Source of the DNA: Allonocardiopsis opalescens
GTDB taxonomy: Bacteria; Actinomycetota; Actinomycetes; Streptosporangiales; Streptosporangiaceae
Assembly: GCF_003002095.1 (NCBI RefSeq)
Contig: NZ_PVZC01000001.1
Coordinates: 1,302,001 to 1,366,000, forward strand
DNA length: 64,000 nucleotides
Direction: 5' to 3'
The translations under genes were made by a program, and so were the position numbers. The notes beneath the pieces are model-generated. The model was not told the origin of the DNA, ran no database searches, and worked only from the letters and a program-made list of their open reading frames with translations. This document shows, in pieces, positions 1-64,000 of this stretch (positions are counted from its first letter, which is position 1; every line of letters starts with the position of its first letter).

Positions 1-1233
1 GATGTCGGCCAGCACGTGATCGTCGCCGACGTTGCCCGGGACGACCACCTGGTGCTGCGGTGTGCGCCCCGCGGCGCCGCGCAGGCGCCAGAGCGGGACT
101 CCGGTCGCGACCTGGCCCTCCACCCGGGCGGCGGTGGCGCCCAGGGCGCGGGTGGCGATGTCGGCGCCGGTGATGCCGCCCTTGGTCACCACCGCGTCCG
201 CACCGGACGCGGCAGCGCGGACCACCTGGACCAGCGCGTCCATGATCACCGCGCCGTGGGCGAGGCCGCCGTGCTCGGCGCTGCGGTGCCGCGGGGTGGC
301 GGCCACGGCCAGGCCGGTGGCGGCCAGGTCCGCGCGCAGCCGGGCGGCGAGCGCGTCGAGTTCGGCCGCCGCGCCGCCGGCCAGCAGCCGCTCGGCGTCC
401 GGCAGCAGCCGGGTGGGGCCGGGCAGCCGCTCCAGCTGGCGGCCGGCGCCCTCGGTGTGGGAGCCGCAGGCGACCAGGACCGCGCGGGCGGGCGGCGGGG
501 TGACCGCCTTGGCCGAGGTGCCGGCCAGCGCGGCGGCGAGCGGCGCCGCGCAGCGGACCACCACCGGCCGCCCCTGGCCGCGCGCCGCCTCGATGCCGGC
601 CGCGATCACGGCGATGTCCTCGTCGGTGGCGGCGTCGGGCAGCACGACCGCGCCGCGCGGCGCACCGCGCAGTGCCGCCGCGACCGCCGCCGGGCCGGAG
701 CGCAGCTCCGCGCGGCCCAGCGGGATCGCGGGCCCCGCCAGCCCGACCTCGCCGGCCCACTCGGTGAGCCGGCTGCGGGTGTAGCCGAAGACCGGGTCGC
801 GGGCGTACTCGGTTTCGGCGGCGGGCAGCTCCCCGGCGGCCGTGCGGACGTAGTGCACGCCCTCGCGGGTCACCCGGCCGCCCGCCGGATAGGCGGGCAC
901 GACGATGCCGACCCCGTCGGCGAGCCCGAGCAGCTCCATCTCCAGGGCGACGTGGCCGCGCAGGGTGGAGTCGCCGCGCAGCACGAGCAGCGTGCCGGGG
1001 CCGAGGGCGTCGCGGACGGCCCGGGTCAGGCCGCGCAGCAGCTCGGCGGTCTCGGCGGGCGACTTCGCCCGGGTGTTGGTCAGGACGTAGACGGCGCGCT
1101 CGCCGCCGGCGGCGAAGCCGGCCAGCCCGGCTCTAAGTTCGGCGAGCAGTATGTCGACGCCGTGCGCGGACTGGGTGCCGGTGGGGTCGTCGTCGAGGAC
1201 GACCACCCGGCCGGAGGCGGGGGCGCGGCTCAC
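1..1233 (-). CDS. Four-carbon acid sugar kinase family protein (DUF1537/OtnK type), 3' end outside window
   Basis: Likely ATP-dependent kinase acting on a C4 sugar acid such as threonate, erythronate or a 3-oxo derivative. The N-terminus carries the family signature DDDPTGTQ, which binds substrate. Near the C-terminus is TKGGITGADIATRALG, the glycine-rich nucleotide-binding segment of this family. Both ends of the fold are therefore present, and only the last residues lie beyond base 1. The GTG start at 1233 overlaps the stop of the upstream VOC gene (GTGA), so it is the third gene of a translationally coupled operon that begins at 2767. It is longer than 410 residues, normal for the family. 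The exact substrate cannot be read from the sequence. Confidence 0.9.
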   Translation of the reverse strand, partial: MSRAPASGRVVVLDDDPTGTQSAHGVDILLAELRAGLAGFAAGGERAVYVLTNTRAKSPAETAELLRGLTRAVRDALGPGTLLVLRGDSTLRGHVALEMELLGLADGVGIVVPAYPAGGRVTREGVHYVRTAAGELPAAETEYARDPVFGYTRSRLTEWAGEVGLAGPAIPLGRAELRSGPAAVAAALRGAPRGAVVLPDAATDEDIAVIAAGIEAARGQGRPVVVRCAAPLAAALAGTSAKAVTPPPARAVLVACGSHTEGAGRQLERLPGPTRLLPDAERLLAGGAAAELDALAARLRADLAATGLAVAATPRHRSAEHGGLAHGAVIMDALVQVVRAAASGADAVVTKGGITGADIATRALGATAARVEGQVATGVPLWRLRGAAGRTPQHQVVVPGNVGDDHVLADI

Positions 1234-1670
1234 AGCGGCCGCTCCACCAGCTCGACGGCGCAGCCGGCCGGCCGCCGGCCGAGGAAGGCGCAGCGCTGGC
1301 CGTAGCCGCCCGTGAACACCCGGCCGGGGTCCTCTGCCAGCTCCGCGAGGGCCCGGTCCATGTCGGGCACGGCGAAGCAGACGTGGTGCAGGCCCTCGCC
1401 CCGGGCGGCGAGGTGGTCGGCGACCGGGCCCGCGCGCAGCGGCTGGACGACCTGCATCGCCGCGGCCCGCCCGCCGGGCTCCCCGCCGTCGGGGTAGAGC
1501 CAGACCAGCCGCACGCCCGCGTCCTCGACCACCTCGTCGTGCTCGCGGCGCAGCCCGAGGGTGCGCTCGAACCACTCGGCGGTCCGCGCCGCGTCGTGCG
1601 CGGCCACCGCCACGTGGTCGATCAGCGAGACCCGGGTGGCCGGTCGCGGGGCCGGGGGGCTCGCGGCCAT
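1230..1670 (-). CDS. VOC family (glyoxalase/bleomycin-resistance fold) protein, methylmalonyl-CoA epimerase-like
   Basis: Small 146-residue metalloenzyme of the vicinal-oxygen-chelate fold. It opens with SLIDHVAVAAHD and has a second betaalphabetabetabeta unit starting at EGLHHVCFAVPD (about residue 92), with likely metal ligands His19, His96 and Glu140. This layout resembles methylmalonyl-CoA epimerases and lactoylglutathione lyases. Its ATG overlaps the stop of the dehydrogenase gene (ATGA at 1670), and its own stop overlaps the kinase start. In this operon it may epimerise or isomerise a hydroxy- or oxo-acid intermediate, which is an inference from position only. Confidence 0.85.
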   Translation of the reverse strand: MAASPPAPRPATRVSLIDHVAVAAHDAARTAEWFERTLGLRREHDEVVEDAGVRLVWLYPDGGEPGGRAAAMQVVQPLRAGPVADHLAARGEGLHHVCFAVPDMDRALAELAEDPGRVFTGGYGQRCAFLGRRPAGCAVELVERPL

Positions 1671-2767
1671 CAGGCGGTCTCGGCCAGTTCGGCCACGATC
1701 GCGTCGCCCATCGCCGAGCAGCTCGCCGAGCCGCCCAGGTCGGGGGTGACCGCCTCGCCCTTGGCGAGCACCCGCAGGGTGGCGGCGTCGATCCGGGCGG
1801 CGGCCTCGGCGGCGGCCCGGTCGTCGTGCCGGCGGGCGAGCCAGTCCAGCATCATCGCGGTGGAGAGCACCATCGCGGCCGGATTCGCCAGGTCGCGGCC
1901 TGCGATGTCGGGGGCGGAGCCGTGCGCGGGCTGGAACATGCCGTGCTCGTAGCCGACGTCGGCCGAGGCGGCCAGGCCGAGACCGCCGACGGTGGCCGCG
2001 GCCAGGTCGGAGATGATGTCGCCGAACATGTTCTCGGCGACCACGACGTCGAAGTGGTCGGGCCGCTGCACCTGGAAGGCGGTCATGGCGTCGACGTAGA
2101 CGTGCTCGCGCTCGACGCCGCGGCGCTCGTCGGCGACCTCGTCGAAGACGGAGCGGAAGAAGGCGTAGGAGCTGAGGACGTTGGCCTTGTCCACGCAGGT
2201 CACCATCCTGCGCCCGTCCAGGGGGCGGCCGTTGCGCCGCTCGGCGAGGTCGAAGGCCATCTCGGCCACCTTGCGGGTGCCCTTGGCGGTGATGACGATC
2301 GTGTCGGTCGCCACCTCGCCGCGCACATTGGTGCCGCCGGTGCGCGAGGCGTACAGGCCCTCGACGTTCTCGCGCACCACCACGTAGTCGACCGGCGCCG
2401 AGCCGGCCAGGGCGGTGGGCACCCCGGGCAGGCTGCGCACCGGGCGGATCCCGGCGAACAGGTCGAGGGCGAAGCGCAGCCGGAAGATGACGTCGCCGTT
2501 GACCTCGCGGCCGTCGGGGTGGCGGGCGTCGGGCAGCCCGATCGCGCCCATCAGGATGGCGTCGGCCGCCTCGCACGCCTGGAAGGTCTCGTCGGTCATC
2601 GCGGTCCCGGTCCGCCGCCACCGCTCGGCCCCGGCGTCGTGGGATTCGACCGACACGCTCAGCGCGGGCAGGTCGGCGGCGGCGCGGTCGAGCACGCGCA
2701 GCGCGACGTCGGTGATCTCCGGACCGATCCCGTCCCCGGGCAGGGCCGCAATGCTGTAGCTCCCCAC
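1670..2767 (-). CDS. Isocitrate/isopropylmalate dehydrogenase-family oxidoreductase (tartrate/malate dehydrogenase-like)
   Basis: NAD(P)-dependent beta-decarboxylating dehydrogenase of about 365 residues. Visible motifs are the N-terminal [19 protein letters not shown] (substrate-binding Arg), the catalytic Tyr/Lys region including CVDKANVL, the metal-binding DxxxD around [12 protein letters not shown], and the cofactor loop HGSAPDIAG. The GTG at 2767 is preferred as start because AAGGGGA sits five to six bases upstream; the GTG at 2791 lies inside the operator and has no ribosome site. As first gene of an operon with a VOC protein and an OtnK-type kinase, it probably oxidises a C4 hydroxy acid (tartrate, threonate or a phosphorylated derivative). 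Confidence 0.88.
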
Positions 2768-2779
2768 AGAGTCCCCTTT

Positions 2780-2790
2780 TGGTATTACCA
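2780..2790. promoter_or_regulatory. Probable FadR-type GntR operator, copy 1
   Basis: TGGTATTACCA is an 11-bp palindrome around a central A/T. It matches the FadR-subfamily pattern TNGTNNNACNA. It lies immediately upstream of the ribosome site of the dehydrogenase operon, and flanking CTTTTGG repeats add symmetry. A near-identical copy lies at 2998-3008. The GntR regulator at 4791 is the obvious candidate ligand, which is inferred. Confidence 0.7.
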
Positions 2791-2983
2791 CTTTTGGTCT
2801 GCGGTATGTCTACCCGGTGTGCACGGCTGAACGCAAGCCCGGGTCGGCCGGCGGGCGTTCGCGGTGACGCTCCAGGCGCGATCGGTGAATATCCAGTTTG
2901 AACCCTATCCGTCGACGTCCGACGGCCGGGGTGAACCGGGCGCCGATCGCCGCCGGTGCGTGTCCCAGGCCACGTCTATGATC

Positions 2984-3013
2984 TTGACAACACAAAGCGG
3001 TAATACCAATACT
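2984..3013 (+). promoter_or_regulatory. Promoter of the DASS transporter with embedded GntR operator, copy 2
   Basis: A consensus -35 box TTGACA (2984-2989) is followed at 18 bp by AATACT (3008-3013). The operator CGGTAATACCA (2998-3008) fills the spacer and touches the -10 box. A repressor bound here would block polymerase. Only one outer base differs from the copy at 2780-2790. Confidence 0.65.
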
Positions 3014-3046
3014 GTGGCGGCCATCAGTGCCGAAAGGACGAGACAC

Positions 3047-4633
3047 GTGAGCGACCCCCAAGACCGCCCGGCCGCGACCGGGACCGACGACCAGGCCGGG
3101 CTGGAGCAGTTCCAGGCCTACCGCGGTATCGACGAGTCGGCCATGACCGCGGCCGAGGCGCGGTTCGAACGCCGCCGCCAACTCACCGGCCTGGTCGCGG
3201 GGCCGCTGGCGGCGGTGCTGCTGCTGGTGCTGCCGCTGGACCTGCCGTGGAACCAGCAGGCCCTGGCCGCGGTGTTCGTCTTCACGGTGGTCTTCTGGCT
3301 GACCGAGGCGATCCCGATCCCCGCCACCTCCCTGCTCAGCGTCGCGCTGATGGTGGTGCTGGGCGTGGGCGGCGCCGACGAGGTGCTCAGCTCGTTCGGC
3401 GACACGATCGTGCTGCTCTACCTGGGGGCGTTCTTCCTCTCCCAGGCGCTGCTCAAGCACGGTCTGGCCGAACGCGCCGCCTACATGGTCCTGGCCGCGC
3501 GCTGGGTGGGCAGCTCCGTCCCCCGCGTCGTCATCGCGGTCGGCGTCGTCACCTGCCTGTTCTCGGCCTTCGTCAGCAACACCGTGACCGTCGCGATGCT
3601 GCTGCCGACGGTGCTCGGCATCATCGTGGCGATCAGCCGCCAGGTGGGCGGCGACCCGACCCGGCTGCGGATCGCCACCGCCATCCTGCTGATGCTCGCC
3701 TTCAGCGCCAGCATCGGCGGGGCGCTCACGCCCGTCGGCGCCCCGCACCAGCTGATCGGCCGCGACCTGCTGGAGCAGGCCGCCGGCGCGCAGGTCAGCT
3801 TCTTCTCCTGGTCGGCGATCGCGTTCACCTTCGCCGTCCCGCTCTTCGCCGCCCTGCTGCTCCTGCTGATCAGGCTGAACCGGCCCGAGGCCGCCCACAT
3901 CGACGGGCTCGCCGCCACCATGGCCGCCAAGCGCGACTCGCGCGGCCGGCTGTCGCGCGGCGAGTGGAACACGCTGATCGTGTTCGCGCTGGTCGTCATC
4001 GGCTGGCTGCTCCCGGGCCTGTCCGCGCTGGTGTTCGGCCCCGAGTCGGGCGTCTACCAGGCGCTCGCCGACAACCTGGACGAGGGCATCGTCGCCATCC
4101 TCGGCGCCTCGCTGCTCTTCCTGCTGCCGGCGGAGCGGCGCACCCGCACCTTCACCATCGAGTGGCGCGACGCGGTGAAGACGGACTGGGGCACCCTGCT
4201 CTTCATCATCTGCGGCGCCGCGCTGGGCGCCCAGCTGACCGCGACCGGGCTCGCCGAGCGCGTCGGCGGCGCCCTCGGGGAGACCTTCGGCAGCACCAGC
4301 ATCGTGCTGCTGACCTTCTTCGCGGTGGTGCTGGCGATCCTGATCTCCGAGGTCGGCAGCAACCTGGCCTCGGTCGGGATCGTGGTGCCGATCGTCATCG
4401 CGATCGCGATCGCCGCGGGCGTGAACCCGCTGCTGCCCGGCCTGGCGGCGACCTTCGGCTCGTCCTTCGGCTTCATGATGCCGATCTCCACTCCGCAGAA
4501 CGCGCTCGTCTACGCCACCGGCGCGGTGCCGATCACCAAGATGGTGCGCAGCGGCATCGTGTTCGACCTGCTCGCGGCGGTCCTCGTCACCGCCGGCGTG
4601 CTGGGGACGGGCACCCTGCTCGGCCTGGTGTGA
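3047..4633 (+). CDS. DASS-family (SLC13/INDY-like) dicarboxylate:sodium symporter
   Basis: Integral membrane importer of 528 residues for di- or tricarboxylates such as succinate, malate or tartrate, driven by sodium. After a hydrophilic N-terminus of about 60 residues there are 11-12 hydrophobic segments. The family motif SNT appears once as VSNTVTVAML; the symmetry-related second copy reads GSNLAS, a variant of SNT. The GTG at 3047 is chosen because AAAGGACG lies eight bases upstream; the open frame extends to 2864 but only through promoter and operator. It is divergent from the dehydrogenase/VOC/kinase operon and most likely brings in its substrate. A strong hairpin follows the stop. Confidence 0.9.
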   Translation: MSDPQDRPAATGTDDQAGLEQFQAYRGIDESAMTAAEARFERRRQLTGLVAGPLAAVLLLVLPLDLPWNQQALAAVFVFTVVFWLTEAIPIPATSLLSVALMVVLGVGGADEVLSSFGDTIVLLYLGAFFLSQALLKHGLAERAAYMVLAARWVGSSVPRVVIAVGVVTCLFSAFVSNTVTVAMLLPTVLGIIVAISRQVGGDPTRLRIATAILLMLAFSASIGGALTPVGAPHQLIGRDLLEQAAGAQVSFFSWSAIAFTFAVPLFAALLLLLIRLNRPEAAHIDGLAATMAAKRDSRGRLSRGEWNTLIVFALVVIGWLLPGLSALVFGPESGVYQALADNLDEGIVAILGASLLFLLPAERRTRTFTIEWRDAVKTDWGTLLFIICGAALGAQLTATGLAERVGGALGETFGSTSIVLLTFFAVVLAILISEVGSNLASVGIVVPIVIAIAIAAGVNPLLPGLAATFGSSFGFMMPISTPQNALVYATGAVPITKMVRSGIVFDLLAAVLVTAGVLGTGTLLGLV

Positions 4634-4644
4634 GGACTCCGCCC

Positions 4645-4675
4645 GCCCGCTCCCCGCGCAGCGCGGGGAGCGGGC
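4645..4675 (+). terminator. Rho-independent-like hairpin after the DASS transporter
   Basis: A perfect 13-bp GC stem (4645-4657 with 4663-4675) closes a five-base loop just after the stop codon. There is no T-tract, as is common in high-GC actinomycetes. It separates the transporter from the downstream regulator. Confidence 0.6.
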
Positions 4676-4790
4676 GCAGGCGCGGCGGGCGGCTAGAATC
4701 TGCTGCTGGTGAGGATGCCCGGAGGAGGCAGCGCTGTCAGCACCATCGAATGGCGGACGCCCAGGCGCCGAGTCCCGTCGCTCCGACGAC

Positions 4791-5456
4791 GTGGTGCGGA
4801 ACCTGCTGCGGCGGATCCAGGACGGCACCCTCAAGACCGGTGACCGCCTCCCGAACGAACGCGACCTCGCCGTCGAGTTCGGCGTCTCCCGGCCCATGGT
4901 CCGCGAGGCCATCAGCCACCTGGCCGGCCGCGGCGTGGTCTCGCCGCGCGGCGGCAGCGGCTCCACCGTCACCGCCGTGGCGCCCGAGCGCGCGCAGGAG
5001 GCGCTCTACCTCTACCTCCGCGACAACCGGCTGGACTACCGCTCCATCCACGAGGTGCGCGAGCTGATCGAGACCCACGCCGCCGGCGTCGCCGCCTCGC
5101 GCGCCACCGCCGCCGACATCGACGCACTGCGGCAGTCCATGAGCACCCTTCGCGACTCCGCTGATCGTCTGACGGCGGCGGCCGAGGCCGACGCCGCCTT
5201 CCACACCGTCATCACCCGCGTCACCGGCAACCGGGTGATCGAGCTGATCTTCTCCTCGCTGCACACCAGCCTGGTCGACGTCCGCAGGCACAACCTCGCC
5301 CTGCCGTCGGCCTACAAGGAGGCGGTCCGCTCCCATCAGGCGATCCTCGACGCGATCACCGAGGGCGACGAGACCGGCGCCCGGGTCGCCATGAGCGCGC
5401 ACCTCGGCGCGGTCTTCCGCTACTGGCAGGAGACCGGCGAGGCGCCGACCCGCTAG
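4791..5456 (+). CDS. GntR-family transcriptional regulator, FadR subfamily
   Basis: Metabolite-responsive repressor. Residues about 1-60 form the winged helix with LPNERDLAVEFGVSRPMVREAISHL; the rest is an all-helical FCD ligand domain with the metal-binding pattern of Asp and three His, including AFHTVITRV and SHQAILDAI. The frame is open upstream to 4713 without ATG, GTG or TTG, yet a strong GGAGGAGG (4721-4728) precedes a CTG at 4734. Starting at CTG would add about 19 residues ending in RRSDD. The conventional GTG at 4791 is listed here. It probably controls the flanking acid-catabolic genes through the two TGGTAATACCA sites. Confidence 0.88.
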   Translation: MVRNLLRRIQDGTLKTGDRLPNERDLAVEFGVSRPMVREAISHLAGRGVVSPRGGSGSTVTAVAPERAQEALYLYLRDNRLDYRSIHEVRELIETHAAGVAASRATAADIDALRQSMSTLRDSADRLTAAAEADAAFHTVITRVTGNRVIELIFSSLHTSLVDVRRHNLALPSAYKEAVRSHQAILDAITEGDETGARVAMSAHLGAVFRYWQETGEAPTR

Positions 5457-5531
5457 CGCCCGCCCGCGGCGGCCCGGTCCGTTCACCCGTCCGGCCGGCG
5501 GGGTTCACCCGCCCGTGCTTGGCTTGCGGGC

Positions 5532-6815
5532 ATGCGCGCCCTCCTCGCCCTCGCCCTGGCCGCCGGCTGCGCCGCCGCCGCGGGCGTCCCCGCCCACGCC
5601 GCCCCGGCGGCACGCCCGGTCACCGCCTTCGCCGAGACGCCGGCCCTGTTCGACGACGCCGCGGGCGGCGACGCCGACGGCGACGACCCCGCCATCTGGG
5701 TCCACCCGGACGTCCCCGGGGGCAGCCTGATCGTGGCGACCGCCAAGAACGGCGGCCTGCGCGTGTACGACCTGAGCGGACGCGAACTCCAGTCGATCGC
5801 CACCCCGCCCCCGCCCGGACCCGGCGACGAGGCGGGCCGGTTCAACAATGTCGACCTGGTCAGCGGCTTCCGGCTCGGCGGGCGCACGGTCGACCTCGCC
5901 GTGGTGACCGACCGCGGCCGCGACCAGTTGCGCTTCTACCGCATCGACCCCGAGGCCGCGGCGGCCGGGCGCGCGCCGCTGACCGACGTCACCGCGGCCG
6001 AGGTGCCGTTCGTCTTCTCCGCCGACCAGGCCGAGGTCAACGGGCAGGCGACCGCGTACGGGCTGGCGACCTGGAGCGACGGCGGCCGGGCGCACGCGGT
6101 GGTCAGCCGGCGCAGCACCACCCGGCTCGGACTGGTGGAGATCACCGCACGCGGCGGGCGGGTCGGCTACCGCCTGGGCGGCACGGTGGACCTGCCGGAC
6201 GCCTTCCGGCTGCCAGACGGAAGCAGCTGGACCCCCTGCGGCGAGCCGGGCGAGGGCCCGCAGGTGGAGGGCATGGTCTACGACCCCGCCACGGGCGCGC
6301 TCTACGCCGCTCAGGAGGACGTCGCGCTGTGGCGGATTCGGGTCGACCCGGCCGGCACCGCCTTCGGGCGGCGGTCGGTGGTGGAGCGCGTCCGCGAGTA
6401 CGGCGTCCCCGCCACCTACGACCCGGCGACCGAGGAGTGCGAGGTCCACTACGACCGCGATCCCGGGTACGGCGGCCGGATCGGCGCCGACGTCGAGGGC
6501 GTCACCGTGTACGAGACGGGCCGGCGCTCCGGCCACCTGCTGGTCTCGGCCCAGGGCGACGACACCTTCTTCCAGTACGACCGGCGCACCAACGCCCCCA
6601 CCGGCCAGTTCACCGTGGCCGACGGCCCGGCCGCGGACGGCGTCCAGGAGAGCGACGGCGCCGCCGTCACCAGCGCGCCGCTGCCCGGCCGCCCCGCGGG
6701 CCTCCTGGTGGTGCACGACGGCGCGAACACCCCGGACGTCCCCGGCGAGGACGGCGAGCCGCGCCCGAACACCAACTTCAAGCTGATCGACGCCCGGCTG
6801 CTCGGCCTGGACTGA
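5532..6815 (+). CDS. Secreted beta-propeller phytase
   Basis: Extracellular 427-residue phosphatase that releases phosphate from phytate. It has a Sec signal peptide (about residues 1-24, ending AHA) followed by FAETPALFDDAAGGDADGDD, the opening strand of beta-propeller phytases with its acidic calcium ligands. Other family hallmarks are DPAIWVHP, the NNVDLVSGF segment, DRGRDQLRFYRI, a VEGMVYDPATGALYAAQED stretch and the YDRRTNAP/DGPAADGVQESDG region. Length is typical. It stands alone between the GntR gene and a convergent serine hydrolase. The start has only a weak upstream GCGGG. Confidence 0.93.
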   Translation: MRALLALALAAGCAAAAGVPAHAAPAARPVTAFAETPALFDDAAGGDADGDDPAIWVHPDVPGGSLIVATAKNGGLRVYDLSGRELQSIATPPPPGPGDEAGRFNNVDLVSGFRLGGRTVDLAVVTDRGRDQLRFYRIDPEAAAAGRAPLTDVTAAEVPFVFSADQAEVNGQATAYGLATWSDGGRAHAVVSRRSTTRLGLVEITARGGRVGYRLGGTVDLPDAFRLPDGSSWTPCGEPGEGPQVEGMVYDPATGALYAAQEDVALWRIRVDPAGTAFGRRSVVERVREYGVPATYDPATEECEVHYDRDPGYGGRIGADVEGVTVYETGRRSGHLLVSAQGDDTFFQYDRRTNAPTGQFTVADGPAADGVQESDGAAVTSAPLPGRPAGLLVVHDGANTPDVPGEDGEPRPNTNFKLIDARLLGLD

Positions 6816-6846
6816 GCGCGGCCCGGCCGTTCGGACAGGGGCGCCG

Positions 6847-7983
6847 TCACCCCCGCCAGGCGTCCAGGCACCGCGCCATGAAGCGGAAGGGGACGGCCTG
6901 CCCCCTGGTCTGGTCGACGGTGCCGGCCAGGTGCACATCCAGCTCCGGGCAGTGGAAGAGCCAGGTCCCGGTGGCTCCCGAGTGGCCGACGAGCGTCACG
7001 GGGCGCCGCCCCGGGGCCATGAGCCGGCCGACCCTGAAGAACATGGTGCCCAGCCCGTACCGGAGGACGGGGATGTTGCGCAGCCGGTTGCGCCGCTCGG
7101 TCAGCCGCTCCCGCGTGCGCGCCTCGCGGAAGAGCCCGCCGTCCAGCAGCGCCCGCTGGAAGGCGAGGAGATCGCCGGTGGTGCTGTACAGGTCCTTGGA
7201 GGACTCGATCAGTGCCGGGAGCTCCACCCGGCGCCGTCCCGCGTACAGCGGCGCGGGCCGCGGACTCGCCGCGTCCGGCGGGCGGCCCGCCGGCGGCCAG
7301 GTGCGCCGCAGGCCGAGCGGAGCGGTGATGCGCTCGGTCAGCAGCTCGGCGAAGGACCGGCCGGTCACCGTCTCCAGGACGCGGATGAGCAGCTGGAAGC
7401 CGGTGTCGGAGTAGCGGGCCCGCTGCCGGGCGGCGGTGAGGTCCTGCGGCGCGAAGTGCGGGCGCTGCTCCTCGCGGGTGATCCGCAGCGTGTCCGCGAA
7501 GGTCCAGGCCGTGTCCCGTCCGGTGGCCAGGTGCTCGTTCAGGCTGGTGCCGCCGCGGCGCCGCTCGAACTGGTCGGGCAGGCCGGAGGTGTGGCTCGCC
7601 AGGTGGCGCACCGTGATCGCGGCCGTCCGGTCGACGCCCCCGAGGACGTGGAGACCGGTGGTCGTCTCCGCCGGCAGGTAGTCCGTGATCGGCGCGGCCA
7701 GATCGAGTTCGCCGCGCTCGTGCGCCTGGAGGACCAGCGCGATGATGAAGCGCTTGGTGACGCTCGCGATGAAGAAGGGGGTGCCGGGGCGCGGCCGCGG
7801 GCCGTCGGCGGGACCGGACGCGGCGGACCAGCGCCGCCCGTCGCCGCTCATGACGGCGGCGATGGCGTGGTGCATGCCGGGTCGGGAGACGAGGTCTTCC
7901 AGCAGCCCGGTCAGCCGCGCGCCGACCTCGGCGGGGACGCTGTTGTCATCGGCGGGGGTCGTGATGGGAGGTGTCGCGGCCAT
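6847..7983 (-). CDS. Serine hydrolase of the beta-lactamase/class C (EstB) family
   Basis: Cytoplasmic 378-residue hydrolase with no signal peptide. The nucleophile motif is Ser74-Val-Thr-Lys77. The second motif reads Tyr191-Ser-Asp where most relatives have Tyr-x-Asn, and the KTG equivalent is HSGATG. Such proteins act as esterases or D-amino-peptidases rather than true beta-lactamases. It is transcribed away from the PadR regulator at 8166 across a strong 26-bp dyad, which suggests control by that regulator. CGGAGGGC lies upstream of the ATG. Confidence 0.88.
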   Translation of the reverse strand: MAATPPITTPADDNSVPAEVGARLTGLLEDLVSRPGMHHAIAAVMSGDGRRWSAASGPADGPRPRPGTPFFIASVTKRFIIALVLQAHERGELDLAAPITDYLPAETTTGLHVLGGVDRTAAITVRHLASHTSGLPDQFERRRGGTSLNEHLATGRDTAWTFADTLRITREEQRPHFAPQDLTAARQRARYSDTGFQLLIRVLETVTGRSFAELLTERITAPLGLRRTWPPAGRPPDAASPRPAPLYAGRRRVELPALIESSKDLYSTTGDLLAFQRALLDGGLFREARTRERLTERRNRLRNIPVLRYGLGTMFFRVGRLMAPGRRPVTLVGHSGATGTWLFHCPELDVHLAGTVDQTRGQAVPFRFMARCLDAWRG

Positions 7984-8115
7984 GGGCGTGGGCCCTCCGG
8001 TGGCTGCCCGGCGTCGCGGCGCGGCGGGCGCCGTCCCGCGCGGTGGTCGGGGCGGGCGGCTGCGGGGCGGCGGGCGCCCCGTGCCGGCCGGGTGCGGATC
8101 CCGGCGCGCCCAATA

Positions 8116-8141
8116 TATCTACTAGACATGTCTATGAGATA
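8116..8141. promoter_or_regulatory. Probable PadR operator between divergent genes
   Basis: A 26-bp dyad centred between 8128 and 8129 has a perfect 12-bp core TAGACATGTCTA (8123-8134) and outer arms TATCT/AGATA, leaving only two mismatched pairs. Its core contains ACATGT, consistent with the ATGT...ACAT half-sites described for PadR-family operators. It lies 25 bp before the padR-like ATG and about 130 bp before the divergent hydrolase. Confidence 0.65.
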
Positions 8142-8153
8142 CAAGGGCGGGTC

Positions 8154-8159
8154 TAGACT
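8154..8159 (+). promoter_or_regulatory. -10 box of a leaderless PadR transcript
   Basis: TAGACT at 8154-8159 is followed by the ATG at 8166, so the transcript would begin at or next to the start codon. No Shine-Dalgarno sequence is present, which is consistent with leaderless translation. Confidence 0.5.
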
Positions 8160-8165
8160 CGCCCC

Positions 8166-8705
8166 ATGGGCAATGTGATCCTCGGTCTGCTGCTGATCGC
8201 CCCGCAGAGCTTCTACGACCTGATCAAGGGCTTCGAGGCCGGTGTCGCGCTCTTCTACAGCGCCAGTTCCGGCAGTATCAGGCGCGCGCTGGACGGCCTG
8301 CTCGCGCGAGGGCTCATCGAGGTGGCCAGCGTCGAAGCCGGCGGGCGGGGCCGCAAGGTGTACCGGGTGACCGACGCCGGCCGCGCTGAGTTCCGCGCCT
8401 GGATGACCGGGGAGCCGGCCGGGCCCGACCTGGAGACCGCGGCGCTGTCCCGGCTCTACTTCCTCGGCCTGCTGGACCCGGCCGAACGCGCACCGGTGCT
8501 GCGCGGCGTCACGGCGCGGATCGAGGCCGACCTGGCCCGGCTCGCCGCCCTCGACCGGCACCTCGACACCCTGAACGTCCCCGAGCGGCACCGCGACATC
8601 GCCGCCCACCAGCGGGCCGCCCTCGACTACGGCATCGCCTCGCACCGCTTCATGCTCGACTGGTTCCGCGAGCGCGCCGACCGGTACGGGCCATTGGACC
8701 GCTGA
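8166..8705 (+). CDS. PadR-family transcriptional regulator
   Basis: A 179-residue DNA-binding protein. The N-terminal winged helix (MGNVILGLLLIAPQSFYDLIKGF, then IRRALDGLLARGLIEV and the wing GRGRKVYRVTDAGR) is the PadR domain. A C-terminal helical dimerisation half (about residues 85-175) is the Vir_act_alpha_C-like part. It sits divergently from the class C-type serine hydrolase, with the 26-bp dyad in between, and probably represses both itself and that gene. Confidence 0.9.
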   Translation: MGNVILGLLLIAPQSFYDLIKGFEAGVALFYSASSGSIRRALDGLLARGLIEVASVEAGGRGRKVYRVTDAGRAEFRAWMTGEPAGPDLETAALSRLYFLGLLDPAERAPVLRGVTARIEADLARLAALDRHLDTLNVPERHRDIAAHQRAALDYGIASHRFMLDWFRERADRYGPLDR

Positions 8706-8988
8706 GCCGGACCGCCCGATCGAAACGTTTCACATCCTGCTCGGCGAAGCGGCCCGCCGGACCCTGCGGAGCCGGGTCCGGCAAGCCTGCCATCGCTGCC
8801 GCTGAGGCGCCCCCGGGTCGTACGTCCGGGACATGACCCGCTTCCACCTGGATTTTCGGCAGACTGTGACTACGGTCACCTGAAGGGCTTGACGTTCCGG
8901 CGTGATCAACGTACGTTCACGGCAGCTATAAAACGTTTTAAGTTCTCGTCCGGTGCGCACCCCGCTGAACGTCCCCCTGGGAGAGGCG
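8706..8988. promoter_or_regulatory. Control region of the GH78 gene with two LacI-type palindromes
   Basis: GAAACGTTTC (8722-8731) and the perfect 12-bp TAAAACGTTTTA (8929-8940) both centre on AACGTT, the core typical of LacI/CcpA-family operators. Between them lies a candidate promoter, TTGACG (8889-8894) with 17 bp to TACGTT (8912-8917), placing the second palindrome just downstream of the start point. No coding region is supported here. Confidence 0.6.
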
Positions 8989-11900
8989 ATGTCCAGACGC
9001 CGACCACTTCTGACGACCCTTGTCCTCGTACTGACCTCCGGACTGCTCGCGGCGCCCGCGAGCGCTCCCCCCGCCGCCGCGGCGGCCGCCGAGGTGTCGG
9101 TGACCGATCTGAGGGTGCAGGACGCACCGCGGCCCCTGGGCACCGACGCGGCGCGGCCGCGGCTGTCGTGGCGGCTGGAGTCGCAGCGCCGCGGCGTGCT
9201 GCAGACCGCCTACCAGATCCAGGTGGCTGCCTCCGCGGCCGCCCTGCGCGACGGCGAGGCCGAGGTGTGGGACTCCGGCCGGGTCGCCACCGGCGCGTCC
9301 GCCCACATCCCCTACGCCGGGCCGGCCCTGGAGCCGGGCACGCGCTACCACTGGCGGGTCCGCGTGTGGGACGAGGCCGGCACCCCGACCCGCTGGAGCT
9401 CCCCGAGCTGGTGGGAGACGGGGCTGTTCGACGAGGCCGACTGGCACGGCGCCGCCTGGATCGGCCGCGGCCCGGGCCGCGAGGAGCCGGAGGGCGAGCA
9501 CCCGCCCGCGCCGCGCCTGCGGCACGAGTTCGACTCCGGCGGCCCCGTCGCGCGGGCCCGCCTGTACCTCAGCGGCCTGGGCTACTCGGTCGCGCACATC
9601 AACGGCGAGCGCGTGGGCGGCTCGGTGCTCGACCCCGGCCACACCGACTACAGCGACACCGCCTTCTACACCGTCCACGACGTCACCGAGCTGCTGGACG
9701 AGGGCCCGAACGCGATCGGCGTGGAACTCGGACGAGGCTTCTACGGCATCAGCACCGACAACTCCTGGAACTGGAGCACCGCCCCCTGGTGGTCGGATCC
9801 GGAACTGCGCGCCCTGCTGGTCGTGACCCACCCCGACGGCTCGACGACCACGGTCGTCTCGGACGAGCGGTGGCGGACGAGCGACGACGGACCGACCCGC
9901 TACGACGAGGTCTTCGTCGGCGAGACCTACGACGCGCGCCTCGAACAGCCCGGCTGGAGCGAGCCCGGCTACGACGACGCAGGCTGGGAGCCGGCCGAGC
10001 CGTCGGGCGGGCCCGGCGGCGTGCTGCGGGCCCAGCCGAGCGAACCGGTCCGGGTGACCGAGACCATCACCCCCGTGGCGGTCACCGAACCTGAGCCGGG
10101 CGTCTACGTGTTCGACCTCGGCGTCCAGATCGCGGGCTGGGCGCGGCTGTCGGTGGCGGGCCCGGCCGGCACCGAGGTGTCGATGCGCTACGGCGAACGG
10201 CTCGACGGCGACGGCCTGGTGACGATCCCGCAGTACGACGACTTCCACGACGTGCCGCGCGCCCAGACCGACGTCTACACCCTGGGCGGGCACGCCGGCG
10301 GCGAGGTCTGGGAGCCGTCCTACACCTACAAGGGCTTCAGGTTCGTGGAGGTCCGCGGCCTGCCCGCGCCCCCCGAGGCGGCCACCGTCCAGGGGCGGCG
10401 GATCCACAGCGACTTCGCCTCCGTCGGCCACTTCGACAGCGGCTCGCAGCTGCTCGACACCATCCGCGGCAACACCCGCCGGGCGCTGCTCAACAACCAC
10501 CAGCACATCCCCACCGACACCCCCGTCTACGAGAAGGCCGGGTGGACCGGCGACGCGCAGCTCACCTCGACCACCGCAAGCTACGAGTTCGACATGAGCC
10601 GCTTCCACCGCAGGTACCTGGACGACATCACCGACTCCCAACTGGCCTCGGGCGAGCTGCCGACGATCGTGCCGACGCCGGGCTGGAGCTACGAAGGGCA
10701 GCCCGGCTGGCCCGCCGTGCACGGGCCCACCCCCGCCTGGGACATGGCCCTGTTCGTGCTGCCGCGCAACCTCTACGAAATGGAGGGCGATGTGCGGGCC
10801 CTTGAGCGGCACTACGACGGGATGCGCCGGTACTTCTCCTGGCTGGAGTCGCGGGTGGACGCCGAGGGGCTGTACCCGGTCGGGCTCGGCGACTGGCTCG
10901 CCCCCGGCGGCGACCCGCCGGAGGGGCCGGTGCTGAGTTCGACGGCCCACGCCTACCTGATGGCGACCTGGCTGGCCGAGACCGCCGAGATCCTCGGCGA
11001 CCCCGAGCGGGCCGAGGCCTACCAGGCCCGCGCGGGCGAGATCCGCGCCACCTTCAACGGCGCCTTCCTGGACGAGGAGGCCGGCCTCTACCGGACGCCC
11101 GGCGTGGACGAGTACCGGCAGACCTCCAACATCCTGCCGCTGGCCTTCGGACTCGTCCCCGACGAGCACGTCGACGCGGTCGTGGCCAACCTGGTCGCCG
11201 ACATCCAGGGCCGCGGCGACCGGCTGGACACCGGCGTCGTCGGCACCCGCTACCTGCTGCCCGTCCTCACCCGCCACGGCCACATCGACACGGCCTACGC
11301 CGTGGCGACCCAGACCGAGGAGCCCAGCTGGGGCTACTGGATCGAACTCGGCAACAGCTCGCTCCAGGAGCACTGGGAGGCCGACACCCGCTCCCTCAAC
11401 CACCACTTCTTCGGCTCCATCGGCCACTGGATGTTCGCCGACCTGGCCGGCATCACCCCCGCCGAGCCGGGATACGCGGCGGTGCGGATCCGGCCGCACA
11501 TCCCCACCGGACTCGACCACGCCGAGGCGGCCACCGAGACGGTGCGCGGCGAGGTCGCCTCCCGGTGGCGCCGCGACGGCGAAGGCGAGTTCGAGCTGGA
11601 GGCGACGGTGCCGCCCAACGCGACGGGGGAGATCCACGTGCCGCTGCTGGGCCGGACCGCCGAGCAGGTGGCGGCCTCGCCGCAGGCCGAGTTCGCGGGC
11701 GTGCGCGAGGGCTACGCCGTCTACCGGGTCGGCTCGGGCACCTGGCGCTTCGTGGTGGCCGAGGACACCGGCGACATCTGCGTCGACCCGCAGGCGCCCA
11801 CCGTCATGCTCGGCGATGTCGACAGCGGCGTCGCGGACCGGACGGTCGCGGGCTCGTGCACCATCAACCACCGGATCCTCGATGAGGCCGACTGGTCCGG

Positions 11901-12030
11901 GCACGGCCCGTTCGTCCGGCACGTCACCGAGGTGGCGCGGAGCCTGCGCTCCGACGGCGTCATCGACGGGCGCGAGTACACCGCGCTGGTCGGCGCGGCG
12001 GCCCGCTCCGACATCGGGCGCGGCACCTAG
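8989..12030 (+). CDS. Secreted glycoside hydrolase family 78 (alpha-L-rhamnosidase-type)
   Basis: A large extracellular enzyme of 1013 residues that probably removes terminal L-rhamnose from plant glycosides or polysaccharides. The order is a signal peptide (about 1-36), an N-terminal fibronectin-like module (TDLRVQDAPRPLGTDAARPRLSW), a substrate-contacting jelly roll (ARLYLSGLGYSVAHINGERVGG is characteristic), a second beta domain, an (alpha/alpha)6 barrel with YEKAGWTGDAQL, VGLGDWLAPGG and SLQEHWEAD, and a C-terminal beta domain. About 85 further residues (from DICVDPQAP) are not part of standard GH78. The ATG at 8989 follows GGGAGAGG; the frame extends to 8953. Two LacI-type palindromes suggest induction by sugar. 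Confidence 0.92.
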   Translation: MSRRRPLLTTLVLVLTSGLLAAPASAPPAAAAAAEVSVTDLRVQDAPRPLGTDAARPRLSWRLESQRRGVLQTAYQIQVAASAAALRDGEAEVWDSGRVATGASAHIPYAGPALEPGTRYHWRVRVWDEAGTPTRWSSPSWWETGLFDEADWHGAAWIGRGPGREEPEGEHPPAPRLRHEFDSGGPVARARLYLSGLGYSVAHINGERVGGSVLDPGHTDYSDTAFYTVHDVTELLDEGPNAIGVELGRGFYGISTDNSWNWSTAPWWSDPELRALLVVTHPDGSTTTVVSDERWRTSDDGPTRYDEVFVGETYDARLEQPGWSEPGYDDAGWEPAEPSGGPGGVLRAQPSEPVRVTETITPVAVTEPEPGVYVFDLGVQIAGWARLSVAGPAGTEVSMRYGERLDGDGLVTIPQYDDFHDVPRAQTDVYTLGGHAGGEVWEPSYTYKGFRFVEVRGLPAPPEAATVQGRRIHSDFASVGHFDSGSQLLDTIRGNTRRALLNNHQHIPTDTPVYEKAGWTGDAQLTSTTASYEFDMSRFHRRYLDDITDSQLASGELPTIVPTPGWSYEGQPGWPAVHGPTPAWDMALFVLPRNLYEMEGDVRALERHYDGMRRYFSWLESRVDAEGLYPVGLGDWLAPGGDPPEGPVLSSTAHAYLMATWLAETAEILGDPERAEAYQARAGEIRATFNGAFLDEEAGLYRTPGVDEYRQTSNILPLAFGLVPDEHVDAVVANLVADIQGRGDRLDTGVVGTRYLLPVLTRHGHIDTAYAVATQTEEPSWGYWIELGNSSLQEHWEADTRSLNHHFFGSIGHWMFADLAGITPAEPGYAAVRIRPHIPTGLDHAEAATETVRGEVASRWRRDGEGEFELEATVPPNATGEIHVPLLGRTAEQVAASPQAEFAGVREGYAVYRVGSGTWRFVVAEDTGDICVDPQAPTVMLGDVDSGVADRTVAGSCTINHRILDEADWSGHGPFVRHVTEVARSLRSDGVIDGREYTALVGAAARSDIGRGT

Positions 12031-12103
12031 CCGGCCTGCCGCCCCCGTCCCGGTGCGCGCCCGCCGCGCACCGGGACGGCCGCCGGCCCCCGCGGACCGC
12101 CGG

Positions 12104-12430
12104 TCAGCCGCCGGGCCGCCCGGGCGGGACCAGGGCGGCCAGCGGCACGTGGTGCTGGCCCCGGTGGACGTCGCGGTCGTGCAGCCCGCCCTGGGAGGCG
12201 GCGCGGGGGAAGGAGAGCTTCACGACCCTGAGCGCGGGGATCCGGAAGAAGCGGACCTCGCCCGCCGGGACGCCGTAGAGCCGGGCGATCACCTCCTCGT
12301 TCAGGAAGTCCTCGTCGGCGGCCATGGCGTAGCCCTCGGCGTCGCGCATGAACAGCTCCATGGTGACCCAGAAGGGGCCGGCGTTCTTGGAGCGGACCTC
12401 CAGGGCGAGGTCGCCCAGGGTCTCAGGCAT
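12104..12430 (-). CDS. DUF4387 domain-containing protein
   Basis: A 108-residue protein beginning LGDLALEVRSKNAGPFWVTMELFM, the signature of DUF4387. These proteins almost always accompany an AtuA-like (DUF1446) partner. That is the case here: its ATG overlaps the end of the AtuA-like gene by 8 bp. The conserved domain ends near residue 85, and the Arg/His/Pro-rich tail may be a poorly conserved extension. The biochemical role is unknown; a small subunit of a hydratase or CoA-dependent enzyme has been suggested by context. Confidence 0.88.
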   Translation of the reverse strand: MPETLGDLALEVRSKNAGPFWVTMELFMRDAEGYAMAADEDFLNEEVIARLYGVPAGEVRFFRIPALRVVKLSFPRAASQGGLHDRDVHRGQHHVPLAALVPPGRPGG

Positions 12431-13799
12431 CGGCGGCGGCCTTTCGGTACTCGGTGCGGAACAGGGCCGTGGGGCTGTCCACGTCGACGGTGTGGTTCAG
12501 GACGAACTCGTAGGCCGGGCCCCGCTCGGTCTCGGCGGGGGAGAAGGGGAAGGCCAGGCTCGGCAGGTAGGCCATGTCGGCGGTCGGCAGGTGCAGCATC
12601 AGCGGGTTGGCCACCTTCGCCACGGCCGTGGCCGTCGCCTGGTCGGCCGCCTGGACCAGCAGCATCACGCCGACCTCGCGCGGCGGTCCGCTGGCCGGGT
12701 CGAGTTCGCCGAGGACGGCGTTGTGGCCGTAGAGGCGGAGGTCGACGGCGTAGTCGTCGGGGGCGAGGCCGAGCGTCCGGCTGACGCGGTCGGCGAGGAC
12801 CTTGCGCAGCAGCGCGGCCCAGTCCTCGATCTGGCCCAGGATGCGCGGGTCGCGGATCGCGGAGAAGGACATGGTCTGGTAGCCGCTGATCCGGGCCCCC
12901 TCCAGCTTGATCGTGTGCTGCTCGGCCGGCTCGAAGCGCGAGCCCTCCACCCGCACGGTCCGCTCGTCGAGCGCGCGGTAGTCCGCTGCGGACACGTCGA
13001 GCGTGCCGGCGGGCTCGCGCATCCGGAAGGGGTCGGCCGTCTCGTAGAGCATGTGGGCCGCGACCGAGGTGGGGGTGCAGGCGACCGTGGGGTCGAGCGG
13101 TTCGATGGTGAAGCCGTCATGGTCGATGGTGGCGAACACGCCGCCGGCGCGCGGGTCGGTGGTGCACTGGCCGCCGCACTCGACGATCTTCGCGGCGTGC
13201 CAGGTGGGTCCGGGCGGCATCCCGCGCATCAGCGGGTAGGCGGCCGCGACGGCGGTGTCGGTGGCGCGCCCGGCCAGCACGACCTGGGCGCCGGCCCGCA
13301 GCGCGGCCTCGATCGGTTCGTGGCCCATCATGCCGACGATGTGCGTGCACTCGCGCAGCGTCCCGGGCTCCAGCTCGCCCATCGGCGGCAGCGGCCGCAC
13401 CGCCCCGGCGGCGAGCCGCTCGGCGAGCGGCTCGGGGCTCTGCTCGCTGTAGACGGTGGCGACGGTCAGGCCGAGCCCGTCCTCGGCCAGGATCTCCGCG
13501 GTGATGCCGGCGACCCAGTCGACGCCGCCGTCGGTCCCGCTGGTGCCGCAGGAGCCGACGATGAGCGGGATCCGGGCCCGCGCGGCCGCGTTCAGCAGGA
13601 TCCGCAGGTCCGCGGCGACGGCCGCCCGCGCGGTCTTGGGCGTCCCCGACCCGAGGTAGTGGGGTCCTGAGTCGGTGGAGCCGCCGTCGATCGCGATGAC
13701 GTCGGCGCCCAGGGCGAGCCCGCGTTCCACCGTCTCGGGCGGGAATCCCGCGCCCAGCATGCCCGCGGGTACCAGGACGCGCACTGAGCTGTCGTTCAC
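12423..13799 (-). CDS. AtuA-like (DUF1446) acyclic terpene utilisation family protein
   Basis: A protein of 458 residues. It carries the DUF1446 features MLGAGFPPETVERGL, DVIAIDGGSTDSGPHYLG, IVGSCGTSGTDGG and IVECGGQCTTDP. Members occur in terpene, branched-acid and hydroxy-acid degradation clusters. The GTG at 13799 is chosen because AAGGAAG lies upstream at suitable spacing; reading further up in frame gives no conserved sequence. It is the third gene of an operon after an MFS transporter and a D-2-hydroxyacid dehydrogenase and is coupled to the DUF4387 gene. The substrate is unknown. Confidence 0.9.
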   Translation of the reverse strand: MNDSSVRVLVPAGMLGAGFPPETVERGLALGADVIAIDGGSTDSGPHYLGSGTPKTARAAVAADLRILLNAAARARIPLIVGSCGTSGTDGGVDWVAGITAEILAEDGLGLTVATVYSEQSPEPLAERLAAGAVRPLPPMGELEPGTLRECTHIVGMMGHEPIEAALRAGAQVVLAGRATDTAVAAAYPLMRGMPPGPTWHAAKIVECGGQCTTDPRAGGVFATIDHDGFTIEPLDPTVACTPTSVAAHMLYETADPFRMREPAGTLDVSAADYRALDERTVRVEGSRFEPAEQHTIKLEGARISGYQTMSFSAIRDPRILGQIEDWAALLRKVLADRVSRTLGLAPDDYAVDLRLYGHNAVLGELDPASGPPREVGVMLLVQAADQATATAVAKVANPLMLHLPTADMAYLPSLAFPFSPAETERGPAYEFVLNHTVDVDSPTALFRTEYRKAAADA

Positions 13800-13845
13800 G
13801 TGGTCACTTCCTTGTCGTGGGTCCGGCGTGAGGGGCGGTGCCCGG

Positions 13846-14796
13846 TCAGGGCTCGTCCGCCCCCGTGCGGCCGGCCGGATGGTTGACCGGGCTGGCGGGC
13901 TCGCCGCGCAGCGCGGCGAGCAGTTCGTGTGCCGCGCCGATGTCGGCCGCCCGGCGGGCCTCGGCGGTCTGGCCCGCCATGTGCGAGTACACGGTGATGC
14001 CCTCGACACCGCGCAGCGGGCTGTCGGCGGGCAGCGGCTCGGTGCCGGCCACGTCGAGCTGCGCGCCGGCGATCTGCCCGGTGGACACGGCCCGCACCAG
14101 GGCCGCCTCGTCCACGATCCCGCCGCGGGCCGTGTTGACCAGGACCGCCGTGGGCTTCATCGCGGCGAAGGCGTCGGCGCCGAACAGGTGGCGGGTGGCC
14201 GGGCCGAGCGCGGTGTGCACCGAGACGTAGTCGGACTCCCGCAGCAGCTCCGCCAGGCCGGTGAAGCGCAGCTCGCGCGCGGCCGGGTCGGGATACCGCG
14301 TGGTGCACAGCACCCGCATGCCGAAGGCGCGCGCCAGCGGGACGACGGCGCGCGCCGCGGGGCCGTACCCGACCAGGCCGAGGACGGCGCCGCGCAGCTC
14401 GCGGCCGCTGCGGCGCGGCCAGCCGCCCTCGCCGACGCCGCGCGCCAGGTCGACCAGCCCGCGGGCGGCGGCCAGCAGCAGGCCCATCGTGTACTCGGCG
14501 ACGGCATTGCTGTTGACGCCCGGCAGGTTGCTGACCCGGATGCCCAGCCGGGTGGCGGCCTCGACGTCGACGGAGTCGTATCCGACCCCCGCGCGCACGA
14601 TCGCGCGCAGCGAGCCGGCCTGTTCCAGCACCCGCGCGGTCAGGGGGTCGTTGGCGACGATCGCCCCTTCCACGCCGGCCAGCGCCGCCGCGTCGCCGCC
14701 GGTGCGGTAGGCGACCTGGTGGCCGGCCCGGACGAGCACGGCGTCCGCCTCGCTGCCGGGGTGCGAGTAGTCGGTGGTGACCAGGATCTTCGACAT
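13846..14796 (-). CDS. D-isomer-specific 2-hydroxyacid dehydrogenase
   Basis: A 316-residue NAD(P)H-dependent oxidoreductase that interconverts a 2-oxo acid and a D-2-hydroxy acid. The catalytic triad is recognisable: Arg in NTARGGIVDE, Glu in VAGTEPLPADSPL and His in YSHMAGQT. The Rossmann loop reads GLVGYGPAARAV, with Ala in place of the third Gly. LPGVNSNAVAEYTMGLLLA precedes it as in phosphoglycerate and phosphonate dehydrogenases. It lies 7 bp after the MFS gene and 46 bp before the AtuA-like gene in one operon. Confidence 0.92.
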   Translation of the reverse strand: MSKILVTTDYSHPGSEADAVLVRAGHQVAYRTGGDAAALAGVEGAIVANDPLTARVLEQAGSLRAIVRAGVGYDSVDVEAATRLGIRVSNLPGVNSNAVAEYTMGLLLAAARGLVDLARGVGEGGWPRRSGRELRGAVLGLVGYGPAARAVVPLARAFGMRVLCTTRYPDPAARELRFTGLAELLRESDYVSVHTALGPATRHLFGADAFAAMKPTAVLVNTARGGIVDEAALVRAVSTGQIAGAQLDVAGTEPLPADSPLRGVEGITVYSHMAGQTAEARRAADIGAAHELLAALRGEPASPVNHPAGRTGADEP

Positions 14797-14803
14797 CCGC
14801 CCC

Positions 14804-16087
14804 TCACAGGACCCGCGCCGCCGCCGCGCGGCGGCTCAGCACCAGGACGCGCAGCACCACGGCGACCGCGAGCGCGGCGAGCAGCGCGGCGTCGGCCGGC
14901 ATGAAGCGCCAGCCGGTGACCTCCACCATGGCGCCGACCAGGGTGGGCCCGAGGAAGCCGCCCGAGGCCCAGCCGACCGTGTACAGGCCGGTGTAGACGC
15001 CGAACATCCCGGCCGAGGGGGCGAGGTTCCACAGGATCACCGCGGCGTTGACCAGGAAGCCCGAGGCGCCGACCGCGCCCACGCACAGGGCGACCACGGC
15101 CGCGGTCGGCGTGTTGACCAGGGCGCCGACCGTGAGCGCGGCGGCGAACAGCGCCATTCCGGCGGCCATGACCCGCAGCCGGCCGATCCGCTCCGACAGC
15201 AGCGCCACCGGGAAGGCGGCCAGGATGAAGGCCACCCCGCTGGGCAGGGTGAGCCCGCCGGCGCTGCCGCGCGACAGCCCCAGCGCCTCCATCCCGTAGG
15301 GCGTGACCAGCGAGCGCGACGCGGCCCAGGCGCAGCCGAACAGCAGGATGGCCACGATGATGAGCAGCCGCTCCCGGTTGGGGTCGCGGATGATGTCGGA
15401 GAGGATGTCGCGCATGCGCGTCGGCGGCGCGCCCTCGGCCCGGCCCCCGTTCGCGGCGGCGTCCTCGGCCGCGGCGGCCCGGTAGGCGGGCGAGGTGCTG
15501 TCGCGGACGCAGGCGACGAGCACCGCCGCCGACACCAGCATCAGCAGGGCGGGCACGGAGAAGGACAGCACCGGATAGGAGTCGACCAGGAAGAGGCTGA
15601 TCAGCGCCGAGACGACGATGGTCAGGCTGGCCGCCGCCTTCACGGCGGCATTGGCCCTGCTGCGCCGCTCGGGCCGGATGTAGTCGGGGAGCAGCGCCTC
15701 GGCGATCGGCTTGAAGCTGTTGCACACCAGCGCGTAGGCGAACATCAGCGCGATGAGCACCGGCAGCGAGCCTGCCAGCGGGATCGAGGCGAACAGCAGG
15801 GCGGCGACGGGCATGCCGACCGCCAGGTAGGGGATCCGCCGGCCCCACCGGGTGCGGGTGTTGTCCGACCGGTTGCCGATCCAGGGCTGGACGAAGATGC
15901 CCAGCAGGTTGTCCATGCCCATCAGCGCGCCGACGAGCGCGGCGCTGGCCACGTACTCGCGCAGCAGCGGCGGCACCTGCGCGTCGTAGAAGTTCCAGGT
16001 CGACTCCTGCGCGAAGACCGCGAGCACCACGAAGAAGGTGATCGTGCGCCCCGCCGTACGGCCGGCGGGGGCGTCCAGTGCCGTCAT
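14804..16087 (-). CDS. MFS transporter, SLC45/GPH-like
   Basis: A 12-helix membrane permease of 427 residues with a cytoplasmic loop between TM6 and TM7 (about residues 205-235). NRSDNTRTRWGRRIPYL after TM2 is typical of sugar:cation and SLC45-like carriers. It is the promoter-proximal gene of the operon, so it probably imports the acid or sugar acid that the enzymes degrade. GGGAGGT stands just before the ATG. The promoter and a 16-bp operator lie at 16140-16168. Confidence 0.87.
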   Translation of the reverse strand: MTALDAPAGRTAGRTITFFVVLAVFAQESTWNFYDAQVPPLLREYVASAALVGALMGMDNLLGIFVQPWIGNRSDNTRTRWGRRIPYLAVGMPVAALLFASIPLAGSLPVLIALMFAYALVCNSFKPIAEALLPDYIRPERRSRANAAVKAAASLTIVVSALISLFLVDSYPVLSFSVPALLMLVSAAVLVACVRDSTSPAYRAAAAEDAAANGGRAEGAPPTRMRDILSDIIRDPNRERLLIIVAILLFGCAWAASRSLVTPYGMEALGLSRGSAGGLTLPSGVAFILAAFPVALLSERIGRLRVMAAGMALFAAALTVGALVNTPTAAVVALCVGAVGASGFLVNAAVILWNLAPSAGMFGVYTGLYTVGWASGGFLGPTLVGAMVEVTGWRFMPADAALLAALAVAVVLRVLVLSRRAAAARVL

Positions 16088-16139
16088 CGGCGACCTCCCA
16101 GCACCTGCGGCCGCCTCGGTGTGACGCCGCTCACGGGCA

Positions 16140-16168
16140 CCCTAATTTTGCTATAGCAAAAATGTCAA
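16140..16168 (-). promoter_or_regulatory. Promoter of the MFS operon with GntR operator in the spacer
   Basis: On the minus strand, TTGACA (16163-16168) and a weak TTAGGG (16140-16145) are 17 bp apart. The spacer is almost exactly filled by the perfect 16-bp palindrome TTTTGCTATAGCAAAA (16146-16161). The divergent GntR/FCD gene begins 52 bp away, so this is its likely operator. Confidence 0.7.
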
Positions 16169-16199
16169 AGGGGGCTTAACGGATTTGCGATGGAGAAGC

Positions 16200-16205
16200 T
16201 AGGAT
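16200..16205 (+). promoter_or_regulatory. -10 box of a leaderless GntR transcript
   Basis: TAGGAT lies seven bases before the ATG at 16213. There is no ribosome-binding sequence in between, so the mRNA is probably leaderless. Confidence 0.45.
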
Positions 16206-16212
16206 CGGCCGC

Positions 16213-16947
16213 ATGACTCCCGGGGGACTGCACGCGCTGACGCCCGACACCCTCGCCGACCGCGCCTACCGCGCCGTCCGCGACGCGATCAGCACCGGCG
16301 AGCTGCGGCCCGGCGAGAAGGTCACCGAGCGCGGGCTCGCCCAGCGGCTGTCGGTCAGCCCCACCCCGGTCCGCGAGGCGATCCGCCGCCTGGAGCAGGA
16401 CGGCCTCATCGAGCGCACCGGGCCGCGCACGGTCGTCGTCGCCGCCATGGAGGACACCGCGATCCAGCAGCTCGCCGAGGCCGAGCTCGCGCTGCGCGGC
16501 CTGGTCGCCCGCTTCGCGGCGCACCACGCCACCGCCGGCCAGCTCGACGCGCTCGACGCCATCCTCGACGACGCCGACGACCGCCTCATCGTCATCAAGC
16601 AGCGCGCCAGCGAGGGCCGGCCCGTCGAACGGCACGTCAGCGAGCTCTTCGACACCATGCAGCGCTTCAACGACGCCGTGGCCGCCTGCGCCGGCAACCC
16701 CGTCCTGGTGCGGCTGCTGGAGCAGACCCGGGTGTTCTCCCGCGAGGAGCGCCGCAGCCGGCTGCTGCGGCGGGCCGCCGTCGACCAGCGCTTCGGCCTC
16801 GACCGCTACACCAGCCACCGCGCCCTCGTCCGCGCCCTGCGCGAGGGCGACGCGGAGGCGGCCGAGCGGATCGCGGTCGCGGACGCCCGCGGCGGGCTCG
16901 CCGACCTGCGCCGCCCGCCGGAGGACCCACCCGCCGCCGCGGACTGA
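16213..16947 (+). CDS. GntR-family regulator with FCD domain
   Basis: A 244-residue repressor. The winged helix (about residues 15-80) contains ITRGEL-type spacing here read as ISTGELRPGEKVTERGLAQ, and SVSPTPVREAIRRLEQDGLIE as the recognition helix. The C-terminal FCD domain carries the conserved helices and the ligand-binding His in SHRALVRAL. It is divergent from the MFS/hydroxyacid dehydrogenase/AtuA/DUF4387 operon and shares its control region, so it probably senses the substrate of that operon. Confidence 0.9.
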   Translation: MTPGGLHALTPDTLADRAYRAVRDAISTGELRPGEKVTERGLAQRLSVSPTPVREAIRRLEQDGLIERTGPRTVVVAAMEDTAIQQLAEAELALRGLVARFAAHHATAGQLDALDAILDDADDRLIVIKQRASEGRPVERHVSELFDTMQRFNDAVAACAGNPVLVRLLEQTRVFSREERRSRLLRRAAVDQRFGLDRYTSHRALVRALREGDAEAAERIAVADARGGLADLRRPPEDPPAAAD

Positions 16948-16990
16948 CCGTGCGCCGCGAACCGCGCTCCGGCGAGCGGGCGGCCCGGGC

Positions 16991-18379
16991 GTGAGGCGCT
17001 TTCTCCGGCGGCTGCGCCACGGGCGGACCGACCCGCCCGAGGGCTTCGACCGCCGCCTGCTGGTGCCGATGGTCCTGGGCTCGATCCTGAACCCGGTCAA
17101 CTCCTCGATGCTCGCGGTGGCGCTGATCCCGATCGGCCGCGCCTTCGACGCGCCGCCCGCGCAGACGGCCTGGCTGGTCACCGGCCTCTACCTCGCCACG
17201 GCCGTGGGCCAGCCGGTGGCCGGCCGGCTCGTCGACGCCTTCGGGCCGCGCCGGCTCTACCTGGCGGGGACGGCGCTGGTCGGCTGCGCCGGCCTGCTGG
17301 GCGTGCTCGCCCCCGACCTGTGGATCCTGGTCGCCTCCCGGGTGCTGCTCGGCTTCGGCACCTCGGCGGCCTACCCGGCGTCGATGTCCCTGCTGCGCGC
17401 CGAGGCCGACCGCACCGGCACCAAGAACCCCAGCGGCGTCCTGGCCGCGCTCACCCTCGCCAACCAGATCGTCACGGTGGCCGGCCCCACCCTGGGCGGC
17501 CTGCTCATCGGCGCCGGCGGCTGGTACCTGGTCTTCGCGGTCAACGTCCCCCTGGCGGCGGCCTGCCTCGTGCTCGGCGCCCTGCGGCTGCCCGCGGGCG
17601 GCGCCGCCGCCGCGCGCACCCGCACCGACGTCCTCGGCATGGCGCTCTTCGCCGGATCGCTCACCATGCTGATGACCTTCCTGATGGCGCCGGCCGCCCA
17701 GCGCTGGTACCTGGCGGCGGCCGGCGCGGCGGCGGGCGCCGCCTTCGTCCACCGGCAGCTCGCCGTCGCCCACCCCTTCATCGACCTGCGGGTGCTCGGC
17801 GGCAAGCTTCCGCTTCTGGCCACCTACGCCCGCCAGTTCCTCGCGTACACGGTGACCTACACCTTCCTCTACGGCTACGGCCAGTGGCTGCAGGACGGCC
17901 GCGGCATCGACACCGCGTCGGCCGGCCTGATCCAGCTGCCGATGGCCCTGGCGGCCATCGCGATCACCGTTCCGACCGGGCGGAACCCGCGGGTGCGCGG
18001 CAAACTGGTGGCCGGATCCCTGGTCCAGCTCGCCGGCTGCGCCGCCCTGCTGCTGCTCGGCCCGGACAGCCCGGTCTGGCTGCTGCTGGTGCTGGCCGCC
18101 GTCTTCGGCGTCCCGCACGGCCTCAGCGGCCTGGCCAACCAGAACGCCCTGTACGCGCAGGCCGACCCCGAGCGCATCGGCGCCTCGGCCGGCCTGCTGC
18201 GCACCGCCACCTACTTCGGTGCGCTGCTGTCCGCCGCCGCGACCGCCGCCTTCTTCCAGGACGGCGCCACCACCGCGGGCATGCACGGCCTGGCCTGGCC
18301 GATGACCGGCGCGGCGCTGCTGCTCCTGGCCGCGAGCCTCGCGGACCGCTCGCTGCGCGGCGTCGGCCGCGACGGCTAG
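16991..18379 (+). CDS. MFS multidrug-type transporter (DHA2-like)
   Basis: A 462-residue membrane protein with at least 12 hydrophobic segments. LILNPVNSSMLAVALIPI-like TM1, followed by AWLVTGLYLATAVGQPVAGRLVD and GPRRLYL, is typical of drug:proton antiporters. The start is a GTG without a clear ribosome site, 43 bp after the GntR gene on the same strand, so it may be co-transcribed with that regulator. The substrate is unknown. Confidence 0.85.
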   Translation: MRRFLRRLRHGRTDPPEGFDRRLLVPMVLGSILNPVNSSMLAVALIPIGRAFDAPPAQTAWLVTGLYLATAVGQPVAGRLVDAFGPRRLYLAGTALVGCAGLLGVLAPDLWILVASRVLLGFGTSAAYPASMSLLRAEADRTGTKNPSGVLAALTLANQIVTVAGPTLGGLLIGAGGWYLVFAVNVPLAAACLVLGALRLPAGGAAAARTRTDVLGMALFAGSLTMLMTFLMAPAAQRWYLAAAGAAAGAAFVHRQLAVAHPFIDLRVLGGKLPLLATYARQFLAYTVTYTFLYGYGQWLQDGRGIDTASAGLIQLPMALAAIAITVPTGRNPRVRGKLVAGSLVQLAGCAALLLLGPDSPVWLLLVLAAVFGVPHGLSGLANQNALYAQADPERIGASAGLLRTATYFGALLSAAATAAFFQDGATTAGMHGLAWPMTGAALLLLAASLADRSLRGVGRDG

Positions 18380-18475
18380 CACCGCGGCGCGGCCGGCTTG
18401 GATCCGCCCGGGACGACCCGGACGCCGCGCCCGAGGGGCCCTACCGCCGGCCCCCGTCCCGGGGGAGAATCAGGC

Positions 18476-19699
18476 ATGGCCGAGCGGAAGCCCGAGGAAC
18501 GGCAGGACGCCGATCCCGGTGAGGGCGTGCACAACCAGCTGTCCGGCCAGGTGCGCGGTCCGGTGGTCCAGGCTCGGGTCATCTCCGGCGGCGTGCACAT
18601 CCACACCCTCGGGGACGACTCCGGCGACGGACCGCGGCGGCTCCGCGTGTTCGACCACCCCAGGAAGCGGGGCCTGCTGCTGCGCCGGTGGGTGAGGAGG
18701 GTCGCCCACGCCGCCGGCACCGGTGTGGTGGCGACCGAGAGCGACGACTGGACCTACCGCCTGTGGGAGGCCGGCAGCGGTCTGCACCTGCACAGCTTCC
18801 GGCGGGGCGGACCGTCGGAGGGGATGGCCTTCAGCCCGGACGGCGAACTCTTCGCCCGCGCGTCGGTGACGGGGAAGGGCGTCGACGTCCACGACGTGCG
18901 CACCGGGGTGGAAGTCGCGCACGCCTTCCAGTCCTGGCAGGTGATGGCGGTCGGCTTCGACCCGCGCGGCGAACTGCTCGCGACGGTCGGCTTCGACGGC
19001 GCGATCCGGGTATGGGACGCCGACGGCGGCCGGCAGCGCTACACCCTGGAGAGGGCCTGGGGCGACAACTCGCACCGCGCGGTGGTGTTCAGCCCCGACG
19101 GCCGCTTCCTGGCCGGAGTCGGCTACCGGCGCCGCCGGATGCCCGCCGACGCCGCCGAAGCCGGAGGGACGGCCGCCACCGAACTGCGCGACCGGGGCGA
19201 TGTGACCCTCTACGACGCCGCCACGGGCGAGGCCGCCTACACCGCCACCATGGACGGCTGGTTCCCCCGGATCGCCTTCAGCCCGGACGGCTGCTGGCTG
19301 GCCACCGTCTCCGACGAGGGCGTGCAGCTGCGCACACCGGCGACGGGCGAGGTCGCGCACCGCTTCCGCGCGGACCGCAACACCCGGATCGCCTTCTGCG
19401 GCGGCGCCGTCCTCGCCGTCGGCCTGGTGAACCGCGTCGAACTGTGGTCCACCGCCTCGGGAGCGCTCCTGCACGCCCTGCACCGCGACGGCCTGTACCC
19501 GGAGATGGCCGCCGACCCCGCCGGCACCGTCCTGGCCACCGTGGAGCACGGCTCCCAGATCTGCCTGTGGGACCTGGCCCAAGGGCAGCTGCGCGCCCGC
19601 ATCGACTTCGGCACCCAGGTCTTCGCACCCGTCCTCACCCCCGACGGCGGCCTGCTCGTCGGCACGGCCCGCAACCAGGCGGAACTCTGGCGGATCTGA
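18476..19699 (+). CDS. WD40-repeat protein with N-terminal RHIM-like/BASS amyloid motif
   Basis: A cytoplasmic protein of 407 residues. Residues about 20-43 (NQLSGQVRGP, then VVQARVISGGVHIH) match the pattern of bacterial amyloid signalling sequences that resemble the RHIM: Asn, spaced Gly, VxQAxxI, GGVHxH. The rest is a WD40 propeller of about seven blades, with repeats such as MAFSPDGELFARAS, VGFDPRGELLATVGFDGAIRVWD, VVFSPDGRFLAGVG and IAFSPDGCWLATVSDEGVQL. The ATG at 18476 follows GGGGGAGA. The propeller is probably a receptor or effector scaffold brought to a partner through amyloid templating. No NLR partner is adjacent. Confidence 0.85.
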   Translation: MAERKPEERQDADPGEGVHNQLSGQVRGPVVQARVISGGVHIHTLGDDSGDGPRRLRVFDHPRKRGLLLRRWVRRVAHAAGTGVVATESDDWTYRLWEAGSGLHLHSFRRGGPSEGMAFSPDGELFARASVTGKGVDVHDVRTGVEVAHAFQSWQVMAVGFDPRGELLATVGFDGAIRVWDADGGRQRYTLERAWGDNSHRAVVFSPDGRFLAGVGYRRRRMPADAAEAGGTAATELRDRGDVTLYDAATGEAAYTATMDGWFPRIAFSPDGCWLATVSDEGVQLRTPATGEVAHRFRADRNTRIAFCGGAVLAVGLVNRVELWSTASGALLHALHRDGLYPEMAADPAGTVLATVEHGSQICLWDLAQGQLRARIDFGTQVFAPVLTPDGGLLVGTARNQAELWRI

Positions 19700-19817
19700 C
19701 CGGTCGGCGCCGCCCGCCCGGATACGGGCCGGCTATGGCCCGCCGATCGGCCGCCGATCGGTCCTCTTCGGTAGATCTGAGCCCGTTGCCAGACCTACGA
19801 CCGAGGAGATCCGAACC

Positions 19818-21017
19818 GTGCACGACAAGCACCCATCCCGGCGGTCCGTCCTCGCGATGCTGAGCGCCGCCCCGGTGGTGGCCGGCACCGCGCTGGCCGC
19901 CCCGGGCATCGCCGAGGCCGCCACCGGGCGGTCCCCGTCCTCCGGCTCCGTACCGGACGGGCTGCGCCCGGGCGGCGCCTTCGACGACCTCGTGGCGCGG
20001 CTGGCCGCCGAGGACAGGTTCTCCGGCACCGTGCTGCTGGAGCACCGCGACCGGCCCGTGCTGGAACGCGCGTACGGAATGGCCGACCATGCGCGCGGCA
20101 TCCCGAACGAATCCGGCACGATCTTCTCCACCGCTTCGGTGACCAAGCTCTTCACCTCCATCGCGATCGCACAGCTCGCCGAGCAGGGCGCACTGCACCA
20201 CCACGACACGGTCGGCCGGCACCTGGACGGCTTCGCCCCCGAGGTCGCCGACGCCGTCACCGTCCACCAGCTCCTCACCCACACCTCAGGGCTGGGCAAC
20301 TACATGCGGATCGGCGACTTCTGGCGGGAGGCGGCGACCTGGGACAGCGTCGAGGAGGCATGGGAGGGCACCCTGCGGTACGTGCGGATGGACCGGCCCA
20401 CGCTGGTGCCCGGATCGGGCAGCGTGTACAGCAACACCGGCTTCGTCATCCTCGGCGCGATCGTCGCCCGGCTCTCCGACATGACCTACTACGACTACAT
20501 CCGCACCCGTGTCTTCGCGGCGTCCCGCACCACCGCCACGGACTTCTACACCCTGCCGCGGTGGCGCGCCGACCGCCGTATCGCCCACCCGTACGTCAAG
20601 GACGGCGATGAGATCACCGACGTCATCGACGACCGGCAGACCTTCGTCGGGACGCCGGCGGGCGGTGCCTTCGCGACCGCCGCGGACCTGGCCAGGATCG
20701 TGAAGACCCTGCTGCGCGGCGACCTCGTCGGCGAGCAGCACCTGTACCTCGCCATGAGCCCGAAGACGCCGCGGGACCCCGGCGCGGACCCCGCCGCCGC
20801 GGCGGAGCCGCCGCCCCCTGCCTCGTTCGGGAACTACCTGACGATCAGCGCGCTGACCGGCGGCCAGTGGGTCCTGGGCCACGGAGGCGGCGCCCCCGGC
20901 ATCTCGGCGAACGTCCACTGGTTTCCCGACTCCGACTGGTTCGTCGCCGTGCTGGCCAACTGCGACGACGCCGCCGGTGAGGTCGTGAACGCCGCCGTAA
21001 GGCACATCACGGAGTAG
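19818..21017 (+). CDS. Tat-exported serine hydrolase of the beta-lactamase family
   Basis: A 399-residue exported enzyme. The N-terminus SRRSVLAMLSAAPVVAG is a twin-arginine signal peptide, cleaved after about residue 35. Catalytic motifs are Ser107-Val-Thr-Lys110, Tyr204-Ser-Asn206 and HGGGAPG, as in class C beta-lactamases and D-alanyl-D-alanine carboxypeptidases. The GTG start follows GAGGAGATC. A two-component system lies 55 bp downstream on the same strand, so a role in cell-wall turnover or in sensing cell-wall damage is plausible but inferred. Confidence 0.9.
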   Translation: MHDKHPSRRSVLAMLSAAPVVAGTALAAPGIAEAATGRSPSSGSVPDGLRPGGAFDDLVARLAAEDRFSGTVLLEHRDRPVLERAYGMADHARGIPNESGTIFSTASVTKLFTSIAIAQLAEQGALHHHDTVGRHLDGFAPEVADAVTVHQLLTHTSGLGNYMRIGDFWREAATWDSVEEAWEGTLRYVRMDRPTLVPGSGSVYSNTGFVILGAIVARLSDMTYYDYIRTRVFAASRTTATDFYTLPRWRADRRIAHPYVKDGDEITDVIDDRQTFVGTPAGGAFATAADLARIVKTLLRGDLVGEQHLYLAMSPKTPRDPGADPAAAAEPPPPASFGNYLTISALTGGQWVLGHGGGAPGISANVHWFPDSDWFVAVLANCDDAAGEVVNAAVRHITE

Positions 21018-21072
21018 CCGGCGCGCCCCGGGCCATACGGGGGCCATACGCCCCGGCTGGGATACTGCGGGC

Positions 21073-21729
21073 GTGCGCGTGCTGCTGGTCGAGGACGAAC
21101 ACTCCCTCGCGAAATACCTCGCGGTCGGACTGCGCAGGCACGGCTTCGCCGTCGACCTCGCCGCCGACGGCGGCAGTGCCCTGGACAAGTGCGCGACCAC
21201 CCCCTATGACGTGGTCGTGCTGGACCGGGACCTGCCGGTGGTGCACGGCGACGCGGTCTGCCGGGAACTGGCCGAGCGCGGAACGGCGCGGGTGCTGATG
21301 CTCACCGCGTCCGGCGCGGTCGAGGACCGGGTCAGCGGCCTGGCCATGGGCGCCGACGACTACCTCGGCAAGCCCTTCGCCTTCTCCGAGCTGGTCGCCC
21401 GGGTGCGGGCGCTGGGTCGGCGCAGCGCGCCGGCCCGGCCGCCGGTGCTCCGCGCCGCGGACGTGGTCCTCGACCCGGCGCGACGCACCGCGGAGCGCGC
21501 CGGGCGGCTGCTGCACCTGACCCCCAAGGAGTTCGGCGTGCTGGAGCAGCTGCTCGCCGCGCGCGGCGCCGTGGTCAGCGCGGAGACGCTGCTGGACAAG
21601 GTGTGGGACGAGCACGCCGACCCGTTCACCAATGCCGTCCGGATCACCGTCGGCACCCTGCGCCGCAAACTCGGCGAGCCGCCGCTGGTGGCGACCGTGA
21701 CCGGCGCCGGGTACCGGATCGAAGCGTGA
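21073..21729 (+). CDS. OmpR/PhoB-family response regulator
   Basis: A 218-residue two-component regulator. The receiver domain has the acidic pocket (Glu7, Asp8), the phosphoacceptor Asp51 in VVLDRDLP, Thr78/Ser80 and Lys100 in LGKPF. The C-terminal winged helix ends with the typical AVRITVGTLRRKLGEPPLVATVTGAGYRI. Its stop overlaps the GTG of the kinase gene (GTGA), so the pair is translationally coupled. Confidence 0.95.
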   Translation: MRVLLVEDEHSLAKYLAVGLRRHGFAVDLAADGGSALDKCATTPYDVVVLDRDLPVVHGDAVCRELAERGTARVLMLTASGAVEDRVSGLAMGADDYLGKPFAFSELVARVRALGRRSAPARPPVLRAADVVLDPARRTAERAGRLLHLTPKEFGVLEQLLAARGAVVSAETLLDKVWDEHADPFTNAVRITVGTLRRKLGEPPLVATVTGAGYRIEA

Positions 21730-22904
21730 GAGCCGTCCGGCCGACCGCACGCGCCCGGCTCGCCCTCCTCCACACCGGACTGGTGCTGGCGGCCGGCGTC
21801 CTGCTGACCGCGCTGACCTACCTGCTGATGCTGCGCGGCCGGCAGCACCAGGAGACCAGGCTGGAGCGGACGCCGCCCGGCGGGTCCGGGCCCGGCCCGG
21901 CCCCGGACCGGGAGCTGGCCGAACTCACCGAGCTGGCGCGGTCCGCGGCGCAGGCCGAGTTCCTCACCCAGGCCGCGATCGCGCTCGCGGTGGTCACCGC
22001 GCTGGCCGCCGTGCTGGGCTGGCTGGTCGCCGGGCGCGTCCTGCGGCCGATCCGCACGATCGCGGCCACCGCTCAGCGCCTGTCCGCCGAGAACATCTCC
22101 GAACGCGTGCCGGTCACGGCGCCCGCCGACGAACTGGCCACCCTGGCCGGCACCATCAACGGGATGCTCGACCGCATCCAGCAGGGAATCGCCGAACGCG
22201 ACCGGGTGCTGGCCGCGCAGCGGATGTTCACCGCCAGTGCCGCGCACGAACTCCGCACCCCGCTGGCCACCGTGCGCACCGCCATCGACGTCACCCTCGA
22301 CGGCCGGCCGTCGACGGCCGAACTGCTCGCCATGGCCGGCGACGTCCGCACCGCGATCGAGCACGGCCAGGCCACCCTGGACGGCCTGCTCATGCTGGCC
22401 CGCAGCCAGGCCGGGACCCCGGAGGCGCGCCCGGCCGACCTCGCCGAGGTCGCGGCCGGCGCGCTGGAGGCCGCCGCGGGACCGGCCGCGGCCGGAGGGC
22501 TCGCCGTCCGGGCCGAGCTGCGTCCGGCGCCGGTCACCGGCGAGCCGAGCCTGCTGGAGCGCCTGGCCGGCAACCTCGTCGACAACGCCGTCCGCTACAA
22601 CCTGGCCGGCGGCCGTGTCGCGGTCGCCACCGGCACCGAGGCGGACGCGTCGAGGGTCTTCCTGCGCGTCACCAACACCGGGCCGCGGGTCCGCGCCGCC
22701 GAGGCCGACCGGCTGCTGGAACCTTTCGTCCGCGGCGAAGCCGACCGCACCCGCGCCGACGGCGGCGCCGGCCTCGGCCTGTCCATCGTCCGCGCCATCG
22801 CCGCCGCCCACCACGGCACCGTCGTCCTCACCGCCCGCCCGGCCGGCGGGCTCGACATCACCGTCCGCTTCCCGGCCCGGCCACCGGAGGCGCCGACCGG
22901 GTGA
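21726..22904 (+). CDS. Sensor histidine kinase (HAMP, HisKA, HATPase)
   Basis: A membrane kinase of 392 residues partnering the preceding response regulator. TM1 spans about 12-36, a short extracytoplasmic loop of about 45 residues follows, and TM2 spans about 82-103. HAMP (104-156) leads to the HisKA motif SAAHELRTPL with His174. ATP-binding boxes are NLVDNAVRYN (N), GPRVRAAEADRLLEPF (F region) and GGAGLGLSIVRAI (G2). The small sensor loop resembles kinases that read membrane or envelope state. The GTG at 21726 was chosen for the overlap; the frame is open further upstream. Confidence 0.94.
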   Translation: MRAVRPTARARLALLHTGLVLAAGVLLTALTYLLMLRGRQHQETRLERTPPGGSGPGPAPDRELAELTELARSAAQAEFLTQAAIALAVVTALAAVLGWLVAGRVLRPIRTIAATAQRLSAENISERVPVTAPADELATLAGTINGMLDRIQQGIAERDRVLAAQRMFTASAAHELRTPLATVRTAIDVTLDGRPSTAELLAMAGDVRTAIEHGQATLDGLLMLARSQAGTPEARPADLAEVAAGALEAAAGPAAAGGLAVRAELRPAPVTGEPSLLERLAGNLVDNAVRYNLAGGRVAVATGTEADASRVFLRVTNTGPRVRAAEADRLLEPFVRGEADRTRADGGAGLGLSIVRAIAAAHHGTVVLTARPAGGLDITVRFPARPPEAPTG

Positions 22905-22967
22905 ACGCCCTCGCGGACGGCACAGGGCCGGACGGGAGCCCTGCCGGCCGTGCGGTTCCCGGGAAGG

Positions 22968-23912
22968 TCAGGCGCTCGGGAAGGCGGTCTTCGTCAGCTC
23001 CTCGGAGACCCGCCAGACGCGCTGCGCCTCCTCGGCGCTGCGCAGCGGGGCGTACATCCGCTGTTCGGCCGGCGGGCCGCCGAGATTGCCCGGGCCGCTG
23101 GGCCCGTAGAGGGCGCCGGGCGCGGCGTCGGGAGCGGTCGCGGCCATCAGGGCGGGCAGTGCCGCGGTCTCGGCGGTTCCGAGCAGGACGCCGCGGGCCG
23201 AGAGCGCCCGGATCAGGCGGATGTAGGGGGTGTCCCGGCCGCGGCCGAGCTCGGGGCGGGCGGCCAGCAGGCTGGTGGGGGCCACGCCGGGATGGGAGAG
23301 GTTGCTGGTGATGCCCCACCCGTGGGCCTGGCTGCGCCGCTCCAGCTCAAGGCCGAACAGCCCGAACGCGATCTTGGACTGGGCGTAGGCGCGCATCACG
23401 TGGTAGCCGCGCTCCCAGTTCAGGTCGTCCCAGTTGATGGCGCCGCGACGAGCGGCCACGCTGACCTGGGAGGTCACCCGGGCCCGGCCGGCCCGCAGCA
23501 GCGGGAGCAGCCGCCCGACGAGGGCGAAGTGGCCCAGGTGGTTGGTGCCGAACTGCACTTCGAAGCCGTCCGCCGTGAGCTGCCGGTTCGGCGGCCTCAT
23601 GACGCCCGCGTTGTTGATCAGGATGTGGATGGGCCGCCCTTCCCCGCGCAGGGTGTCACCGAGGGCCGCCACCGACTCCAGCGACGACAGGTCGAGGCCG
23701 CGCAGCGACAGCTGTGCGCCGGGGACGGCCGTCCTGATCGCGCTGATCGCCGCCTCGCCCTTGCGCGGGTTGCGCACCGGCATGACCACCTCCGCGCCGG
23801 CGGCGGCCAGGCGCCGGGCCATGCCCAGCCCCATGCCGTCGCTCGCCCCGGTGACCACGGCGCGCTTGCCGGTCAGGGCGGGGATGGCGATGTCGATCGG
23901 CGTGCGTGGCAT
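22968..23912 (-). CDS. SDR-family NAD(P)-dependent oxidoreductase
   Basis: A 314-residue short-chain dehydrogenase of the retinol dehydrogenase/protochlorophyllide reductase-like type. Motifs are [12 protein letters not shown] (cofactor), the Asp of [15 protein letters not shown], catalytic Ser in [10 protein letters not shown] and Tyr-x-x-x-Lys in YAQSK. It is convergent with the histidine kinase gene. GAAGGAG stands just before the ATG. The substrate is unknown. Confidence 0.9.
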
Positions 23913-24621
23913 GGTCGTGCTCCTTCGAATCGTGTCCGCGTGTCAGTCGTCGAGTCCGGCTGACCCCGCCGGAGCGGCCGCCCACCGGGTGGAGACCCCG
24001 GTGCGCCGGGGCGCGCCGGACGGCGCTTCACCTGCGGCCCGGCACCTGCGCGCCCGTGGCCCCCGCTCCGGCCATGTCATCGATCCTCGGCGGACGGCCC
24101 GAGCGCATCCAGGACCTCCCGGTCACAGGCTCGCCGGACCACCCCTCCGCTCCGGAGGGGGATCGGCGAATCGTGGGCCCGAGAACTCCCAGCGGACACC
24201 GGAAGCCCGGCCCGCGCCTCTCCGGCCGTGGACGCCGTTCGTCACGAGGTGATGTCTCCGCAGTAGACGATGCCGCGGCGGTACCGCGTCCGGCGGCACA
24301 TGCTTGGCCGGCTGCCGCGGGAATGATGCGGGTGCGGCGAGATGCGGACGCGCCCCCTCGGCGGGTGCGTCCGCGTCCGCCACCGTCGGTCGTGCGGGCC
24401 GGGTCGGCGCCACCGCGCGCCGCTCGCTGCGGCCCGTCCCTCACGACCGATACCCCAGCGGCCGACCGTCGGCGGGCCAGCGGTCAGCAGACGCCAGGCC
24501 GGCCCTGCGGTACCGCCGCTGGTCCGGCAGGTGGTCGGGCCGTCGACCATCGGACCAGGGGCGTGAATTCCCGACCTCGATGTCGCCGTCGTCGGGCGCG
24601 CTGTCGCACGGAGGGGTCGTC
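23913..24621. other. Non-coding stretch of about 700 bp
   Basis: I see no gene that I can defend here. Several open frames exist on both strands, but they show no conserved motif, no ribosome site and no family-like composition, being rich in Arg, Pro and Ala as expected for antisense frames of GC-rich DNA. The first 150 bases probably hold the promoter of the SDR gene. Confidence 0.5.
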
Positions 24622-25152
24622 TCAGCCCGTGAAGAGAGGAGCGTAGGGACGGTCCTCAGGCGTGTAGACGAGGACGACGCTCCTGCCGACTTCGACGGCC
24701 ACTTCCCGTAAGCGGGCCAGCACGTGCTCCTCCGGTGGAGGCTCCAGTCCGAGAGCCGCTGCGGTACGGTCCCGGCGGGCCACCAGGTCCGGGATGTCGG
24801 CCAGGTACTCGGCCGAGAGCGTCCGGCTCTCCTCGGCGGTGAACGTCCGGCAGCCGCGCCACCAGGGCGCCACCAGCAGGAGCCGCAGGAGTTCGGCCAG
24901 ACCCACCGCGATCAGGGCCGCCTGTCCTCCGGAGTCCGCGTAGAGGACGGGACGCTCCTCGCCGCCCTGACCGCAGAAGAAGAAAGTGCCTCCGGAGGCG
25001 TCGCCCGCGAAGCCCTCCAGCGCGTCGCCCGAGGCCAGGTGGACATCCTCGCAGTGGTCGCCCCGGTCCAGGTCGAAATCACCCGTCCAGGCCAGGAAAC
25101 GGGCCGCCTCGTCCTGCCTTTGAATGGTGGCGATCAACGACTGCACGGGCAC
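24622..25152 (-). CDS. SMI1/KNR4 (SUKH)-like protein
   Basis: A 176-residue soluble protein. The middle GFAGDASGGTFFFCG, ERPVLYADSGGQAALIA and LAELLRLLLVAPWW resemble the SUKH superfamily, whose bacterial members often act as immunity proteins against nuclease toxins and as cellular scaffolds. No toxin gene is visible next to it. Assignment rests on pattern memory of this fold and is moderately sure. The GTG start at 25152 has no strong ribosome site. Confidence 0.6.
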   Translation of the reverse strand: MPVQSLIATIQRQDEAARFLAWTGDFDLDRGDHCEDVHLASGDALEGFAGDASGGTFFFCGQGGEERPVLYADSGGQAALIAVGLAELLRLLLVAPWWRGCRTFTAEESRTLSAEYLADIPDLVARRDRTAAALGLEPPPEEHVLARLREVAVEVGRSVVLVYTPEDRPYAPLFTG

Positions 25153-25278
25153 ACCGTAACGGCGCCTCGTGGCCGCCGGGCACGCAGCGAGCGCCGGCGG
25201 CCATCGACGTTCGCACCAAGAACGGGTGGGTCAGCGCGATTGCCGGGTCAGATCACAAGCCGGGCAAGTGAGGGTCGG

Positions 25279-25731
25279 TCACAGTCGGCGCATCCACCAG
25301 GGGATGTCCTCTGGTGCCGAGGGGTTCGGCAGGCTGCGGTCGCGGAAGCGCTCGTCCAGCGGTTCGATCAAGCGCGTCAGAGCGCGGGCACTGGGAGCCG
25401 AGAGCATCTCGAGCACCTCGTCCAGGAGGCCGCGGCTGCTGCGGCCGCAGCAGCCGCACGGATGGAACCGCAGCTGGGCGGGATCGCCGGTAGCGGAGGT
25501 GATCGACCACCCGGTCAGGGCTTCGGCCACGGCTCCCGGCCACAGGCCGAAGCGCGCCCAGTTCGCGTGGGTCTGAATCTCTATCTGGGAGATCTCCTGC
25601 TGCACGACCGCCGGGAGACCGGGAACGTGCGGTACCACCCGCCAGTGGGGCCGATGGCCGGCGGCGCGGCGCAGATCACAGGGCCGCTTGTGCGGCATTG
25701 GCGACTTTTTTCGCGAGCTTGTCGAGCGCAC
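25279..25731 (-). CDS. Conserved actinobacterial hypothetical protein with a CxCC motif
   Basis: A protein of 139-150 residues. The core VVQQEISQIEIQTHANWARFGLWPGAV, the cysteine cluster HPCGCC, and an acidic end SAPEDIPWWMRRL have the composition of a genuine conserved protein, and I recall close relatives annotated as hypothetical in Streptomyces. The start may be 25698 (ATG, MPHKRPC) rather than 25731. The function is unknown. No operon partner is seen. Confidence 0.65.
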   Translation of the reverse strand: MRSTSSRKKSPMPHKRPCDLRRAAGHRPHWRVVPHVPGLPAVVQQEISQIEIQTHANWARFGLWPGAVAEALTGWSITSATGDPAQLRFHPCGCCGRSSRGLLDEVLEMLSAPSARALTRLIEPLDERFRDRSLPNPSAPEDIPWWMRRL

Positions 25732-25906
25732 GGATTCGTCGGTCTTACCGAGAGCTGCGAACCAGCCTCGTCACGGCCCACTCTAACGGCGTGGAGAACC
25801 GAGAGCGACCGACACCGCAACGCCCTTCCCCCCGGCCTCTCCTGACATCCTGGACGGGACACCGGCGCCGTCGACGCGGCCCGTCCCTCGACCGCCAGGA
25901 GGACCT

Positions 25907-26689
25907 GTGCTGACGACCGACTACGTGCCGGGTGCGCCGAACTGGGTGGATCTGGGGACGCGTGACGTCGAGGGGGCGGCCGGGTTCTACCGGGCGCTGT
26001 TCGGGTGGGGGTTCCGGTCGGCGGGGGCCGGCGGGTACGGGTTCTTCCTGCTGGACGGGCGGGTCGTGGCCGGGGTCGGGCCGCTCGACGAGGAGGGGGC
26101 GCGGGCCGGGTGGACGCTGTACTTCCACAGTGCCGACGTGGACGCGACCGCCGGGGCCGTGGAGCGGGCCGGGGGGAGTGTGCGGACCGGGCCGCTGGAC
26201 GTGCTCGCGGCCGGGCGGACCGCCGCCTGCTCCGACCCGGCCGGGGCGCGGTTCGCGCTGTGGCGGCCCGGGGAGCGGGCCGGGCTGGACGCGGTGGGCG
26301 CGCCGAACACGCTGTGGTGGACGCAGCTGTACGTTCTGGACGTGCCGGCGGCGCGGGACTTCTACCGGTCGGTGTTCGCCTGGGAGACCGAGGACCTGGT
26401 GCTGGTGCGCGGCGCCGCCTACACCGTCGTCGCGCCGGCCGGCGGGCCTGGGGGCCCTCACGGCGGGATCATGGCGCTCACCGAGCTGCCCGCGGAGGTC
26501 TCCGCCGGGCTGCTCGGCTGGCACCCGTACTTCGCCGTCGCCGACTGCGACGCCGCCGTGGCCGCCGCCGTCGCGCACGGCGGCACCGTGGCGATCCCGG
26601 CCGAGACCGCCGCGGGGGTGGGCCGGCAGGCCACCCTGCGCGACCCGGCCGGGGCGCTGTTCTCGGTCAACGCGAGCGCCGCCGGCTGA
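25907..26689 (+). CDS. Two-domain VOC family protein (CFP-30-like)
   Basis: A 260-residue protein containing two glyoxalase-fold repeats, about 8-125 (PNWVDLGTRDVEGAAGFYRALFGW) and 138-258 (PNTLWWTQLYVLDVPAARDFYRSVFAWE). Both repeats carry the FY-R-LFGW pattern of the actinobacterial CFP-30/hydroxylase group. Metal ligands appear incomplete, so the reaction is uncertain. A strong CAGGAGGACC precedes the GTG. Confidence 0.88.
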   Translation: MLTTDYVPGAPNWVDLGTRDVEGAAGFYRALFGWGFRSAGAGGYGFFLLDGRVVAGVGPLDEEGARAGWTLYFHSADVDATAGAVERAGGSVRTGPLDVLAAGRTAACSDPAGARFALWRPGERAGLDAVGAPNTLWWTQLYVLDVPAARDFYRSVFAWETEDLVLVRGAAYTVVAPAGGPGGPHGGIMALTELPAEVSAGLLGWHPYFAVADCDAAVAAAVAHGGTVAIPAETAAGVGRQATLRDPAGALFSVNASAAG

Positions 26690-26787
26690 CCCGCAGGCCG
26701 TCCGCCGCCCCCGCCGCCCCGGCGGCACCGGGCCGCACCCGGCCGGATCAGGACGGGAGGCGGGTGCGGCGCCGCCGGGCCCACGGG

Positions 26788-27966
26788 CTAGTGGGCGGCC
26801 ACCCCGCTGAGCTCGTTGGGGGTGCCGGGCAGGGTGGCGGTGGTCAGGATCTCGCGGGCGGCGATGTCGATGGCGTGGATCTCGCTGGTCGCCGGGTCGG
26901 TGACGTAGGCGGTGCCCTCGCGGACGAAGATCGCCGGGCGGGGCTGCTGCCACTCCAGCGGTTCCTCCCACGCGTCCATGACCGGGATGGTCTCCACGAC
27001 CTCGGCGGCCTCGGGGTCGATGACGTGGACGGCGCCGTCGGTGCCGAGCACCAGCGCCTCGCCCTCGGGGCCTCTGGCCAGCGAGCGGAAGGTGTAGCTG
27101 GTGCCGATGTCGACCAGGGTCAGGTCGCCGTCGGCGGTGTCGATGAGCGAGACCTGCTCGGGGCGCTCCAGTTCGGCGTCCGCGTCGCGCTTGTAGTCGC
27201 CGAGCACGATGGGCGAGACCTCCGAGCCGGCCTGGTTGCCGATGCGCCCGTAGTCGTCGGGGCTGTCGACCTTGGTGATCTCGCCGTCCCGGTAGATCAG
27301 GACGCCGTCCTCGCAGCCGATGACGACGGTCTCGTCCTGCGCGGTCGCCTCGCCGTGCACGCCGGGGCACTCCTCGCTGCGGGCGATCTCCTCGCGGTTC
27401 GCGTCGAGGACCATGATGCCGGTGCGCTCCTCCTCGTTGCCGATGGTGACGAGGAGTTCGCCGTCGGCCAGCTCCACGGCGACGCCGTGGTGCGGCTCCT
27501 CGGTCGTGTAGACCTCGGTCTCGGGGGCGCCCTCGGCGAGCTGGGCGGGGTCGAAGCTGGTGACCTCGCCGGTCCCGTCGGTGAAGAGCACGGTCCGGCC
27601 CGCGTGCCGCACGACGTGCCCGGGCTCGGCGCCCGGGAACACGATGTCGGTGAGCCGGGCGGCGGACGCGTCGAGCACCTGGAAGCCCTCGGAGGTCGAG
27701 ACCATGACGTGGCGGTCGTCGCCCGCGGGGTTGACGCGGTTGAAGCCCTCCAGCGGGATGTCCCCGGCGAGCTCCAGGGTGGTGCCGTCCAGGACGTAGA
27801 TGCCGCCGTCGTAGGTGACGGCCAGGGGTTCGGCCACCGACACCGGCGGCGAGGCGTCCTCGGGGGCCGCGCCGGTGGGCTGTCCGCCGCAGGCGCTCAG
27901 CGCGAGCACGGCGGCGGCGACGCCGGACAGCGCGGCCGTCGGGGTGGTGCGGGCGTGGGTGGTCAT
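26788..27966 (-). CDS. aztD: AztD-like zinc metallochaperone, copy 2 (lipoprotein)
   Basis: Extracytoplasmic zinc chaperone of 392 residues predicted to be a seven-bladed propeller. The lipobox LSAC at about residue 26 implies membrane anchoring. Conserved AztD residues are visible in EPHHGVAVELADGELLVTIGNEEE, EECPGVHGEA and VIGCEDG, the paired cysteines and histidines that bind or brace zinc. It lies 178 bp after aztC on the same strand and duplicates the gene at 29074. In Paracoccus, AztD passes zinc directly to AztC. It lacks the His-rich DHGDHSH segment of copy 1. Confidence 0.85.
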   Translation of the reverse strand: MTTHARTTPTAALSGVAAAVLALSACGGQPTGAAPEDASPPVSVAEPLAVTYDGGIYVLDGTTLELAGDIPLEGFNRVNPAGDDRHVMVSTSEGFQVLDASAARLTDIVFPGAEPGHVVRHAGRTVLFTDGTGEVTSFDPAQLAEGAPETEVYTTEEPHHGVAVELADGELLVTIGNEEERTGIMVLDANREEIARSEECPGVHGEATAQDETVVIGCEDGVLIYRDGEITKVDSPDDYGRIGNQAGSEVSPIVLGDYKRDADAELERPEQVSLIDTADGDLTLVDIGTSYTFRSLARGPEGEALVLGTDGAVHVIDPEAAEVVETIPVMDAWEEPLEWQQPRPAIFVREGTAYVTDPATSEIHAIDIAAREILTTATLPGTPNELSGVAAH

Positions 27967-28144
27967 GTCGTGTTCGTCTTCCTATCCGGTGTGCCGGCTC
28001 CGGCGCGGCGCCCGTCCGGGACGGGTCCGGCCGGCGGAGCAGCGGCGGGTGGTGGGATCTGGGCAGGCTGCCGCCCGCGGCGGTCGCGCCGCGTACGGGC
28101 GGAAGGGGCGGGTCCGGCGCCGGCGCCGGACGCGTGGGACGGGG

Positions 28145-29077
28145 TCAGCCGCCGAGTCCGGCGGCGATGGCCTCGGTGTTGGCGCGCATCATCTCCAGGT
28201 ACGTCGCCGCACCACCTCCCTCCTCGCTCAGCGACTCGGAGAACAGGGGGACGACCTCGATCTCCAGCCCCGCTTCCTCGGCCATGACCTGCGCGAGCCG
28301 GTCGGGCTGGGAGGAGTCGGCGAAGACCGCGGTGACCCCGGCCTCCCTGACCGCGGCGGCGAGGCCGCTGAGGTCGGCGGAGCTGGGCGAGGCCAGCGTC
28401 GTCCCGCTCGGGATGACCGCGCCGATCACCTCGAAGCCGTAGCGCTCGGCCAGGTAGCCGAAGACGTGGTGGTTGGTGACGAGGCTGCGCCGCTCGGGCG
28501 GGATCCGCGCGAAGCGCTCGGCCATCCAGGCGTCCAGCTCCTCCACCTGGGCGGAGTAGGCGGCGGCGTTGGCGCGGACCGCCTCGGCGTCGATCCCGGG
28601 CACGTCCTGGACGACGCGGTCGGCGATCAGGTCGACGGCCGTGCGGACCCGGGCGGGGTCGGTCCAGAAGTGCGGGTCGGGCTCGCCCGCCGACTCGTCG
28701 GAGCCGTAGTCGATCGGGTCGACGCCCTCGCCGACGGCCAGGACGGGGGTGCCGGCCTGCCGCGCCGCGTCGACATTGCGCAGCACGCCCTCTTCCAGGC
28801 CGAGGCCGTTGGCGACGACCAGGGAGGCGTCCTCGATCAGCGCCGCCTGCCGAGCGGAGATGCCGAAGGAGTGCGGGTCGGCGTTGGGCGGCATCAGCAC
28901 CGTCACCTCGGCCTCGTCGCCGACGACGGCCCGGGTGAGGTCGCCGAGGATGTTGGTGGTCACGACGATCCCCGACCGCTGCTCGGCTCCCGCGCAGCCG
29001 CCGAGCAGGGCGAGGGCGGCCAGCGCGGACACGACGGCGGCGGCCGCGCGGCGGACCGAGGGGCGGCGGGCGCTCAT
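28145..29077 (-). CDS. aztC: Zinc ABC transporter substrate-binding lipoprotein (AztC-like)
   Basis: Cluster A-I metal-binding protein of 310 residues with lipobox LGGC. Ligand positions match zinc receptors: His in PNADPHSFGIS, His in GEPDPHFWTDP, His in VTNHHVFGY and Asp in AVFADSSQPDR. There is no long His-rich loop as in ZnuA, which fits AztC. The ATG overlaps the stop of the upstream aztD copy 1 (ATGA), so the two are co-translated. It delivers zinc to the AztB permease. Confidence 0.9.
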   Translation of the reverse strand: MSARRPSVRRAAAAVVSALAALALLGGCAGAEQRSGIVVTTNILGDLTRAVVGDEAEVTVLMPPNADPHSFGISARQAALIEDASLVVANGLGLEEGVLRNVDAARQAGTPVLAVGEGVDPIDYGSDESAGEPDPHFWTDPARVRTAVDLIADRVVQDVPGIDAEAVRANAAAYSAQVEELDAWMAERFARIPPERRSLVTNHHVFGYLAERYGFEVIGAVIPSGTTLASPSSADLSGLAAAVREAGVTAVFADSSQPDRLAQVMAEEAGLEIEVVPLFSESLSEEGGGAATYLEMMRANTEAIAAGLGG

Positions 29078-30291
29078 CGGCCGGTCTCCACCATCAGGTC
29101 CGGGCTGATCTCCAGCTCGAAGGTGCGGGCGACGCGCAGCTCGTCGTTGTAGTCGATCTCGTAAACCGTGCCGGACGCGGGATCGTTGACGTAGGCGCGG
29201 CTGGTGTCGACCTGGATGACGGGAGCGGGTCCGGCCCCGGCCTCCACGGGTGCCGCCAGCAGCTCGGTCCGCGCGGTCTCCTCGCCGGTCTCCGGGTCCA
29301 GGGCGCGCAGCACGCCGTCCTCGGTGAGGGCCAGCACCGGTCCGCCCGCCCCGACGGCGTTCACCGCCACCAGCGCGTCGGCGGCGAAGCGCTCCCAGCC
29401 CCCGGCCTCGGTGTCCAGCACCCAGATCCCGTCTTCTCCGGCGGGCGCCACCAGGGTGGAGCTCGCCGGACGGCTGGTGAAGGTCTCCGGCCGCTCACCG
29501 TCGGGCACCGGGTCGGCGAAGCGGATCTTCTCGGCGGTGAAGGCGCCGTCGTCCTCGCCGACCACCAGGGCGCCGTCGGCGCAGCCGAAGACGGCGGCGT
29601 GCCGGGTGAGCGCGTGGCCCCGGGGCTCGGGGCAGGGCTCGGGGAGTTCACTGACAGGCGCGCCGTCGCGCCCGTGCACCCGGACGGCGCCGTCCGCGCC
29701 GGGCACCAGCACCTGCTGCCCGAAGGGGACCGCGGCCGGCGCCGGGGTGCCGGCGTCGATGGTCGCGGCCTCGGTGACGGACCCGTCCTCCAGGGCGGGC
29801 CGGTCGAGCAGGGCGACCGTGCCGTCGCCGAAGCCGACGGCCGTGACGGCGCTGTCGGTGGCCACGGCGCCGGGCCCCTCGCCGGTGACGGCGCCGACCG
29901 GCGCCACGTCGGTGCGGTAGTAGTGGCTGTGGTCGCCGTGGTCCACGGTCCACGCGCCGCTGTCGACGATGTGCGCGCCGCCGCGGTCGGCGGTGGTCAG
30001 ATAGGCGAAGCGCCCGTCGCCGCTGATGCCCGCGACGCCCTCCACCGTGCCCGCGTCCACGACCTCCTCGGTGATCAGGTCCAGCACCCGGACCGCGCCG
30101 GTCCCCGTGTCGGCGATCACGAGGCGCGACTGCGGCTCGGCCGTCTCCTCGGCGCCCTCGACGTAGCCGTGCGGGACCTCCGCCGACTCCGCCGGGGCCG
30201 GTGCGGCCTGGCCGCCGCAGCCGGCCAGCAGCAGTCCGGTGCCGACGGCGGTCGCGGCGAACGCCGTTCCCCTCCTGGTACTCCGCGTCAT
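29074..30291 (-). CDS. aztD: AztD-like zinc metallochaperone, copy 1 (lipoprotein)
   Basis: Lipoprotein of 405 residues (lipobox LLAGC). It contains a propeller with the zinc-related segments DHGDHSHYYRTD, EPCPEPRGHALTRHAAVFGCADGALV and a C-terminal YVNDPASGTVYEIDY, matching the AztD family. The His-rich patch at about residues 115-123 is the likely N-terminal metal site. It overlaps both neighbours by 4 bp, with aztB upstream and aztC downstream, so the three are one coupled unit. The frame extends far upstream, but only antisense to the permease. Confidence 0.88.
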   Translation of the reverse strand: MTRSTRRGTAFAATAVGTGLLLAGCGGQAAPAPAESAEVPHGYVEGAEETAEPQSRLVIADTGTGAVRVLDLITEEVVDAGTVEGVAGISGDGRFAYLTTADRGGAHIVDSGAWTVDHGDHSHYYRTDVAPVGAVTGEGPGAVATDSAVTAVGFGDGTVALLDRPALEDGSVTEAATIDAGTPAPAAVPFGQQVLVPGADGAVRVHGRDGAPVSELPEPCPEPRGHALTRHAAVFGCADGALVVGEDDGAFTAEKIRFADPVPDGERPETFTSRPASSTLVAPAGEDGIWVLDTEAGGWERFAADALVAVNAVGAGGPVLALTEDGVLRALDPETGEETARTELLAAPVEAGAGPAPVIQVDTSRAYVNDPASGTVYEIDYNDELRVARTFELEISPDLMVETGR

Positions 30292-31172
30292 GACGAGTGT
30301 TCGACCTCTCTTTCGGATCGGGCGGGGTCGGGGATGTCCGCCGCCTCGGGGACGGGTGCGCGCCGCAGCAGCCGGGAGGCCAGGGCGGACAGGAAGAAGG
30401 CGAGGACGGCGACGGCCGCGATGGTGGCGCCGCCGGCCGTGCCCCAGTACCAGGACAGGTAGAGGCCCACCAGGGTGGCGGCGGCGCCGATCAGCGCCGC
30501 GCCGAGCATGATCGCCGGGACGCTGCGCGCCCACAGCGCCGCGGCGGCGGGCGGGGCGATGAGCAGGCCGAAGACCAGCAGGGTGCCGACGATGTGGAAC
30601 GAGGCGACGACGGCCAGCATGACCAGCCCGAGCAGGGCCGCCCGCGCCGTCCGCGGATACAGGCCGAGCGTGTGCGCCTTGCGCGGGTCGAAGGCCAGGG
30701 CGACGAAGGAGCGGTGCCCGATGGCCGACACCGCGGCCGCGACCGCCAGGGCGGCGCCGAGGACGTAGAGGTCCTGCGCGCGGACGGCGAGCACGTCGCC
30801 GAAGAGGAAGCCGGTGACATCGACGGCGAACGAGCGCGAGTGCGAGACGATGATCACGCCCGCGGACAGCATGCCGACGAAGAGCAGGCCGATGCCGGTG
30901 TCCTGCGACAGGCGGGGCGAGCGGCCGAGCACCGTCAGCCCGAGCGCCATGGCGCCCGCGCTCAGTGCCGCCCCGATCATCAGGTTCACGCCGAGCAGCG
31001 AGGCGAGCGCCACGCCGGGCAGCATCGCGTGCGACATGGCGTCGCCGAGGAAGGCCATGCCGCGCAGCACCACCCAGGTTCCGGCGAGCGCGCAGATGGC
31101 CGAGACCAGCACACCGCCCCACAGCGCCCGCTGCACCATCGACGCCGCGAACGGTTCGAGTAGACCCTCCAT
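30288..31172 (-). CDS. aztB: Zinc ABC transporter permease (AztB-like)
   Basis: Membrane permease of 294 residues with eight to nine hydrophobic helices of the ABC-3 family (ZnuB/MntB type). Family marks are LRGMAFLGDAMSHAMLPGVALA and LGLTVLGRSPRLSQDTGIGLLF. The ATG at 31172 lies close to the Zur-like box; the open frame continues to 31871 antisense to aztA and is ignored. It is divergent from its ATPase gene aztA, sharing one control region. Confidence 0.92.
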   Translation of the reverse strand: MEGLLEPFAASMVQRALWGGVLVSAICALAGTWVVLRGMAFLGDAMSHAMLPGVALASLLGVNLMIGAALSAGAMALGLTVLGRSPRLSQDTGIGLLFVGMLSAGVIIVSHSRSFAVDVTGFLFGDVLAVRAQDLYVLGAALAVAAAVSAIGHRSFVALAFDPRKAHTLGLYPRTARAALLGLVMLAVVASFHIVGTLLVFGLLIAPPAAAALWARSVPAIMLGAALIGAAATLVGLYLSWYWGTAGGATIAAVAVLAFFLSALASRLLRRAPVPEAADIPDPARSEREVEHSS

Positions 31173-31187
31173 GATCGGCGATACTAC

Positions 31188-31210
31188 AATGATTATCATT
31201 CTCATTATCA
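31188..31210. promoter_or_regulatory. Zur/Fur-family box between aztB and aztA
   Basis: AATGATTATCATT (31188-31200) is a perfect 13-bp palindrome. ATTATCA occurs at 31192-31198 and again at 31204-31210. The AT-rich block is isolated in GC-rich DNA and sits 16 bp from aztB and 14 bp from aztA, where a zinc-loaded Zur could switch off both directions. The assignment to Zur rather than Fur is from context. Confidence 0.7.
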
Positions 31211-31223
31211 AATCGGGGGTGGC

Positions 31224-31976
31224 ATGAAGGGCATGAAGGGCCTGCGGAGCGCCGGCGGCGCGGAGCCGGAGCGGCCGGCGGACGCGGTGGCGTTTCACGG
31301 ACTGAGCGCGGGCTACCCGGGGCGCCTGGCGCTGCGCGGGGTGACGGCCGCCTTCCCGCGCGGCCGGACCACCGCCGTGCTGGGTCCCAACGGCTCGGGC
31401 AAGTCGACCCTGCTCGGAGTGGCCGCGGGCGCCATCGTTCCGCTCTCCGGCTCCGTCGCCCGCGCCGGCTCCACCCGGCCCGCCTTCGTCGTCCAGCGCA
31501 GCGCCGTCGCCGACGCCCTGCCGATCACCGTGGAGGAGACCGTCGCCATGGGCCGCTGGGCGCACCGCCGCCCGTGGCAGCGCCTGACCGCCCGCGACCG
31601 CGCAGTCGTGGCCGAGTGCCTGGCGCGGATGGGCCTGGAGGGGCTCGCCGATCGCCGGCTGGGCGACCTGTCCGGCGGCCAGCGCCAGCGCGCCCTCGTC
31701 GCCCAGGGCCTCGCCCAGGAATCCGACCTGCTCCTCCTCGACGAACCGACGGCCGGCCTGGACCTCGACGCCCAGGACCGCATCTCCACCACCCTCGCCG
31801 AGGCGTGCGAGCGCGGCACCACCGTCGTGCACGCTACCCACGACCTCGCCGACGCCGCCCGCGCCGACCACTGCCTGATCCTCAAGGACGGCCGCGTGCT
31901 CGCCCAGGGCCCGCCCGCCACCGCGCTGACCGGCGACACCGTCCGCGAGAGCTGGGGCCTGACCGGACTGCTGTGA
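31224..31976 (+). CDS. aztA: Zinc ABC transporter ATP-binding protein (AztA-like)
   Basis: Cytoplasmic ATPase of 250 residues. It has Walker A GPNGSGKST, Q-loop in VVQRSAV, signature LSGGQRQ, Walker B LLLLDEPTAG and H-loop ATHD. It powers the divergently encoded AztB/AztC importer. Two in-frame ATGs (31224 and 31233) are possible starts; GGGGGTGG precedes the first. Confidence 0.93.
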   Translation: MKGMKGLRSAGGAEPERPADAVAFHGLSAGYPGRLALRGVTAAFPRGRTTAVLGPNGSGKSTLLGVAAGAIVPLSGSVARAGSTRPAFVVQRSAVADALPITVEETVAMGRWAHRRPWQRLTARDRAVVAECLARMGLEGLADRRLGDLSGGQRQRALVAQGLAQESDLLLLDEPTAGLDLDAQDRISTTLAEACERGTTVVHATHDLADAARADHCLILKDGRVLAQGPPATALTGDTVRESWGLTGLL

Positions 31977-32082
31977 CGCCTGCCGCCATGCGCGGGAGAA
32001 GTCCTCGCGGCCGTGCCGGTCCCGTTTCGGTCCCGTTCGGCTTATGGGGGAGCGGGTCGCGGAGCGCGGGCCGGGCGGTCCT

Positions 32083-33210
32083 TCAGGACGGCAGCTGGAT
32101 CCGCAGGCCGCGGTTGGTGAGGGAGGTGTCCCCGTTGTGGCAGTTGCGTCCGCCCCAGGCGATGAGTCCTTGTGCGGACAGCGCCTCGGCGGCCTCGGCG
32201 CCGCAGTAGTCGGCGAGCTCGGTCAGCCGCCGGTAGCCGAGTCCGCCTGAGTGGGGGTCGAACACGCTGAGGTTGCGGCCGTTGAGCGAGATCACCTCCT
32301 CGGCCGAGGTGACCCACATTGCTCCGCGGTCGTACGGCGCCACTACCAGGTCGACCGGAGGGCGCAGGTCCCGGACGTCGTGGGAGGCGATCGTCTCCAG
32401 GGTGCCTTCCCCGCTCAGGCGTGCGACGTGGGTGCGGGTGTCGTCGGAGGCGAGGAGGTAGGCGGAGCCCCGGTCGTTCGAGGCGATGCCCAGGTAACGG
32501 AGCGATCCGGTGAGTTCGACGTCATGGGGCACCACGGAGACCGACTCGCCTTCCGGCTCATAGCGCCGGACCGCGAGGGCGCGGTCGGTGTCGGTGCCGG
32601 CCAGCAGGACAGGACCGGGACCGGTCGCCGCCATGGCCTGCACCTGGATGTCGATGTCGGTGGCATGCCAGCGGTCGTCGGCGATCGCGTAGCTCAGGAG
32701 TGAGTCTGTCGGCCGGTTCGGCGTGTGCCCGCCGCCGATCACCATCCACTCGTCGGTCGCCACACCCATCGCGTGACTCCGTCCTTCCGGAGCCGGTGCG
32801 ATGGGCCGCCAGGTGTCGTCCTGCGGGTGGTAGGCCGCTCCGTCCCAGGCGTGCCGGTCAGGGCCGGGTTCGCTCGTCGCGCCGCCCCAGACGATCATCT
32901 CCGTTCCCGTCCACACGGCGACGTGCTGCGTTCGCGGCGGCACCGGAGCGGGAGGGATCGCGTCCCAGCCGCCGCCGGTCAGGGAGAGCACCGCCCCGTC
33001 CTGGTGCGGTCGGTGCTCGTCTCCGGAGTCTCCACCCCAGATCAGCAGGGAGTCCGCTGCCGGCACCGAGGAGTGCCCGATCCGCGGCTGCAAGGGGGAG
33101 GCGTCGATCTCCGACACCACCAGGTCCATCTCCGCCGCCTCAGGGCCGCCAAGGGCGCAGGAGCTCGCCAGGAGGACCAGGGCCAGTAGCCCGATGGGAG
33201 TGGCCTTCAC
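32083..33210 (-). CDS. Kelch/galactose-oxidase-like repeat lipoprotein
   Basis: An exported protein of 375 residues. The start VKATPIGLLALVLLASSCALGG is a lipoprotein signal with lipobox ASSC. The body is a beta-propeller of kelch-like repeats such as DSLLIWGGDSGDE, EMIVWGGATSEPG, WMVIGGGHTP and GLIAWGGRN. There is no catalytic signature, so a binding or scaffold role outside the membrane is likely. The GTG at 33210 has no strong ribosome site. It is a monocistronic neighbour of the encapsulin cluster on the same strand, 54 bp beyond the MFS stop, and may or may not belong to it. Confidence 0.82.
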   Translation of the reverse strand: MKATPIGLLALVLLASSCALGGPEAAEMDLVVSEIDASPLQPRIGHSSVPAADSLLIWGGDSGDEHRPHQDGAVLSLTGGGWDAIPPAPVPPRTQHVAVWTGTEMIVWGGATSEPGPDRHAWDGAAYHPQDDTWRPIAPAPEGRSHAMGVATDEWMVIGGGHTPNRPTDSLLSYAIADDRWHATDIDIQVQAMAATGPGPVLLAGTDTDRALAVRRYEPEGESVSVVPHDVELTGSLRYLGIASNDRGSAYLLASDDTRTHVARLSGEGTLETIASHDVRDLRPPVDLVVAPYDRGAMWVTSAEEVISLNGRNLSVFDPHSGGLGYRRLTELADYCGAEAAEALSAQGLIAWGGRNCHNGDTSLTNRGLRIQLPS

Positions 33211-33263
33211 CGTATCGAAGCCATTTCTCTCTGTGGAGAATCTCGGAAACCCTATCGGCCCGC

Positions 33264-34436
33264 TCAGCCCTCTGTGGGCACGGCCCGGGCCCGGCGGCCG
33301 GCCGCTTCCAGCCAGACCAGGCCCGCCGAGGCGAGGGCGCAGACCAGCATCACCAGGTAGGCGGTCCGGTAGTCGGCGACGAGCGCCACGTAGCCGGCGG
33401 CCGGGGCGCCGGCGGCCAGGCCGATGTCCCAAAACGACGTGAACGCGCCCAGGGCGGCGCCCTGGCGGGAGGAGTCGGTGCGGTTGAGCACGACGAGCGC
33501 GAGGGCGGGGAAGAGCAGCGACAGGCCCGCGCCCATGACCAGGCCGCCGAGCACCGCCACCGCGATATTGGGCGCGAAGGCGACCAGCGCGAGCCCGACC
33601 GCCTCGGCCAGCGCCGACCACACCGCCACCCGGTTGCCGCCGTAGCGGTCCGGCCAGTGCCCGACGAACAGGCGCACACCCACATAGGTCACACCGAAGG
33701 CGTTCAGCGCCGCGATGCCGCCGCTGACCCCCAGCGCCGACATGTGCAGCGCGACGAAGGCGGCCAGCGCGGCGTAGCCGAACGCGGCCAGGGAGAGCGC
33801 GATCCCCGGCAGCACGACGGAGGACGGCAGCAGGCCGCCGCGCGCGCCCGTCCCCGGGGCGCGTACGGGGCGCGGCGCGGCCAGCACCAGCGCCACGGCG
33901 ACCACCGCCAGGCCGGCGCAGCTGAGCCAGACGGCCGCGAAGCCCGAGTAGGACATCACCACGGCGCCGAGCAGCGCGCCCAGCGTGATCCCCGACCACA
34001 TGGAGATCCCGTAGAGGCCGACCACCCGGCCGCGCCGCTCGGGCGGCGCGAGCGCGACCAGCCAGGCCGCCCCCGCGGTGTACACGGTGCCCTCGCCGAT
34101 GCCGTGCAGGACGCGGACCGCCACCAGCGACACCAGGTCGCCGGCGGCGAGGTAGGCCGCCCCCGCGAGCACGCACACGACGGCGCCCGCCAGCATCAGG
34201 TTCCGGTGCCCGCGCCGGTCCGCCACCCGGCCGGCCAGCGGACGGGTGATCACCGCCGACACCGCGATGGCGGCGACGGCGGTGCCGACCTCGACGTCGC
34301 TGCCGCCCAGCCTGTCCTGGACGAAGAACGGGACGGTGGCGAGGGTGGCGCCTACCCCGAGCAGGCAGCAGAACAGGGCGCCGAACAGCGGCAGGAACGG
34401 GCGGTAGAAGCGGGCCGCCTCGGCCGCGCGGCTCAC
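33264..34436 (-). CDS. MFS transporter of the encapsulin-associated cluster
   Basis: A 12-helix permease of 390 residues. TM1 reads FLPLFGALFCCLLGVGATLATVPFF, followed by RPLAGRVADRRGHRNLML (the motif-A loop) and VLHGIGEGTVYTAGAAWLVA, as in drug and metabolite efflux carriers. The GTG overlaps the stop of the shell-protein gene (GTGA), making it the last gene of the operon. Most likely it exports the pathway product or protects the producer. Confidence 0.87.
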   Translation of the reverse strand: MSRAAEAARFYRPFLPLFGALFCCLLGVGATLATVPFFVQDRLGGSDVEVGTAVAAIAVSAVITRPLAGRVADRRGHRNLMLAGAVVCVLAGAAYLAAGDLVSLVAVRVLHGIGEGTVYTAGAAWLVALAPPERRGRVVGLYGISMWSGITLGALLGAVVMSYSGFAAVWLSCAGLAVVAVALVLAAPRPVRAPGTGARGGLLPSSVVLPGIALSLAAFGYAALAAFVALHMSALGVSGGIAALNAFGVTYVGVRLFVGHWPDRYGGNRVAVWSALAEAVGLALVAFAPNIAVAVLGGLVMGAGLSLLFPALALVVLNRTDSSRQGAALGAFTSFWDIGLAAGAPAAGYVALVADYRTAYLVMLVCALASAGLVWLEAAGRRARAVPTEG

Positions 34437-35332
34437 GCGCGCCTGCCGGTGCCGGCGTCGGCCGTCGGCCGGACGTGGAAGAAGTGGGTGGGCAGGTGGA
34501 CCGCGAGTCCCTCGTGGATCTCCGCGCACACCGCCACGCCGGGCCGGGCGAAGGTCCCGGGCGGCGGTTCGGCGACCCGGATCACCGAGCGGCCGCCGTC
34601 GAGCAGCCGGGCGGCCATCGCGAAGTCGCCGACCAGCGCGCAGCCCGGCTCCACCATCCGGGTCCGGCTGATGAGGGTGCCGTTGCGGGCCAGGTCCGCG
34701 AGCAGCCCGGTGCCGACCATGCGGAAGTAGTAGTCCTGCGGGTTGACGATCATCGCGTGCGCGGTGGCGCCGATCTGCTCGATCTCGTTGCAGGCCGTCA
34801 TCAGGCCCGCCAGGTAGTCGCCCTGGTAGGGCAGGGTCGCGATGCCCGGATGGGTGAGCAGCCCGTGCTCGCCGATCGTCAGCGCCTGGTTCTCGGCGGT
34901 GGCCAGCCGCACCAGCAGCCGGAAGTCGATGAAGGCCGCCAGCCCCTCGGGGTCCTCGAGCAGTTCCTCGGGCAGCTGCACCCACGCCGAAATGGGGTGC
35001 ACGTCCGCCTCCGCCGTCCCGGAGCGGAAGGCCGCCTCGGGGCGCAGCGCCGACTCGCGCACGGTGGCGGCCTCGGCGGCGCCGGGCCGGTCCTCGGTCC
35101 AGAACCGGACCGGGCCGGCCCCGGCCGGGCGCTTGCGGAACAGGTTGCGCACCGTCACCCGGGGCCGGTCCTTGGTCGGCTGGAAGGCGTCGGTGATGGT
35201 GAAGTCGAAGCGCACCGCCGCGCCGGTGCCCTCGGCGGCGAAGGCGCGGGCGAAGGCCGCGCCGGGAGAGGCGGCGGGGGAGTCGGCGGGCGGCGCGGCG
35301 GCGGGCGTGCGTGCGGGGGACGGGGAGACCAT
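34433..35332 (-). CDS. HK97-fold shell protein, family 3 (natural-product) encapsulin-like
   Basis: Predicted to self-assemble into an icosahedral nanocompartment. Of 299 residues, about 1-40 are Ala/Pro-rich and disordered. Residues 75-110 resemble the E-loop (VRFWTEDRPG, AATVRESALRPEA). Residues 113-165 match the P-domain and spine helix of HK97 capsids: HPISAWVQLPEELLEDPEG, then a long helix ending RLATAENQAL and TIGEHGLLTHPGI. The A-domain follows with HAMIVNPQDYYFRM, GTLISRTRMVEPGCALVGDF and AEIHEGLAVHLPTHFF. No phage terminase, portal or protease is present. It lies between sulfotransferase (11 bp) and exporter (4-bp overlap) genes, the setting reported for family 3 encapsulins. A domesticated phage capsid is the origin in any case. 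Confidence 0.85.
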   Translation of the reverse strand: MVSPSPARTPAAAPPADSPAASPGAAFARAFAAEGTGAAVRFDFTITDAFQPTKDRPRVTVRNLFRKRPAGAGPVRFWTEDRPGAAEAATVRESALRPEAAFRSGTAEADVHPISAWVQLPEELLEDPEGLAAFIDFRLLVRLATAENQALTIGEHGLLTHPGIATLPYQGDYLAGLMTACNEIEQIGATAHAMIVNPQDYYFRMVGTGLLADLARNGTLISRTRMVEPGCALVGDFAMAARLLDGGRSVIRVAEPPPGTFARPGVAVCAEIHEGLAVHLPTHFFHVRPTADAGTGRRA

Positions 35333-35343
35333 GGCTGCTCCGC

Positions 35344-36063
35344 TCAGATCGCGTGCTTGACGAGCTCGTCGTAGAAGGGGCGGTGGTAGTCGTAGTGGGA
35401 GCGCAGCAGCGCGTCGTCGTCCACCGTGGCGGTGTATCGGCTCGCGGGCGCCTGGAAGCCGGAGCTGGCGCTGGCCGCCCGGTGCCACTGGCGGGTGCGG
35501 CTCCACTCGGCGCGGTCCCCGGGCCGCCAGCTCAGCGCCTCGGCCACGAAGGGCAGGCCGACCGCGGCGCAGTAGGCGGCCACCACGGCGGCGGGGTCGG
35601 CGAGCAGCCGGTCGGCGTCCACCACCGCGGGCGCCCGCCCCGTCACGGCGCGGACCAGCGCGAAGATGTCGTACAGGTGCTCGTAGCCGAACTCGTGCCG
35701 GGCGGCTGTGGGCTTCATCGCGTGCAGTGAGGCGATGGCCGGGCGCGGGTCGCGGACGATGAAGGTGTGGGTGATGTCGGCGATCCGCTCCGGGTGCTCG
35801 AACAGGTAGCCGTAGCGGTACTCGACGGTGTCCTTGAAGAACACCGGGCGGTCGCTGGCCAGCTCCCTGAGCCGGTCGAAGACCTCCGCCGCCGAGCGCG
35901 CCACCACGGTGCCGCCCGCCCCGTCCGGCAGCGCCACCTCGCCGGTGTCCACCAGGGTGACCAGCGGTTCGTGCACCACCGTGACATCGCCGCGCTCGAT
36001 CATCATGCGCAGGAAGGCGGTGGACAGCGAGCGCGGGTGCGCCCACAGCGCGATCACCGTCAC
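35344..36063 (-). CDS. PAPS-dependent sulfotransferase family protein
   Basis: A cytosolic enzyme of 239 residues. ALWAHPRSLSTAF at the N-terminus is the 5'-phosphosulfate-binding loop. FFKDTVEYRYGYL and IVRDPRPAIASLHAM, with Arg and Ser in the 3'-phosphate site, complete the PAPS pocket. It would transfer sulfate to a hydroxyl or amine. The GTG at 36063 overlaps the aldo/keto reductase stop. It is the immediate upstream neighbour of the shell protein and therefore a candidate cargo enzyme; no obvious targeting peptide is recognisable. Confidence 0.87.
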   Translation of the reverse strand: MTVIALWAHPRSLSTAFLRMMIERGDVTVVHEPLVTLVDTGEVALPDGAGGTVVARSAAEVFDRLRELASDRPVFFKDTVEYRYGYLFEHPERIADITHTFIVRDPRPAIASLHAMKPTAARHEFGYEHLYDIFALVRAVTGRAPAVVDADRLLADPAAVVAAYCAAVGLPFVAEALSWRPGDRAEWSRTRQWHRAASASSGFQAPASRYTATVDDDALLRSHYDYHRPFYDELVKHAI

Positions 36064-37043
36064 ATCGACCACCCGGTGGGGACGCGGTCCCAGCGGTGCT
36101 CGCGCAGCCGGGCCGCCAGCCCGGCGTCCAGCGGCCGGCCGTCGGAGACGGCCAGGTTGGCGCGCACGTGCTCGATCCTGCGCATACCGGGGATGACGGT
36201 GCTGACGGCCGGATGGTGCAGGATGAACCGGAGCGCCAGTTCGGCCATCGTCATCCCCTCGGGCACCAGCGCGCGCAGCCGCTCGGCGCGCTCGACGCTG
36301 GGGCCGAGGTTCTCGGGGCCGAAGTAGGTGGCCCGCCAGTCGTCCTCGGGGAAGGTGGTCGTGCGGGTCAGCGCCCCGGTGAGCGAGCCCTCGTCGAAGG
36401 GGACGCGGGCGATGATGCCGATGCCCTCGCGGGCGGCCCGCCCGAACAGCTCGTCCTCGGGCGCCTGGTCGAAGATGTTGTAGATGACCTGGATGACGTC
36501 GATCAGGCCGGTGTCGAGCGCGGCGAAGCAGTTGGCCGGCTCCCAGCGGTTCACGCTGATGCCCACCCCGCCGATGACGCCCTCGGCCCGCAGCTCGGTG
36601 ATCGCCGCCTGCCAGCGCTCGTCCTTGGCCCAGCGGTCCTCCCAGACGTGGAACTGCATGAGGTCGATGCGGTCCACGCCCAGGTTCTCCAGGCTGCGGT
36701 ACGTGAACTCGCGGATGTGGCCGGGCGGGAAGACCTCGTCGAGGGTGTCCTCGGGGCGCGGGGGCCACTCCCGGTTGAGCGGCGGGATCTTGCTGGCGAC
36801 GTACAGCCGCCGGTCCGGGTGGCGGGCCAGCAGTGCCCCGAGCAGCTGCTCGCTGACGCCGCGGCCGTACACCCAGGCGGTGTCGAAGAAATTGCAGCCC
36901 AGCTCGACGGCCTCGTCCAGGCAGCCCGGCGCGGTGTCGTAGTCCCAGCCGGTGAAGCCGCCGGGCCCGCCGCCGATGCCCCACATGCCGTACCCGACCT
37001 CGCTGACCTGCCAGCCGAGCCGGCCCATCGTGCGGTACCGCAT
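36060..37043 (-). CDS. Aldo/keto reductase of the encapsulin-associated cluster
   Basis: NAD(P)H-dependent carbonyl reductase of 327 residues. The catalytic tetrad is recognisable as Asp in FFDTAWVYG, Tyr of the same stretch, Lys in VASKIPP and His in MQFHVWED. The start at 37043 (MRYRTMGRLGWQVSEVG, standard for the family) follows GGGGAGCAAG; ATG 37055 is an alternative. It could reduce an aldehyde released by the A-T-reductase protein encoded 49 bp upstream, giving an alcohol for sulfation. That order of steps is inferred. Confidence 0.9.
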   Translation of the reverse strand: MRYRTMGRLGWQVSEVGYGMWGIGGGPGGFTGWDYDTAPGCLDEAVELGCNFFDTAWVYGRGVSEQLLGALLARHPDRRLYVASKIPPLNREWPPRPEDTLDEVFPPGHIREFTYRSLENLGVDRIDLMQFHVWEDRWAKDERWQAAITELRAEGVIGGVGISVNRWEPANCFAALDTGLIDVIQVIYNIFDQAPEDELFGRAAREGIGIIARVPFDEGSLTGALTRTTTFPEDDWRATYFGPENLGPSVERAERLRALVPEGMTMAELALRFILHHPAVSTVIPGMRRIEHVRANLAVSDGRPLDAGLAARLREHRWDRVPTGWSM

Positions 37044-37092
37044 CTTGCTCCCCATCTCTGTGTCGTCCGCCGTCACGGTGTCGTGGCGGCCG

Positions 37093-40000
37093 CTAGGCAC
37101 CGGCCTGCTGGAGTTCGCGGGTCTCGCCCGGCGGCCCGAGCAGCCCGCCGTGGTGGTCGAAGTAGCGGCGGTAGGCGGCGATCGGGCCGCCGAGCCAGTC
37201 GTCGGTCAGGCCCTGCCGCCGCTCCAGCCGGCGGCAGGCGCTCTTGTCGAACAGGCGCGGGTTGTCGGTGAGCAGCCGGCCGAACATCCGCTCGGCCGCC
37301 GCCTCGCCGCCGTCGCCCGTGTCGGGCAGCAGCGCGAGCAGGGTGTTGAGCTCGCGGTCGCCGCTGCGGACCGCCGCCTCGCGCAGCCGCGCCAGGAACT
37401 CCGTGCACGGCACCCGGCGCACCAGCGTGCCGAAGCGGGAGAACACCTCGGCGAAGCAGACGCTCTCGGGGTGGAAGACGTGCAGGTCGCGTCCCCACGC
37501 GTCCGGGTCGAACACGGCGGCGGCCATGCGCGCCGCGGCGTAGTCCACCGGGGTGTAGTCCGAGCGGATGTCGGTGTTGGGGCAGACGCCGAGCCGGTGG
37601 AAGGCCGACAGCAGCAGGTGGGTGAGCGCCCGGGGGTTGGGGTGGCCGTCGTCGGCGGGCATCACCTCGCCGAGCCGCAGCACGGTGACCACCGCCCCGC
37701 GGCGGCGCGCCCCGGCCAGGTAGCGCTCGGCCGCCCACTTCGACCGGCTGTAGCCGCTCACCGGCACCGCCACCTCGGCCAGGTCGACGGACTCGGGCAG
37801 CACGGCGCCCCGGCGGGCCGCTTCGGCCTCCAGCACGCCGAGCGTGGAGACGTGGTGCAGCGGCTTGGGCCGCCGGTCCAGGGCGAGCCGCAGCATCTCG
37901 CGGGTGCCGAGCACATTGGGCGCGCGGTGCGCGCCGTAGTCGTACAGGAAGTTCACCAGCGCGCCGGCGTGCAGCAGCGCGTCGCAGCCGCGGGCCAGCC
38001 GGTCCCAGGTGGCGGCGTCCAGGCCGAGCCGGGGGAGGGTGAGGTCGCCGGCGACCGCGCTGAGCCGCGCGGCGGACCGCTGCCCGTCGAGCCCCTGCGC
38101 GGCCAGCGCCTCGCGGACCCGGCGCAGCGCCGCGGCGTCCTCGCCCGCCCGGACCAGGCAGACGACCCGCGCGTCGGTCCGCTCCAGCAGCTCGTGCACC
38201 AGCCGGGCCCCGACGAAGCCGGAGGCGCCGGTGACCAGCACGGTGCCCGGCGCCCGGGACGGCGGCGCGGGCGCGGCGGGGAAGGCGGCCGGCGCGCTCG
38301 CGTCGCGGCGCAGCAGCGCCTCGTCGTCGGTGTCGGCGGCGGGCCGGGCCAGGCGGTCGTCGATCAGCCGGGCCAGCGCCGTGGCGCGCGGCTGGTCGAA
38401 CAGGTCCCGCACCCCGACGGGGACGCCGAAGGCGGCCCGCAGCGCGGCCACCGCGGCCACGGCGCTGATGGAGTCGGCTCCGGCGCGCATGACGTCGTCG
38501 TCGGGGCCGAGGGCCGGCTGGTGCAGCACCGAGCGCAGCACGCGCAGGACGCGGGCCGCCGTGCCGTCGTCGTCGGGGCCGGCGGGCGCGGCGGGCGGGC
38601 CGAGCAGCCGGCGGTCCAGCACCTCGGCCAGCGCGCGCCGGTCGACCTTGCCGTTGTCGGTGAGCGGCATCGCGGCCAGCACGACGTAGTAGCGCGGCAG
38701 GCTCGTGCGCGGCAGCACCCGCGTCAGGCGCTCGCGCAGCGCCTCCTCGGTCAGCCGCTCGTCGCCGGCGGCGAACAGGGCCAGCGCGCGGGCGCCCCCG
38801 GCGGTGGCGGCCAGCACCTTGGCCTGGCGGACGCCGGGGACGCCCTCGGCGGCCACCTCGATCTCGCCCGGTTCGATCCGCACGCCGCCGACCTTGACCT
38901 GGACGTCGGCGCGCCCCTGGAAGTGCAGCCGGCCGGCCGCGTCGTAGTAGCCCAGGTCCCCGGTCCGGTACAGCCGGTCTCCGGGCACGGACGCGAAGGG
39001 GTTGGGCACGAAGACCGCGCCGGTGCGCGCCGGGTCGCCGCGGTAGCCGGCGCCCAGGCAGGCGCCGCCGACCACGATCTCGCCGGTGGCGCCGGGCGGC
39101 AGCGGGCGCAGCGCGTCGTCCACCACGACGGCGTAGCAGTTGTCGATGGGCCGGCCGAGCGGCACCGCGTCGCCGTCGGCCGCCTGGACCGGGTGGAAGA
39201 CCATGCCGATGGAGGTCTCGGTCGGGCCGTAGCCGTTGGTGACCCGCAGGCCGGGCAGCAGCGTCCGCAGCCGGTGCACCATCCGGGGGTTGATCTCCTC
39301 GCCGCCCACCACCAGTTCGCGCAGCGACGCGATGCGCCGCAGCGCGGCGGGGTCGCCGTCGACCATGGCCACCACCACGTTGAAGATGCTCGGCACGAAG
39401 TCGGTCAGGGTGACGCCGTGCGCGGCGATCGCGGCGATGGTGTGCTCCAGGTCCAGGAACTCGTCCTGGGGCGGGACGACCGTGCGGCCGCCGATCGTCA
39501 GCGGCCAGAACAGCTGCCAGACCGAGGAGTCGAAGGTGTGCCTGCTGTTCTGCAGCACGACGTGGTCGGCGGTGGGCTCGAAGTAGCGCGACATGAAGCG
39601 GAAGCGGTTGGTCAGCCCGCCGTGCAGGTTGACCGCGCACTTGGGGGTGCCGGTGGTGCCGGAGGTGAAGATCCCGTAGATCGGGTCGTCGGGGCGCAGC
39701 GGCACACCGGGGCGGTGCGGGCTCGGGGCGATCCGGTCGACCGCCACCTCCAGGGCCCGGCCCGGGTGGTGGTGCGGCGGGGCGGTGTGCGCGGCGTGCA
39801 GCACCAGCCGCGGCGCCAGTACGTCGAGCGCGGTCGCGATCCTTGCCTCCGGCCAGGCCGGGTCGAGTGGCACGAAGGCGGCGCCGAGCTTCATCAGGGC
39901 GAGGTAGCCGGTGACCAGCTCCAGGCTGTTGCCCATCAGCACCGGCACGGTGTCGCCGCGCCCGACGCCGCGGTCGGCCAGCGCCGCGGCCAGCCCGTTG

Positions 40001-40704
40001 GCCAGTTCGTCGAGTTCCCGGTATCCGAGGGTGCGTCCGAGGTGGGTCACCGCGGGACGGTCGGGGGCGAGGTCGGCCTGCCGCTCGATCATGGTGGGGA
40101 TCGCGACGAAGGGGCCGTAGGGCACCGCGCGGCCGGCCAGGGGGCCGAGCACCAGCGCGCGGGAGCGCGCGCCGATCCCGGGAGCCGCGGCGGCCGGCAG
40201 CCGCGGGTCGGCCAGCAGCGCGGCCAGCACCTCGGCGAAGACCTCGGCGGCCGCGGTGCGCGCCCGCCACCACGGGTCCGCGCGGTCGCAGTCGACCGCG
40301 GCGGTGATGGCGGCGGCGGTCGGCCGGCAGGTGACCAGCACCCCGGCGCCGGTCGCCGGCTCCGCCTCGGCGGCCTCGCCACCGCTCAGCAGGCGGACGT
40401 GCATCAGTTCGCCGGCCGGACCGGAGGCGGGCCGGGCCAGTTCGCGCAGGCGGGCCCGCGCCGACGCTCCGTCGAGGTGGCGCACCTCCTCGGGCGGCTC
40501 GGGCAGGTCCACGGCCGCCGGCCCGGCCGTCACCCGCAGGCCGCAGCGGCGGCCCAGCCGGGCCAGGGTCTCGACCGCGGCGAGCGCGGCCGTTTCGGCC
40601 GTCACCTCGGGGCCGGTCAGGCCGCCTCCCGGCGATTCGCGGGAGTAGCGGCCGTCGTCGTGGTGGTCTGGGTTCGCACCTGGCGCGCCGGCCGGAAAGC
40701 TCAT
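37093..40704 (-). CDS. NRPS-like adenylation-thiolation-reductase protein (carboxylic acid reductase type)
   Basis: A single-module enzyme of 1203 residues that activates a carboxylic acid as AMP-ester, loads it on a phosphopantetheine arm and releases it as aldehyde. Residues 1-200 form an unassigned N-terminal region. The A domain (201-700) has A3 FTSGTTGTPK, A5 NGYGPTE, A7 YRTGDLGYY, A8 GRADVQVKVGG and A10 NGKVDR with Lys686. The T domain carries Ser745 in AGADSISAV. The thioester reductase (820-1203) has TGASGFVGARL and Tyr985-x-x-x-Lys989. Asp392 in FDSSVWQ is the position that binds the amino group in amino-acid-activating domains. ATG 40704 follows GGAGGG. Confidence 0.92.
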   Translation of the reverse strand: MSFPAGAPGANPDHHDDGRYSRESPGGGLTGPEVTAETAALAAVETLARLGRRCGLRVTAGPAAVDLPEPPEEVRHLDGASARARLRELARPASGPAGELMHVRLLSGGEAAEAEPATGAGVLVTCRPTAAAITAAVDCDRADPWWRARTAAAEVFAEVLAALLADPRLPAAAAPGIGARSRALVLGPLAGRAVPYGPFVAIPTMIERQADLAPDRPAVTHLGRTLGYRELDELANGLAAALADRGVGRGDTVPVLMGNSLELVTGYLALMKLGAAFVPLDPAWPEARIATALDVLAPRLVLHAAHTAPPHHHPGRALEVAVDRIAPSPHRPGVPLRPDDPIYGIFTSGTTGTPKCAVNLHGGLTNRFRFMSRYFEPTADHVVLQNSRHTFDSSVWQLFWPLTIGGRTVVPPQDEFLDLEHTIAAIAAHGVTLTDFVPSIFNVVVAMVDGDPAALRRIASLRELVVGGEEINPRMVHRLRTLLPGLRVTNGYGPTETSIGMVFHPVQAADGDAVPLGRPIDNCYAVVVDDALRPLPPGATGEIVVGGACLGAGYRGDPARTGAVFVPNPFASVPGDRLYRTGDLGYYDAAGRLHFQGRADVQVKVGGVRIEPGEIEVAAEGVPGVRQAKVLAATAGGARALALFAAGDERLTEEALRERLTRVLPRTSLPRYYVVLAAMPLTDNGKVDRRALAEVLDRRLLGPPAAPAGPDDDGTAARVLRVLRSVLHQPALGPDDDVMRAGADSISAVAAVAALRAAFGVPVGVRDLFDQPRATALARLIDDRLARPAADTDDEALLRRDASAPAAFPAAPAPPSRAPGTVLVTGASGFVGARLVHELLERTDARVVCLVRAGEDAAALRRVREALAAQGLDGQRSAARLSAVAGDLTLPRLGLDAATWDRLARGCDALLHAGALVNFLYDYGAHRAPNVLGTREMLRLALDRRPKPLHHVSTLGVLEAEAARRGAVLPESVDLAEVAVPVSGYSRSKWAAERYLAGARRRGAVVTVLRLGEVMPADDGHPNPRALTHLLLSAFHRLGVCPNTDIRSDYTPVDYAAARMAAAVFDPDAWGRDLHVFHPESVCFAEVFSRFGTLVRRVPCTEFLARLREAAVRSGDRELNTLLALLPDTGDGGEAAAERMFGRLLTDNPRLFDKSACRRLERRQGLTDDWLGGPIAAYRRYFDHHGGLLGPPGETRELQQAGA

Positions 40705-41106
40705 ACACCCTCCGCGGTGACAATTCCGGGACGCCCCACGGGGGTGTGGTGGAAGGCGGGCTGCCGGAGTGGCCGCAACGGAGCAGACGTTAATTGATCG
40801 TTTTTCGCTACGGAAGTCGTGATCTGTGATAATAAGGCTACGGTTGGTGATCGTTTCAGCTGGTGGCCGGGTTTCGGACGAAGAAAATGCTGGAGAGGGC
40901 GCTGTACTCACCTCGGTGCCATATGTTGCTCTCCCGGTGGTGACAGCGCCTTCGGCCCTCTGGATCGTCGTCGGAAATCGTGATATCGGGGCATGCGCGA
41001 ACGGACGGTTGATTGATCTTGAATCGGCTCGGCGTCTTCGGTGTTCACGTTCGGTGATATCGGCGGGCGCGGAAACGAAAAGGAAATGCGTTCTTCCGGG
41101 CGATGA
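40705..41106 (-). promoter_or_regulatory. AT-richer control region of the encapsulin cluster
   Basis: About 400 bp without a supported gene. On the minus strand a TATTAT (40829-40834) is a good -10 box, with TGAAAC 18 bp upstream (40853-40858) as a possible -35. TGATCGTTT occurs twice (40795-40803, 40848-40856), 53 bp apart or five helical turns. GCTACGG occurs twice (40807-40813, 40837-40843). These repeats bracket the -10 box and may bind a regulator. Confidence 0.5.
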
Positions 41107-42216
41107 TCAATTGAGTCGGTCGGGCGACACCGCGGCCGCGGCGCCCTGCGCCGCACCCGTCGCCGCCGCTCCGGTCACCGCCTCGGCCAGCAGCCGGCCC
41201 ACCGCCGGGGCGGTCTGCACGCCGTAGCCGCCCAGCGCGGCCAGCCAGAAGAAGCCGGGGGCGGAGCGCTCGGCACCCACCACCGGAGTGTCGTCGGCCG
41301 TGCTGCTGCGCAGCCCGGCCCAGGCGCGCACCACCCTGCGGACCGAGAGGCTCGTCGCGGCCTGCAATCGTTCGACGCCGAGAGCGACGTCGATGTCGGC
41401 GGGCCTGGCGTCCACGGGCGGCGAGGGTGTGGCGTCCATCGGCGACACCAGCAGCCGTCCCGACTCCGGCTTGGCGTAGAAGCTGTCGCGCACATCGCAC
41501 AGCATCGGCCACCCGGCCGCCGAGGTGCCCGCGGGCAGGTCCACCAGGAAGGCGGTGCGCCGCAGCGGCGTGAGCCCGATCCTCCGCACCCCGGCCAGCC
41601 CGGCCACCTCGTCGGCCCAGGCCCCCGCGGCGTTCACCACCACGGGCGCGGTGAACACACCGGCGTCGGTGTCCGCCCGCCAGCTGCCGCCCCGCCGGGC
41701 CAGCGCACGCACCCGCGCGCCCGTCACCACCCGGCCGCCGGCCCTCCGCACGCCCCGCAGGAAGCCCTGGTGCGCCGCGTCGACATCGATGTCCATCGCA
41801 CCGGGGCGGTACAGCGCCCGGCTGACGCGCTCCCTCCGCACGATCGGCACCAGCTCGGCCGCCTCACGGCGCCCGATCTCGCGGGCCGGCTCCGCCGCTG
41901 CCGCACCGTCGGCGAGCGCCGCCTCGAAAGCCCCCTCGTCACCCGGCGGACACAGCGCCAGCACACCGCGCGGACCCAGCACCGGATGGTCGGCGAAACC
42001 CTCAGGCGGGTCCCGGTAGAAGGCCCGCCCCGCGGCCGTGAGCCCGCGCACCGCGGCATTCCCGAAGTACTCCGACAGCAGCGCCGCCGAGCGCCCGGTG
42101 GAGTGGTGCCCGGCCGCCGCCTCCATGTCGAGCACGACCGCCCGTCCACTGCCCGAAAGGAAGTAACCCGCGGCGGCACCGGCGATACCGCCGCCCACGA
42201 TGAGGAAGTCGGTCAC
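41107..42216 (-). CDS. FAD-dependent D-amino-acid oxidase/dehydrogenase-like protein
   Basis: Flavoenzyme of 369 residues of the DAO fold. The dinucleotide site is DFLIVGGGIAGAAAGYFL, followed by HHSTGRSAALLSEYFG, typical of glycine oxidase and D-arginine dehydrogenase relatives. VVNAAGAWADEVA and the C-terminal GGYGVQTAPAVGRLLAEAV close the FAD site. GAGGAGAT precedes the GTG at 42216. It lies upstream of the A-T-reductase gene on the same strand but about 400 bp apart, so membership of the cluster is possible rather than certain. It would oxidise an amine or amino acid to an imine. Confidence 0.88.
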   Translation of the reverse strand: MTDFLIVGGGIAGAAAGYFLSGSGRAVVLDMEAAAGHHSTGRSAALLSEYFGNAAVRGLTAAGRAFYRDPPEGFADHPVLGPRGVLALCPPGDEGAFEAALADGAAAAEPAREIGRREAAELVPIVRRERVSRALYRPGAMDIDVDAAHQGFLRGVRRAGGRVVTGARVRALARRGGSWRADTDAGVFTAPVVVNAAGAWADEVAGLAGVRRIGLTPLRRTAFLVDLPAGTSAAGWPMLCDVRDSFYAKPESGRLLVSPMDATPSPPVDARPADIDVALGVERLQAATSLSVRRVVRAWAGLRSSTADDTPVVGAERSAPGFFWLAALGGYGVQTAPAVGRLLAEAVTGAAATGAAQGAAAAVSPDRLN

Positions 42217-42521
42217 AGGATCTCCTCGCCCGCCCCGCCGCCGGACCTGTCCACCCGCCGGACCCCGCCCCGCCGCCTCCGCGCCGCGCCGACAGGGCCG
42301 CACGCCCGTTTCCTCCCCCCGGGCAGACCGGACGAACCGCCCCAAAAGGCGATTGGTCGATGGTGGGCGAGGAACGTTTCCGTGCCGTGCTCGAAGAGCG
42401 CCGCGCCGGGGCGGTGTTCCGGTACGCGTTCCGGACTCGCTGTCGTTTCCGTCCAAGACCTTCGCCGCGGCGCGGTCTAGCGTGGAGACGGCAGCTCGCC
42501 CGATCATGAGGAGTCGGCACA
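42217..42521. other. Divergent intergenic region, no gene seen
   Basis: About 305 bp between the flavoenzyme and the DHFR-like gene. It must hold the promoters of both. I see no clear palindrome or conserved box. ATGAGGAG just before 42522 is the ribosome site of the plus-strand gene. Confidence 0.4.
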
Positions 42522-43100
42522 ATGCGCGACCTGGTGTACACCGGTTTCATGTCCCTCGACGGTGTCGTGGACTCGCCCGGCGGTGGGCCGGGGGAGGAGC
42601 ACCGCAGCGGCGGCTGGGTGTTCAAGGACCTGGAGTTCGTCCCGGAGGCATGGTCGCTGAAGGGGGAGGAGCTCGCCGACACGACGGCGCTGATGTTCGG
42701 CCGCCGCAGCTACCAGGCCTTCGCCCCGGTCTGGCCCGGCTCGGAGGACCACGCCGGGTACAAGGACCTGCCCAAGTACGTGGTGTCGAGCACCCTGTCC
42801 GACGACGCCCTCGTCGACGGGTGGGGGCCGACGACCATCCTGCGCTCGACCGAGGACGTCGCCGCGCTCAAGGAGGGCGAGGGCGGCGCGATCTTCATCC
42901 ACGGGAGCGCGGAGCTGGCCCGGCGGCTGTCGGACGCGGGCCTGATCGACCAGTACAACCTGCTGGTCTTCCCCGTGCTGCTCGGTGCCGGCAAGGGCGT
43001 GTTCGGCCGGGCCGACCGCGACAAGCAGATGCTGGCCCTGCGGGAGTCGGAGCGCTACTCCAACGGGATCCTGAAGCTGGTCTACGAGGTCAGGCGCTGA
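42522..43100 (+). CDS. Dihydrofolate reductase/RibD C-terminal family protein
   Basis: A 192-residue NADPH-binding protein of the RibD_C fold, opening with LVYTGFMSLDGVVDSPGGG and containing LMFGRRSYQAFAPVWP, KYVVSST and FIHGSAELARRL. These YyaP/YwjB-like proteins are not the essential DHFR; their substrates are mostly unknown. The 3' end overlaps the convergent AraC gene by 19 bp. Confidence 0.9.
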   Translation: MRDLVYTGFMSLDGVVDSPGGGPGEEHRSGGWVFKDLEFVPEAWSLKGEELADTTALMFGRRSYQAFAPVWPGSEDHAGYKDLPKYVVSSTLSDDALVDGWGPTTILRSTEDVAALKEGEGGAIFIHGSAELARRLSDAGLIDQYNLLVFPVLLGAGKGVFGRADRDKQMLALRESERYSNGILKLVYEVRR

Positions 43101-43792
43101 TCCAGGTCGAGGGCGATCGCGCCGCCGGAGCCCTCGCGCAGCTGCCCGGCGGTGCGTCCGACGTAGCAGCGCAGCGCCCGGGCCAGGTGCGGTTCGTCGA
43201 AGTAGCCGAACTTGGCGACGACGTCGGCGACCGCTTCGCCGGCCGCCAGCAGCTCCGCCGCCGTGCGGGCCCGCTCGATCTGCCGGACGGCGCCGCGCGT
43301 CAACCCGGTCGCGGCGCGGAACCGGCGTTCGACCGTGCGCCCCGAGACGGCCGGGCGGTCGCCCCGCAGCACCTCGGCGACGAGGGGGTCGCGGACCACG
43401 GTCCCGGACCGGACGAGACGCTCGACCAGGGCCTCGGCGTCGTCGGGACCGGGCGTCTCCCAGCGCGCGCCGTCCAGCCGGAACGTCCGCCGCGTGGTGT
43501 CGGGCAGCTCGACGCCGCCGTCGACCAGTGAGGGCGTGGGCGCGGCCCGCAAGGAGGTTCCCAAGGCGAACTCGATGCCGGTGAAGCTCGCCCCCTCCGG
43601 CACCGGCGCCGTGCCGGTCCGCGTCTCGGGACCGGTGACGCTCGCGTACGCCCGGCCGCCACGCTCCCAGAACACCAGGCCCCAGCGCACGCCGGCGACG
43701 GACGTCATCGCCGCCACCCGCTCACTCGTGCAGGTCCACACGGTGTCGACCCACGGTGAGTCCGACCCGCGCGTCCCGAAGCGCAGCTCCAC
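43082..43792 (-). CDS. AraC-family transcriptional regulator
   Basis: A 236-residue regulator. The N-terminal half is a sensing domain related to DUF6597-type AraC proteins (PWVDTVWTCTSERVAAM). The C-terminal half has two helix-turn-helix units with RTVERRFRAATGLTRGAVRQIERAR and VADVVAKFGYFDEPHLARALRCYVGRTAGQLR. GTG 43792 is the probable start. It is convergent with the DHFR-like gene and tail-overlapping, an arrangement often seen where such a regulator controls its neighbour. Confidence 0.88.
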   Translation of the reverse strand: MELRFGTRGSDSPWVDTVWTCTSERVAAMTSVAGVRWGLVFWERGGRAYASVTGPETRTGTAPVPEGASFTGIEFALGTSLRAAPTPSLVDGGVELPDTTRRTFRLDGARWETPGPDDAEALVERLVRSGTVVRDPLVAEVLRGDRPAVSGRTVERRFRAATGLTRGAVRQIERARTAAELLAAGEAVADVVAKFGYFDEPHLARALRCYVGRTAGQLREGSGGAIALDLDQRLTS

Positions 43793-43860
43793 GGGCGCAG
43801 GATACGCCGCGCCGGGCGCAGGCGCCGAGCGGCTGTGCCGGGGTGTCGCCCCGGCCGGGT

Positions 43861-45243
43861 TCACGCACCTGGGCCGCCGTCTCCCCGGGGCGGGCGATGG
43901 GACGGGGGGCGGCGCAGCGGGTTGGACACGTCGGGCGGGGCCGGTTCCGGGACGGGCGGACGGCCGGGGTCGCGGACGGGGGTGAAGGCGACCGGGAGCG
44001 CCTCCAGGCCGGGGGTGGCCAGGCTGAGGCGGTGGCGCAGCCGGTCGGCGGGAAGGGTGGGGTGCAGGTCGGGCAGGGCCTGGAGGAGTGCGGTGAGGGC
44101 GTGGGTGGCGATGGTGGCCGCCAGGTGGTGGGCGGGGCAGCGGTGCGCTCCGGCGCCGAAGGCCAGGTGCGCCCGCTGGCCTGCGCGGACGCCGTCGCCG
44201 GTGAGTCCGGGGTCGGTGTGGGCGGCGGCGATGCCCACCAGGACGTGGTCGCCGGCGCGGACCAGGGCGCGGCCCATTCGGGTGGTGCGGGTGGCGTAGC
44301 GGTCGGCCACCGCCAGCGGCGGATGCCGCCACAGGGCGGCTTCGACCGCGTCGGCCGGGCGCACACCGCCGCCGGCCATCGCCGCGCGCAGTACCGGGTC
44401 GTAGACGAGGGCCGCCACCGTGTGGGTGACGAGGTCGCCCAGCAGCGGAGCGTGCGCGGCCAGCATCGCCACCTGGTCGCGCACCTCCGTCTCCCGCAGC
44501 GCCGGATCCTCCAGGAGGCGGCCGAGCACACCCCCCGACGGCTCCGCCGTCGCGGGGGCGGCCGGAGCGGGAGCCGCGGCGGGTACCGCCCGCCGCCGCC
44601 GGGGTGTGTCCTTCGGGGCGGCCGCGGCGTCACCGTTCAGGCGGCGCTGAGCGGTGACGGCCTCGGCGAAGGCCAGCACGGGATCGGGCGCGCCGGGAGC
44701 GGGCCGGGCTTCGGTGAGCCGGTGCAGGGCGTCGGCCTCGGCCGGGGCGAGGCCGAGGATGCGGGCGGTGAGGTGGTGGGCCAGCGGCCGGGCGAACTGG
44801 CCGGCGATCTCGGCCTGGCCGGTGGGGGCGAAGCGACTGATGAGCCCCTCGGCGATGAGCCGGGTGGCCTCCCCGAGCCGGGCGGGTCTCAGCGGCTCCA
44901 GCGCGTCGGCGAGCCCGCCCCGCAGCCGCTGGTGCTCGGTCCCGTCGGTGCCGGCCGCCTGTCTCAGCCGATCGCCGTCCGCCGCACCGCCACCGGCACC
45001 GGAGGGACGTCTCCGGCGCGGATCGGAGGAGAAGCGGTCGGCATCGCGCAGCACGTCCAGCACCGCGTGGTAGTCCAGCACCAGCCACGCCCCCACCCCG
45101 CGCGCCACCTGCACCGGGGCGATCGGACCGAACTCCGCCCGCAGCTGCGCGACCAGGGCGTCCATACCGCCCGCGACGGCCAGCGGCGCGCCGTAAACCG
45201 GCACCGCCCGCGCCAGGGTCACCACCTCGTCCGAACGCGCCAT
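43861..45243 (-). CDS. Cytochrome P450, CYP157-like, lacking the ExxR arginine
   Basis: A 460-residue haem protein. The haem-binding loop FGAGAHRCPAHHLA with the proximal Cys is intact. The K-helix reads EAALWRHPP, so the normally invariant Arg of ExxR is Trp; the family CYP157 is known for the equivalent EQSLW. The I-helix AAHAPLLGDLV lacks the usual AGxET oxygen-activation motif. Residues about 205-245 are a Pro/Ala/Arg-rich low-complexity insert, and a Pro-rich tail follows the last conserved helix. No ferredoxin gene is adjacent. Catalytic competence is uncertain. Confidence 0.87.
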   Translation of the reverse strand: MARSDEVVTLARAVPVYGAPLAVAGGMDALVAQLRAEFGPIAPVQVARGVGAWLVLDYHAVLDVLRDADRFSSDPRRRRPSGAGGGAADGDRLRQAAGTDGTEHQRLRGGLADALEPLRPARLGEATRLIAEGLISRFAPTGQAEIAGQFARPLAHHLTARILGLAPAEADALHRLTEARPAPGAPDPVLAFAEAVTAQRRLNGDAAAAPKDTPRRRRAVPAAAPAPAAPATAEPSGGVLGRLLEDPALRETEVRDQVAMLAAHAPLLGDLVTHTVAALVYDPVLRAAMAGGGVRPADAVEAALWRHPPLAVADRYATRTTRMGRALVRAGDHVLVGIAAAHTDPGLTGDGVRAGQRAHLAFGAGAHRCPAHHLAATIATHALTALLQALPDLHPTLPADRLRHRLSLATPGLEALPVAFTPVRDPGRPPVPEPAPPDVSNPLRRPPSHRPPRGDGGPGA

Positions 45244-45702
45244 GGGACACCGCCAATCACCCGACAGGGACAGACCGGAAGAGACAGGAAGAGGTGAGGG
45301 GCGGGCAGCCTACCGGTCGCGCGGACGGAGGCGCGCCGGCGGCACCGCCCGGCCCTCACCGGAAGATGACCTTCCCTGGTTCTCTAGAGTCTCCTGCTTC
45401 GGGTGGATTTGCAGCCGACTCCCACCGATCCGCCTCCTCATCCGGTGACGGCGGCGGTGTCGGCCCCTGGGCGGCACGTGCAGCCTGGCTGCGCCATTGA
45501 GCACCCCGACCGGGGCGAGAGACTGGTGTCCTGGAAGGCGCCGGATCCAGCGCCGTCATGAGCAATAAAACCGTTCATCTAATCTGTTTTTATAGTTTAA
45601 TGACTGTGTCGGCCGCAGAAGCGGCCGATGGGACTGGCCCGGGACCGCCCGCGACTCCCGGTGACCGAGTGGCGCATCCGTTCGAACGTTCGAGGAGGGC
45701 CG
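45244..45702. other. Intergenic region with an AT-rich patch before the TetR gene
   Basis: About 460 bp. It holds the P450 promoter on one side and that of the TetR operon on the other. The block 45564-45603 is unusually AT-rich and contains TATAGT (45591-45596), a plausible plus-strand -10 box with no good -35. The palindrome TCGAACGTTCGA lies at its right end. No gene is supported. Confidence 0.4.
45682..45693. promoter_or_regulatory. Palindrome overlapping the TetR ribosome site
   Basis: TCGAACGTTCGA is a perfect 12-bp palindrome that ends in the first bases of the ribosome site GAGGAGGG (45692-45699). It is likely an autoregulatory TetR operator. Confidence 0.5.
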
Positions 45703-46317
45703 ATGCCGGCCGCGTTCTCCGCAGAGGAGAAGACCCGCATCACCGAACTGCTGCTGGAATCGGGCCGACGCCTGTTCACCACGCGCGGCCTGCGCAAGAC
45801 CTCGCTGGACGAGCTCGTCGCCCCGGCGGGAATCGCCAAGAGCAGCTTCTACCAGTTCTTCGACTCCAAGGAGGCGCTGTACCTGGAGCTGATGATGCGG
45901 CAGACGGCCCAGGTCAAGCGGCACGTCATCGACGAGGGCCTGCTCGCGGGCGGCGATGTCCGCGACGGTCTGCGCCGCTTCCTGCGCGCCACCGTCACCC
46001 AGCTCACCACCGATCCGCTCTACGGGCGGCTGATGACCCACCCCGAGGAGATGGCGGCCGTCACCCGCCGGCTCGACCCCTCGCGGGTCGCCGACGATCC
46101 CGACAACCCGCTTCGGGCGCTCACCGAGTTCATCGTCCGCGGGCAGGAACGCGGCGAACTGGTCGCGACGGACCCCGCCGTCATCATCGGCGTGATCCAG
46201 GCCGTCGTGCTGACCCCGGTGCACGCCGACCGGCTCAGCGACCCTGAGCGCTTCCCCGCCGTCCTCGACCTGCTGATCGACGTCGTCACAGCGGGTCTCG
46301 CACCCCGAAAGGAATGA
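45703..46317 (+). CDS. TetR/AcrR-family regulator
   Basis: A 204-residue repressor. The N-terminal helix-turn-helix reads LFTTRGLRKTSLDELVAPAGIAKSSFYQFFDSKEALYLEL. The C-terminal domain is unassigned. ATG 45703 is chosen because of GAGGAGGG upstream; the frame runs back to 45628. It is followed at 7 bp by the FAD monooxygenase gene and then the epimerase gene, so it is the first gene of an operon it probably represses. Confidence 0.92.
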   Translation: MPAAFSAEEKTRITELLLESGRRLFTTRGLRKTSLDELVAPAGIAKSSFYQFFDSKEALYLELMMRQTAQVKRHVIDEGLLAGGDVRDGLRRFLRATVTQLTTDPLYGRLMTHPEEMAAVTRRLDPSRVADDPDNPLRALTEFIVRGQERGELVATDPAVIIGVIQAVVLTPVHADRLSDPERFPAVLDLLIDVVTAGLAPRKE

Positions 46318-46324
46318 CCGTCCC

Positions 46325-47497
46325 ATGACCGCATCCGACCCGAACAGGGTCCTGATCGTCGGAGCCGGCATCGCCGGTCTGGCCGCCGCCCTGCGCCTGC
46401 ACCGAGCGGGCCGGCGGCCGGTGGTCGTCGAACGCTCCCCGGCCCGGCGCGGCGGCGGCTACGCCGTCGCGTTCGCCGGCGTCGGCTACGACGCGGCCGA
46501 GCGGATGGGCGTGCTGCCGGCCCTGGCCGAACGGCACATCACCCCGGACGAGATGGTCTACCTGAAGCCCAGCGGAGCGGTCTCGTTCACCGTGCCGGGC
46601 GAGACGGTGCGGTCCATGGTCGGCGAGCGGTCGCTGAGCCTGCTGCGCGGCGACATCGAGGACGTCCTGTACCAGGCGGTGCGCGACCACGCGGAGTTCC
46701 GCTTCGGAACGGTCGTGGAGGAGATCGCCCAGGACGAGCGCGAGGTCCGGGCCCGCCTGAGCGACGGCACGACCGTGACCGCCGAGCTGCTCGTGGGCGC
46801 CGACGGACTGCACTCCGCCACCCGGACCCAGGTGTTCGGGCCTGAGGCCGACTTCCGGCGGGACCTGGACCACATGGCCGGTGTGTTCATGCTCGACCGG
46901 CTGCCCGAAGGCGTACCGGCGGGCGCGACGGTCTCGCTCACCGACGCCGGCCGCACCCTGGCCATCATCGACCTGGGCCAGGGCCGCGCGGCGGCCTTCT
47001 TCGGCTACCGCACCACCGACCCGCAGGGCGAGCTGGCGGCCGGGGCCGCCGCCGCCCTCCCTCGTGCGTTCGCCGACGTCGGGTGGGTCGCGCCCGAGGT
47101 GCTGGCCCGGCTCGCGGCGGCCGACTCGGTCTACTTCGACACCATCAGCCAGATGGTCGTGCCGCGCTGGAGCCGCGGCCGGGTCGTGCTGCTCGGCGAC
47201 GCCGCCTGGTGCGTCACCCTGTTCGCCGGCTACGGCTCCTCCCTCGCCGTGGGCGGCGCCGACCTGCTCGGCACCGCGCTGGAGGAGCACCCCGGCGACA
47301 TCCCGGCCGCCCTGGCGGCCTGGGAGGAGCGGCTGCGCCCCGAGACGGAGCGCAAGCAGCGGCTCGGCCGCCGGGTCAAGGGACTCTACGCCCCGGTCTC
47401 ACCCGTCGCCCGCTGGGTGCGCGACCTGCCGCTGCGGATGGCCTCCTATCCCTGGGCCGGCCGTCTGCTCCAGCGGCGCCTCCAGCTCAAGGGCTGA
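46325..47497 (+). CDS. FAD-dependent aromatic-type monooxygenase (TetX/PHBH-like)
   Basis: Group A flavin monooxygenase of 390 residues. FAD motifs are VLIVGAGIAGLAAALRLHRAG, the GADGLHSATR (DG) motif and RVVLLGDAAWC (GD motif). Such enzymes hydroxylate aromatic or polyketide substrates, or inactivate antibiotics. In an operon with its own TetR regulator, an inducible detoxification role is plausible. SVARW-like C-terminal membrane-contact helices are present as in relatives. Confidence 0.9.
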   Translation: MTASDPNRVLIVGAGIAGLAAALRLHRAGRRPVVVERSPARRGGGYAVAFAGVGYDAAERMGVLPALAERHITPDEMVYLKPSGAVSFTVPGETVRSMVGERSLSLLRGDIEDVLYQAVRDHAEFRFGTVVEEIAQDEREVRARLSDGTTVTAELLVGADGLHSATRTQVFGPEADFRRDLDHMAGVFMLDRLPEGVPAGATVSLTDAGRTLAIIDLGQGRAAAFFGYRTTDPQGELAAGAAAALPRAFADVGWVAPEVLARLAAADSVYFDTISQMVVPRWSRGRVVLLGDAAWCVTLFAGYGSSLAVGGADLLGTALEEHPGDIPAALAAWEERLRPETERKQRLGRRVKGLYAPVSPVARWVRDLPLRMASYPWAGRLLQRRLQLKG

Positions 47498-47555
47498 CCC
47501 GTCGCAGCCGCGGCGCGGACGCTCCGCGACAACGGATCCAAGGGAAGGAGACACC

Positions 47556-48581
47556 GTGAGACTGCTGGTCCTGGGTGGGACCCACCATGTGGGGCGCGCC
47601 GTCGTCGAGACCGCCCTGGAGCGCGGCGACCACGTGACCACCCTCAATCGGGGCCGAAGCCGGCGCCCGGACCCCGGCGTCGAGCCCCTGACCGCCGACA
47701 GAGCCGATCCGGCGGCGGTCGAAGCGGCGCTCGGCACCCGCGAATGGGACGCCGCCATCGACACCTGGGCGTGGGCGCCCAGCGCCGTCGCCCACGCCGC
47801 GGACCTGCTCGCCGACCGCGTCGGCCACTACGGCTACGTCTCCAGCCGGGGCGTGTACCGCTGGCCCTGGCCGCCCGGCGCCGACGAGCGGGCGCCCCTG
47901 GTCGACGGCGACCCCGACAGCGCGGACGGCGCCGACTACGCCGCCGCCAAGCGGGGCGGCGAACTCGCCGCCCTGCGCGCCTTCGGCGACCGCGCGCTGC
48001 TGGCGCGGGCCGGGATGATCCTCGGCCCCTACGAGGATGTCGGCCGCATCCCGTGGTGGCTGCGCCGCGTCGAGCGCGGCGGCCGCGTCCTGGCCCCTGG
48101 ACCGGCCGACGCCCCGCTGCAGTACGTGGACGCCCGCGACCTGGCGGCCTGGATGCTCACCGCGGCCGACCGCGGTCTCGGCGGCGCGTTCAACGCGGCC
48201 GGCCCGTCGGGGGCCACGACGGTCGGCGGGCTGCTGGGCACCATGGTCGAGGTCACCGGCGCGGACACCGAACTGCTCTGGGCCGCGCCCGACGCCCTGG
48301 AGGAGGCCGGGCTGTCGCTGGGGACCGAACTGGGCCTGCGCTTCCCCGGAGTCCCGGACCCCACCGGCCTGCACGACGCCGACGTGTCGGCGGCCGCCGC
48401 CCAGGGCCTGCACTGCCGCCCGGTGGGCGACACCGTCGCCGACACCTGGGCCTGGCTGCGCGCCGAAGGCGACCCCGAGCCCCGACCCGACGCCCCGGAC
48501 CCGGCCACCTGGAGCGATCCGGCGAAGGAACGAGAGCTGCTGGACCGGCTCACCGGCCGGACACCGGCGGACCGGAGCTGA
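47556..48581 (+). CDS. NAD-dependent epimerase/dehydratase family protein
   Basis: Extended short-chain dehydrogenase of 341 residues. It begins LLVLGGTHHVGRAVVETALERGD, a GxxGxxG variant cofactor loop, followed by TLNRGRSR. The active-site Tyr-x-x-x-Lys appears as YAAAKRGGE. It resembles actinobacterial isoflavone-reductase/mRNA-binding-like SDRs. GTG 47556 follows AAGGGAAGGAG. It is the third gene of the TetR operon. Its last 32 bp overlap the convergent flavoprotein gene. Confidence 0.88.
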   Translation: MRLLVLGGTHHVGRAVVETALERGDHVTTLNRGRSRRPDPGVEPLTADRADPAAVEAALGTREWDAAIDTWAWAPSAVAHAADLLADRVGHYGYVSSRGVYRWPWPPGADERAPLVDGDPDSADGADYAAAKRGGELAALRAFGDRALLARAGMILGPYEDVGRIPWWLRRVERGGRVLAPGPADAPLQYVDARDLAAWMLTAADRGLGGAFNAAGPSGATTVGGLLGTMVEVTGADTELLWAAPDALEEAGLSLGTELGLRFPGVPDPTGLHDADVSAAAAQGLHCRPVGDTVADTWAWLRAEGDPEPRPDAPDPATWSDPAKERELLDRLTGRTPADRS

Positions 48582-49806
48582 TCGGTTGCACTCGCGGGTG
48601 CGTTCCCTGGTCCGCGGCCGCCGCAAGGTCCTCGCTCGGCCTCGCGCAAGCCAGGCGGTGTCTGCGCTTGGGCAGGCCGAAGGTCGGGTGCGCGGCGGCC
48701 CACAGCGCCATCCTGAGGATGCCCGACTTGATCCGCGCGGCCTTCCGGCCGCCCGCGTGGTTCGGCTTCGCCCGCCCTTCGTCGTCGACCGGCTGCAGGA
48801 TCCCGTCCCGCCGCCCGAGGCTGATGTGGTTGTACGTGTAGACCAGCTTGGTGAGCGGGACCTCGCGGCCGGTCAGGCGGCCCACGATCGCCTCGATCGC
48901 CTGCCTGCCGGTGCAGCCGGCCGAGGCGCACGACATCGGCAGCGGCCGGCCGTTGTCGCCGATGGCGTGGACGCCGTCGCCGATGGCGTAGACGTTCGGG
49001 TGCGAGAGCGACCGCATGGTGCGATCGACCACGATCCGGCCGGTCGCGGTGACCTCCAGCCCGCCGGCGGCGGCGATGGGGGCGACCGCGAACCCGGCCG
49101 TCCACACGGTCGCGTCGGACGCCAGGGCGGTGCCGTCGGCGCACAGCACCCGCGTCGCTTCGACGGCTTCGACGCTGGTGTGCTCCAGGACGGTGATGCC
49201 CAGCCGGTCACAGGCCCGGCGCAGGTGGCCGCGGGCCCCGGCGGAGAGCCGGGCGGCGAGTTCTCCGCGGGCGACCAGCGCCACCGACAGGCCGGGCCGG
49301 GATTCGGCGATCTCGGTGGCGGTCTCGATGCCGGTCAACCCGTCACCGACGACCAGTACGCTCCCGCCTTCGCCACGCCCTTCCAGGCTGTCCAGGCGTT
49401 CGCGCAGGCGCAGCGCCGAGGGCCGGGCGGCGACGTCGAAGGCGTGCTCGGCCACGCCGGGGACGCCGTGGTCGGCGACGCGGCTGCCGAGAGCGTAGAC
49501 AAGCGTGTCGTAGCCGAGTTCGCCGCCGTCGGCGCCGGCCAGGGTGGCGGTCCGGCGTTCGGGGTCGATGGCGGTGACGCGGGCCAGACGCAGCCGTATC
49601 CCCGTGCCCGCGAAGACGTCGGCGAGCTTCGGAGCCTCGATCTCCCGGCCGGCCGCCAGCTGGGCCAGCCGCATGCGCTGGACGAAGTGCGGTGCGGCGT
49701 TGACCACCGAGATCTCGGTGTCCCGCGGGGAAAGGCGGCGGGCCAGGCTGCCGGCCGCGTAGGCCCCGGCATAGCCGGCGCCGAGGACGACGATGCGGTG
49801 CTTCAT
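48550..49806 (-). CDS. NAD(P)/FAD-dependent oxidoreductase, NDH-2-like
   Basis: Pyridine nucleotide-disulfide family flavoprotein of 418 residues. The FAD site is RIVVLGAGYAGAYAA, the NAD(P) site VLVVGDGLTGIETATEI, and the second FAD contact NVYAIGDGVHAIGDNGRPLPMSCASAGCTGRQ. There are no redox-active paired cysteines of the CxxxxC type, consistent with type II NADH dehydrogenase relatives. It is 34 bp downstream of an SDR gene and near an ECF41 sigma factor; oxidoreductases of this kind are common neighbours of that sigma class. Confidence 0.9.
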   Translation of the reverse strand: MKHRIVVLGAGYAGAYAAGSLARRLSPRDTEISVVNAAPHFVQRMRLAQLAAGREIEAPKLADVFAGTGIRLRLARVTAIDPERRTATLAGADGGELGYDTLVYALGSRVADHGVPGVAEHAFDVAARPSALRLRERLDSLEGRGEGGSVLVVGDGLTGIETATEIAESRPGLSVALVARGELAARLSAGARGHLRRACDRLGITVLEHTSVEAVEATRVLCADGTALASDATVWTAGFAVAPIAAAGGLEVTATGRIVVDRTMRSLSHPNVYAIGDGVHAIGDNGRPLPMSCASAGCTGRQAIEAIVGRLTGREVPLTKLVYTYNHISLGRRDGILQPVDDEGRAKPNHAGGRKAARIKSGILRMALWAAAHPTFGLPKRRHRLACARPSEDLAAAADQGTHPRVQPISSGPPVSGR

Positions 49807-49840
49807 GTGCTGCTCCTGTCGGTTCGCCTGCTCGCCCGCG

Positions 49841-50692
49841 TCACCGATCCTGCTGATCGAGCGCGCCGTGCGCCTCCGCCGAAAGGTCCTGCCAGTCGGC
49901 CCAGCTCTTGAGCCGGTCGGCGTAGACCTGCTGGAGCATGGGGTAGAAGCCCTGGCCGAACAGCACCCGCAGGGGCGGCTTGTCGGAGTCGACGATCTTG
50001 AGGAGTGCCCGGGCCGCGGCGGCCGGGTCGCCGGCGGGCTGCTTGCCCGCGAACGCGGCGATGCGCTGCCGAAGGCCGTCGTAGATGGGGTCGGGCTCGG
50101 CCAGGTGGCCGTTGTCGAGGGGATCGGGGTTCCTGCCGGCCCGGGTGGCGAAGCCGCCGGGCTCGATGACGGTCACCTTGATGCCGAAGTCGGCGACCTC
50201 GTGGGCGAGGGATTCGTTGAGGGCCTCCAGGGCCCATTTGGAGGCGCTGTAGGCGCCGCTGAGCGGCATCGCCATGAGCCCGGCCGCCGAGGACAGCTGG
50301 ACGATGTGTCCCGCGCGCTGCTCGCGCAGGTAGGGCAGCGCGGCCTGGATCACCCACACCGCGCCGAACAGGTTGGTCTCCAGCTGGTCGCGCACGTCCT
50401 GTTCGGCCAGTTCCTCGACCGCGCCGACCTGGGCGTAGCCGGCATTGTTCACGATGACGTCCAGCCGGCCGAAGTGCTCCCTGGCGCGCTTCACGCGCTC
50501 GAAGACGGCGGCCTTGTCGGTCACGTCCAGCTGCAGCGGAAGCACCGCCCCGCCATAGGCCGCGACCAGCCCGTCGAGGCGTGCGGTGGTCCGGGCGGTG
50601 GCGGCCACCTTGTCGCCGCGCGAAAGGGCGGCCTCGACGAAATTGCGGCCCAGGCCGCGGGACGAACCGGTGACGAACCAGACCTTGCTCAT
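49841..50692 (-). CDS. SDR-family oxidoreductase
   Basis: Classical short-chain dehydrogenase of 283 residues. Cofactor loop TGSSRGLGRNFVEAALSRGD, Asp in QLDVTD, NNAGYAQ, catalytic Ser in QLSSAAG and YSASK are all present. It is divergent from the sigma factor gene and shares the 49-bp module at 50817-50865. It is likely co-transcribed with the downstream NDH-2-like gene. Confidence 0.93.
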   Translation of the reverse strand: MSKVWFVTGSSRGLGRNFVEAALSRGDKVAATARTTARLDGLVAAYGGAVLPLQLDVTDKAAVFERVKRAREHFGRLDVIVNNAGYAQVGAVEELAEQDVRDQLETNLFGAVWVIQAALPYLREQRAGHIVQLSSAAGLMAMPLSGAYSASKWALEALNESLAHEVADFGIKVTVIEPGGFATRAGRNPDPLDNGHLAEPDPIYDGLRQRIAAFAGKQPAGDPAAAARALLKIVDSDKPPLRVLFGQGFYPMLQQVYADRLKSWADWQDLSAEAHGALDQQDR

Positions 50693-50816
50693 GATGTCCT
50701 TCCTGCCGCCGCGGCGGTCCGCACGCGACGGCCGAGGCGTTCGATCGTGGAGACGTGTGCCGCGCGGATCGTTCGCGCGGCCTCCTGGCGAACACCAGGC
50801 GCCATCGGTCCGAGCG

Positions 50817-50865
50817 CTGTGACGGCACGGCCATGTGACCTAGGCCACCGCACGCGGGTGTCACA
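50817..50865. promoter_or_regulatory. 49-bp regulatory module, copy A
   Basis: The module holds three related elements: CTGTGAC (50817-50823), CATGTGAC (50832-50839) and CGGGTGTCACA (50855-50865). TGTCACA is the -35 type element reported for ECF41 promoters. It aligns without gaps to 54186-54234 at 37 of 49 positions. It lies between the minus-strand SDR and the plus-strand sigma factor. Confidence 0.65.
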
Positions 50866-50930
50866 CCGCGTTGAGGAGCGGCGCCTTGTACGTGAAGCGC
50901 GGTTGAGGAGCCAACAGGCGGGAGCCGGCC

Positions 50931-51872
50931 ATGAAAGAGCGCAGCGAGCCGCCGGCGGCCGCAGCCGAGCCGATGGTCGGTGGCGGCCGGACGGACCCGG
51001 CGACCGGGGCGTTCGTCGCCCACCGCAAGCTGCTGTTCACCGTCGCCTACGAAATGCTCGGCTCGGCGGCCGACGCCGAGGACGTCCTGCAGGAGACCTG
51101 GCTGCGGTGGGTCAAGGTCGACCTGGAGCAGGTCCGGGACCAGCGCGCCTACCTGGTGCGGATCGCCACCCGGCGCTCGCTGGACCGGCTGCGCACCATG
51201 AAGCGCCGCAAGGAGGTGTACGTCGGTCCCTGGCTGCCCGAGCCCCTGCTCACCGCGCCGGATGTGGCCGAGGACGTCGAACTCGCCGAGAGTGTGTCGA
51301 TGGCGCTCATGCTCGTCCTGGAGACGCTCTCACCGACCGAGCGCGCCGTCTTCGTGCTGCGTGAGGTCTTCGACCTCGGTTACGAGGAGATCGCGGCCGC
51401 CGTCGGCAAGACCCCGGCAGCCGTACGCCAGATCGCCCATCGGGCCCGCCGGCACGTCGATGCGCGGCGGCCTCGCGAGGCGGTTCCCCAAAGCCAGGTC
51501 CGGCTGGCTCTGGAGTCGTTCCAGCGCGCATTGGAAACCAGGGACCTGCAGGGCCTGCTCGACGTGCTCGCCCCTGAGGTCGTTCTGATGAGCGACGGCG
51601 GCGGCGTCAAACAGGCCGCACCGCAGCCGATCACCGGCGCCGGGAAGGTGGCCCGCATGATCGTCAGCGGACTCGGCAAGGCCAGGATCGCCCTCACCAG
51701 CGAGCTCACCGTGGTCAACGGCAACCCGGCACTCCTCCTGCGCGTGGACGAGGAGATCGACGGCGTCATAGCGGTCCAGGTCGAGGACGCCCGCATCTGC
51801 GGCCTCTACTACGTCCGCAACCCGCAGAAGCTGACCCGCATCGCATCCGAGACCGCGCTCACCCTGCGATGA
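50931..51872 (+). CDS. sigJ: ECF41-family RNA polymerase sigma factor (SigJ-like)
   Basis: A 313-residue extracytoplasmic-function sigma factor. Region 2 (FVAHRKLLFTVAYEMLGSAADAEDVLQETWLRW) and region 4 (LSPTERAVFVLREVFDLGYEEIAAAVGKTPAAVRQIAHRARRHV) are complete. A fused C-terminal SnoaL-like domain of about 120 residues (LLDVLAPEVVLMSDGGG, then VRNPQKLTRI) is the ECF41 hallmark and acts as built-in regulator instead of an anti-sigma factor. There is no anti-sigma gene nearby. GGGAGCC lies before the ATG. Confidence 0.93.
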   Translation: MKERSEPPAAAAEPMVGGGRTDPATGAFVAHRKLLFTVAYEMLGSAADAEDVLQETWLRWVKVDLEQVRDQRAYLVRIATRRSLDRLRTMKRRKEVYVGPWLPEPLLTAPDVAEDVELAESVSMALMLVLETLSPTERAVFVLREVFDLGYEEIAAAVGKTPAAVRQIAHRARRHVDARRPREAVPQSQVRLALESFQRALETRDLQGLLDVLAPEVVLMSDGGGVKQAAPQPITGAGKVARMIVSGLGKARIALTSELTVVNGNPALLLRVDEEIDGVIAVQVEDARICGLYYVRNPQKLTRIASETALTLR

Positions 51873-52043
51873 CCACCGATGACGAGCCGTGCCCGCGAGC
51901 TCCGAGCGGCCTGGACCGGACCGGCCGAGTCGGCGCGGGACGGCTCGCCGACTCCCAAGCCCGTGCCGACGATGCCGGTCACGCCACCTGAGCCCGCCAC
52001 AAGCACGGCGAACTCCGCACGATTCCTTACCTGGAGGTCCTTC

Positions 52044-53267
52044 ATGGCCAACAGCGCCGCCGGCGATCCGACCGGCCCGAAGCTGCCGATCGAGCGCGGC
52101 TGCCCGTTCGCCCCGCCCACCGCCTACGAACGGCTGCGCGAGCAGGCACCCGTCAACAAGGTACGCCTGACCAGCGGCGGCGAAGCCTGGTGGGTGTCCA
52201 GGCATGAGGAAGGCCGTGCCGTCCTCGCCGACCCCCGCTTCTCCTCCGACAAGCGCAAGGACGGCTTCCCGCTCTTCACCCTCGATGCGGCGACCCTCCG
52301 GCAGCTCCGCAGCCGGCCGCCGTTGATGCTCGGCATGGACGGCGCCGAACACGCCGCGGCCCGCCGCGCGGTGATCGGCGAGTTCACCGTGAAGCGGCTG
52401 GCCGCGCTGCGCCCGCGAGTCCAGGAAATCGTCGACCGCTTCATCGACCGCGTGCTCGCCGCCGACCAGCGGCCGGTCGACCTGGTCCAGGCGCTGGCCC
52501 TGCCCGTGCCCTCGCTCGTGATCTGCGAACTGCTCGGCGTCCCCTACACCGACCACGACTTCTTCCAGAGCCGCACCACCATGATGGTGAGCCGGACCTC
52601 GCCCGAAGACCGCCGGCGAGCCTTCGCCGAACTGCACGCCTACCTCGACGGCCTGGTCACCCGCAAAGAGTCCGCACCCGGCGACGACCTGTTCGGCCGA
52701 CAGATCGCCCGGCAGGGCCGGCAGGGCACCGTCGACCACGCGGGCCTGGTGAGCCTGGCCTTCCTGCTGCTGACCGCCGGACACGAGACCACGGCGAACA
52801 TGATCTCGCTCGGCGTGGTCGGGCTGCTCAGCCACCCGCAGGAACTGGCCCTGATCACCGCCGACCCGGACAAGACGCCCATGGCCGTGGAGGAACTGCT
52901 GCGCTTCTTCACCATCGCCGACGGAGTCACCTCCCGCCTGGCCACCGAAGACGTGGAGATCGGCGGTGTGGGCATCAGGGCCGGCGAGGGCGTCATCGTC
53001 TCGACCCTGTCGGCCAACTGGGACCCGGCGGCGTTCAAGGACCCGGCCGAGCTGGATATCGAGCGCGGCGCCCGCCACCACCTCGCCTTCGGCTTCGGTC
53101 CGCACCAGTGCCTCGGCCAGAACCTCGCCCGGATGGAACTGCAGATCGTCTTCGACACACTGTTCCGCCGCATCCCCACCCTGCGGCTCGCCGCCCCGGT
53201 CGAGGACCTGCCGTTCAAGAACGACGCCGTCATCTACGGCGTCCATGAACTCCCGGTCACCTGGTGA
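52044..53267 (+). CDS. Cytochrome P450, CYP105-like
   Basis: A soluble monooxygenase of 407 residues. The I-helix reads LLTAGHETTANMISLG, the K-helix ExxR is EELLRF, and the haem loop is FGFGPHQCLGQNLARMELQI. The N-terminal layout (CPFAPPTAYERLREQAPVNKVRL) is CYP105-like, a family linked to xenobiotic and secondary-metabolite hydroxylation. ATG 52044 follows TGGAGGTCC. No ferredoxin is adjacent, so an electron-donor pair must be encoded elsewhere. Confidence 0.93.
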   Translation: MANSAAGDPTGPKLPIERGCPFAPPTAYERLREQAPVNKVRLTSGGEAWWVSRHEEGRAVLADPRFSSDKRKDGFPLFTLDAATLRQLRSRPPLMLGMDGAEHAAARRAVIGEFTVKRLAALRPRVQEIVDRFIDRVLAADQRPVDLVQALALPVPSLVICELLGVPYTDHDFFQSRTTMMVSRTSPEDRRRAFAELHAYLDGLVTRKESAPGDDLFGRQIARQGRQGTVDHAGLVSLAFLLLTAGHETTANMISLGVVGLLSHPQELALITADPDKTPMAVEELLRFFTIADGVTSRLATEDVEIGGVGIRAGEGVIVSTLSANWDPAAFKDPAELDIERGARHHLAFGFGPHQCLGQNLARMELQIVFDTLFRRIPTLRLAAPVEDLPFKNDAVIYGVHELPVTW

Positions 53268-53297
53268 GCAGGACCACGCGCAGGGCGACGAACCGGC

Positions 53298-53993
53298 TCA
53301 GCGCTCGGCCAGAGCTTCGCGACGGATCCACTGGAACAGGGTGGGGTTGTCGGTGGTGGTGATGACGCTGACGGTGGTACGGAGGTAGCGGTCGTCGTCC
53401 AGCAGCGCCAGCATGCTCGCGGCCAAATCCGTGCGGGCGGTGAACCTGCCGTCGGCGCGGCCCTCGACAAGGGTGTAGCCGGTGACCGACGGCAGGTGGT
53501 AGAGCCCGCTCGGGCGCACGATCGTCCAGTCCAGCCCGCTGGCGCGGATCAGCCTCTCCATCCGCCGCATGTCGTCGTAGAGCGTCTTGCCCAGCACCCG
53601 CGTCACGTACGGCAGCAGCACCCGGTTGAACAGGAACCCGCCATCGGAGTACGGACGCGGATCCACCCCGCTCGAGCTGACGACGGCGAGCCGGCGCACC
53701 CGATGCCGCTCCATCGCGGCGACGATGTTGGCCGCACCACGTGAGTAGGTGCTGATCGGTTCCCTGCCGGCGGGCACCCCGAGCGTCGACAGCACCGCAT
53801 CCCGCTGCGCCACGACGGCATCGACGGCCACGGAATCGAGCACGTCGGCACCCACTGTTTCGAGCCGGTCGTGGTGCAGCGGAAACGATTCCGGCCGCCG
53901 GGTGACCGCGGTGACCTGATGTCCGGCGGCGAGAGCATGACCGGTGAGCAGCCGACCGGTGCGCCCATTGGCGCCGAAGACCGTGATGAGCAC
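53298..53993 (-). CDS. NAD(P)H-binding (NmrA-like) oxidoreductase
   Basis: Atypical SDR of 231 residues with the cofactor loop VFGANGRTGRLLTGHALAAGHQVTAVTR and VVSSSGVDPRPYSD. It resembles NAD(P)H-binding flavin reductase/NmrA-like proteins. GTG 53993 is taken because AGGAAGGA lies eight bases upstream; the frame extends to 54203. Its upstream region carries copy B of the 49-bp module, so it is probably expressed together with the SDR gene at 49841. Confidence 0.87.
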   Translation of the reverse strand: MLITVFGANGRTGRLLTGHALAAGHQVTAVTRRPESFPLHHDRLETVGADVLDSVAVDAVVAQRDAVLSTLGVPAGREPISTYSRGAANIVAAMERHRVRRLAVVSSSGVDPRPYSDGGFLFNRVLLPYVTRVLGKTLYDDMRRMERLIRASGLDWTIVRPSGLYHLPSVTGYTLVEGRADGRFTARTDLAASMLALLDDDRYLRTTVSVITTTDNPTLFQWIRREALAER

Positions 53994-54185
53994 GATGACC
54001 GTCCTTCCTGGAAGCCGGAGACATCGGCGCGGGCGATGGACAACGCGCTGTGCCTTCCCTTGACCGCGACCCCGCCGCGTCCCCGACATGGGCCCGCCGG
54101 ACGGTGTCGCCGCCGATTGGACTCGCGTCCTCCCCGCCGCGGAGATGCCACGGTTGACGAACACAAGTCGCCGATGACCGGATGC

Positions 54186-54234
54186 CTGTGACAGCGCGGT
54201 CATGTGACACCCGCCACCACTTCCGGGTGTCGCA
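54186..54234. promoter_or_regulatory. 49-bp regulatory module, copy B
   Basis: CTGTGAC (54186-54192), CATGTGAC (54201-54208) and CGGGTGTCGCA (54224-54234) reproduce copy A at 50817-50865 in order and spacing. It lies about 190 bp before the NmrA-like gene and faces only an integrase remnant on the other side. Confidence 0.62.
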
Positions 54235-54329
54235 AAACGGTCCGGGATGCGCCACTCGTGCGTGACCCCGTCGAAGGGCCGACAGAGGAGAGCGGGATCA
54301 ACGCGCCTTTCTGCGGCGGCGCAGGGCCG

Positions 54330-54613
54330 TGGCGATCGACAACGAGTGGGACGCGGTGTTCACCGCGCCCATGGGCGGCCTGCGTGATCCCAGCACACCA
54401 GCCGCGACCTGCGCCGGGCGCTGGATGCGGCCGCCCCCTGGGCCGGTTCGCAGTCGGCCGCAAGACCGTGACCACCCTCATGGGCGAGGCCGGTCCGAGC
54501 GCGCGGACCGGCTCGGGCACGCCAAGGCGTCGATGAGGCAGGACGTCTACTTCAGCCGGAAGAAGGCCGCCACGGGCGCCGCCACCGTGCTGCAGGCCGT
54601 GGTCGGCGAGTAG
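54330..54613 (+). pseudogene. Tyrosine integrase C-terminal remnant, several frameshifts
   Basis: The three frames read in turn give fragments of one integrase: AIDNEWDAVFTAPMGGLRDPS, then TSRDLRRALDAAA, then GRFAVGRKTVTTLMGEAGPSAR, then LGHAKASMRQDVYFSRKKAATGAATVL and a stop. These match the family landmarks RKTVxTLM, LGHxxxSMTQD and the nucleophile Tyr in DVYFSR. At least three frameshifts separate them and the N-terminal half is gone. It lies directly left of the tRNA-Lys fragment at 54696, the normal place of an integrase relative to its attachment site. Confidence 0.75.
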
Positions 54614-54695
54614 AGGGACGGAGGAACATCGTGTGGGTTATGCGTGGGAACGCCAGCGAGGGCCAAGAACCTTGGCGCTCTGAGCTGGTGGTTTG

Positions 54696-54740
54696 TGCGC
54701 CGCCAGGGACTCGAACCCCGAACCCGCTGATTAAGAGTTC
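54696..54740 (-). other. tRNA-Lys(CTT) 3' fragment, att site copy 1
   Basis: Read on the minus strand this is the 3' part of a lysine tRNA: anticodon loop CTCTTAA, the 3' anticodon strand TCAGC, variable bases, T arm with TTCGAGT, and acceptor strand GGCGGCGCA. No CCA is encoded. The 5' half is missing, because the sequence upstream of ACTCTTAAT does not form the D arm or acceptor. This is what remains at the displaced end of an integrative element. Confidence 0.8.
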
Positions 54741-54932
54741 ACTGGACGGGGGTCTCGGAGTGCCATTTGGTGACGCTATATGTTGTTTGGCCGGTTCGCC
54801 GCCGAGTCGTATGCCGGTAAATGGCATTCGATGACTTCCTGTGTCTGGCTGGTCGATATCCGCCTGGCACGTTTGGAGCACGCCCGATCGCGTCTGCCGG
54901 TCTCGGCGGCGATGATTCACATTTGGTTCCTC
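54696..54932. repeat. Direct repeat of about 235 bp, copy 1
   Basis: The tRNA-Lys fragment and the following 190 bp recur at 59026-59262 in the same orientation, without gaps, at roughly 80 percent identity by eye. Shared segments include TGCCATTTGGTG, TTCGATGACTTCCTGTGTC and GGCTGGTCGATATCCGCC. It contains GGCACGTTTGGAGCACGCC (54866-54884), similar to repeats at 58945 and 59195, which look like integrase arm sites. Confidence 0.75.
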
Positions 54933-55435
54933 CATTGTGCGGATCGGGCGAGGTCATGGCCGTAGGTGTCGGTGTGTTTGTGGATGGTGTCGGGGGCGGG
55001 GGGTGCGGGCCAGGCTTGGACGAGGCAGTCCTCGACGGGTTCGAATGCGACGCTGTCGGGGCCGGTGTCGCGGCCGCGGGCGTGGATGCGCAGGCGGTAG
55101 CTGCCTGGGCCGGTCTGGGTGAGGTCGGGGAGGGGCGGTGGGTCGGTCATCATGGTGTCGATGCGTGCTCGGCCGTGGGGCGCCTCCAGGGTGGTGTCGG
55201 CGATCTCGTCCCAGGCGTCGAGGTCGGGCGGGGGAGGAGGGCCGGGCAGCGGTTGCACGGCGAGGTTGACCTGGCCGCTGCTGGCGCCGGTGTAGATGAC
55301 GACCTGGCCGGGCGCGGTGGCGAACAGGCCGTTGTACGCGGGCTCGGTGTTCCACGGGTCGGTCTGGTCGGCCACCCGGAACTGGTGGTAGTCCACCCGT
55401 ACGACCCCGTGGACGGCCTCTGCCGGACTGGTCAT
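54917..55435 (-). CDS. ComJ/Nin-like candidate nuclease inhibitor
   Basis: A 172-residue soluble protein. DYHQFRVADQ near the N-terminus, GQVVIYTGASSGQVNLAVQ, WDEIADTTLEAP and GPGSYRLRIHARG follow the layout of Bacillus ComJ/Nin, the inhibitor of the nuclease NucA. It starts 25 bp after the end of a truncated NucA/NucB-type nuclease gene, the same partnership. AAGGAGGGC precedes the ATG. The last codons lie within repeat copy 1. The family call is from remembered pattern only. If right, it is an orphan antitoxin-like protein whose partner is broken. Confidence 0.6.
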   Translation of the reverse strand: MTSPAEAVHGVVRVDYHQFRVADQTDPWNTEPAYNGLFATAPGQVVIYTGASSGQVNLAVQPLPGPPPPPDLDAWDEIADTTLEAPHGRARIDTMMTDPPPLPDLTQTGPGSYRLRIHARGRDTGPDSVAFEPVEDCLVQAWPAPPAPDTIHKHTDTYGHDLARSAQWRNQM

Positions 55436-55460
55436 GCTGCTCGGCCCTCCTTGTGTGTTC

Positions 55461-55740
55461 CTACTCGTCGATGAAGACGAAGAACGGGTCTCGTTCTATT
55501 ACTCGTTGGGACTGGTAGAAAGCGAGGAGGAGACCTCCTGCGCTGCTGTTCTGCGCAGCGTTGATCATGCAGGAGCTGCAGCCGCGCGGGCCGGTGATCC
55601 CGATGGGGCGCCGGTCGTCGTTGATCTGGCACCAGTCGAACGTACGCGGGCCGGTCTCACCTGGTGTCACCTCACCAGTGGAGGCTCCTTGCCAGGTTGA
55701 TCGGAACGGGTACTCGTCACAGCTCATCCCGCTTTGCCGA
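55461..55740 (-). pseudogene. Truncated NucA/NucB deoxyribonuclease domain
   Basis: The C-terminal 90 residues of a NucA/NucB domain are intact: MSCDEYPFRSTWQGA, FDWCQIND and GLLLAFYQSQRVIERDPFFVFIDE before the stop. CDEYPF is the catalytic signature. Upstream of about 55740 the frame continues but becomes antisense to an integrase fragment, so the N-terminus was lost at a recombination junction. In relatives this domain ends secreted nucleases or polymorphic toxins. Confidence 0.72.
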
Positions 55741-55769
55741 GGGAATCGCGTAGGGCAGGCCACAGAGCC

Positions 55770-55925
55770 ATTGCGGTCCAAGAACTCCTCGGGCTCTCCT
55801 CCATCACCAACACCGCCGACACCTACACCAGCGTCCTCCCCCAACTCGCCCACACCACCGCGCAAGAAGCCGCCAACCTCATCCCGCGCACCCAGCCACA
55901 CCGAATTGCGGCGAAGGAACGGTGA
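55770..55925 (+). pseudogene. Second tyrosine integrase C-terminal remnant
   Basis: The frame AVQELLGLSSITNTADTYTSVLPQLAHTTAQEAANLIPR matches the end of actinobacterial phage/plasmid integrases, which read VQELLGHSS-x-TADTYTSVLP with the nucleophile Tyr. The rest of the gene is missing. It is of a different subtype from the remnant at 54330, so two elements have decayed here. Confidence 0.7.
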
Positions 55926-55927
55926 CA

Positions 55928-56119
55928 CGCGGACACAGCGTCGTGCCCATCCCGGGCACGCTGCGCACCGCCCGCCTGGAGGGGAACGCCGGCGCCGCAC
56001 GGCTGACGTCGTCCGAGGACGAGAGCGCGCGCATGGAAGCGCTGTCCGTGGTCGGCGAGCGCGAGTCGGCGCTGGGCGACAACTGGTCCTACGGCATCAC
56101 CCCGCCGCCGGCGCGCTGA
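55928..56119 (+). pseudogene. Aldo/keto reductase C-terminal fragment
   Basis: GHSVVPIPGTLRTARLEGNAGAARL corresponds to the conserved C-terminal phosphate-binding segment of aldo/keto reductases (VPIPGTxxxxxLxEN). The rest of the enzyme is absent and the tail is divergent. An intact relative is encoded 730 bp downstream but differs too much to be its direct source. Confidence 0.6.
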
Positions 56120-56126
56120 CCGCACG

Positions 56127-56164
56127 GGCCGCGGGAAGGACTGGGCGAAGACCTTCCCGCGGCC
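56127..56164. terminator. Hairpin terminator between pseudogene and TetR gene
   Basis: Perfect 13-bp stem GGCCGCGGGAAGG (56127-56139) with its complement at 56152-56164 and a 12-base loop. It directly precedes the stop of the convergent TetR gene and would serve that transcript. Confidence 0.6.
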
Positions 56165-56165
56165 G

Positions 56166-56747
56166 TCAGCGGGACGCCCCGGGAGTTCCGATCCCGTCGA
56201 AGACCATCGCGGTCAGCCTGCGTCCCTGCGCGGCACCGTCGTCATGGGGCGCGACGCGCCAGAGGAAGCCCATCAGGAGCAGGACGTCGCCCGGGTCGAG
56301 GCCCGGGCGGACGCTTCCCTCGGCGACGCAGGCGTCGAGCAGCTTGGCGACGGCGGCGGTGACCGGGGCGTAGGTCTCGTTGATCGCGTCCTGGATCGCG
56401 GCATTGTGCAGTGCCTCGCCGAGGCCGTGCTTGACGCGGATGTAGGCGGCGAGGGTCCCGAACCACTCGACGAAGGCCTCCTTGGCGGGACGTCGCGCCA
56501 GCAGGCCGTCCACCGCCGCGACCAGCTTCTCGACGTCGTGCCGGTACACCGCCAGGATCAGCGCCTCCCTAGTCGGGAAGTGGCGGTAGAGCGTGCCCGC
56601 TCCGACACCGGCGCGCTTGGCCACCTCGTTCATCGAGGTCGCGGGGTTCTGTGCGAACAGGGCGTGAGCGACCTCCAGGATCGCGGCGCGGTTGTGCGCG
56701 GCCGCCTTGCGCTGGGTCCCGTACGTCGTCGCCGTCTCGTCAGGCAC
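56166..56747 (-). CDS. TetR-family regulator of the AKR/DUF998 unit
   Basis: A 193-residue repressor. HTH segment: AILEVAHALFAQNPATSMNEVAKRAGVGAGTLYRHFPTREALILAVY. The ligand domain includes ALHNAAIQDAINETYAPVTAAVAKLLDA, typical of the SbtR-like C-terminal family. It is divergent from the aldo/keto reductase, with two identical operator-like palindromes between. Confidence 0.92.
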   Translation of the reverse strand: MPDETATTYGTQRKAAAHNRAAILEVAHALFAQNPATSMNEVAKRAGVGAGTLYRHFPTREALILAVYRHDVEKLVAAVDGLLARRPAKEAFVEWFGTLAAYIRVKHGLGEALHNAAIQDAINETYAPVTAAVAKLLDACVAEGSVRPGLDPGDVLLLMGFLWRVAPHDDGAAQGRRLTAMVFDGIGTPGASR

Positions 56748-56771
56748 GGACAGTCTCCTCCCGTTGACTTC

Positions 56772-56817
56772 CGGAGAACTCTCCGCTAGTTTCGACCTAG
56801 TCGCGGAGAACTCTCCG
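56772..56817. promoter_or_regulatory. Pair of TetR operators
   Basis: CGGAGAACTCTCCG occurs at 56772-56785 and again at 56804-56817. Each has six-base inverted arms CGGAGA/TCTCCG. The centre-to-centre spacing is 32 bp, three helical turns, so two dimers could bind on one face of the helix between the divergent promoters. Confidence 0.72.
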
Positions 56818-56846
56818 TAAGTTTCACTCTAGCAGGAGGCACTCTG

Positions 56847-57899
56847 ATGCGTTACGTCAAGCTCGGCACCACCGGCCTGGACGTGTCCCCGATCGCCATC
56901 GGCGCGATGACCTACGGCGAGCCCGACCGGGGCCACCCGGTGTGGTCGATGGGCGAGAAGGACGCGCGACCGCTGATCCGCCACGCGGTGGAGGCCGGCA
57001 TCAACTTCTTCGACACCGCGAACATGTACTCCAACGGCTCGAGCGAGGAGATCCTCGGCCGGGCGCTGGCCGACTTCGCCAACCGTGACGACGTCGTCAT
57101 CGCGACCAAGCTGCGTCACCCCATGCGCCCTGGCCCCAACGGCAAGGGCCTGTCGCGCAAGGCGATCATGGCGGAGGTCGACCACTCGCTGCGGCGGCTC
57201 GGCACCGACTACATCGACCTGTACCAGGTCCACCGCAACGACCCGTCCACCCCGTTGGAGGAGACGCTCGAAGCGCTGAGCGACCTCGTCCAGGCCGGCA
57301 AAGTGCGCTACCTGGGTGCCTCCTCGATGCGCGCCTGGGAGATGGCCAAGGCCCTGCACCTGCAGAAGGCCCGCGGCTGGGCCCGCTTCGTGTCGATGCA
57401 GGACCACTACAACCTGCTTGCCCGCGAGGAGGAGCGCGAGATGATCCCGCTCTGCCTCGACGAGGGCGTCGGCACCATCGTCTGGTCCCCGCTGGCGCGC
57501 GGCCGCCTCGCCCGCGCCTGGGCCGACGCGAAGGCGACCTCGCGTGCCCAGACCGACGGCGCCTTCGCCGACATGCTCTACACCCCCTCCACCGAGGAGT
57601 CCGACCGTGCGATCGTCGACGCCGTCGGGCGGGTCGCCGAGGCGCACGGAGTGAAGCGAGCGCAGGTCGCACTCGCCTGGCTGCGGTCCAAGCCGGTGGT
57701 CACCGCCCCGCTGGTCGGCGCGAGCACGACACAGCAGATCGACGACGCCGTCGCCTCGCTCGACCTGGAGCTCACCGACGCCGAGCTGCTCGAGCTCGAA
57801 GCGCCGTACACGCCCCGCTACGACTTCCAGGGCGTCTCCGACGAGGCCGAGCTCGACGCCATCCGCGCCCGCATCCCCGGCATGGCCCTGAAGGGGTGA
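56847..57899 (+). CDS. Aldo/keto reductase (YajO/Tas-like)
   Basis: NADPH-dependent reductase of 350 residues. The start MRYVKLGTTGLDVSPIAIGAMTYGEP is standard. Catalytic residues appear in FFDTANMYSNG (Asp, Tyr), ATKLRHP (Lys) and YQVHRND (His). APLVGASTTQQIDDAVASLDLELT forms the C-terminal cofactor clamp. Its stop overlaps the GTG of a DUF998 gene (GTGA). It is controlled presumably by the divergent TetR; the natural substrate is unknown. Confidence 0.93.
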   Translation: MRYVKLGTTGLDVSPIAIGAMTYGEPDRGHPVWSMGEKDARPLIRHAVEAGINFFDTANMYSNGSSEEILGRALADFANRDDVVIATKLRHPMRPGPNGKGLSRKAIMAEVDHSLRRLGTDYIDLYQVHRNDPSTPLEETLEALSDLVQAGKVRYLGASSMRAWEMAKALHLQKARGWARFVSMQDHYNLLAREEEREMIPLCLDEGVGTIVWSPLARGRLARAWADAKATSRAQTDGAFADMLYTPSTEESDRAIVDAVGRVAEAHGVKRAQVALAWLRSKPVVTAPLVGASTTQQIDDAVASLDLELTDAELLELEAPYTPRYDFQGVSDEAELDAIRARIPGMALKG

Positions 57900-58618
57900 C
57901 CGCCATGACCTCCATCCTCCGCACCGGACCGGCCGCCCGCCTCGGCGCCCTCCTGCTGCTCCTCGGCCCGCTGGCAAGCTGGGCCGCCGAACTCGTCACC
58001 GCCGCAGCGTGGACCAACCCCCGCTACGCACCCTTGTACAACTGGGTCAGCCACCTCGGGCTGCCCGAGCGTGAGACCGCGTTCGGTCAGGTCGCGGACT
58101 CACCCCTCGCGTGGGTCATGAACACCGGCTGGGTGATCTACGGCGCCGTCCTGATCGTCGGCGTCACCCTCCTCCTCGACCAGCGCCAGGGCTGGCGCCC
58201 TGTCGTCCTGACGCTGCTCGCGGTGCTCTCGGGCGTCGGGGTGTCGCTCGTCGGCATCGTGCACGGCTCGAACGAGAACGTCGCCAACGGGCTCGCGGTG
58301 TTCCACTTCCTCGGCGCGCAGACCGTCATCGTCAGCGGCAACGTCTTCGCGCTCCTCGCGGGCCTGTCCGCCCGGCGCCTGGGCCTCGACCGCGCCCGGG
58401 GCAGGACCCTTGCGGCCCTCGGCGTCCTCGGTCTGATCGGCTTCGCCCTGTTCATGGTCGACGTCCGCGCCGGCATCGAATGGAACATCGGGCTGTTCGA
58501 ACGCTGGGCGATCTACCCGATCATGGTCGGGCACGCCCTGCTCGGCATCAGCATGCTGACCCGCCAACCAGCGCAGCCGTCTGACAAGCCGGAAGCCGGT
58601 GCGGTTCCCTCGCGCTGA
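57896..58618 (+). CDS. DUF998 integral membrane protein
   Basis: A 240-residue membrane protein with about six hydrophobic helices. Family marks are NPRYAPLYNWVSHLGLPE after TM1 and VGIVHGSNEN between helices. Function is unknown in the family. It is translationally coupled to the aldo/keto reductase. ATG 57905 is an alternative start. Confidence 0.87.
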   Translation: MTAMTSILRTGPAARLGALLLLLGPLASWAAELVTAAAWTNPRYAPLYNWVSHLGLPERETAFGQVADSPLAWVMNTGWVIYGAVLIVGVTLLLDQRQGWRPVVLTLLAVLSGVGVSLVGIVHGSNENVANGLAVFHFLGAQTVIVSGNVFALLAGLSARRLGLDRARGRTLAALGVLGLIGFALFMVDVRAGIEWNIGLFERWAIYPIMVGHALLGISMLTRQPAQPSDKPEAGAVPSR

Positions 58619-59025
58619 ACCAATGCCGGCGGCCCGCTCCCAGCAGCACCGAATCCGGACCACCGACACGGCCGGCATGGGGCAGCGCCGGACAGAGCGA
58701 CTGCACCCAAATCGCCCACCCCGACCAGCACACCGCCGTCGCCGTTCGCTGCTGAGGGCCCGATGAACGTCGATGACGAACTGATCAACTCAGGAACCGG
58801 CGACTGGTGCGTGCCGCAGTACGGCACGGCGTCTAGGCTTTCGCTTCTTCGGGTTCTTGCGCGCGGTCAGTGTGATGGGTGGCGGGACCAGCAGCGCGAG
58901 CGTCGCTCCCCCTGACCTGCCGCTTCGACCGAATCCCGACGGTAGAGCACGTTTAGAGCACGTCCGGACACGGGAAAACCCCAGCGTCAACGTAGAAAAT
59001 TCCCGTTGACCTGGGGTTTTGGGGG
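58619..59025. other. Flank of att copy 2: arm-type repeat and strong hairpin
   Basis: No gene is supported in these 400 bp. GAGCACGTTTAGAGCACGTC (58945-58964) resembles repeats inside both long repeat copies and may be an integrase arm site. A hairpin follows: AAAACCCCAG...GTCAACG (58975-58992) pairs with CGTTGACCTGGGGTTTT (59004-59020). It lies five bases from the tRNA fragment end and looks like the original terminator of the tRNA-Lys gene, read on the minus strand. Confidence 0.55.
58975..59020 (-). terminator. Bidirectional hairpin terminator of the tRNA-Lys locus
   Basis: A 17-bp stem with one bulged base and an AT-rich 11-base loop has A and T runs on its two outer sides, so it can terminate in both directions. 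It immediately follows the tRNA fragment on the minus strand. Confidence 0.65.
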
Positions 59026-59070
59026 TGCGCCGCCGGGGACTCGAACCCCGAACCCGCTGATTAAGAGTTC
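59026..59070 (-). other. tRNA-Lys(CTT) 3' fragment, att site copy 2
   Basis: Same 45 bp as copy 1 with one base changed (CCCCG in the T stem instead of CCCTG, restoring a Watson-Crick pair). The tRNA 5' half is again absent on the right side. It retains the natural terminator hairpin on its 3' side, so this copy probably marks the original chromosomal flank. Confidence 0.8.
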
Positions 59071-59262
59071 CCTTGATGGGTGTCTCGGAATGCCATTTGG
59101 TGTCGCCGAGCGTTGTTTGGTCTGGTCGTCGCCGATTCGTATGCCGGTTGATGGTGTTCGATGACTTCCTGTGTCGGGCTGGTCGATATCCGCCGAGCAC
59201 GTTCGGAGCACGCCTGATCGCGTCTGTTGGTTTCAGCGGCGGTGATTCATGTTCGATTCCTC
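59026..59262. repeat. Direct repeat of about 235 bp, copy 2
   Basis: Second copy of 54696-54932, exactly 4330 bp further on. It carries GAGCACGTTCGGAGCACGCC (59195-59214), the counterpart of the arm-type repeat in copy 1. The two copies bracket the decayed island. Confidence 0.75.
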
Positions 59263-59599
59263 GACCGCTTCTGGACCGACGTGCTCACCCGCCAGGTCGC
59301 CAACTGGCAGCGCGACGCCCACCCCGGAAGTCGACGCGTGATGCACGGACCACGACCGGGGCCCGCTCCCTGTGAATCACCCGCAGATCGCGTCCCAATG
59401 GGAAGAACTTGATGAAAAGACCGTTTTGGTCCATTCGGGTCGTCACTTAATGCCGGCTGGCCGCTGTCGGCCGCTATCCGGGCCGAGTCGAGCCAACGAC
59501 CTACCATGGTCCCATGACGTTGGACGCGCCTTTCCGGGTGTCCGACCCCCCAGGCGGTCGGGGGTGACCAGACGCCATCGGAACCAGCCGGGGCGTGAA
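59263..59599. other. Upstream region of the NB-ARC gene, no gene seen
   Basis: About 340 bp. The frame of the NB-ARC gene is open from 59372, but the encoded stretch before 59600 lacks conserved sequence. A short plus-strand tail RFWTDVLTRQVANWQRDAHPG (59260-59325) may be a gene remnant that I cannot identify. Confidence 0.35.
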
Positions 59600-62161
59600 G
59601 TGTCAGTGGAATCCGACAGCGGCGCCGACCCGAAGGCGCGCGAGGGCGGTGCGCCCCTGGGAAGGCTGTTGTGGGAATGGCGGGAACGCGCTCTCCTCAC
59701 CCAGGAGCAGCTGGCGGAGCGAGCCGGTCTGAACGTCCGCACCGTCCGCAGACTGGAGACTGACCAGGGGGTGCGTACGCAGAACGCGACGCTTCGGGGG
59801 TTGGTCACCGCACTGGGCTTGAGCCCCGCCGAACAGGAGGTGCTCCGGGCGGCGGCCCGTGGCGCACCGCCCGCCGACGGGGACGGCGAGTCGACCGCTC
59901 CCCGGCCGGCCGCCTCGGTGCCACGGCAGCTGCCCGCGGCACCGCCCGTGTTCACCGGTCGGGCGGTGGAGTTGACCGATCTGGAGGGAAGGCGGGACCC
60001 GAACGCGGTGGTGGTCATCACCATCGCCGGTATGGCGGGGGTCGGGAAGACCGCTCTCGCCGTCCACGCCGCCCACCGGATGGCGCCCGACTACCCGGAC
60101 GGACAGCTCTTCCTTGACCTGCACGGTCACACCGAAGGCGTCCGGTCGGTCGAGCCGTCCGACGCCCTGGACCGCCTCCTGCGCGCTCTCGGTGTCGCCG
60201 GTGGCAGGATCCCGCCGGACCTGGACGACCGCGCCGCTCTCTACCGCAGTGAACTCGCCGGCCGGAGGATGCTGGTCCTCTTGGAGAACGCCGGCAGCGA
60301 ACGCCAAGTGCTGCCGCTGTTGCCGGGCTCGCCCGGCTGCATGGTGCTAATCACCGGTCGCCGCCGCCTAGCCGGTCTGGACCAGACCCACACCCTCCTG
60401 CTGGACGTGCTCCCGCCCCGCGACGCCGTGGAGCTGTTCCGGCGCAGCGTCGGCGAGCGGCGGCTGCTGGACGAACCGGCCGAGCTGCTGGACAGGGTGG
60501 TCGAGGCGTGTGGCCTGCTGCCCCTCGCCATCCGGATCGCCGCGGCACGGCTGGGGGCGCACCCGTCGTGGCGAGTGCGCGACCTGGTCGAGCGTCTCCG
60601 CGACCATCAGCGCCTGGCGGAGCTGGAGGCCGGGCACCGCACGGTCCTCGCCGCCCTCGACCTGTCCTACCACCAGCTGACCCCGGACCTGCAAAGGGTG
60701 TACCACCTGTGTGGCCTGCACCCGGGGGCCGATTTCGACACGGCTGCGATCGCCGCCCTCACCCACACCCGGCCACCGGAGGCAGCCCGGTTGGCAGACC
60801 GCCTGATCGACGACCACCTGCTCCAGGAGCCGGCTCCGCGCCGATTCCGGTTCCACGACCTGGTCCGTACGCACGCCATGGCCACGGCCGCGCGCGAGAT
60901 GGACGAGGCCGACCGCCGAGCGGCGCTCACCCGGCTGTTCGACCAGTACTGCCACACCGCGTCGGTGGCGATGCACCTCGCCTACCCCTACGAGTACGAG
61001 CGGCGCCCGGCGGTCCCACCCCCTGTGCTGTCCGACCCGCACGCCCCAGGGGACCCGGTCCAGGCCGCCGGCTGGCTGGACGCTGAACTGGCCAACCTGC
61101 TCGCCGTCGCCCACCACGCCGCTGACCACGACAGCGCGCCCCACCTCCTGCACCTGTCCAGCACCCTGGACCGCCACCTGCGTACCCGTGGCCGGTACGT
61201 CGACGCCGAGCGGCTGCACAGCCGCTCCCTGGACGCCGCACGCGGTGCGGGTGACCGGCGGGGCGAGGTGGCCGCGCTGACCAAGCGCGGTCCCATCCGA
61301 CGACTCCTCGGCAGGTACGAGCAGGCCATGGCCGACTTCACCCAGGCGGTCACCGTCGCCCGGGAGATCGGGGACCGCTCCGGGGAGATGGAGGCGTTGA
61401 CCGGCGCCGGGCATGTCCTCAACAGCACGAGCCGCTACGGACAGGCCGCCGAGAGGTTCGGCGAGGCCCTGGAGATCGCCCGTGGCGTCGGCGACAAGGA
61501 CGGCGAACTGGAGGCGCTCACCGGCCTGGGCTGGTCACGCTTCGGGCAGGGCCGGGACGCCACCGAGCAGTTCGAACACGGCCTCGAGATCGCCCGGGCC
61601 CGCCGGCACCGCATCACCGAACTGCACGCGCTCCGCGGCCTCGGCCACGCGTACCGCCGTCAGGGCCGGCTGGAGGAGGCCGCCCGCTGCTACCGGCGGG
61701 CACTCGGGATCGCCCACGAGATCGGCAACCCCCATGGGCAGCTCAGCGCCCTGGTCGCTCTCGGCCACGTCCACCGACTACGGGCCCGCCCCCAGGAGGC
61801 CGCCGACAACTACCGGCGGGTCTTCGCCCTCGCCCGGGAGATCGACGACCGCAACTACCAGTACGAGGCCCTGCAGGGCCTGGGCCGCGTCCGGTGCTCC
61901 ACGGGCGACCCCGGCCACGCGCTGGACCTGCACCGACGGGCACTCGACCTGGTGAGCGAACTCGGCCAACTCGTCGACCAGGCGCGCGCCCACGACGGCC
62001 TCGCCCATGCCCACCACGCCCTGCACCAGGACGCCCAGGCCCGTCGGCACTGGCGACAGGCCCTGGACATCCTCGTGCACCTCGGTGTCGACCACACCGA
62101 GGACGAGGAGGCCGGCGCCGAGGCCATCCGCGCCCGGCTCGGCGACCGCGTCCAGGACTAG
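59600..62161 (+). CDS. XRE-NB-ARC-TPR regulatory ATPase (STAND family)
   Basis: A multidomain switch protein of 853 residues. Residues 20-85 form an XRE helix-turn-helix (LLTQEQLAERAGLNVRTVRRLE). Residues 115-430 form the NB-ARC ATPase with Walker A GMAGVGKT (144-151), Walker B MLVLLENA, sensor ITGRRRL and GLLPLAIRIAAARL. A winged-helix segment (LDLSYHQLTPDLQRVYHLCGLHPG) follows. The C-terminal third is TPR repeats of about 40 residues (EALTGLG, ALRGLGHAYRRQGRLEEAARCYRRAL and similar). This is AfsR-like without the SARP domain. GTG 59600 is the likely start; the region lies next to att copy 2. Confidence 0.88.
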   Translation: MSVESDSGADPKAREGGAPLGRLLWEWRERALLTQEQLAERAGLNVRTVRRLETDQGVRTQNATLRGLVTALGLSPAEQEVLRAAARGAPPADGDGESTAPRPAASVPRQLPAAPPVFTGRAVELTDLEGRRDPNAVVVITIAGMAGVGKTALAVHAAHRMAPDYPDGQLFLDLHGHTEGVRSVEPSDALDRLLRALGVAGGRIPPDLDDRAALYRSELAGRRMLVLLENAGSERQVLPLLPGSPGCMVLITGRRRLAGLDQTHTLLLDVLPPRDAVELFRRSVGERRLLDEPAELLDRVVEACGLLPLAIRIAAARLGAHPSWRVRDLVERLRDHQRLAELEAGHRTVLAALDLSYHQLTPDLQRVYHLCGLHPGADFDTAAIAALTHTRPPEAARLADRLIDDHLLQEPAPRRFRFHDLVRTHAMATAAREMDEADRRAALTRLFDQYCHTASVAMHLAYPYEYERRPAVPPPVLSDPHAPGDPVQAAGWLDAELANLLAVAHHAADHDSAPHLLHLSSTLDRHLRTRGRYVDAERLHSRSLDAARGAGDRRGEVAALTKRGPIRRLLGRYEQAMADFTQAVTVAREIGDRSGEMEALTGAGHVLNSTSRYGQAAERFGEALEIARGVGDKDGELEALTGLGWSRFGQGRDATEQFEHGLEIARARRHRITELHALRGLGHAYRRQGRLEEAARCYRRALGIAHEIGNPHGQLSALVALGHVHRLRARPQEAADNYRRVFALAREIDDRNYQYEALQGLGRVRCSTGDPGHALDLHRRALDLVSELGQLVDQARAHDGLAHAHHALHQDAQARRHWRQALDILVHLGVDHTEDEEAGAEAIRARLGDRVQD

Positions 62162-62279
62162 ACGCACGGCCGGCCGCGGCTCCGCTGCGTTCTCCGCGAC
62201 CGCAGCGGAGCCGCGGCCCCTCACCGGTCCGGGAGCCCCGCCGGAGACGACTCCCGCACCCGCGCCGCCCCGGAGAGCG

Positions 62280-62699
62280 TCAGTGCGTGATGCACGGCAG
62301 GCCGTGCGACGAGTAGCGGCCCCCGCCCAGGTGACGCCACAGTTCCCCGCACAGCCGCTCCCCACGGCTCAGGCTGTAGATCTCGGTACCGCGGAGGTCC
62401 ACGCCGTGCTCGTAGTTGATACCGGCCGCGTAGGACCTCGCCGGAGTGTTGTGATCGTAGTTCGGGGCGTTGGCCAACCACAGGTGCACGTGGTAGGTCC
62501 CGGCGGAGGGAGGAGTGATCGTCACCTCGACGTTGTAGGCGGGGTCCTGGAAGTAGTTGGTCGCCAGGCACAGGTTGAGGCTGCAGCCGGACGCGGCCGA
62601 CGCCGGCGCGGTGGGAGCGAGCACGAACAGGAAGGACAGCAGGGCGAGGACACTGAGCAGCCTCACTCTGATGTTCCCGTGGCGTTCCGTTAGTGACAT
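62280..62699 (-). CDS. Small secreted protein with four cysteines
   Basis: A 139-residue exported protein. A Sec signal peptide (RVRLLSVLALLSFLFVLAPTAPASA) is followed by a mature domain of about 105 residues with CSLNLC near the start and two further cysteines (LCGELW, LPCITH), probably two disulfides. ATG 62699 follows GAGGAGATG; ATG 62705 is an alternative. I do not recognise the family. It is convergent with the NB-ARC gene. Confidence 0.7.
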   Translation of the reverse strand: MSLTERHGNIRVRLLSVLALLSFLFVLAPTAPASAASGCSLNLCLATNYFQDPAYNVEVTITPPSAGTYHVHLWLANAPNYDHNTPARSYAAGINYEHGVDLRGTEIYSLSRGERLCGELWRHLGGGRYSSHGLPCITH

Positions 62700-63147
62700 G
62701 GACATCTCCTCTTGGGGTGTCACACCCGACTTTCCGGGTGCACAGAGGAGATTCTCGACACGGACGTCAGCGCGAACCAGGCAACCGACCGGACATCCAC
62801 CGGACAGCTCGCCCACGTCAGCGAAGGACAACGAAGGGGCTGTGACGCTGCAGGGGGTGTCGGGACCCGTCGATGGACGTCGGTCGGCGCAGTGCTCCTC
62901 CTGCGCTGCGGCGGACGTTCCCTGAATCGGACCGGCCTCAAGATTCAGGTTCCGCCCAAGTCATCGGCTTCCACACCAAGATCACCACTTGCATCGCCGC
63001 CGACGCCGGCACCGTCTGGAACCGCTACGTCCCCAGCGTTCACACTGTGGTCAATGCAGCTCACACCGACCACCCGATCAACGGCCCTACCAGACCTGGC
63101 GCTCTGAAGGAATTGCGGCGATTGCAGCGTGCACGCTGATATGCCGC
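62700..63147. other. Intergenic region, no supported gene
   Basis: About 450 bp. Short open frames occur on both strands but show no family features. CTGAATCGGACC and AAGATTCAGG (62922-62951) form a short inverted repeat, CTGAATC/GATTCAG. Confidence 0.4.
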
Positions 63148-63897
63148 TTACGAGTTGCTGAGCCCGGTGAAGCTCATTAAAAGCATGTCGCGATGGCCGG
63201 TGGGACCGTCGGGGCCTAGGACTACGGGCGTGACGTCGTGCAGGATGCGGGAGTCGTCGGCGTATAGGCTGTCGAGCCGGCCGGTGAAAGTGCGAAATTT
63301 CAGCAGTGCGCCCTCGATGTCGTAGATCTTGGTGCACCCGCCTGTCACGTTTTCCCGCCCGATGTGGTGCAGAGCGATGTAGTCGAAGCCGTCACGGTGC
63401 TTTCCCTCGGGGGATGGTCGACCAGGTACACCCGGGCGGGCTGTGATTCGGATCAGGTGGACGTCGATCTCCCATGCGGCTGGCATTGCATGGGTGCAGG
63501 CACTGAAGATGCTGGCGTTGCGCAGGATCAGGGCCTGCAGGAATGGATTGCGTGCTTGCCCGTCCAGAAGCGGGGCGAATCGGCGCACGATCCCCCCGGT
63601 GAGAGGATTCACGGTGGGGTGCTGGAAATAGCCCGCGTCCTGCACCCACTGAAGTCTCCCGCTGTCGGGGTTCAGTATGAACCGGGCGTGTCGCCTCAGC
63701 CGATACGAGGCATTCCCGGGTAGGTAGTCGTCCGGCGGCAGGTCCCGCCATGTCTGGCTGAACGCGTCCAGCGCGAGCATGCACGCTTGGTCCGGGCGGA
63801 AGGCAGGACCATCCACGAGCAGGAAGCCGTAGGCGGCGATGCCTCTGGCAACGTCGGTCACCAGTTCGAGACTCGAGACGGAAGCGCTCGGCGCCAT
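63148..63897 (-). CDS. IDO-family Fe(II)/2-oxoglutarate dioxygenase (free amino acid hydroxylase)
   Basis: A 249-residue non-haem iron enzyme of the 2OG-Fe_Oxy_2 family, whose founding member hydroxylates free L-isoleucine. The iron facial triad is visible as His167-x-Asp169 in EGKHRDGFDYIALHHIGR and His220 in SRILHDVTPV, with the 2-oxoglutarate-binding Arg in GHRDMLLMSF. VTGGCTKIYD in between is typical. Length is usual. The substrate is probably a free aliphatic amino acid, but which one cannot be told. Confidence 0.87.
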   Translation of the reverse strand: MAPSASVSSLELVTDVARGIAAYGFLLVDGPAFRPDQACMLALDAFSQTWRDLPPDDYLPGNASYRLRRHARFILNPDSGRLQWVQDAGYFQHPTVNPLTGGIVRRFAPLLDGQARNPFLQALILRNASIFSACTHAMPAAWEIDVHLIRITARPGVPGRPSPEGKHRDGFDYIALHHIGRENVTGGCTKIYDIEGALLKFRTFTGRLDSLYADDSRILHDVTPVVLGPDGPTGHRDMLLMSFTGLSNS

Positions 63898-63943
63898 GGT
63901 GTGCTAACGCCCTTCGGGCTTTGGATCCGTGAACGATGCATGG

Positions 63944-64000
63944 TCAGGAGTGACTGGGTCTGGAACCATCGAGGGCGGGGACTGTGTCGGCAGGGAGGTC
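63944..64000 (-). CDS. Possible C-terminal end of an upstream gene
   Basis: The minus-strand frame entering from the right edge reads DLPADTVPALDGSRPSHS and stops at 63944. It could be the end of a gene co-transcribed with the dioxygenase, 46 bp upstream of its start. Nineteen codons are too few to be sure. Confidence 0.25.
   Translation of the reverse strand, partial: DLPADTVPALDGSRPSHS

What the first reader, a model, noticed from the sequence alone, without database searches (positions are those of the whole stretch)
33264..40704. Encapsulin-type HK97 shell protein inside a small natural-product operon
The 299-residue product at 34433-35332 shows HK97-fold landmarks in order: E-loop, P-domain with LPEELLEDPEG and a long spine helix, A-domain with IVNPQDYYF and GCALVGDF, and a C-terminal strand AEIHEGLAVHLPTHFF. 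It is flanked within a few bases by a sulfotransferase and an MFS exporter, behind an aldo/keto reductase and an A-T-reductase NRPS-like protein. No phage structural or packaging gene is present. Surveys of virus-derived nanocompartments (Giessen and co-workers) describe a poorly studied class, family 3, in actinobacterial biosynthetic clusters often with sulfotransferases. Inference: a nanocompartment that confines a reactive amino-aldehyde or sulfated intermediate. This exact gene set is, to my knowledge, uncharacterised.
Basis: partly seen in the sequence, partly recalled or inferred. Interest (0 to 1): 0.95.

Follow-up and report, generated by a model that had tools for sequence, protein, structure and literature searches.

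The report
Virus-like shell in sulfation gene cassette
This bacterial genome carries a virus-capsid-like shell gene locked into a six-gene cassette that recurs in distant bacteria and would turn an amino acid into a sulfated amino alcohol, which is likely then closed into a reactive three-membered aziridine ring with the shell's help; that would give a testable job to a shell family whose function is unknown.

Summary

Comparison does not single out aldehyde confinement. Of 71 non-redundant shell loci, 70 have a sulfotransferase (the miss is a cut contig), from two Pfam families; recognised aldehyde-forming genes are in 42, and occur without a shell elsewhere. The window's sulfotransferase family also sits beside the known aziridine synthase AziU3/U2 (PDB 7WUW/7WUX). 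Shell and AziU3/U2 were never found in one locus: 0 of 77 shell loci, 0 of 24 AziU3 loci.

Best reading (inferred): amino acid -> aldehyde -> amino alcohol -> sulfate ester -> aziridine, a biological Wenker reaction, with the shell at the sulfate-elimination step that AziU3/U2 performs elsewhere. Assembly, cargo, substrate and product are untested. Known family, new variant with a sharper, testable role.

The parts
34433..35332 (-). family 3 encapsulin shell protein, 299 aa, predicted HK97 fold
34658..34666 (-). Arg223-Thr-Arg225 of the shell; both Arg in 77 of 77 shells, other residues commonest in viral capsids
35344..36072 (-). sulfotransferase (Sulfotransfer_5), same Pfam family as the one beside AziU3/U2
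   Evidence: Pfam E 3.6e-14; tree; start 36072 from codon-usage caller and orthologues
36060..37007 (-). aldo/keto reductase; predicted amino-aldehyde reductase
   Evidence: Pfam Aldo_ket_red E 3.7e-49; start chosen by alignment of 17 orthologues; codon-usage caller put it at 37076
37093..40704 (-). NRPS-like A-T-R protein, 1203 aa; predicted to activate an amino acid and release it reductively
39043..40086 (-). adenylation domain (residues 207-554)
   Evidence: PF00501 E 2.9e-77
38362..38553 (-). carrier (T) domain (residues 718-781)
   Evidence: PF00550 E 4.5e-11
37531..38235 (-). thioester reductase (R) domain (residues 824-1058)
   Evidence: PF07993 E 1.1e-49; TIGR01746; PDB MxaA E 9.8e-60
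33264..34436 (-). MFS exporter (predicted), start overlaps shell stop by 4 bases
   Evidence: MFS_1 E 1.9e-44
41107..42216 (-).
   Evidence: PF01266 E 1.3e-49; nearest solved relative D-arginine dehydrogenase DauA E 2e-96; in 15 of 17 cassettes, the other two on short contigs

Best explanation
The window holds a family 3 encapsulin shell gene in a conserved six-gene cassette that would make a sulfated amino alcohol from one amino acid, and the shell likely serves the next step, loss of sulfate with ring closure to an aziridine. Steps: (1) the A-T-R protein loads an amino acid and releases it by reduction (inferred from domains; substrate unknown); (2) the AKR completes reduction to a 2-amino-1-alcohol (inferred); (3) the sulfotransferase puts sulfate on the primary OH (inferred; its family sits beside the aziridine synthase AziU3/U2 in other clusters, shown by sequence); (4) the amine displaces the sulfate to give an aziridine, the Wenker reaction (inferred); the HK97-type shell houses or templates this step and keeps the alkylating ring from the cell (inferred); (5) the FAD oxidase may oxidise the amine or aziridine, and the MFS protein exports the product (inferred). 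Shown: the genes, their conservation, the shell-sulfotransferase linkage, and that shell and AziU3/U2 were not found together in any locus looked at.
For: 70 of 71 non-redundant shell loci carry a sulfotransferase within nine genes: 17 of the window's cluster, always with AKR, and 53 of another, never both; the one miss, L112, begins at a contig end. All 32 scanned members of the first kind (17 cassette, 15 beside or near AziU3) match Pfam Sulfotransfer_5; 51 of the 53 others match Sulfotransfer_3. The reverse also holds: that second sulfotransferase was found in 7 of 246 Streptomyces genomes, and 6 of the 7 have the shell gene adjacent. PAPS-supply genes sit in three beta-proteobacterial cassettes, L036, L037, L038 (APS kinase or CysD/N-type domains confirmed for L037 and L038). 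The protein pair beside Sulfotransfer_5 in shell-less clusters matches AziU3 (E 1.5e-70) and AziU2 (E 8.4e-52) of PDB 7WUW/7WUX. AziU3 and AziU2 profiles: 0 of 77 shell loci. Shell profile: 0 of 24 AziU3 loci, of which 15 have Sulfotransfer_5 in view. The predicted R-CH(NH2)-CH2OH has the amine/primary-alcohol arrangement that I recall for the AziU3/U2 substrate, named (5S,6S)-O7-sulfo DADH in the passage read of PMC11168924. In the cassette the shell is the only protein without an obvious reaction or transport role.
Against: No product, activity or particle is known. Shell and AziU3/U2 are unrelated, and clusters differ upstream: LysW-type shell loci have SDR and no DegT aminotransferase (17 of 17 and 0 of 17), AziU3 loci have DegT in 22 of 24, so the shell need not fill the same slot; on the other hand 26 of 36 remaining shell loci do have a DegT-cluster gene. 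9 of 24 AziU3 loci show no sulfotransferase in view. The shell-less A-T-R/AKR/sulfotransferase cluster has neither shell nor AziU3/U2, so sulfation can occur without either. The window's genome itself has an AziU3/U2 cluster on another contig, which could act in trans. No shell-specific cargo tail was seen on AKR or sulfotransferase. Sulfate might stay in the final product, as Andreas and Giessen proposed for related clusters.
Confidence: 0.38

Rival explanations
1. The HK97-fold protein is itself the catalyst of sulfate elimination (or of another post-sulfation step), with or without forming a closed shell.
For: Residues invariant in 77 of 77 shells but usually different in 33 viral/prophage capsid rows: P121, V141, R142, N148, E185, R223, R225. 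No other unassigned protein in the cassette and no AziU3/U2. No cargo tag found.
Against: Invariant residues may serve shell assembly; their place in three dimensions was not examined; no HK97-fold enzyme of this kind is known to me.
Confidence: 0.17
2. The shell confines the amino-aldehyde released by the R domain, as the reader and Andreas and Giessen suggest.
For: A-T-R is seen in 15 of 17 cassettes (the other two have little sequence on that side) and AKR in 17; LysY-type semialdehyde dehydrogenases are in another 25 of 71 shell loci; Andreas and Giessen propose sequestration of aldehydes or ketones.
Against: 29 of 71 shell loci have neither kind of aldehyde-forming gene in view, yet 28 of them have the sulfotransferase; A-T-R/AKR/sulfotransferase without shell in two genomes; LysY-type genes without shell in 21 of 24 AziU3 loci.
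Confidence: 0.17
3. The sulfate ester is the end product and the shell stores or scaffolds it.
For: Andreas and Giessen read SDR plus sulfotransferase as making sulfated natural products; the shell-less relative could do this.
Against: The same sulfotransferase family sits next to aziridine synthase genes.
Confidence: 0.18
4. Domesticated prophage capsid with no link to the pathway.
For: HK97 fold and viral ancestry.
Against: Fixed AKR-sulfotransferase-shell order in 17 loci across two phyla, 4-base overlap with the exporter gene in the window, clear gap in score between family members (283 bits or more) and other capsids (53 bits or less) in 297 genomes.
Confidence: 0.02

Closest known systems
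Family 3 (natural product) encapsulins, Andreas and Giessen 2021 (PMC8346489)
   Same: Shell family model, HK97 fold, biosynthetic neighbourhood, sulfotransferase
   Different: AKR and Sulfotransfer_5 in place of SDR and Sulfotransfer_3; A-T-R supply of the amine; sulfotransferase found in 70 of 71 loci; role re-read as sulfate-leaving-group chemistry
AziU3/U2 aziridine synthase clusters (azinomycin/vazabitide type; PDB 7WUW, 7WUX, 8GS1)
   Same: Same Pfam sulfotransferase family; amino alcohol sulfate as predicted intermediate
   Different: No AziU3/U2 near the cassette, no LysW or transketolase in it; shell instead
Reductive-release NRPS (MxaA, MxcG)
   Same: R domain; MxaA is the best-listed solved hit confined to the R domain, MxcG the best NCBIfam match
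   Different: Single A-T-R module, predicted to be followed by sulfation
Family 1 encapsulins (Linocin_M18)
   Different: No Linocin_M18 match in this genome; no cargo peptide found

Membership tests
Family 3 encapsulin | Shell protein over the NF041188 cut-off | tested here: met
   363 vs 180 bits
Family 3 encapsulin | HK97 fold | tested here: met
Family 3 encapsulin | In a biosynthetic gene cluster, with no phage genes | tested here: met
   (ten neighbouring proteins scanned)
Family 3 encapsulin | Self-assembly into a closed shell | not testable with these tools
   no assembly computation or experiment
Family 3 encapsulin | Dedicated cargo loading | tested here: inconclusive
   no shell-specific terminal motif seen on AKR or sulfotransferase; the AKR tail is kept in shell-less relatives
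Family 1 encapsulin | Linocin_M18 (PF04454) shell | tested here: not met
   0 matches in the genome
AziU3/U2 aziridine pathway | AziU3 and AziU2 genes in the locus | tested here: not met
   0 of 77 shell loci, window included; present elsewhere in the genome
AziU3/U2 aziridine pathway | Sulfotransferase of the same family | tested here: met
   Sulfotransfer_5 in 32 of 32; 36-51% identity between the two groups, separate clades
HK97 prophage | Portal, terminase or other structural genes nearby | tested here: not met
   ten neighbours, no phage structural PHROG

The most novel reading that the evidence does not exclude
A virus-derived HK97 capsid protein has become an aziridine-forming enzyme: family 3 'encapsulins' are a second solution, unrelated to AziU3/U2, to the sulfate-elimination step, using capsid residues that are invariant in the family but not in phages (R142, N148, E185, R223, R225), and the alkylating product is born inside its own container.
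Probability: 0.13. Interest if true: 0.95.

Novelty: new variant of a known kind. Interest (0 to 1): 0.72.

Why it matters
The role of family 3 encapsulins was unknown in the 2021 survey, and the papers listed by five searches here (openly licensed papers only, judged from listings) include no later functional study of one. The comparison points to one reaction type, sulfation followed by loss of sulfate, instead of general aldehyde confinement, and names a six-gene cassette small enough to express whole. If right, it links virus-derived compartments to alkylating natural products and offers either a safe container for, or a new catalyst of, aziridine synthesis.

Tried and rejected
Is the shell itself AziU3? 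A profile of 40 relatives and a distant member both match only capsids in the PDB, and hhalign finds no similarity to AziU3 or AziU2: rejected.

Cargo tag: the AKR tail HRWDR.P...WS looked like one in 17 cassettes, but the two shell-less relatives keep it: rejected. The N-terminal stretch of the A-T-R protein is present in some orthologues only.

Common origin of the two sulfotransferase groups as the reason for the linkage: they fall in separate clusters at the blastp cut-off used and in different Pfam families.

Substrate of the A domain: the pocket was looked at by eye against recalled GrsA positions; no assignment made.

AlkZ-like resistance gene: eight places in the genome, none in the window; not used as evidence.

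Limits: shell loci were looked at within about 10 kb and nine genes each side. 60 of the 63 other over-cut-off places were fetched (those in G150, G289, G274 were not). Three of 74 loci were dropped as duplicates. The genome search scored only the best six to eight candidates in most genomes, so its counts may be low; its AKR comparison covered 61 genomes. Viral rows include near-identical contigs and one protein seen twice. In the sulfotransferase tree row L216 was labelled with the AziU3 group although its 4.9-kb contig shows no AziU3. The names LysX, SDR, cysDN, DegT and so on were given to clusters from one or a few members scanned in Pfam. Expected overlap of shell and AziU3 genomes by chance is 57x16/297 = 3.1 (hand sum); observed 5 (G000, G097, G101, G105, G275), so no avoidance at genome level, only at locus level.

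Papers: PMC8346489 abstract, section 9 and passages; PMC12559475, PMC11168924, PMC9570651, PMC10764440 passages only; Kurosawa et al. 2022 (doi 10.1021/jacs.2c07243) is not held, seen only in reference lists and otherwise recalled; others by search listing only. Wenker conditions, chloromyxamide chemistry and DADH structure are recalled. Supplementary files of PMC8346489 were not available.

Full report

The gene set. Reading along the minus strand: FAD oxidase 42216-41107; a 402-base gap with no promoter or terminator match in a simple scan; A-T-R protein 40704-37093; AKR 37007-36060; sulfotransferase 36072-35344; shell 35332-34433; MFS 34436-33264. AKR to MFS overlap or nearly touch. In the A-T-R alignment of 15 orthologues the A-domain FDS motif (SDS in two) and the R-domain GxxGxxG, Thr and YxxxK positions are kept, so the enzyme looks intact. 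MxaA is the best-listed solved hit confined to the R domain, D-arginine dehydrogenase DauA the closest to the oxidase. The amino acid activated is not known.

Distribution. NF041188 is over its cut-off in 57 of 297 genomes of the order, with no score between 283 and 53 bits, and in 2 of 396 drawn across the phylum, the window's own included. Named loci with the same cassette come from Catellatospora, Micromonospora, Nonomuraea, Actinoallomurus and Streptomyces, and from the beta-proteobacteria Trinickia, Ramlibacter and Paracidovorax. The viral-contig scan gave 22 loci, best identity 31%; phage records gave one weak hit, plasmids none.

Neighbourhood comparison. I called genes by codon usage in the window and 73 fetched loci (13 named, 60 unnamed) and clustered them. 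After removing three duplicates, 71 loci remain. A sulfotransferase lies within nine genes in 70 of 71; the miss, L112, starts at a contig end with the shell as first gene. Seventeen have the window's kind together with AKR, 53 have the other kind, 49 have an SDR; SDR never goes with the window's kind, AKR never with the other. All 17 of the first kind match Pfam Sulfotransfer_5; of the 53, 51 match Sulfotransfer_3. A reductase, SDR or AKR, is in 66 of 71. So a pair 'carbonyl reductase plus sulfotransferase' is kept although both members were swapped for other families. Starting from the second sulfotransferase instead of the shell, 7 of 246 Streptomyces genomes gave a match and 6 of 7 have the shell gene next to it; the seventh (39% identity, G805) has no shell, and its neighbours are mostly unlike the shell clusters.

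Aldehyde-forming genes do not explain the linkage. AKR (with A-T-R) is in 17 of 71 loci and a LysY-type semialdehyde dehydrogenase in 25, none with both; 29 have neither, and 28 of these 29 have the sulfotransferase (the LysY-type cluster was confirmed by Pfam on one member). Other aldehyde sources could be missed.

The cassette is one branch. Cassette shells form one clade in a tree of 69 shells (support 97/94), with the beta-proteobacterial ones inside it, while loci with the amino-group carrier LysW are scattered over several branches. The tree program warned that some long branches meet, so deep joins are uncertain. All 17 cassettes have the sulfotransferase next to the shell and AKR next to that; the A-T-R gene is seen in 15, the other two (L038, L040) having little sequence on that side; the oxidase in 15, the other two (L040, L042) being short contigs. 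Exporter type varies: MFS cluster 5 in 12, another MFS cluster in 4, none in view in L042.

A control without shell. The nearest AKR outside the cassette in 61 genomes searched (64% identity, G048 and G029) sits in clusters with a sulfotransferase nearest to the cassette's (46-48%), an A-T-R protein (about 42%; A, T and R domains confirmed for L184), cysDN-like genes, a further NRPS-like protein and an argininosuccinate-synthase-like protein, with neither shell nor AziU3/U2 in the fetched stretch. The aldehyde-forming steps therefore do not by themselves need the shell. This also counts against any claim that sulfation needs it.

The link to aziridines. Clusters found with a LysY-type query (20 loci fetched) include eight with a two-gene unit, in five of them directly beside a Sulfotransfer_5 gene. 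The two proteins of one of these, L230, were compared with the PDB: they are AziU3 and AziU2, E 1.5e-70 and 8.4e-52 to 7WUW/7WUX, with 8GS1 (Azi29/Azi28) equally close; the others were assigned with profiles built from the eight. AziU3/U2 is described as functionally an aziridine synthase acting by sulfate displacement in the passage read of PMC12559475. A search of 297 genomes of the window's order gave 16 more AziU3 genomes, the window's own among them on contig C7. In all 24 AziU3 loci: shell 0, Sulfotransfer_5 cluster in 15, the other sulfotransferase 0, DegT aminotransferase 22, transketolase 22. In 77 shell loci: AziU3 0, AziU2 0. The window's sulfotransferase belongs to the same Pfam family as those 15, in a separate clade (shell-linked 17 rows, support 100/100).

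Inference. The A-T-R and AKR steps predict a 2-amino-1-alcohol. That is the arrangement which, as I recall, AziU3/U2 handles at C6-C7 of its sulfated substrate. A sulfotransferase of the same family, and no AziU3/U2 in the locus, leave the ring closure to chemistry alone, to the oxidase, or to the shell. Uncatalysed Wenker closure needs strong base (recalled), so help is expected, and the shell is the remaining protein. Whether it helps by holding enzyme and product or by catalysis is open. Seven positions invariant in 77 shells (P121, V141, R142, N148, E185, R223, R225) usually differ in viral capsids, while others such as E99, R138, G154, P198 and D236 are often shared.

Weak points. The upstream enzymes of LysW-type shell clusters and AziU3 clusters differ (SDR against DegT), so the exchange is not a clean one-for-one swap, although 26 of 36 other shell loci have a DegT-cluster gene. 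Locus-level exclusion could reflect separate ancestry of whole clusters. Nine of 24 AziU3 loci show no sulfotransferase in view. Five genomes hold both systems against about three expected, so help in trans is possible there, the window's genome included. No experiment supports any step.

Compared with what is known. Andreas and Giessen (2021) list 132 family 3 systems, call their role unknown, note sulfotransferase/SDR pairs in many, and propose sequestration of aldehydes or ketones. The present result adds the linkage to sulfotransferase in 70 of 71 loci, the AKR/Sulfotransfer_5 cassette with its oxidase, the shell-less control, and the exclusion with AziU3/U2. A search for papers holding both 'encapsulin' and 'aziridine' found one, a vanadium catalyst review, judged from its title and abstract in the listing. 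Only openly licensed papers were searched, so the idea may be in print elsewhere.

Noticed in passing
L246 (G000:C7:33000-52900): The window's genome has a separate AziU3/U2 cluster with transketolase, DegT aminotransferase, NRPS-like protein and Sulfotransfer_5, an azinomycin/vazabitide-like set.
   Followed up: partly
L184, L185: Shell-less A-T-R, AKR, sulfotransferase and cysDN-like cluster with a larger NRPS-like protein and an argininosuccinate-synthase-like protein.
   Followed up: partly
L151:1222-3732, L154:919-3401: A YcaO protein (Pfam match seen for L151) beside 47-49 aa peptides sharing QPGTCICW, next to a LysW/shell cluster: looks like a RiPP joined to the shell pathway.
   Followed up: no
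L096:1-17998 and similar loci: Shell clusters with a LanM-like protein (DUF4135 + LANC_like), a fused alpha-beta glycyl-tRNA synthetase and chorismate synthase close by; the synthetase could be a spare, resistant target.
   Followed up: partly
G000 (whole genome): Eight AlkZ-like (PF06224) places, seven of them well over the cut-off; by an abstract seen in a search listing, AlkZ is tied to azinomycin B production and self-resistance.
   Followed up: no
L155:10536-17876, L156:2221-10441: Reduced Streptomyces shell clusters: shell, sulfotransferase, cysDNC-like genes, a transaldolase-like protein (Pfam, L155) and a HAD-like protein (by eye), with no NRPS in view.
   Followed up: partly
28145-31871: Genes downstream of the cassette on the same strand; 30288-31871 has an ABC-3 metal-transporter permease match.
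   Followed up: no
43861-45243: 460-aa predicted protein upstream of the cassette without a Pfam match.
   Followed up: no
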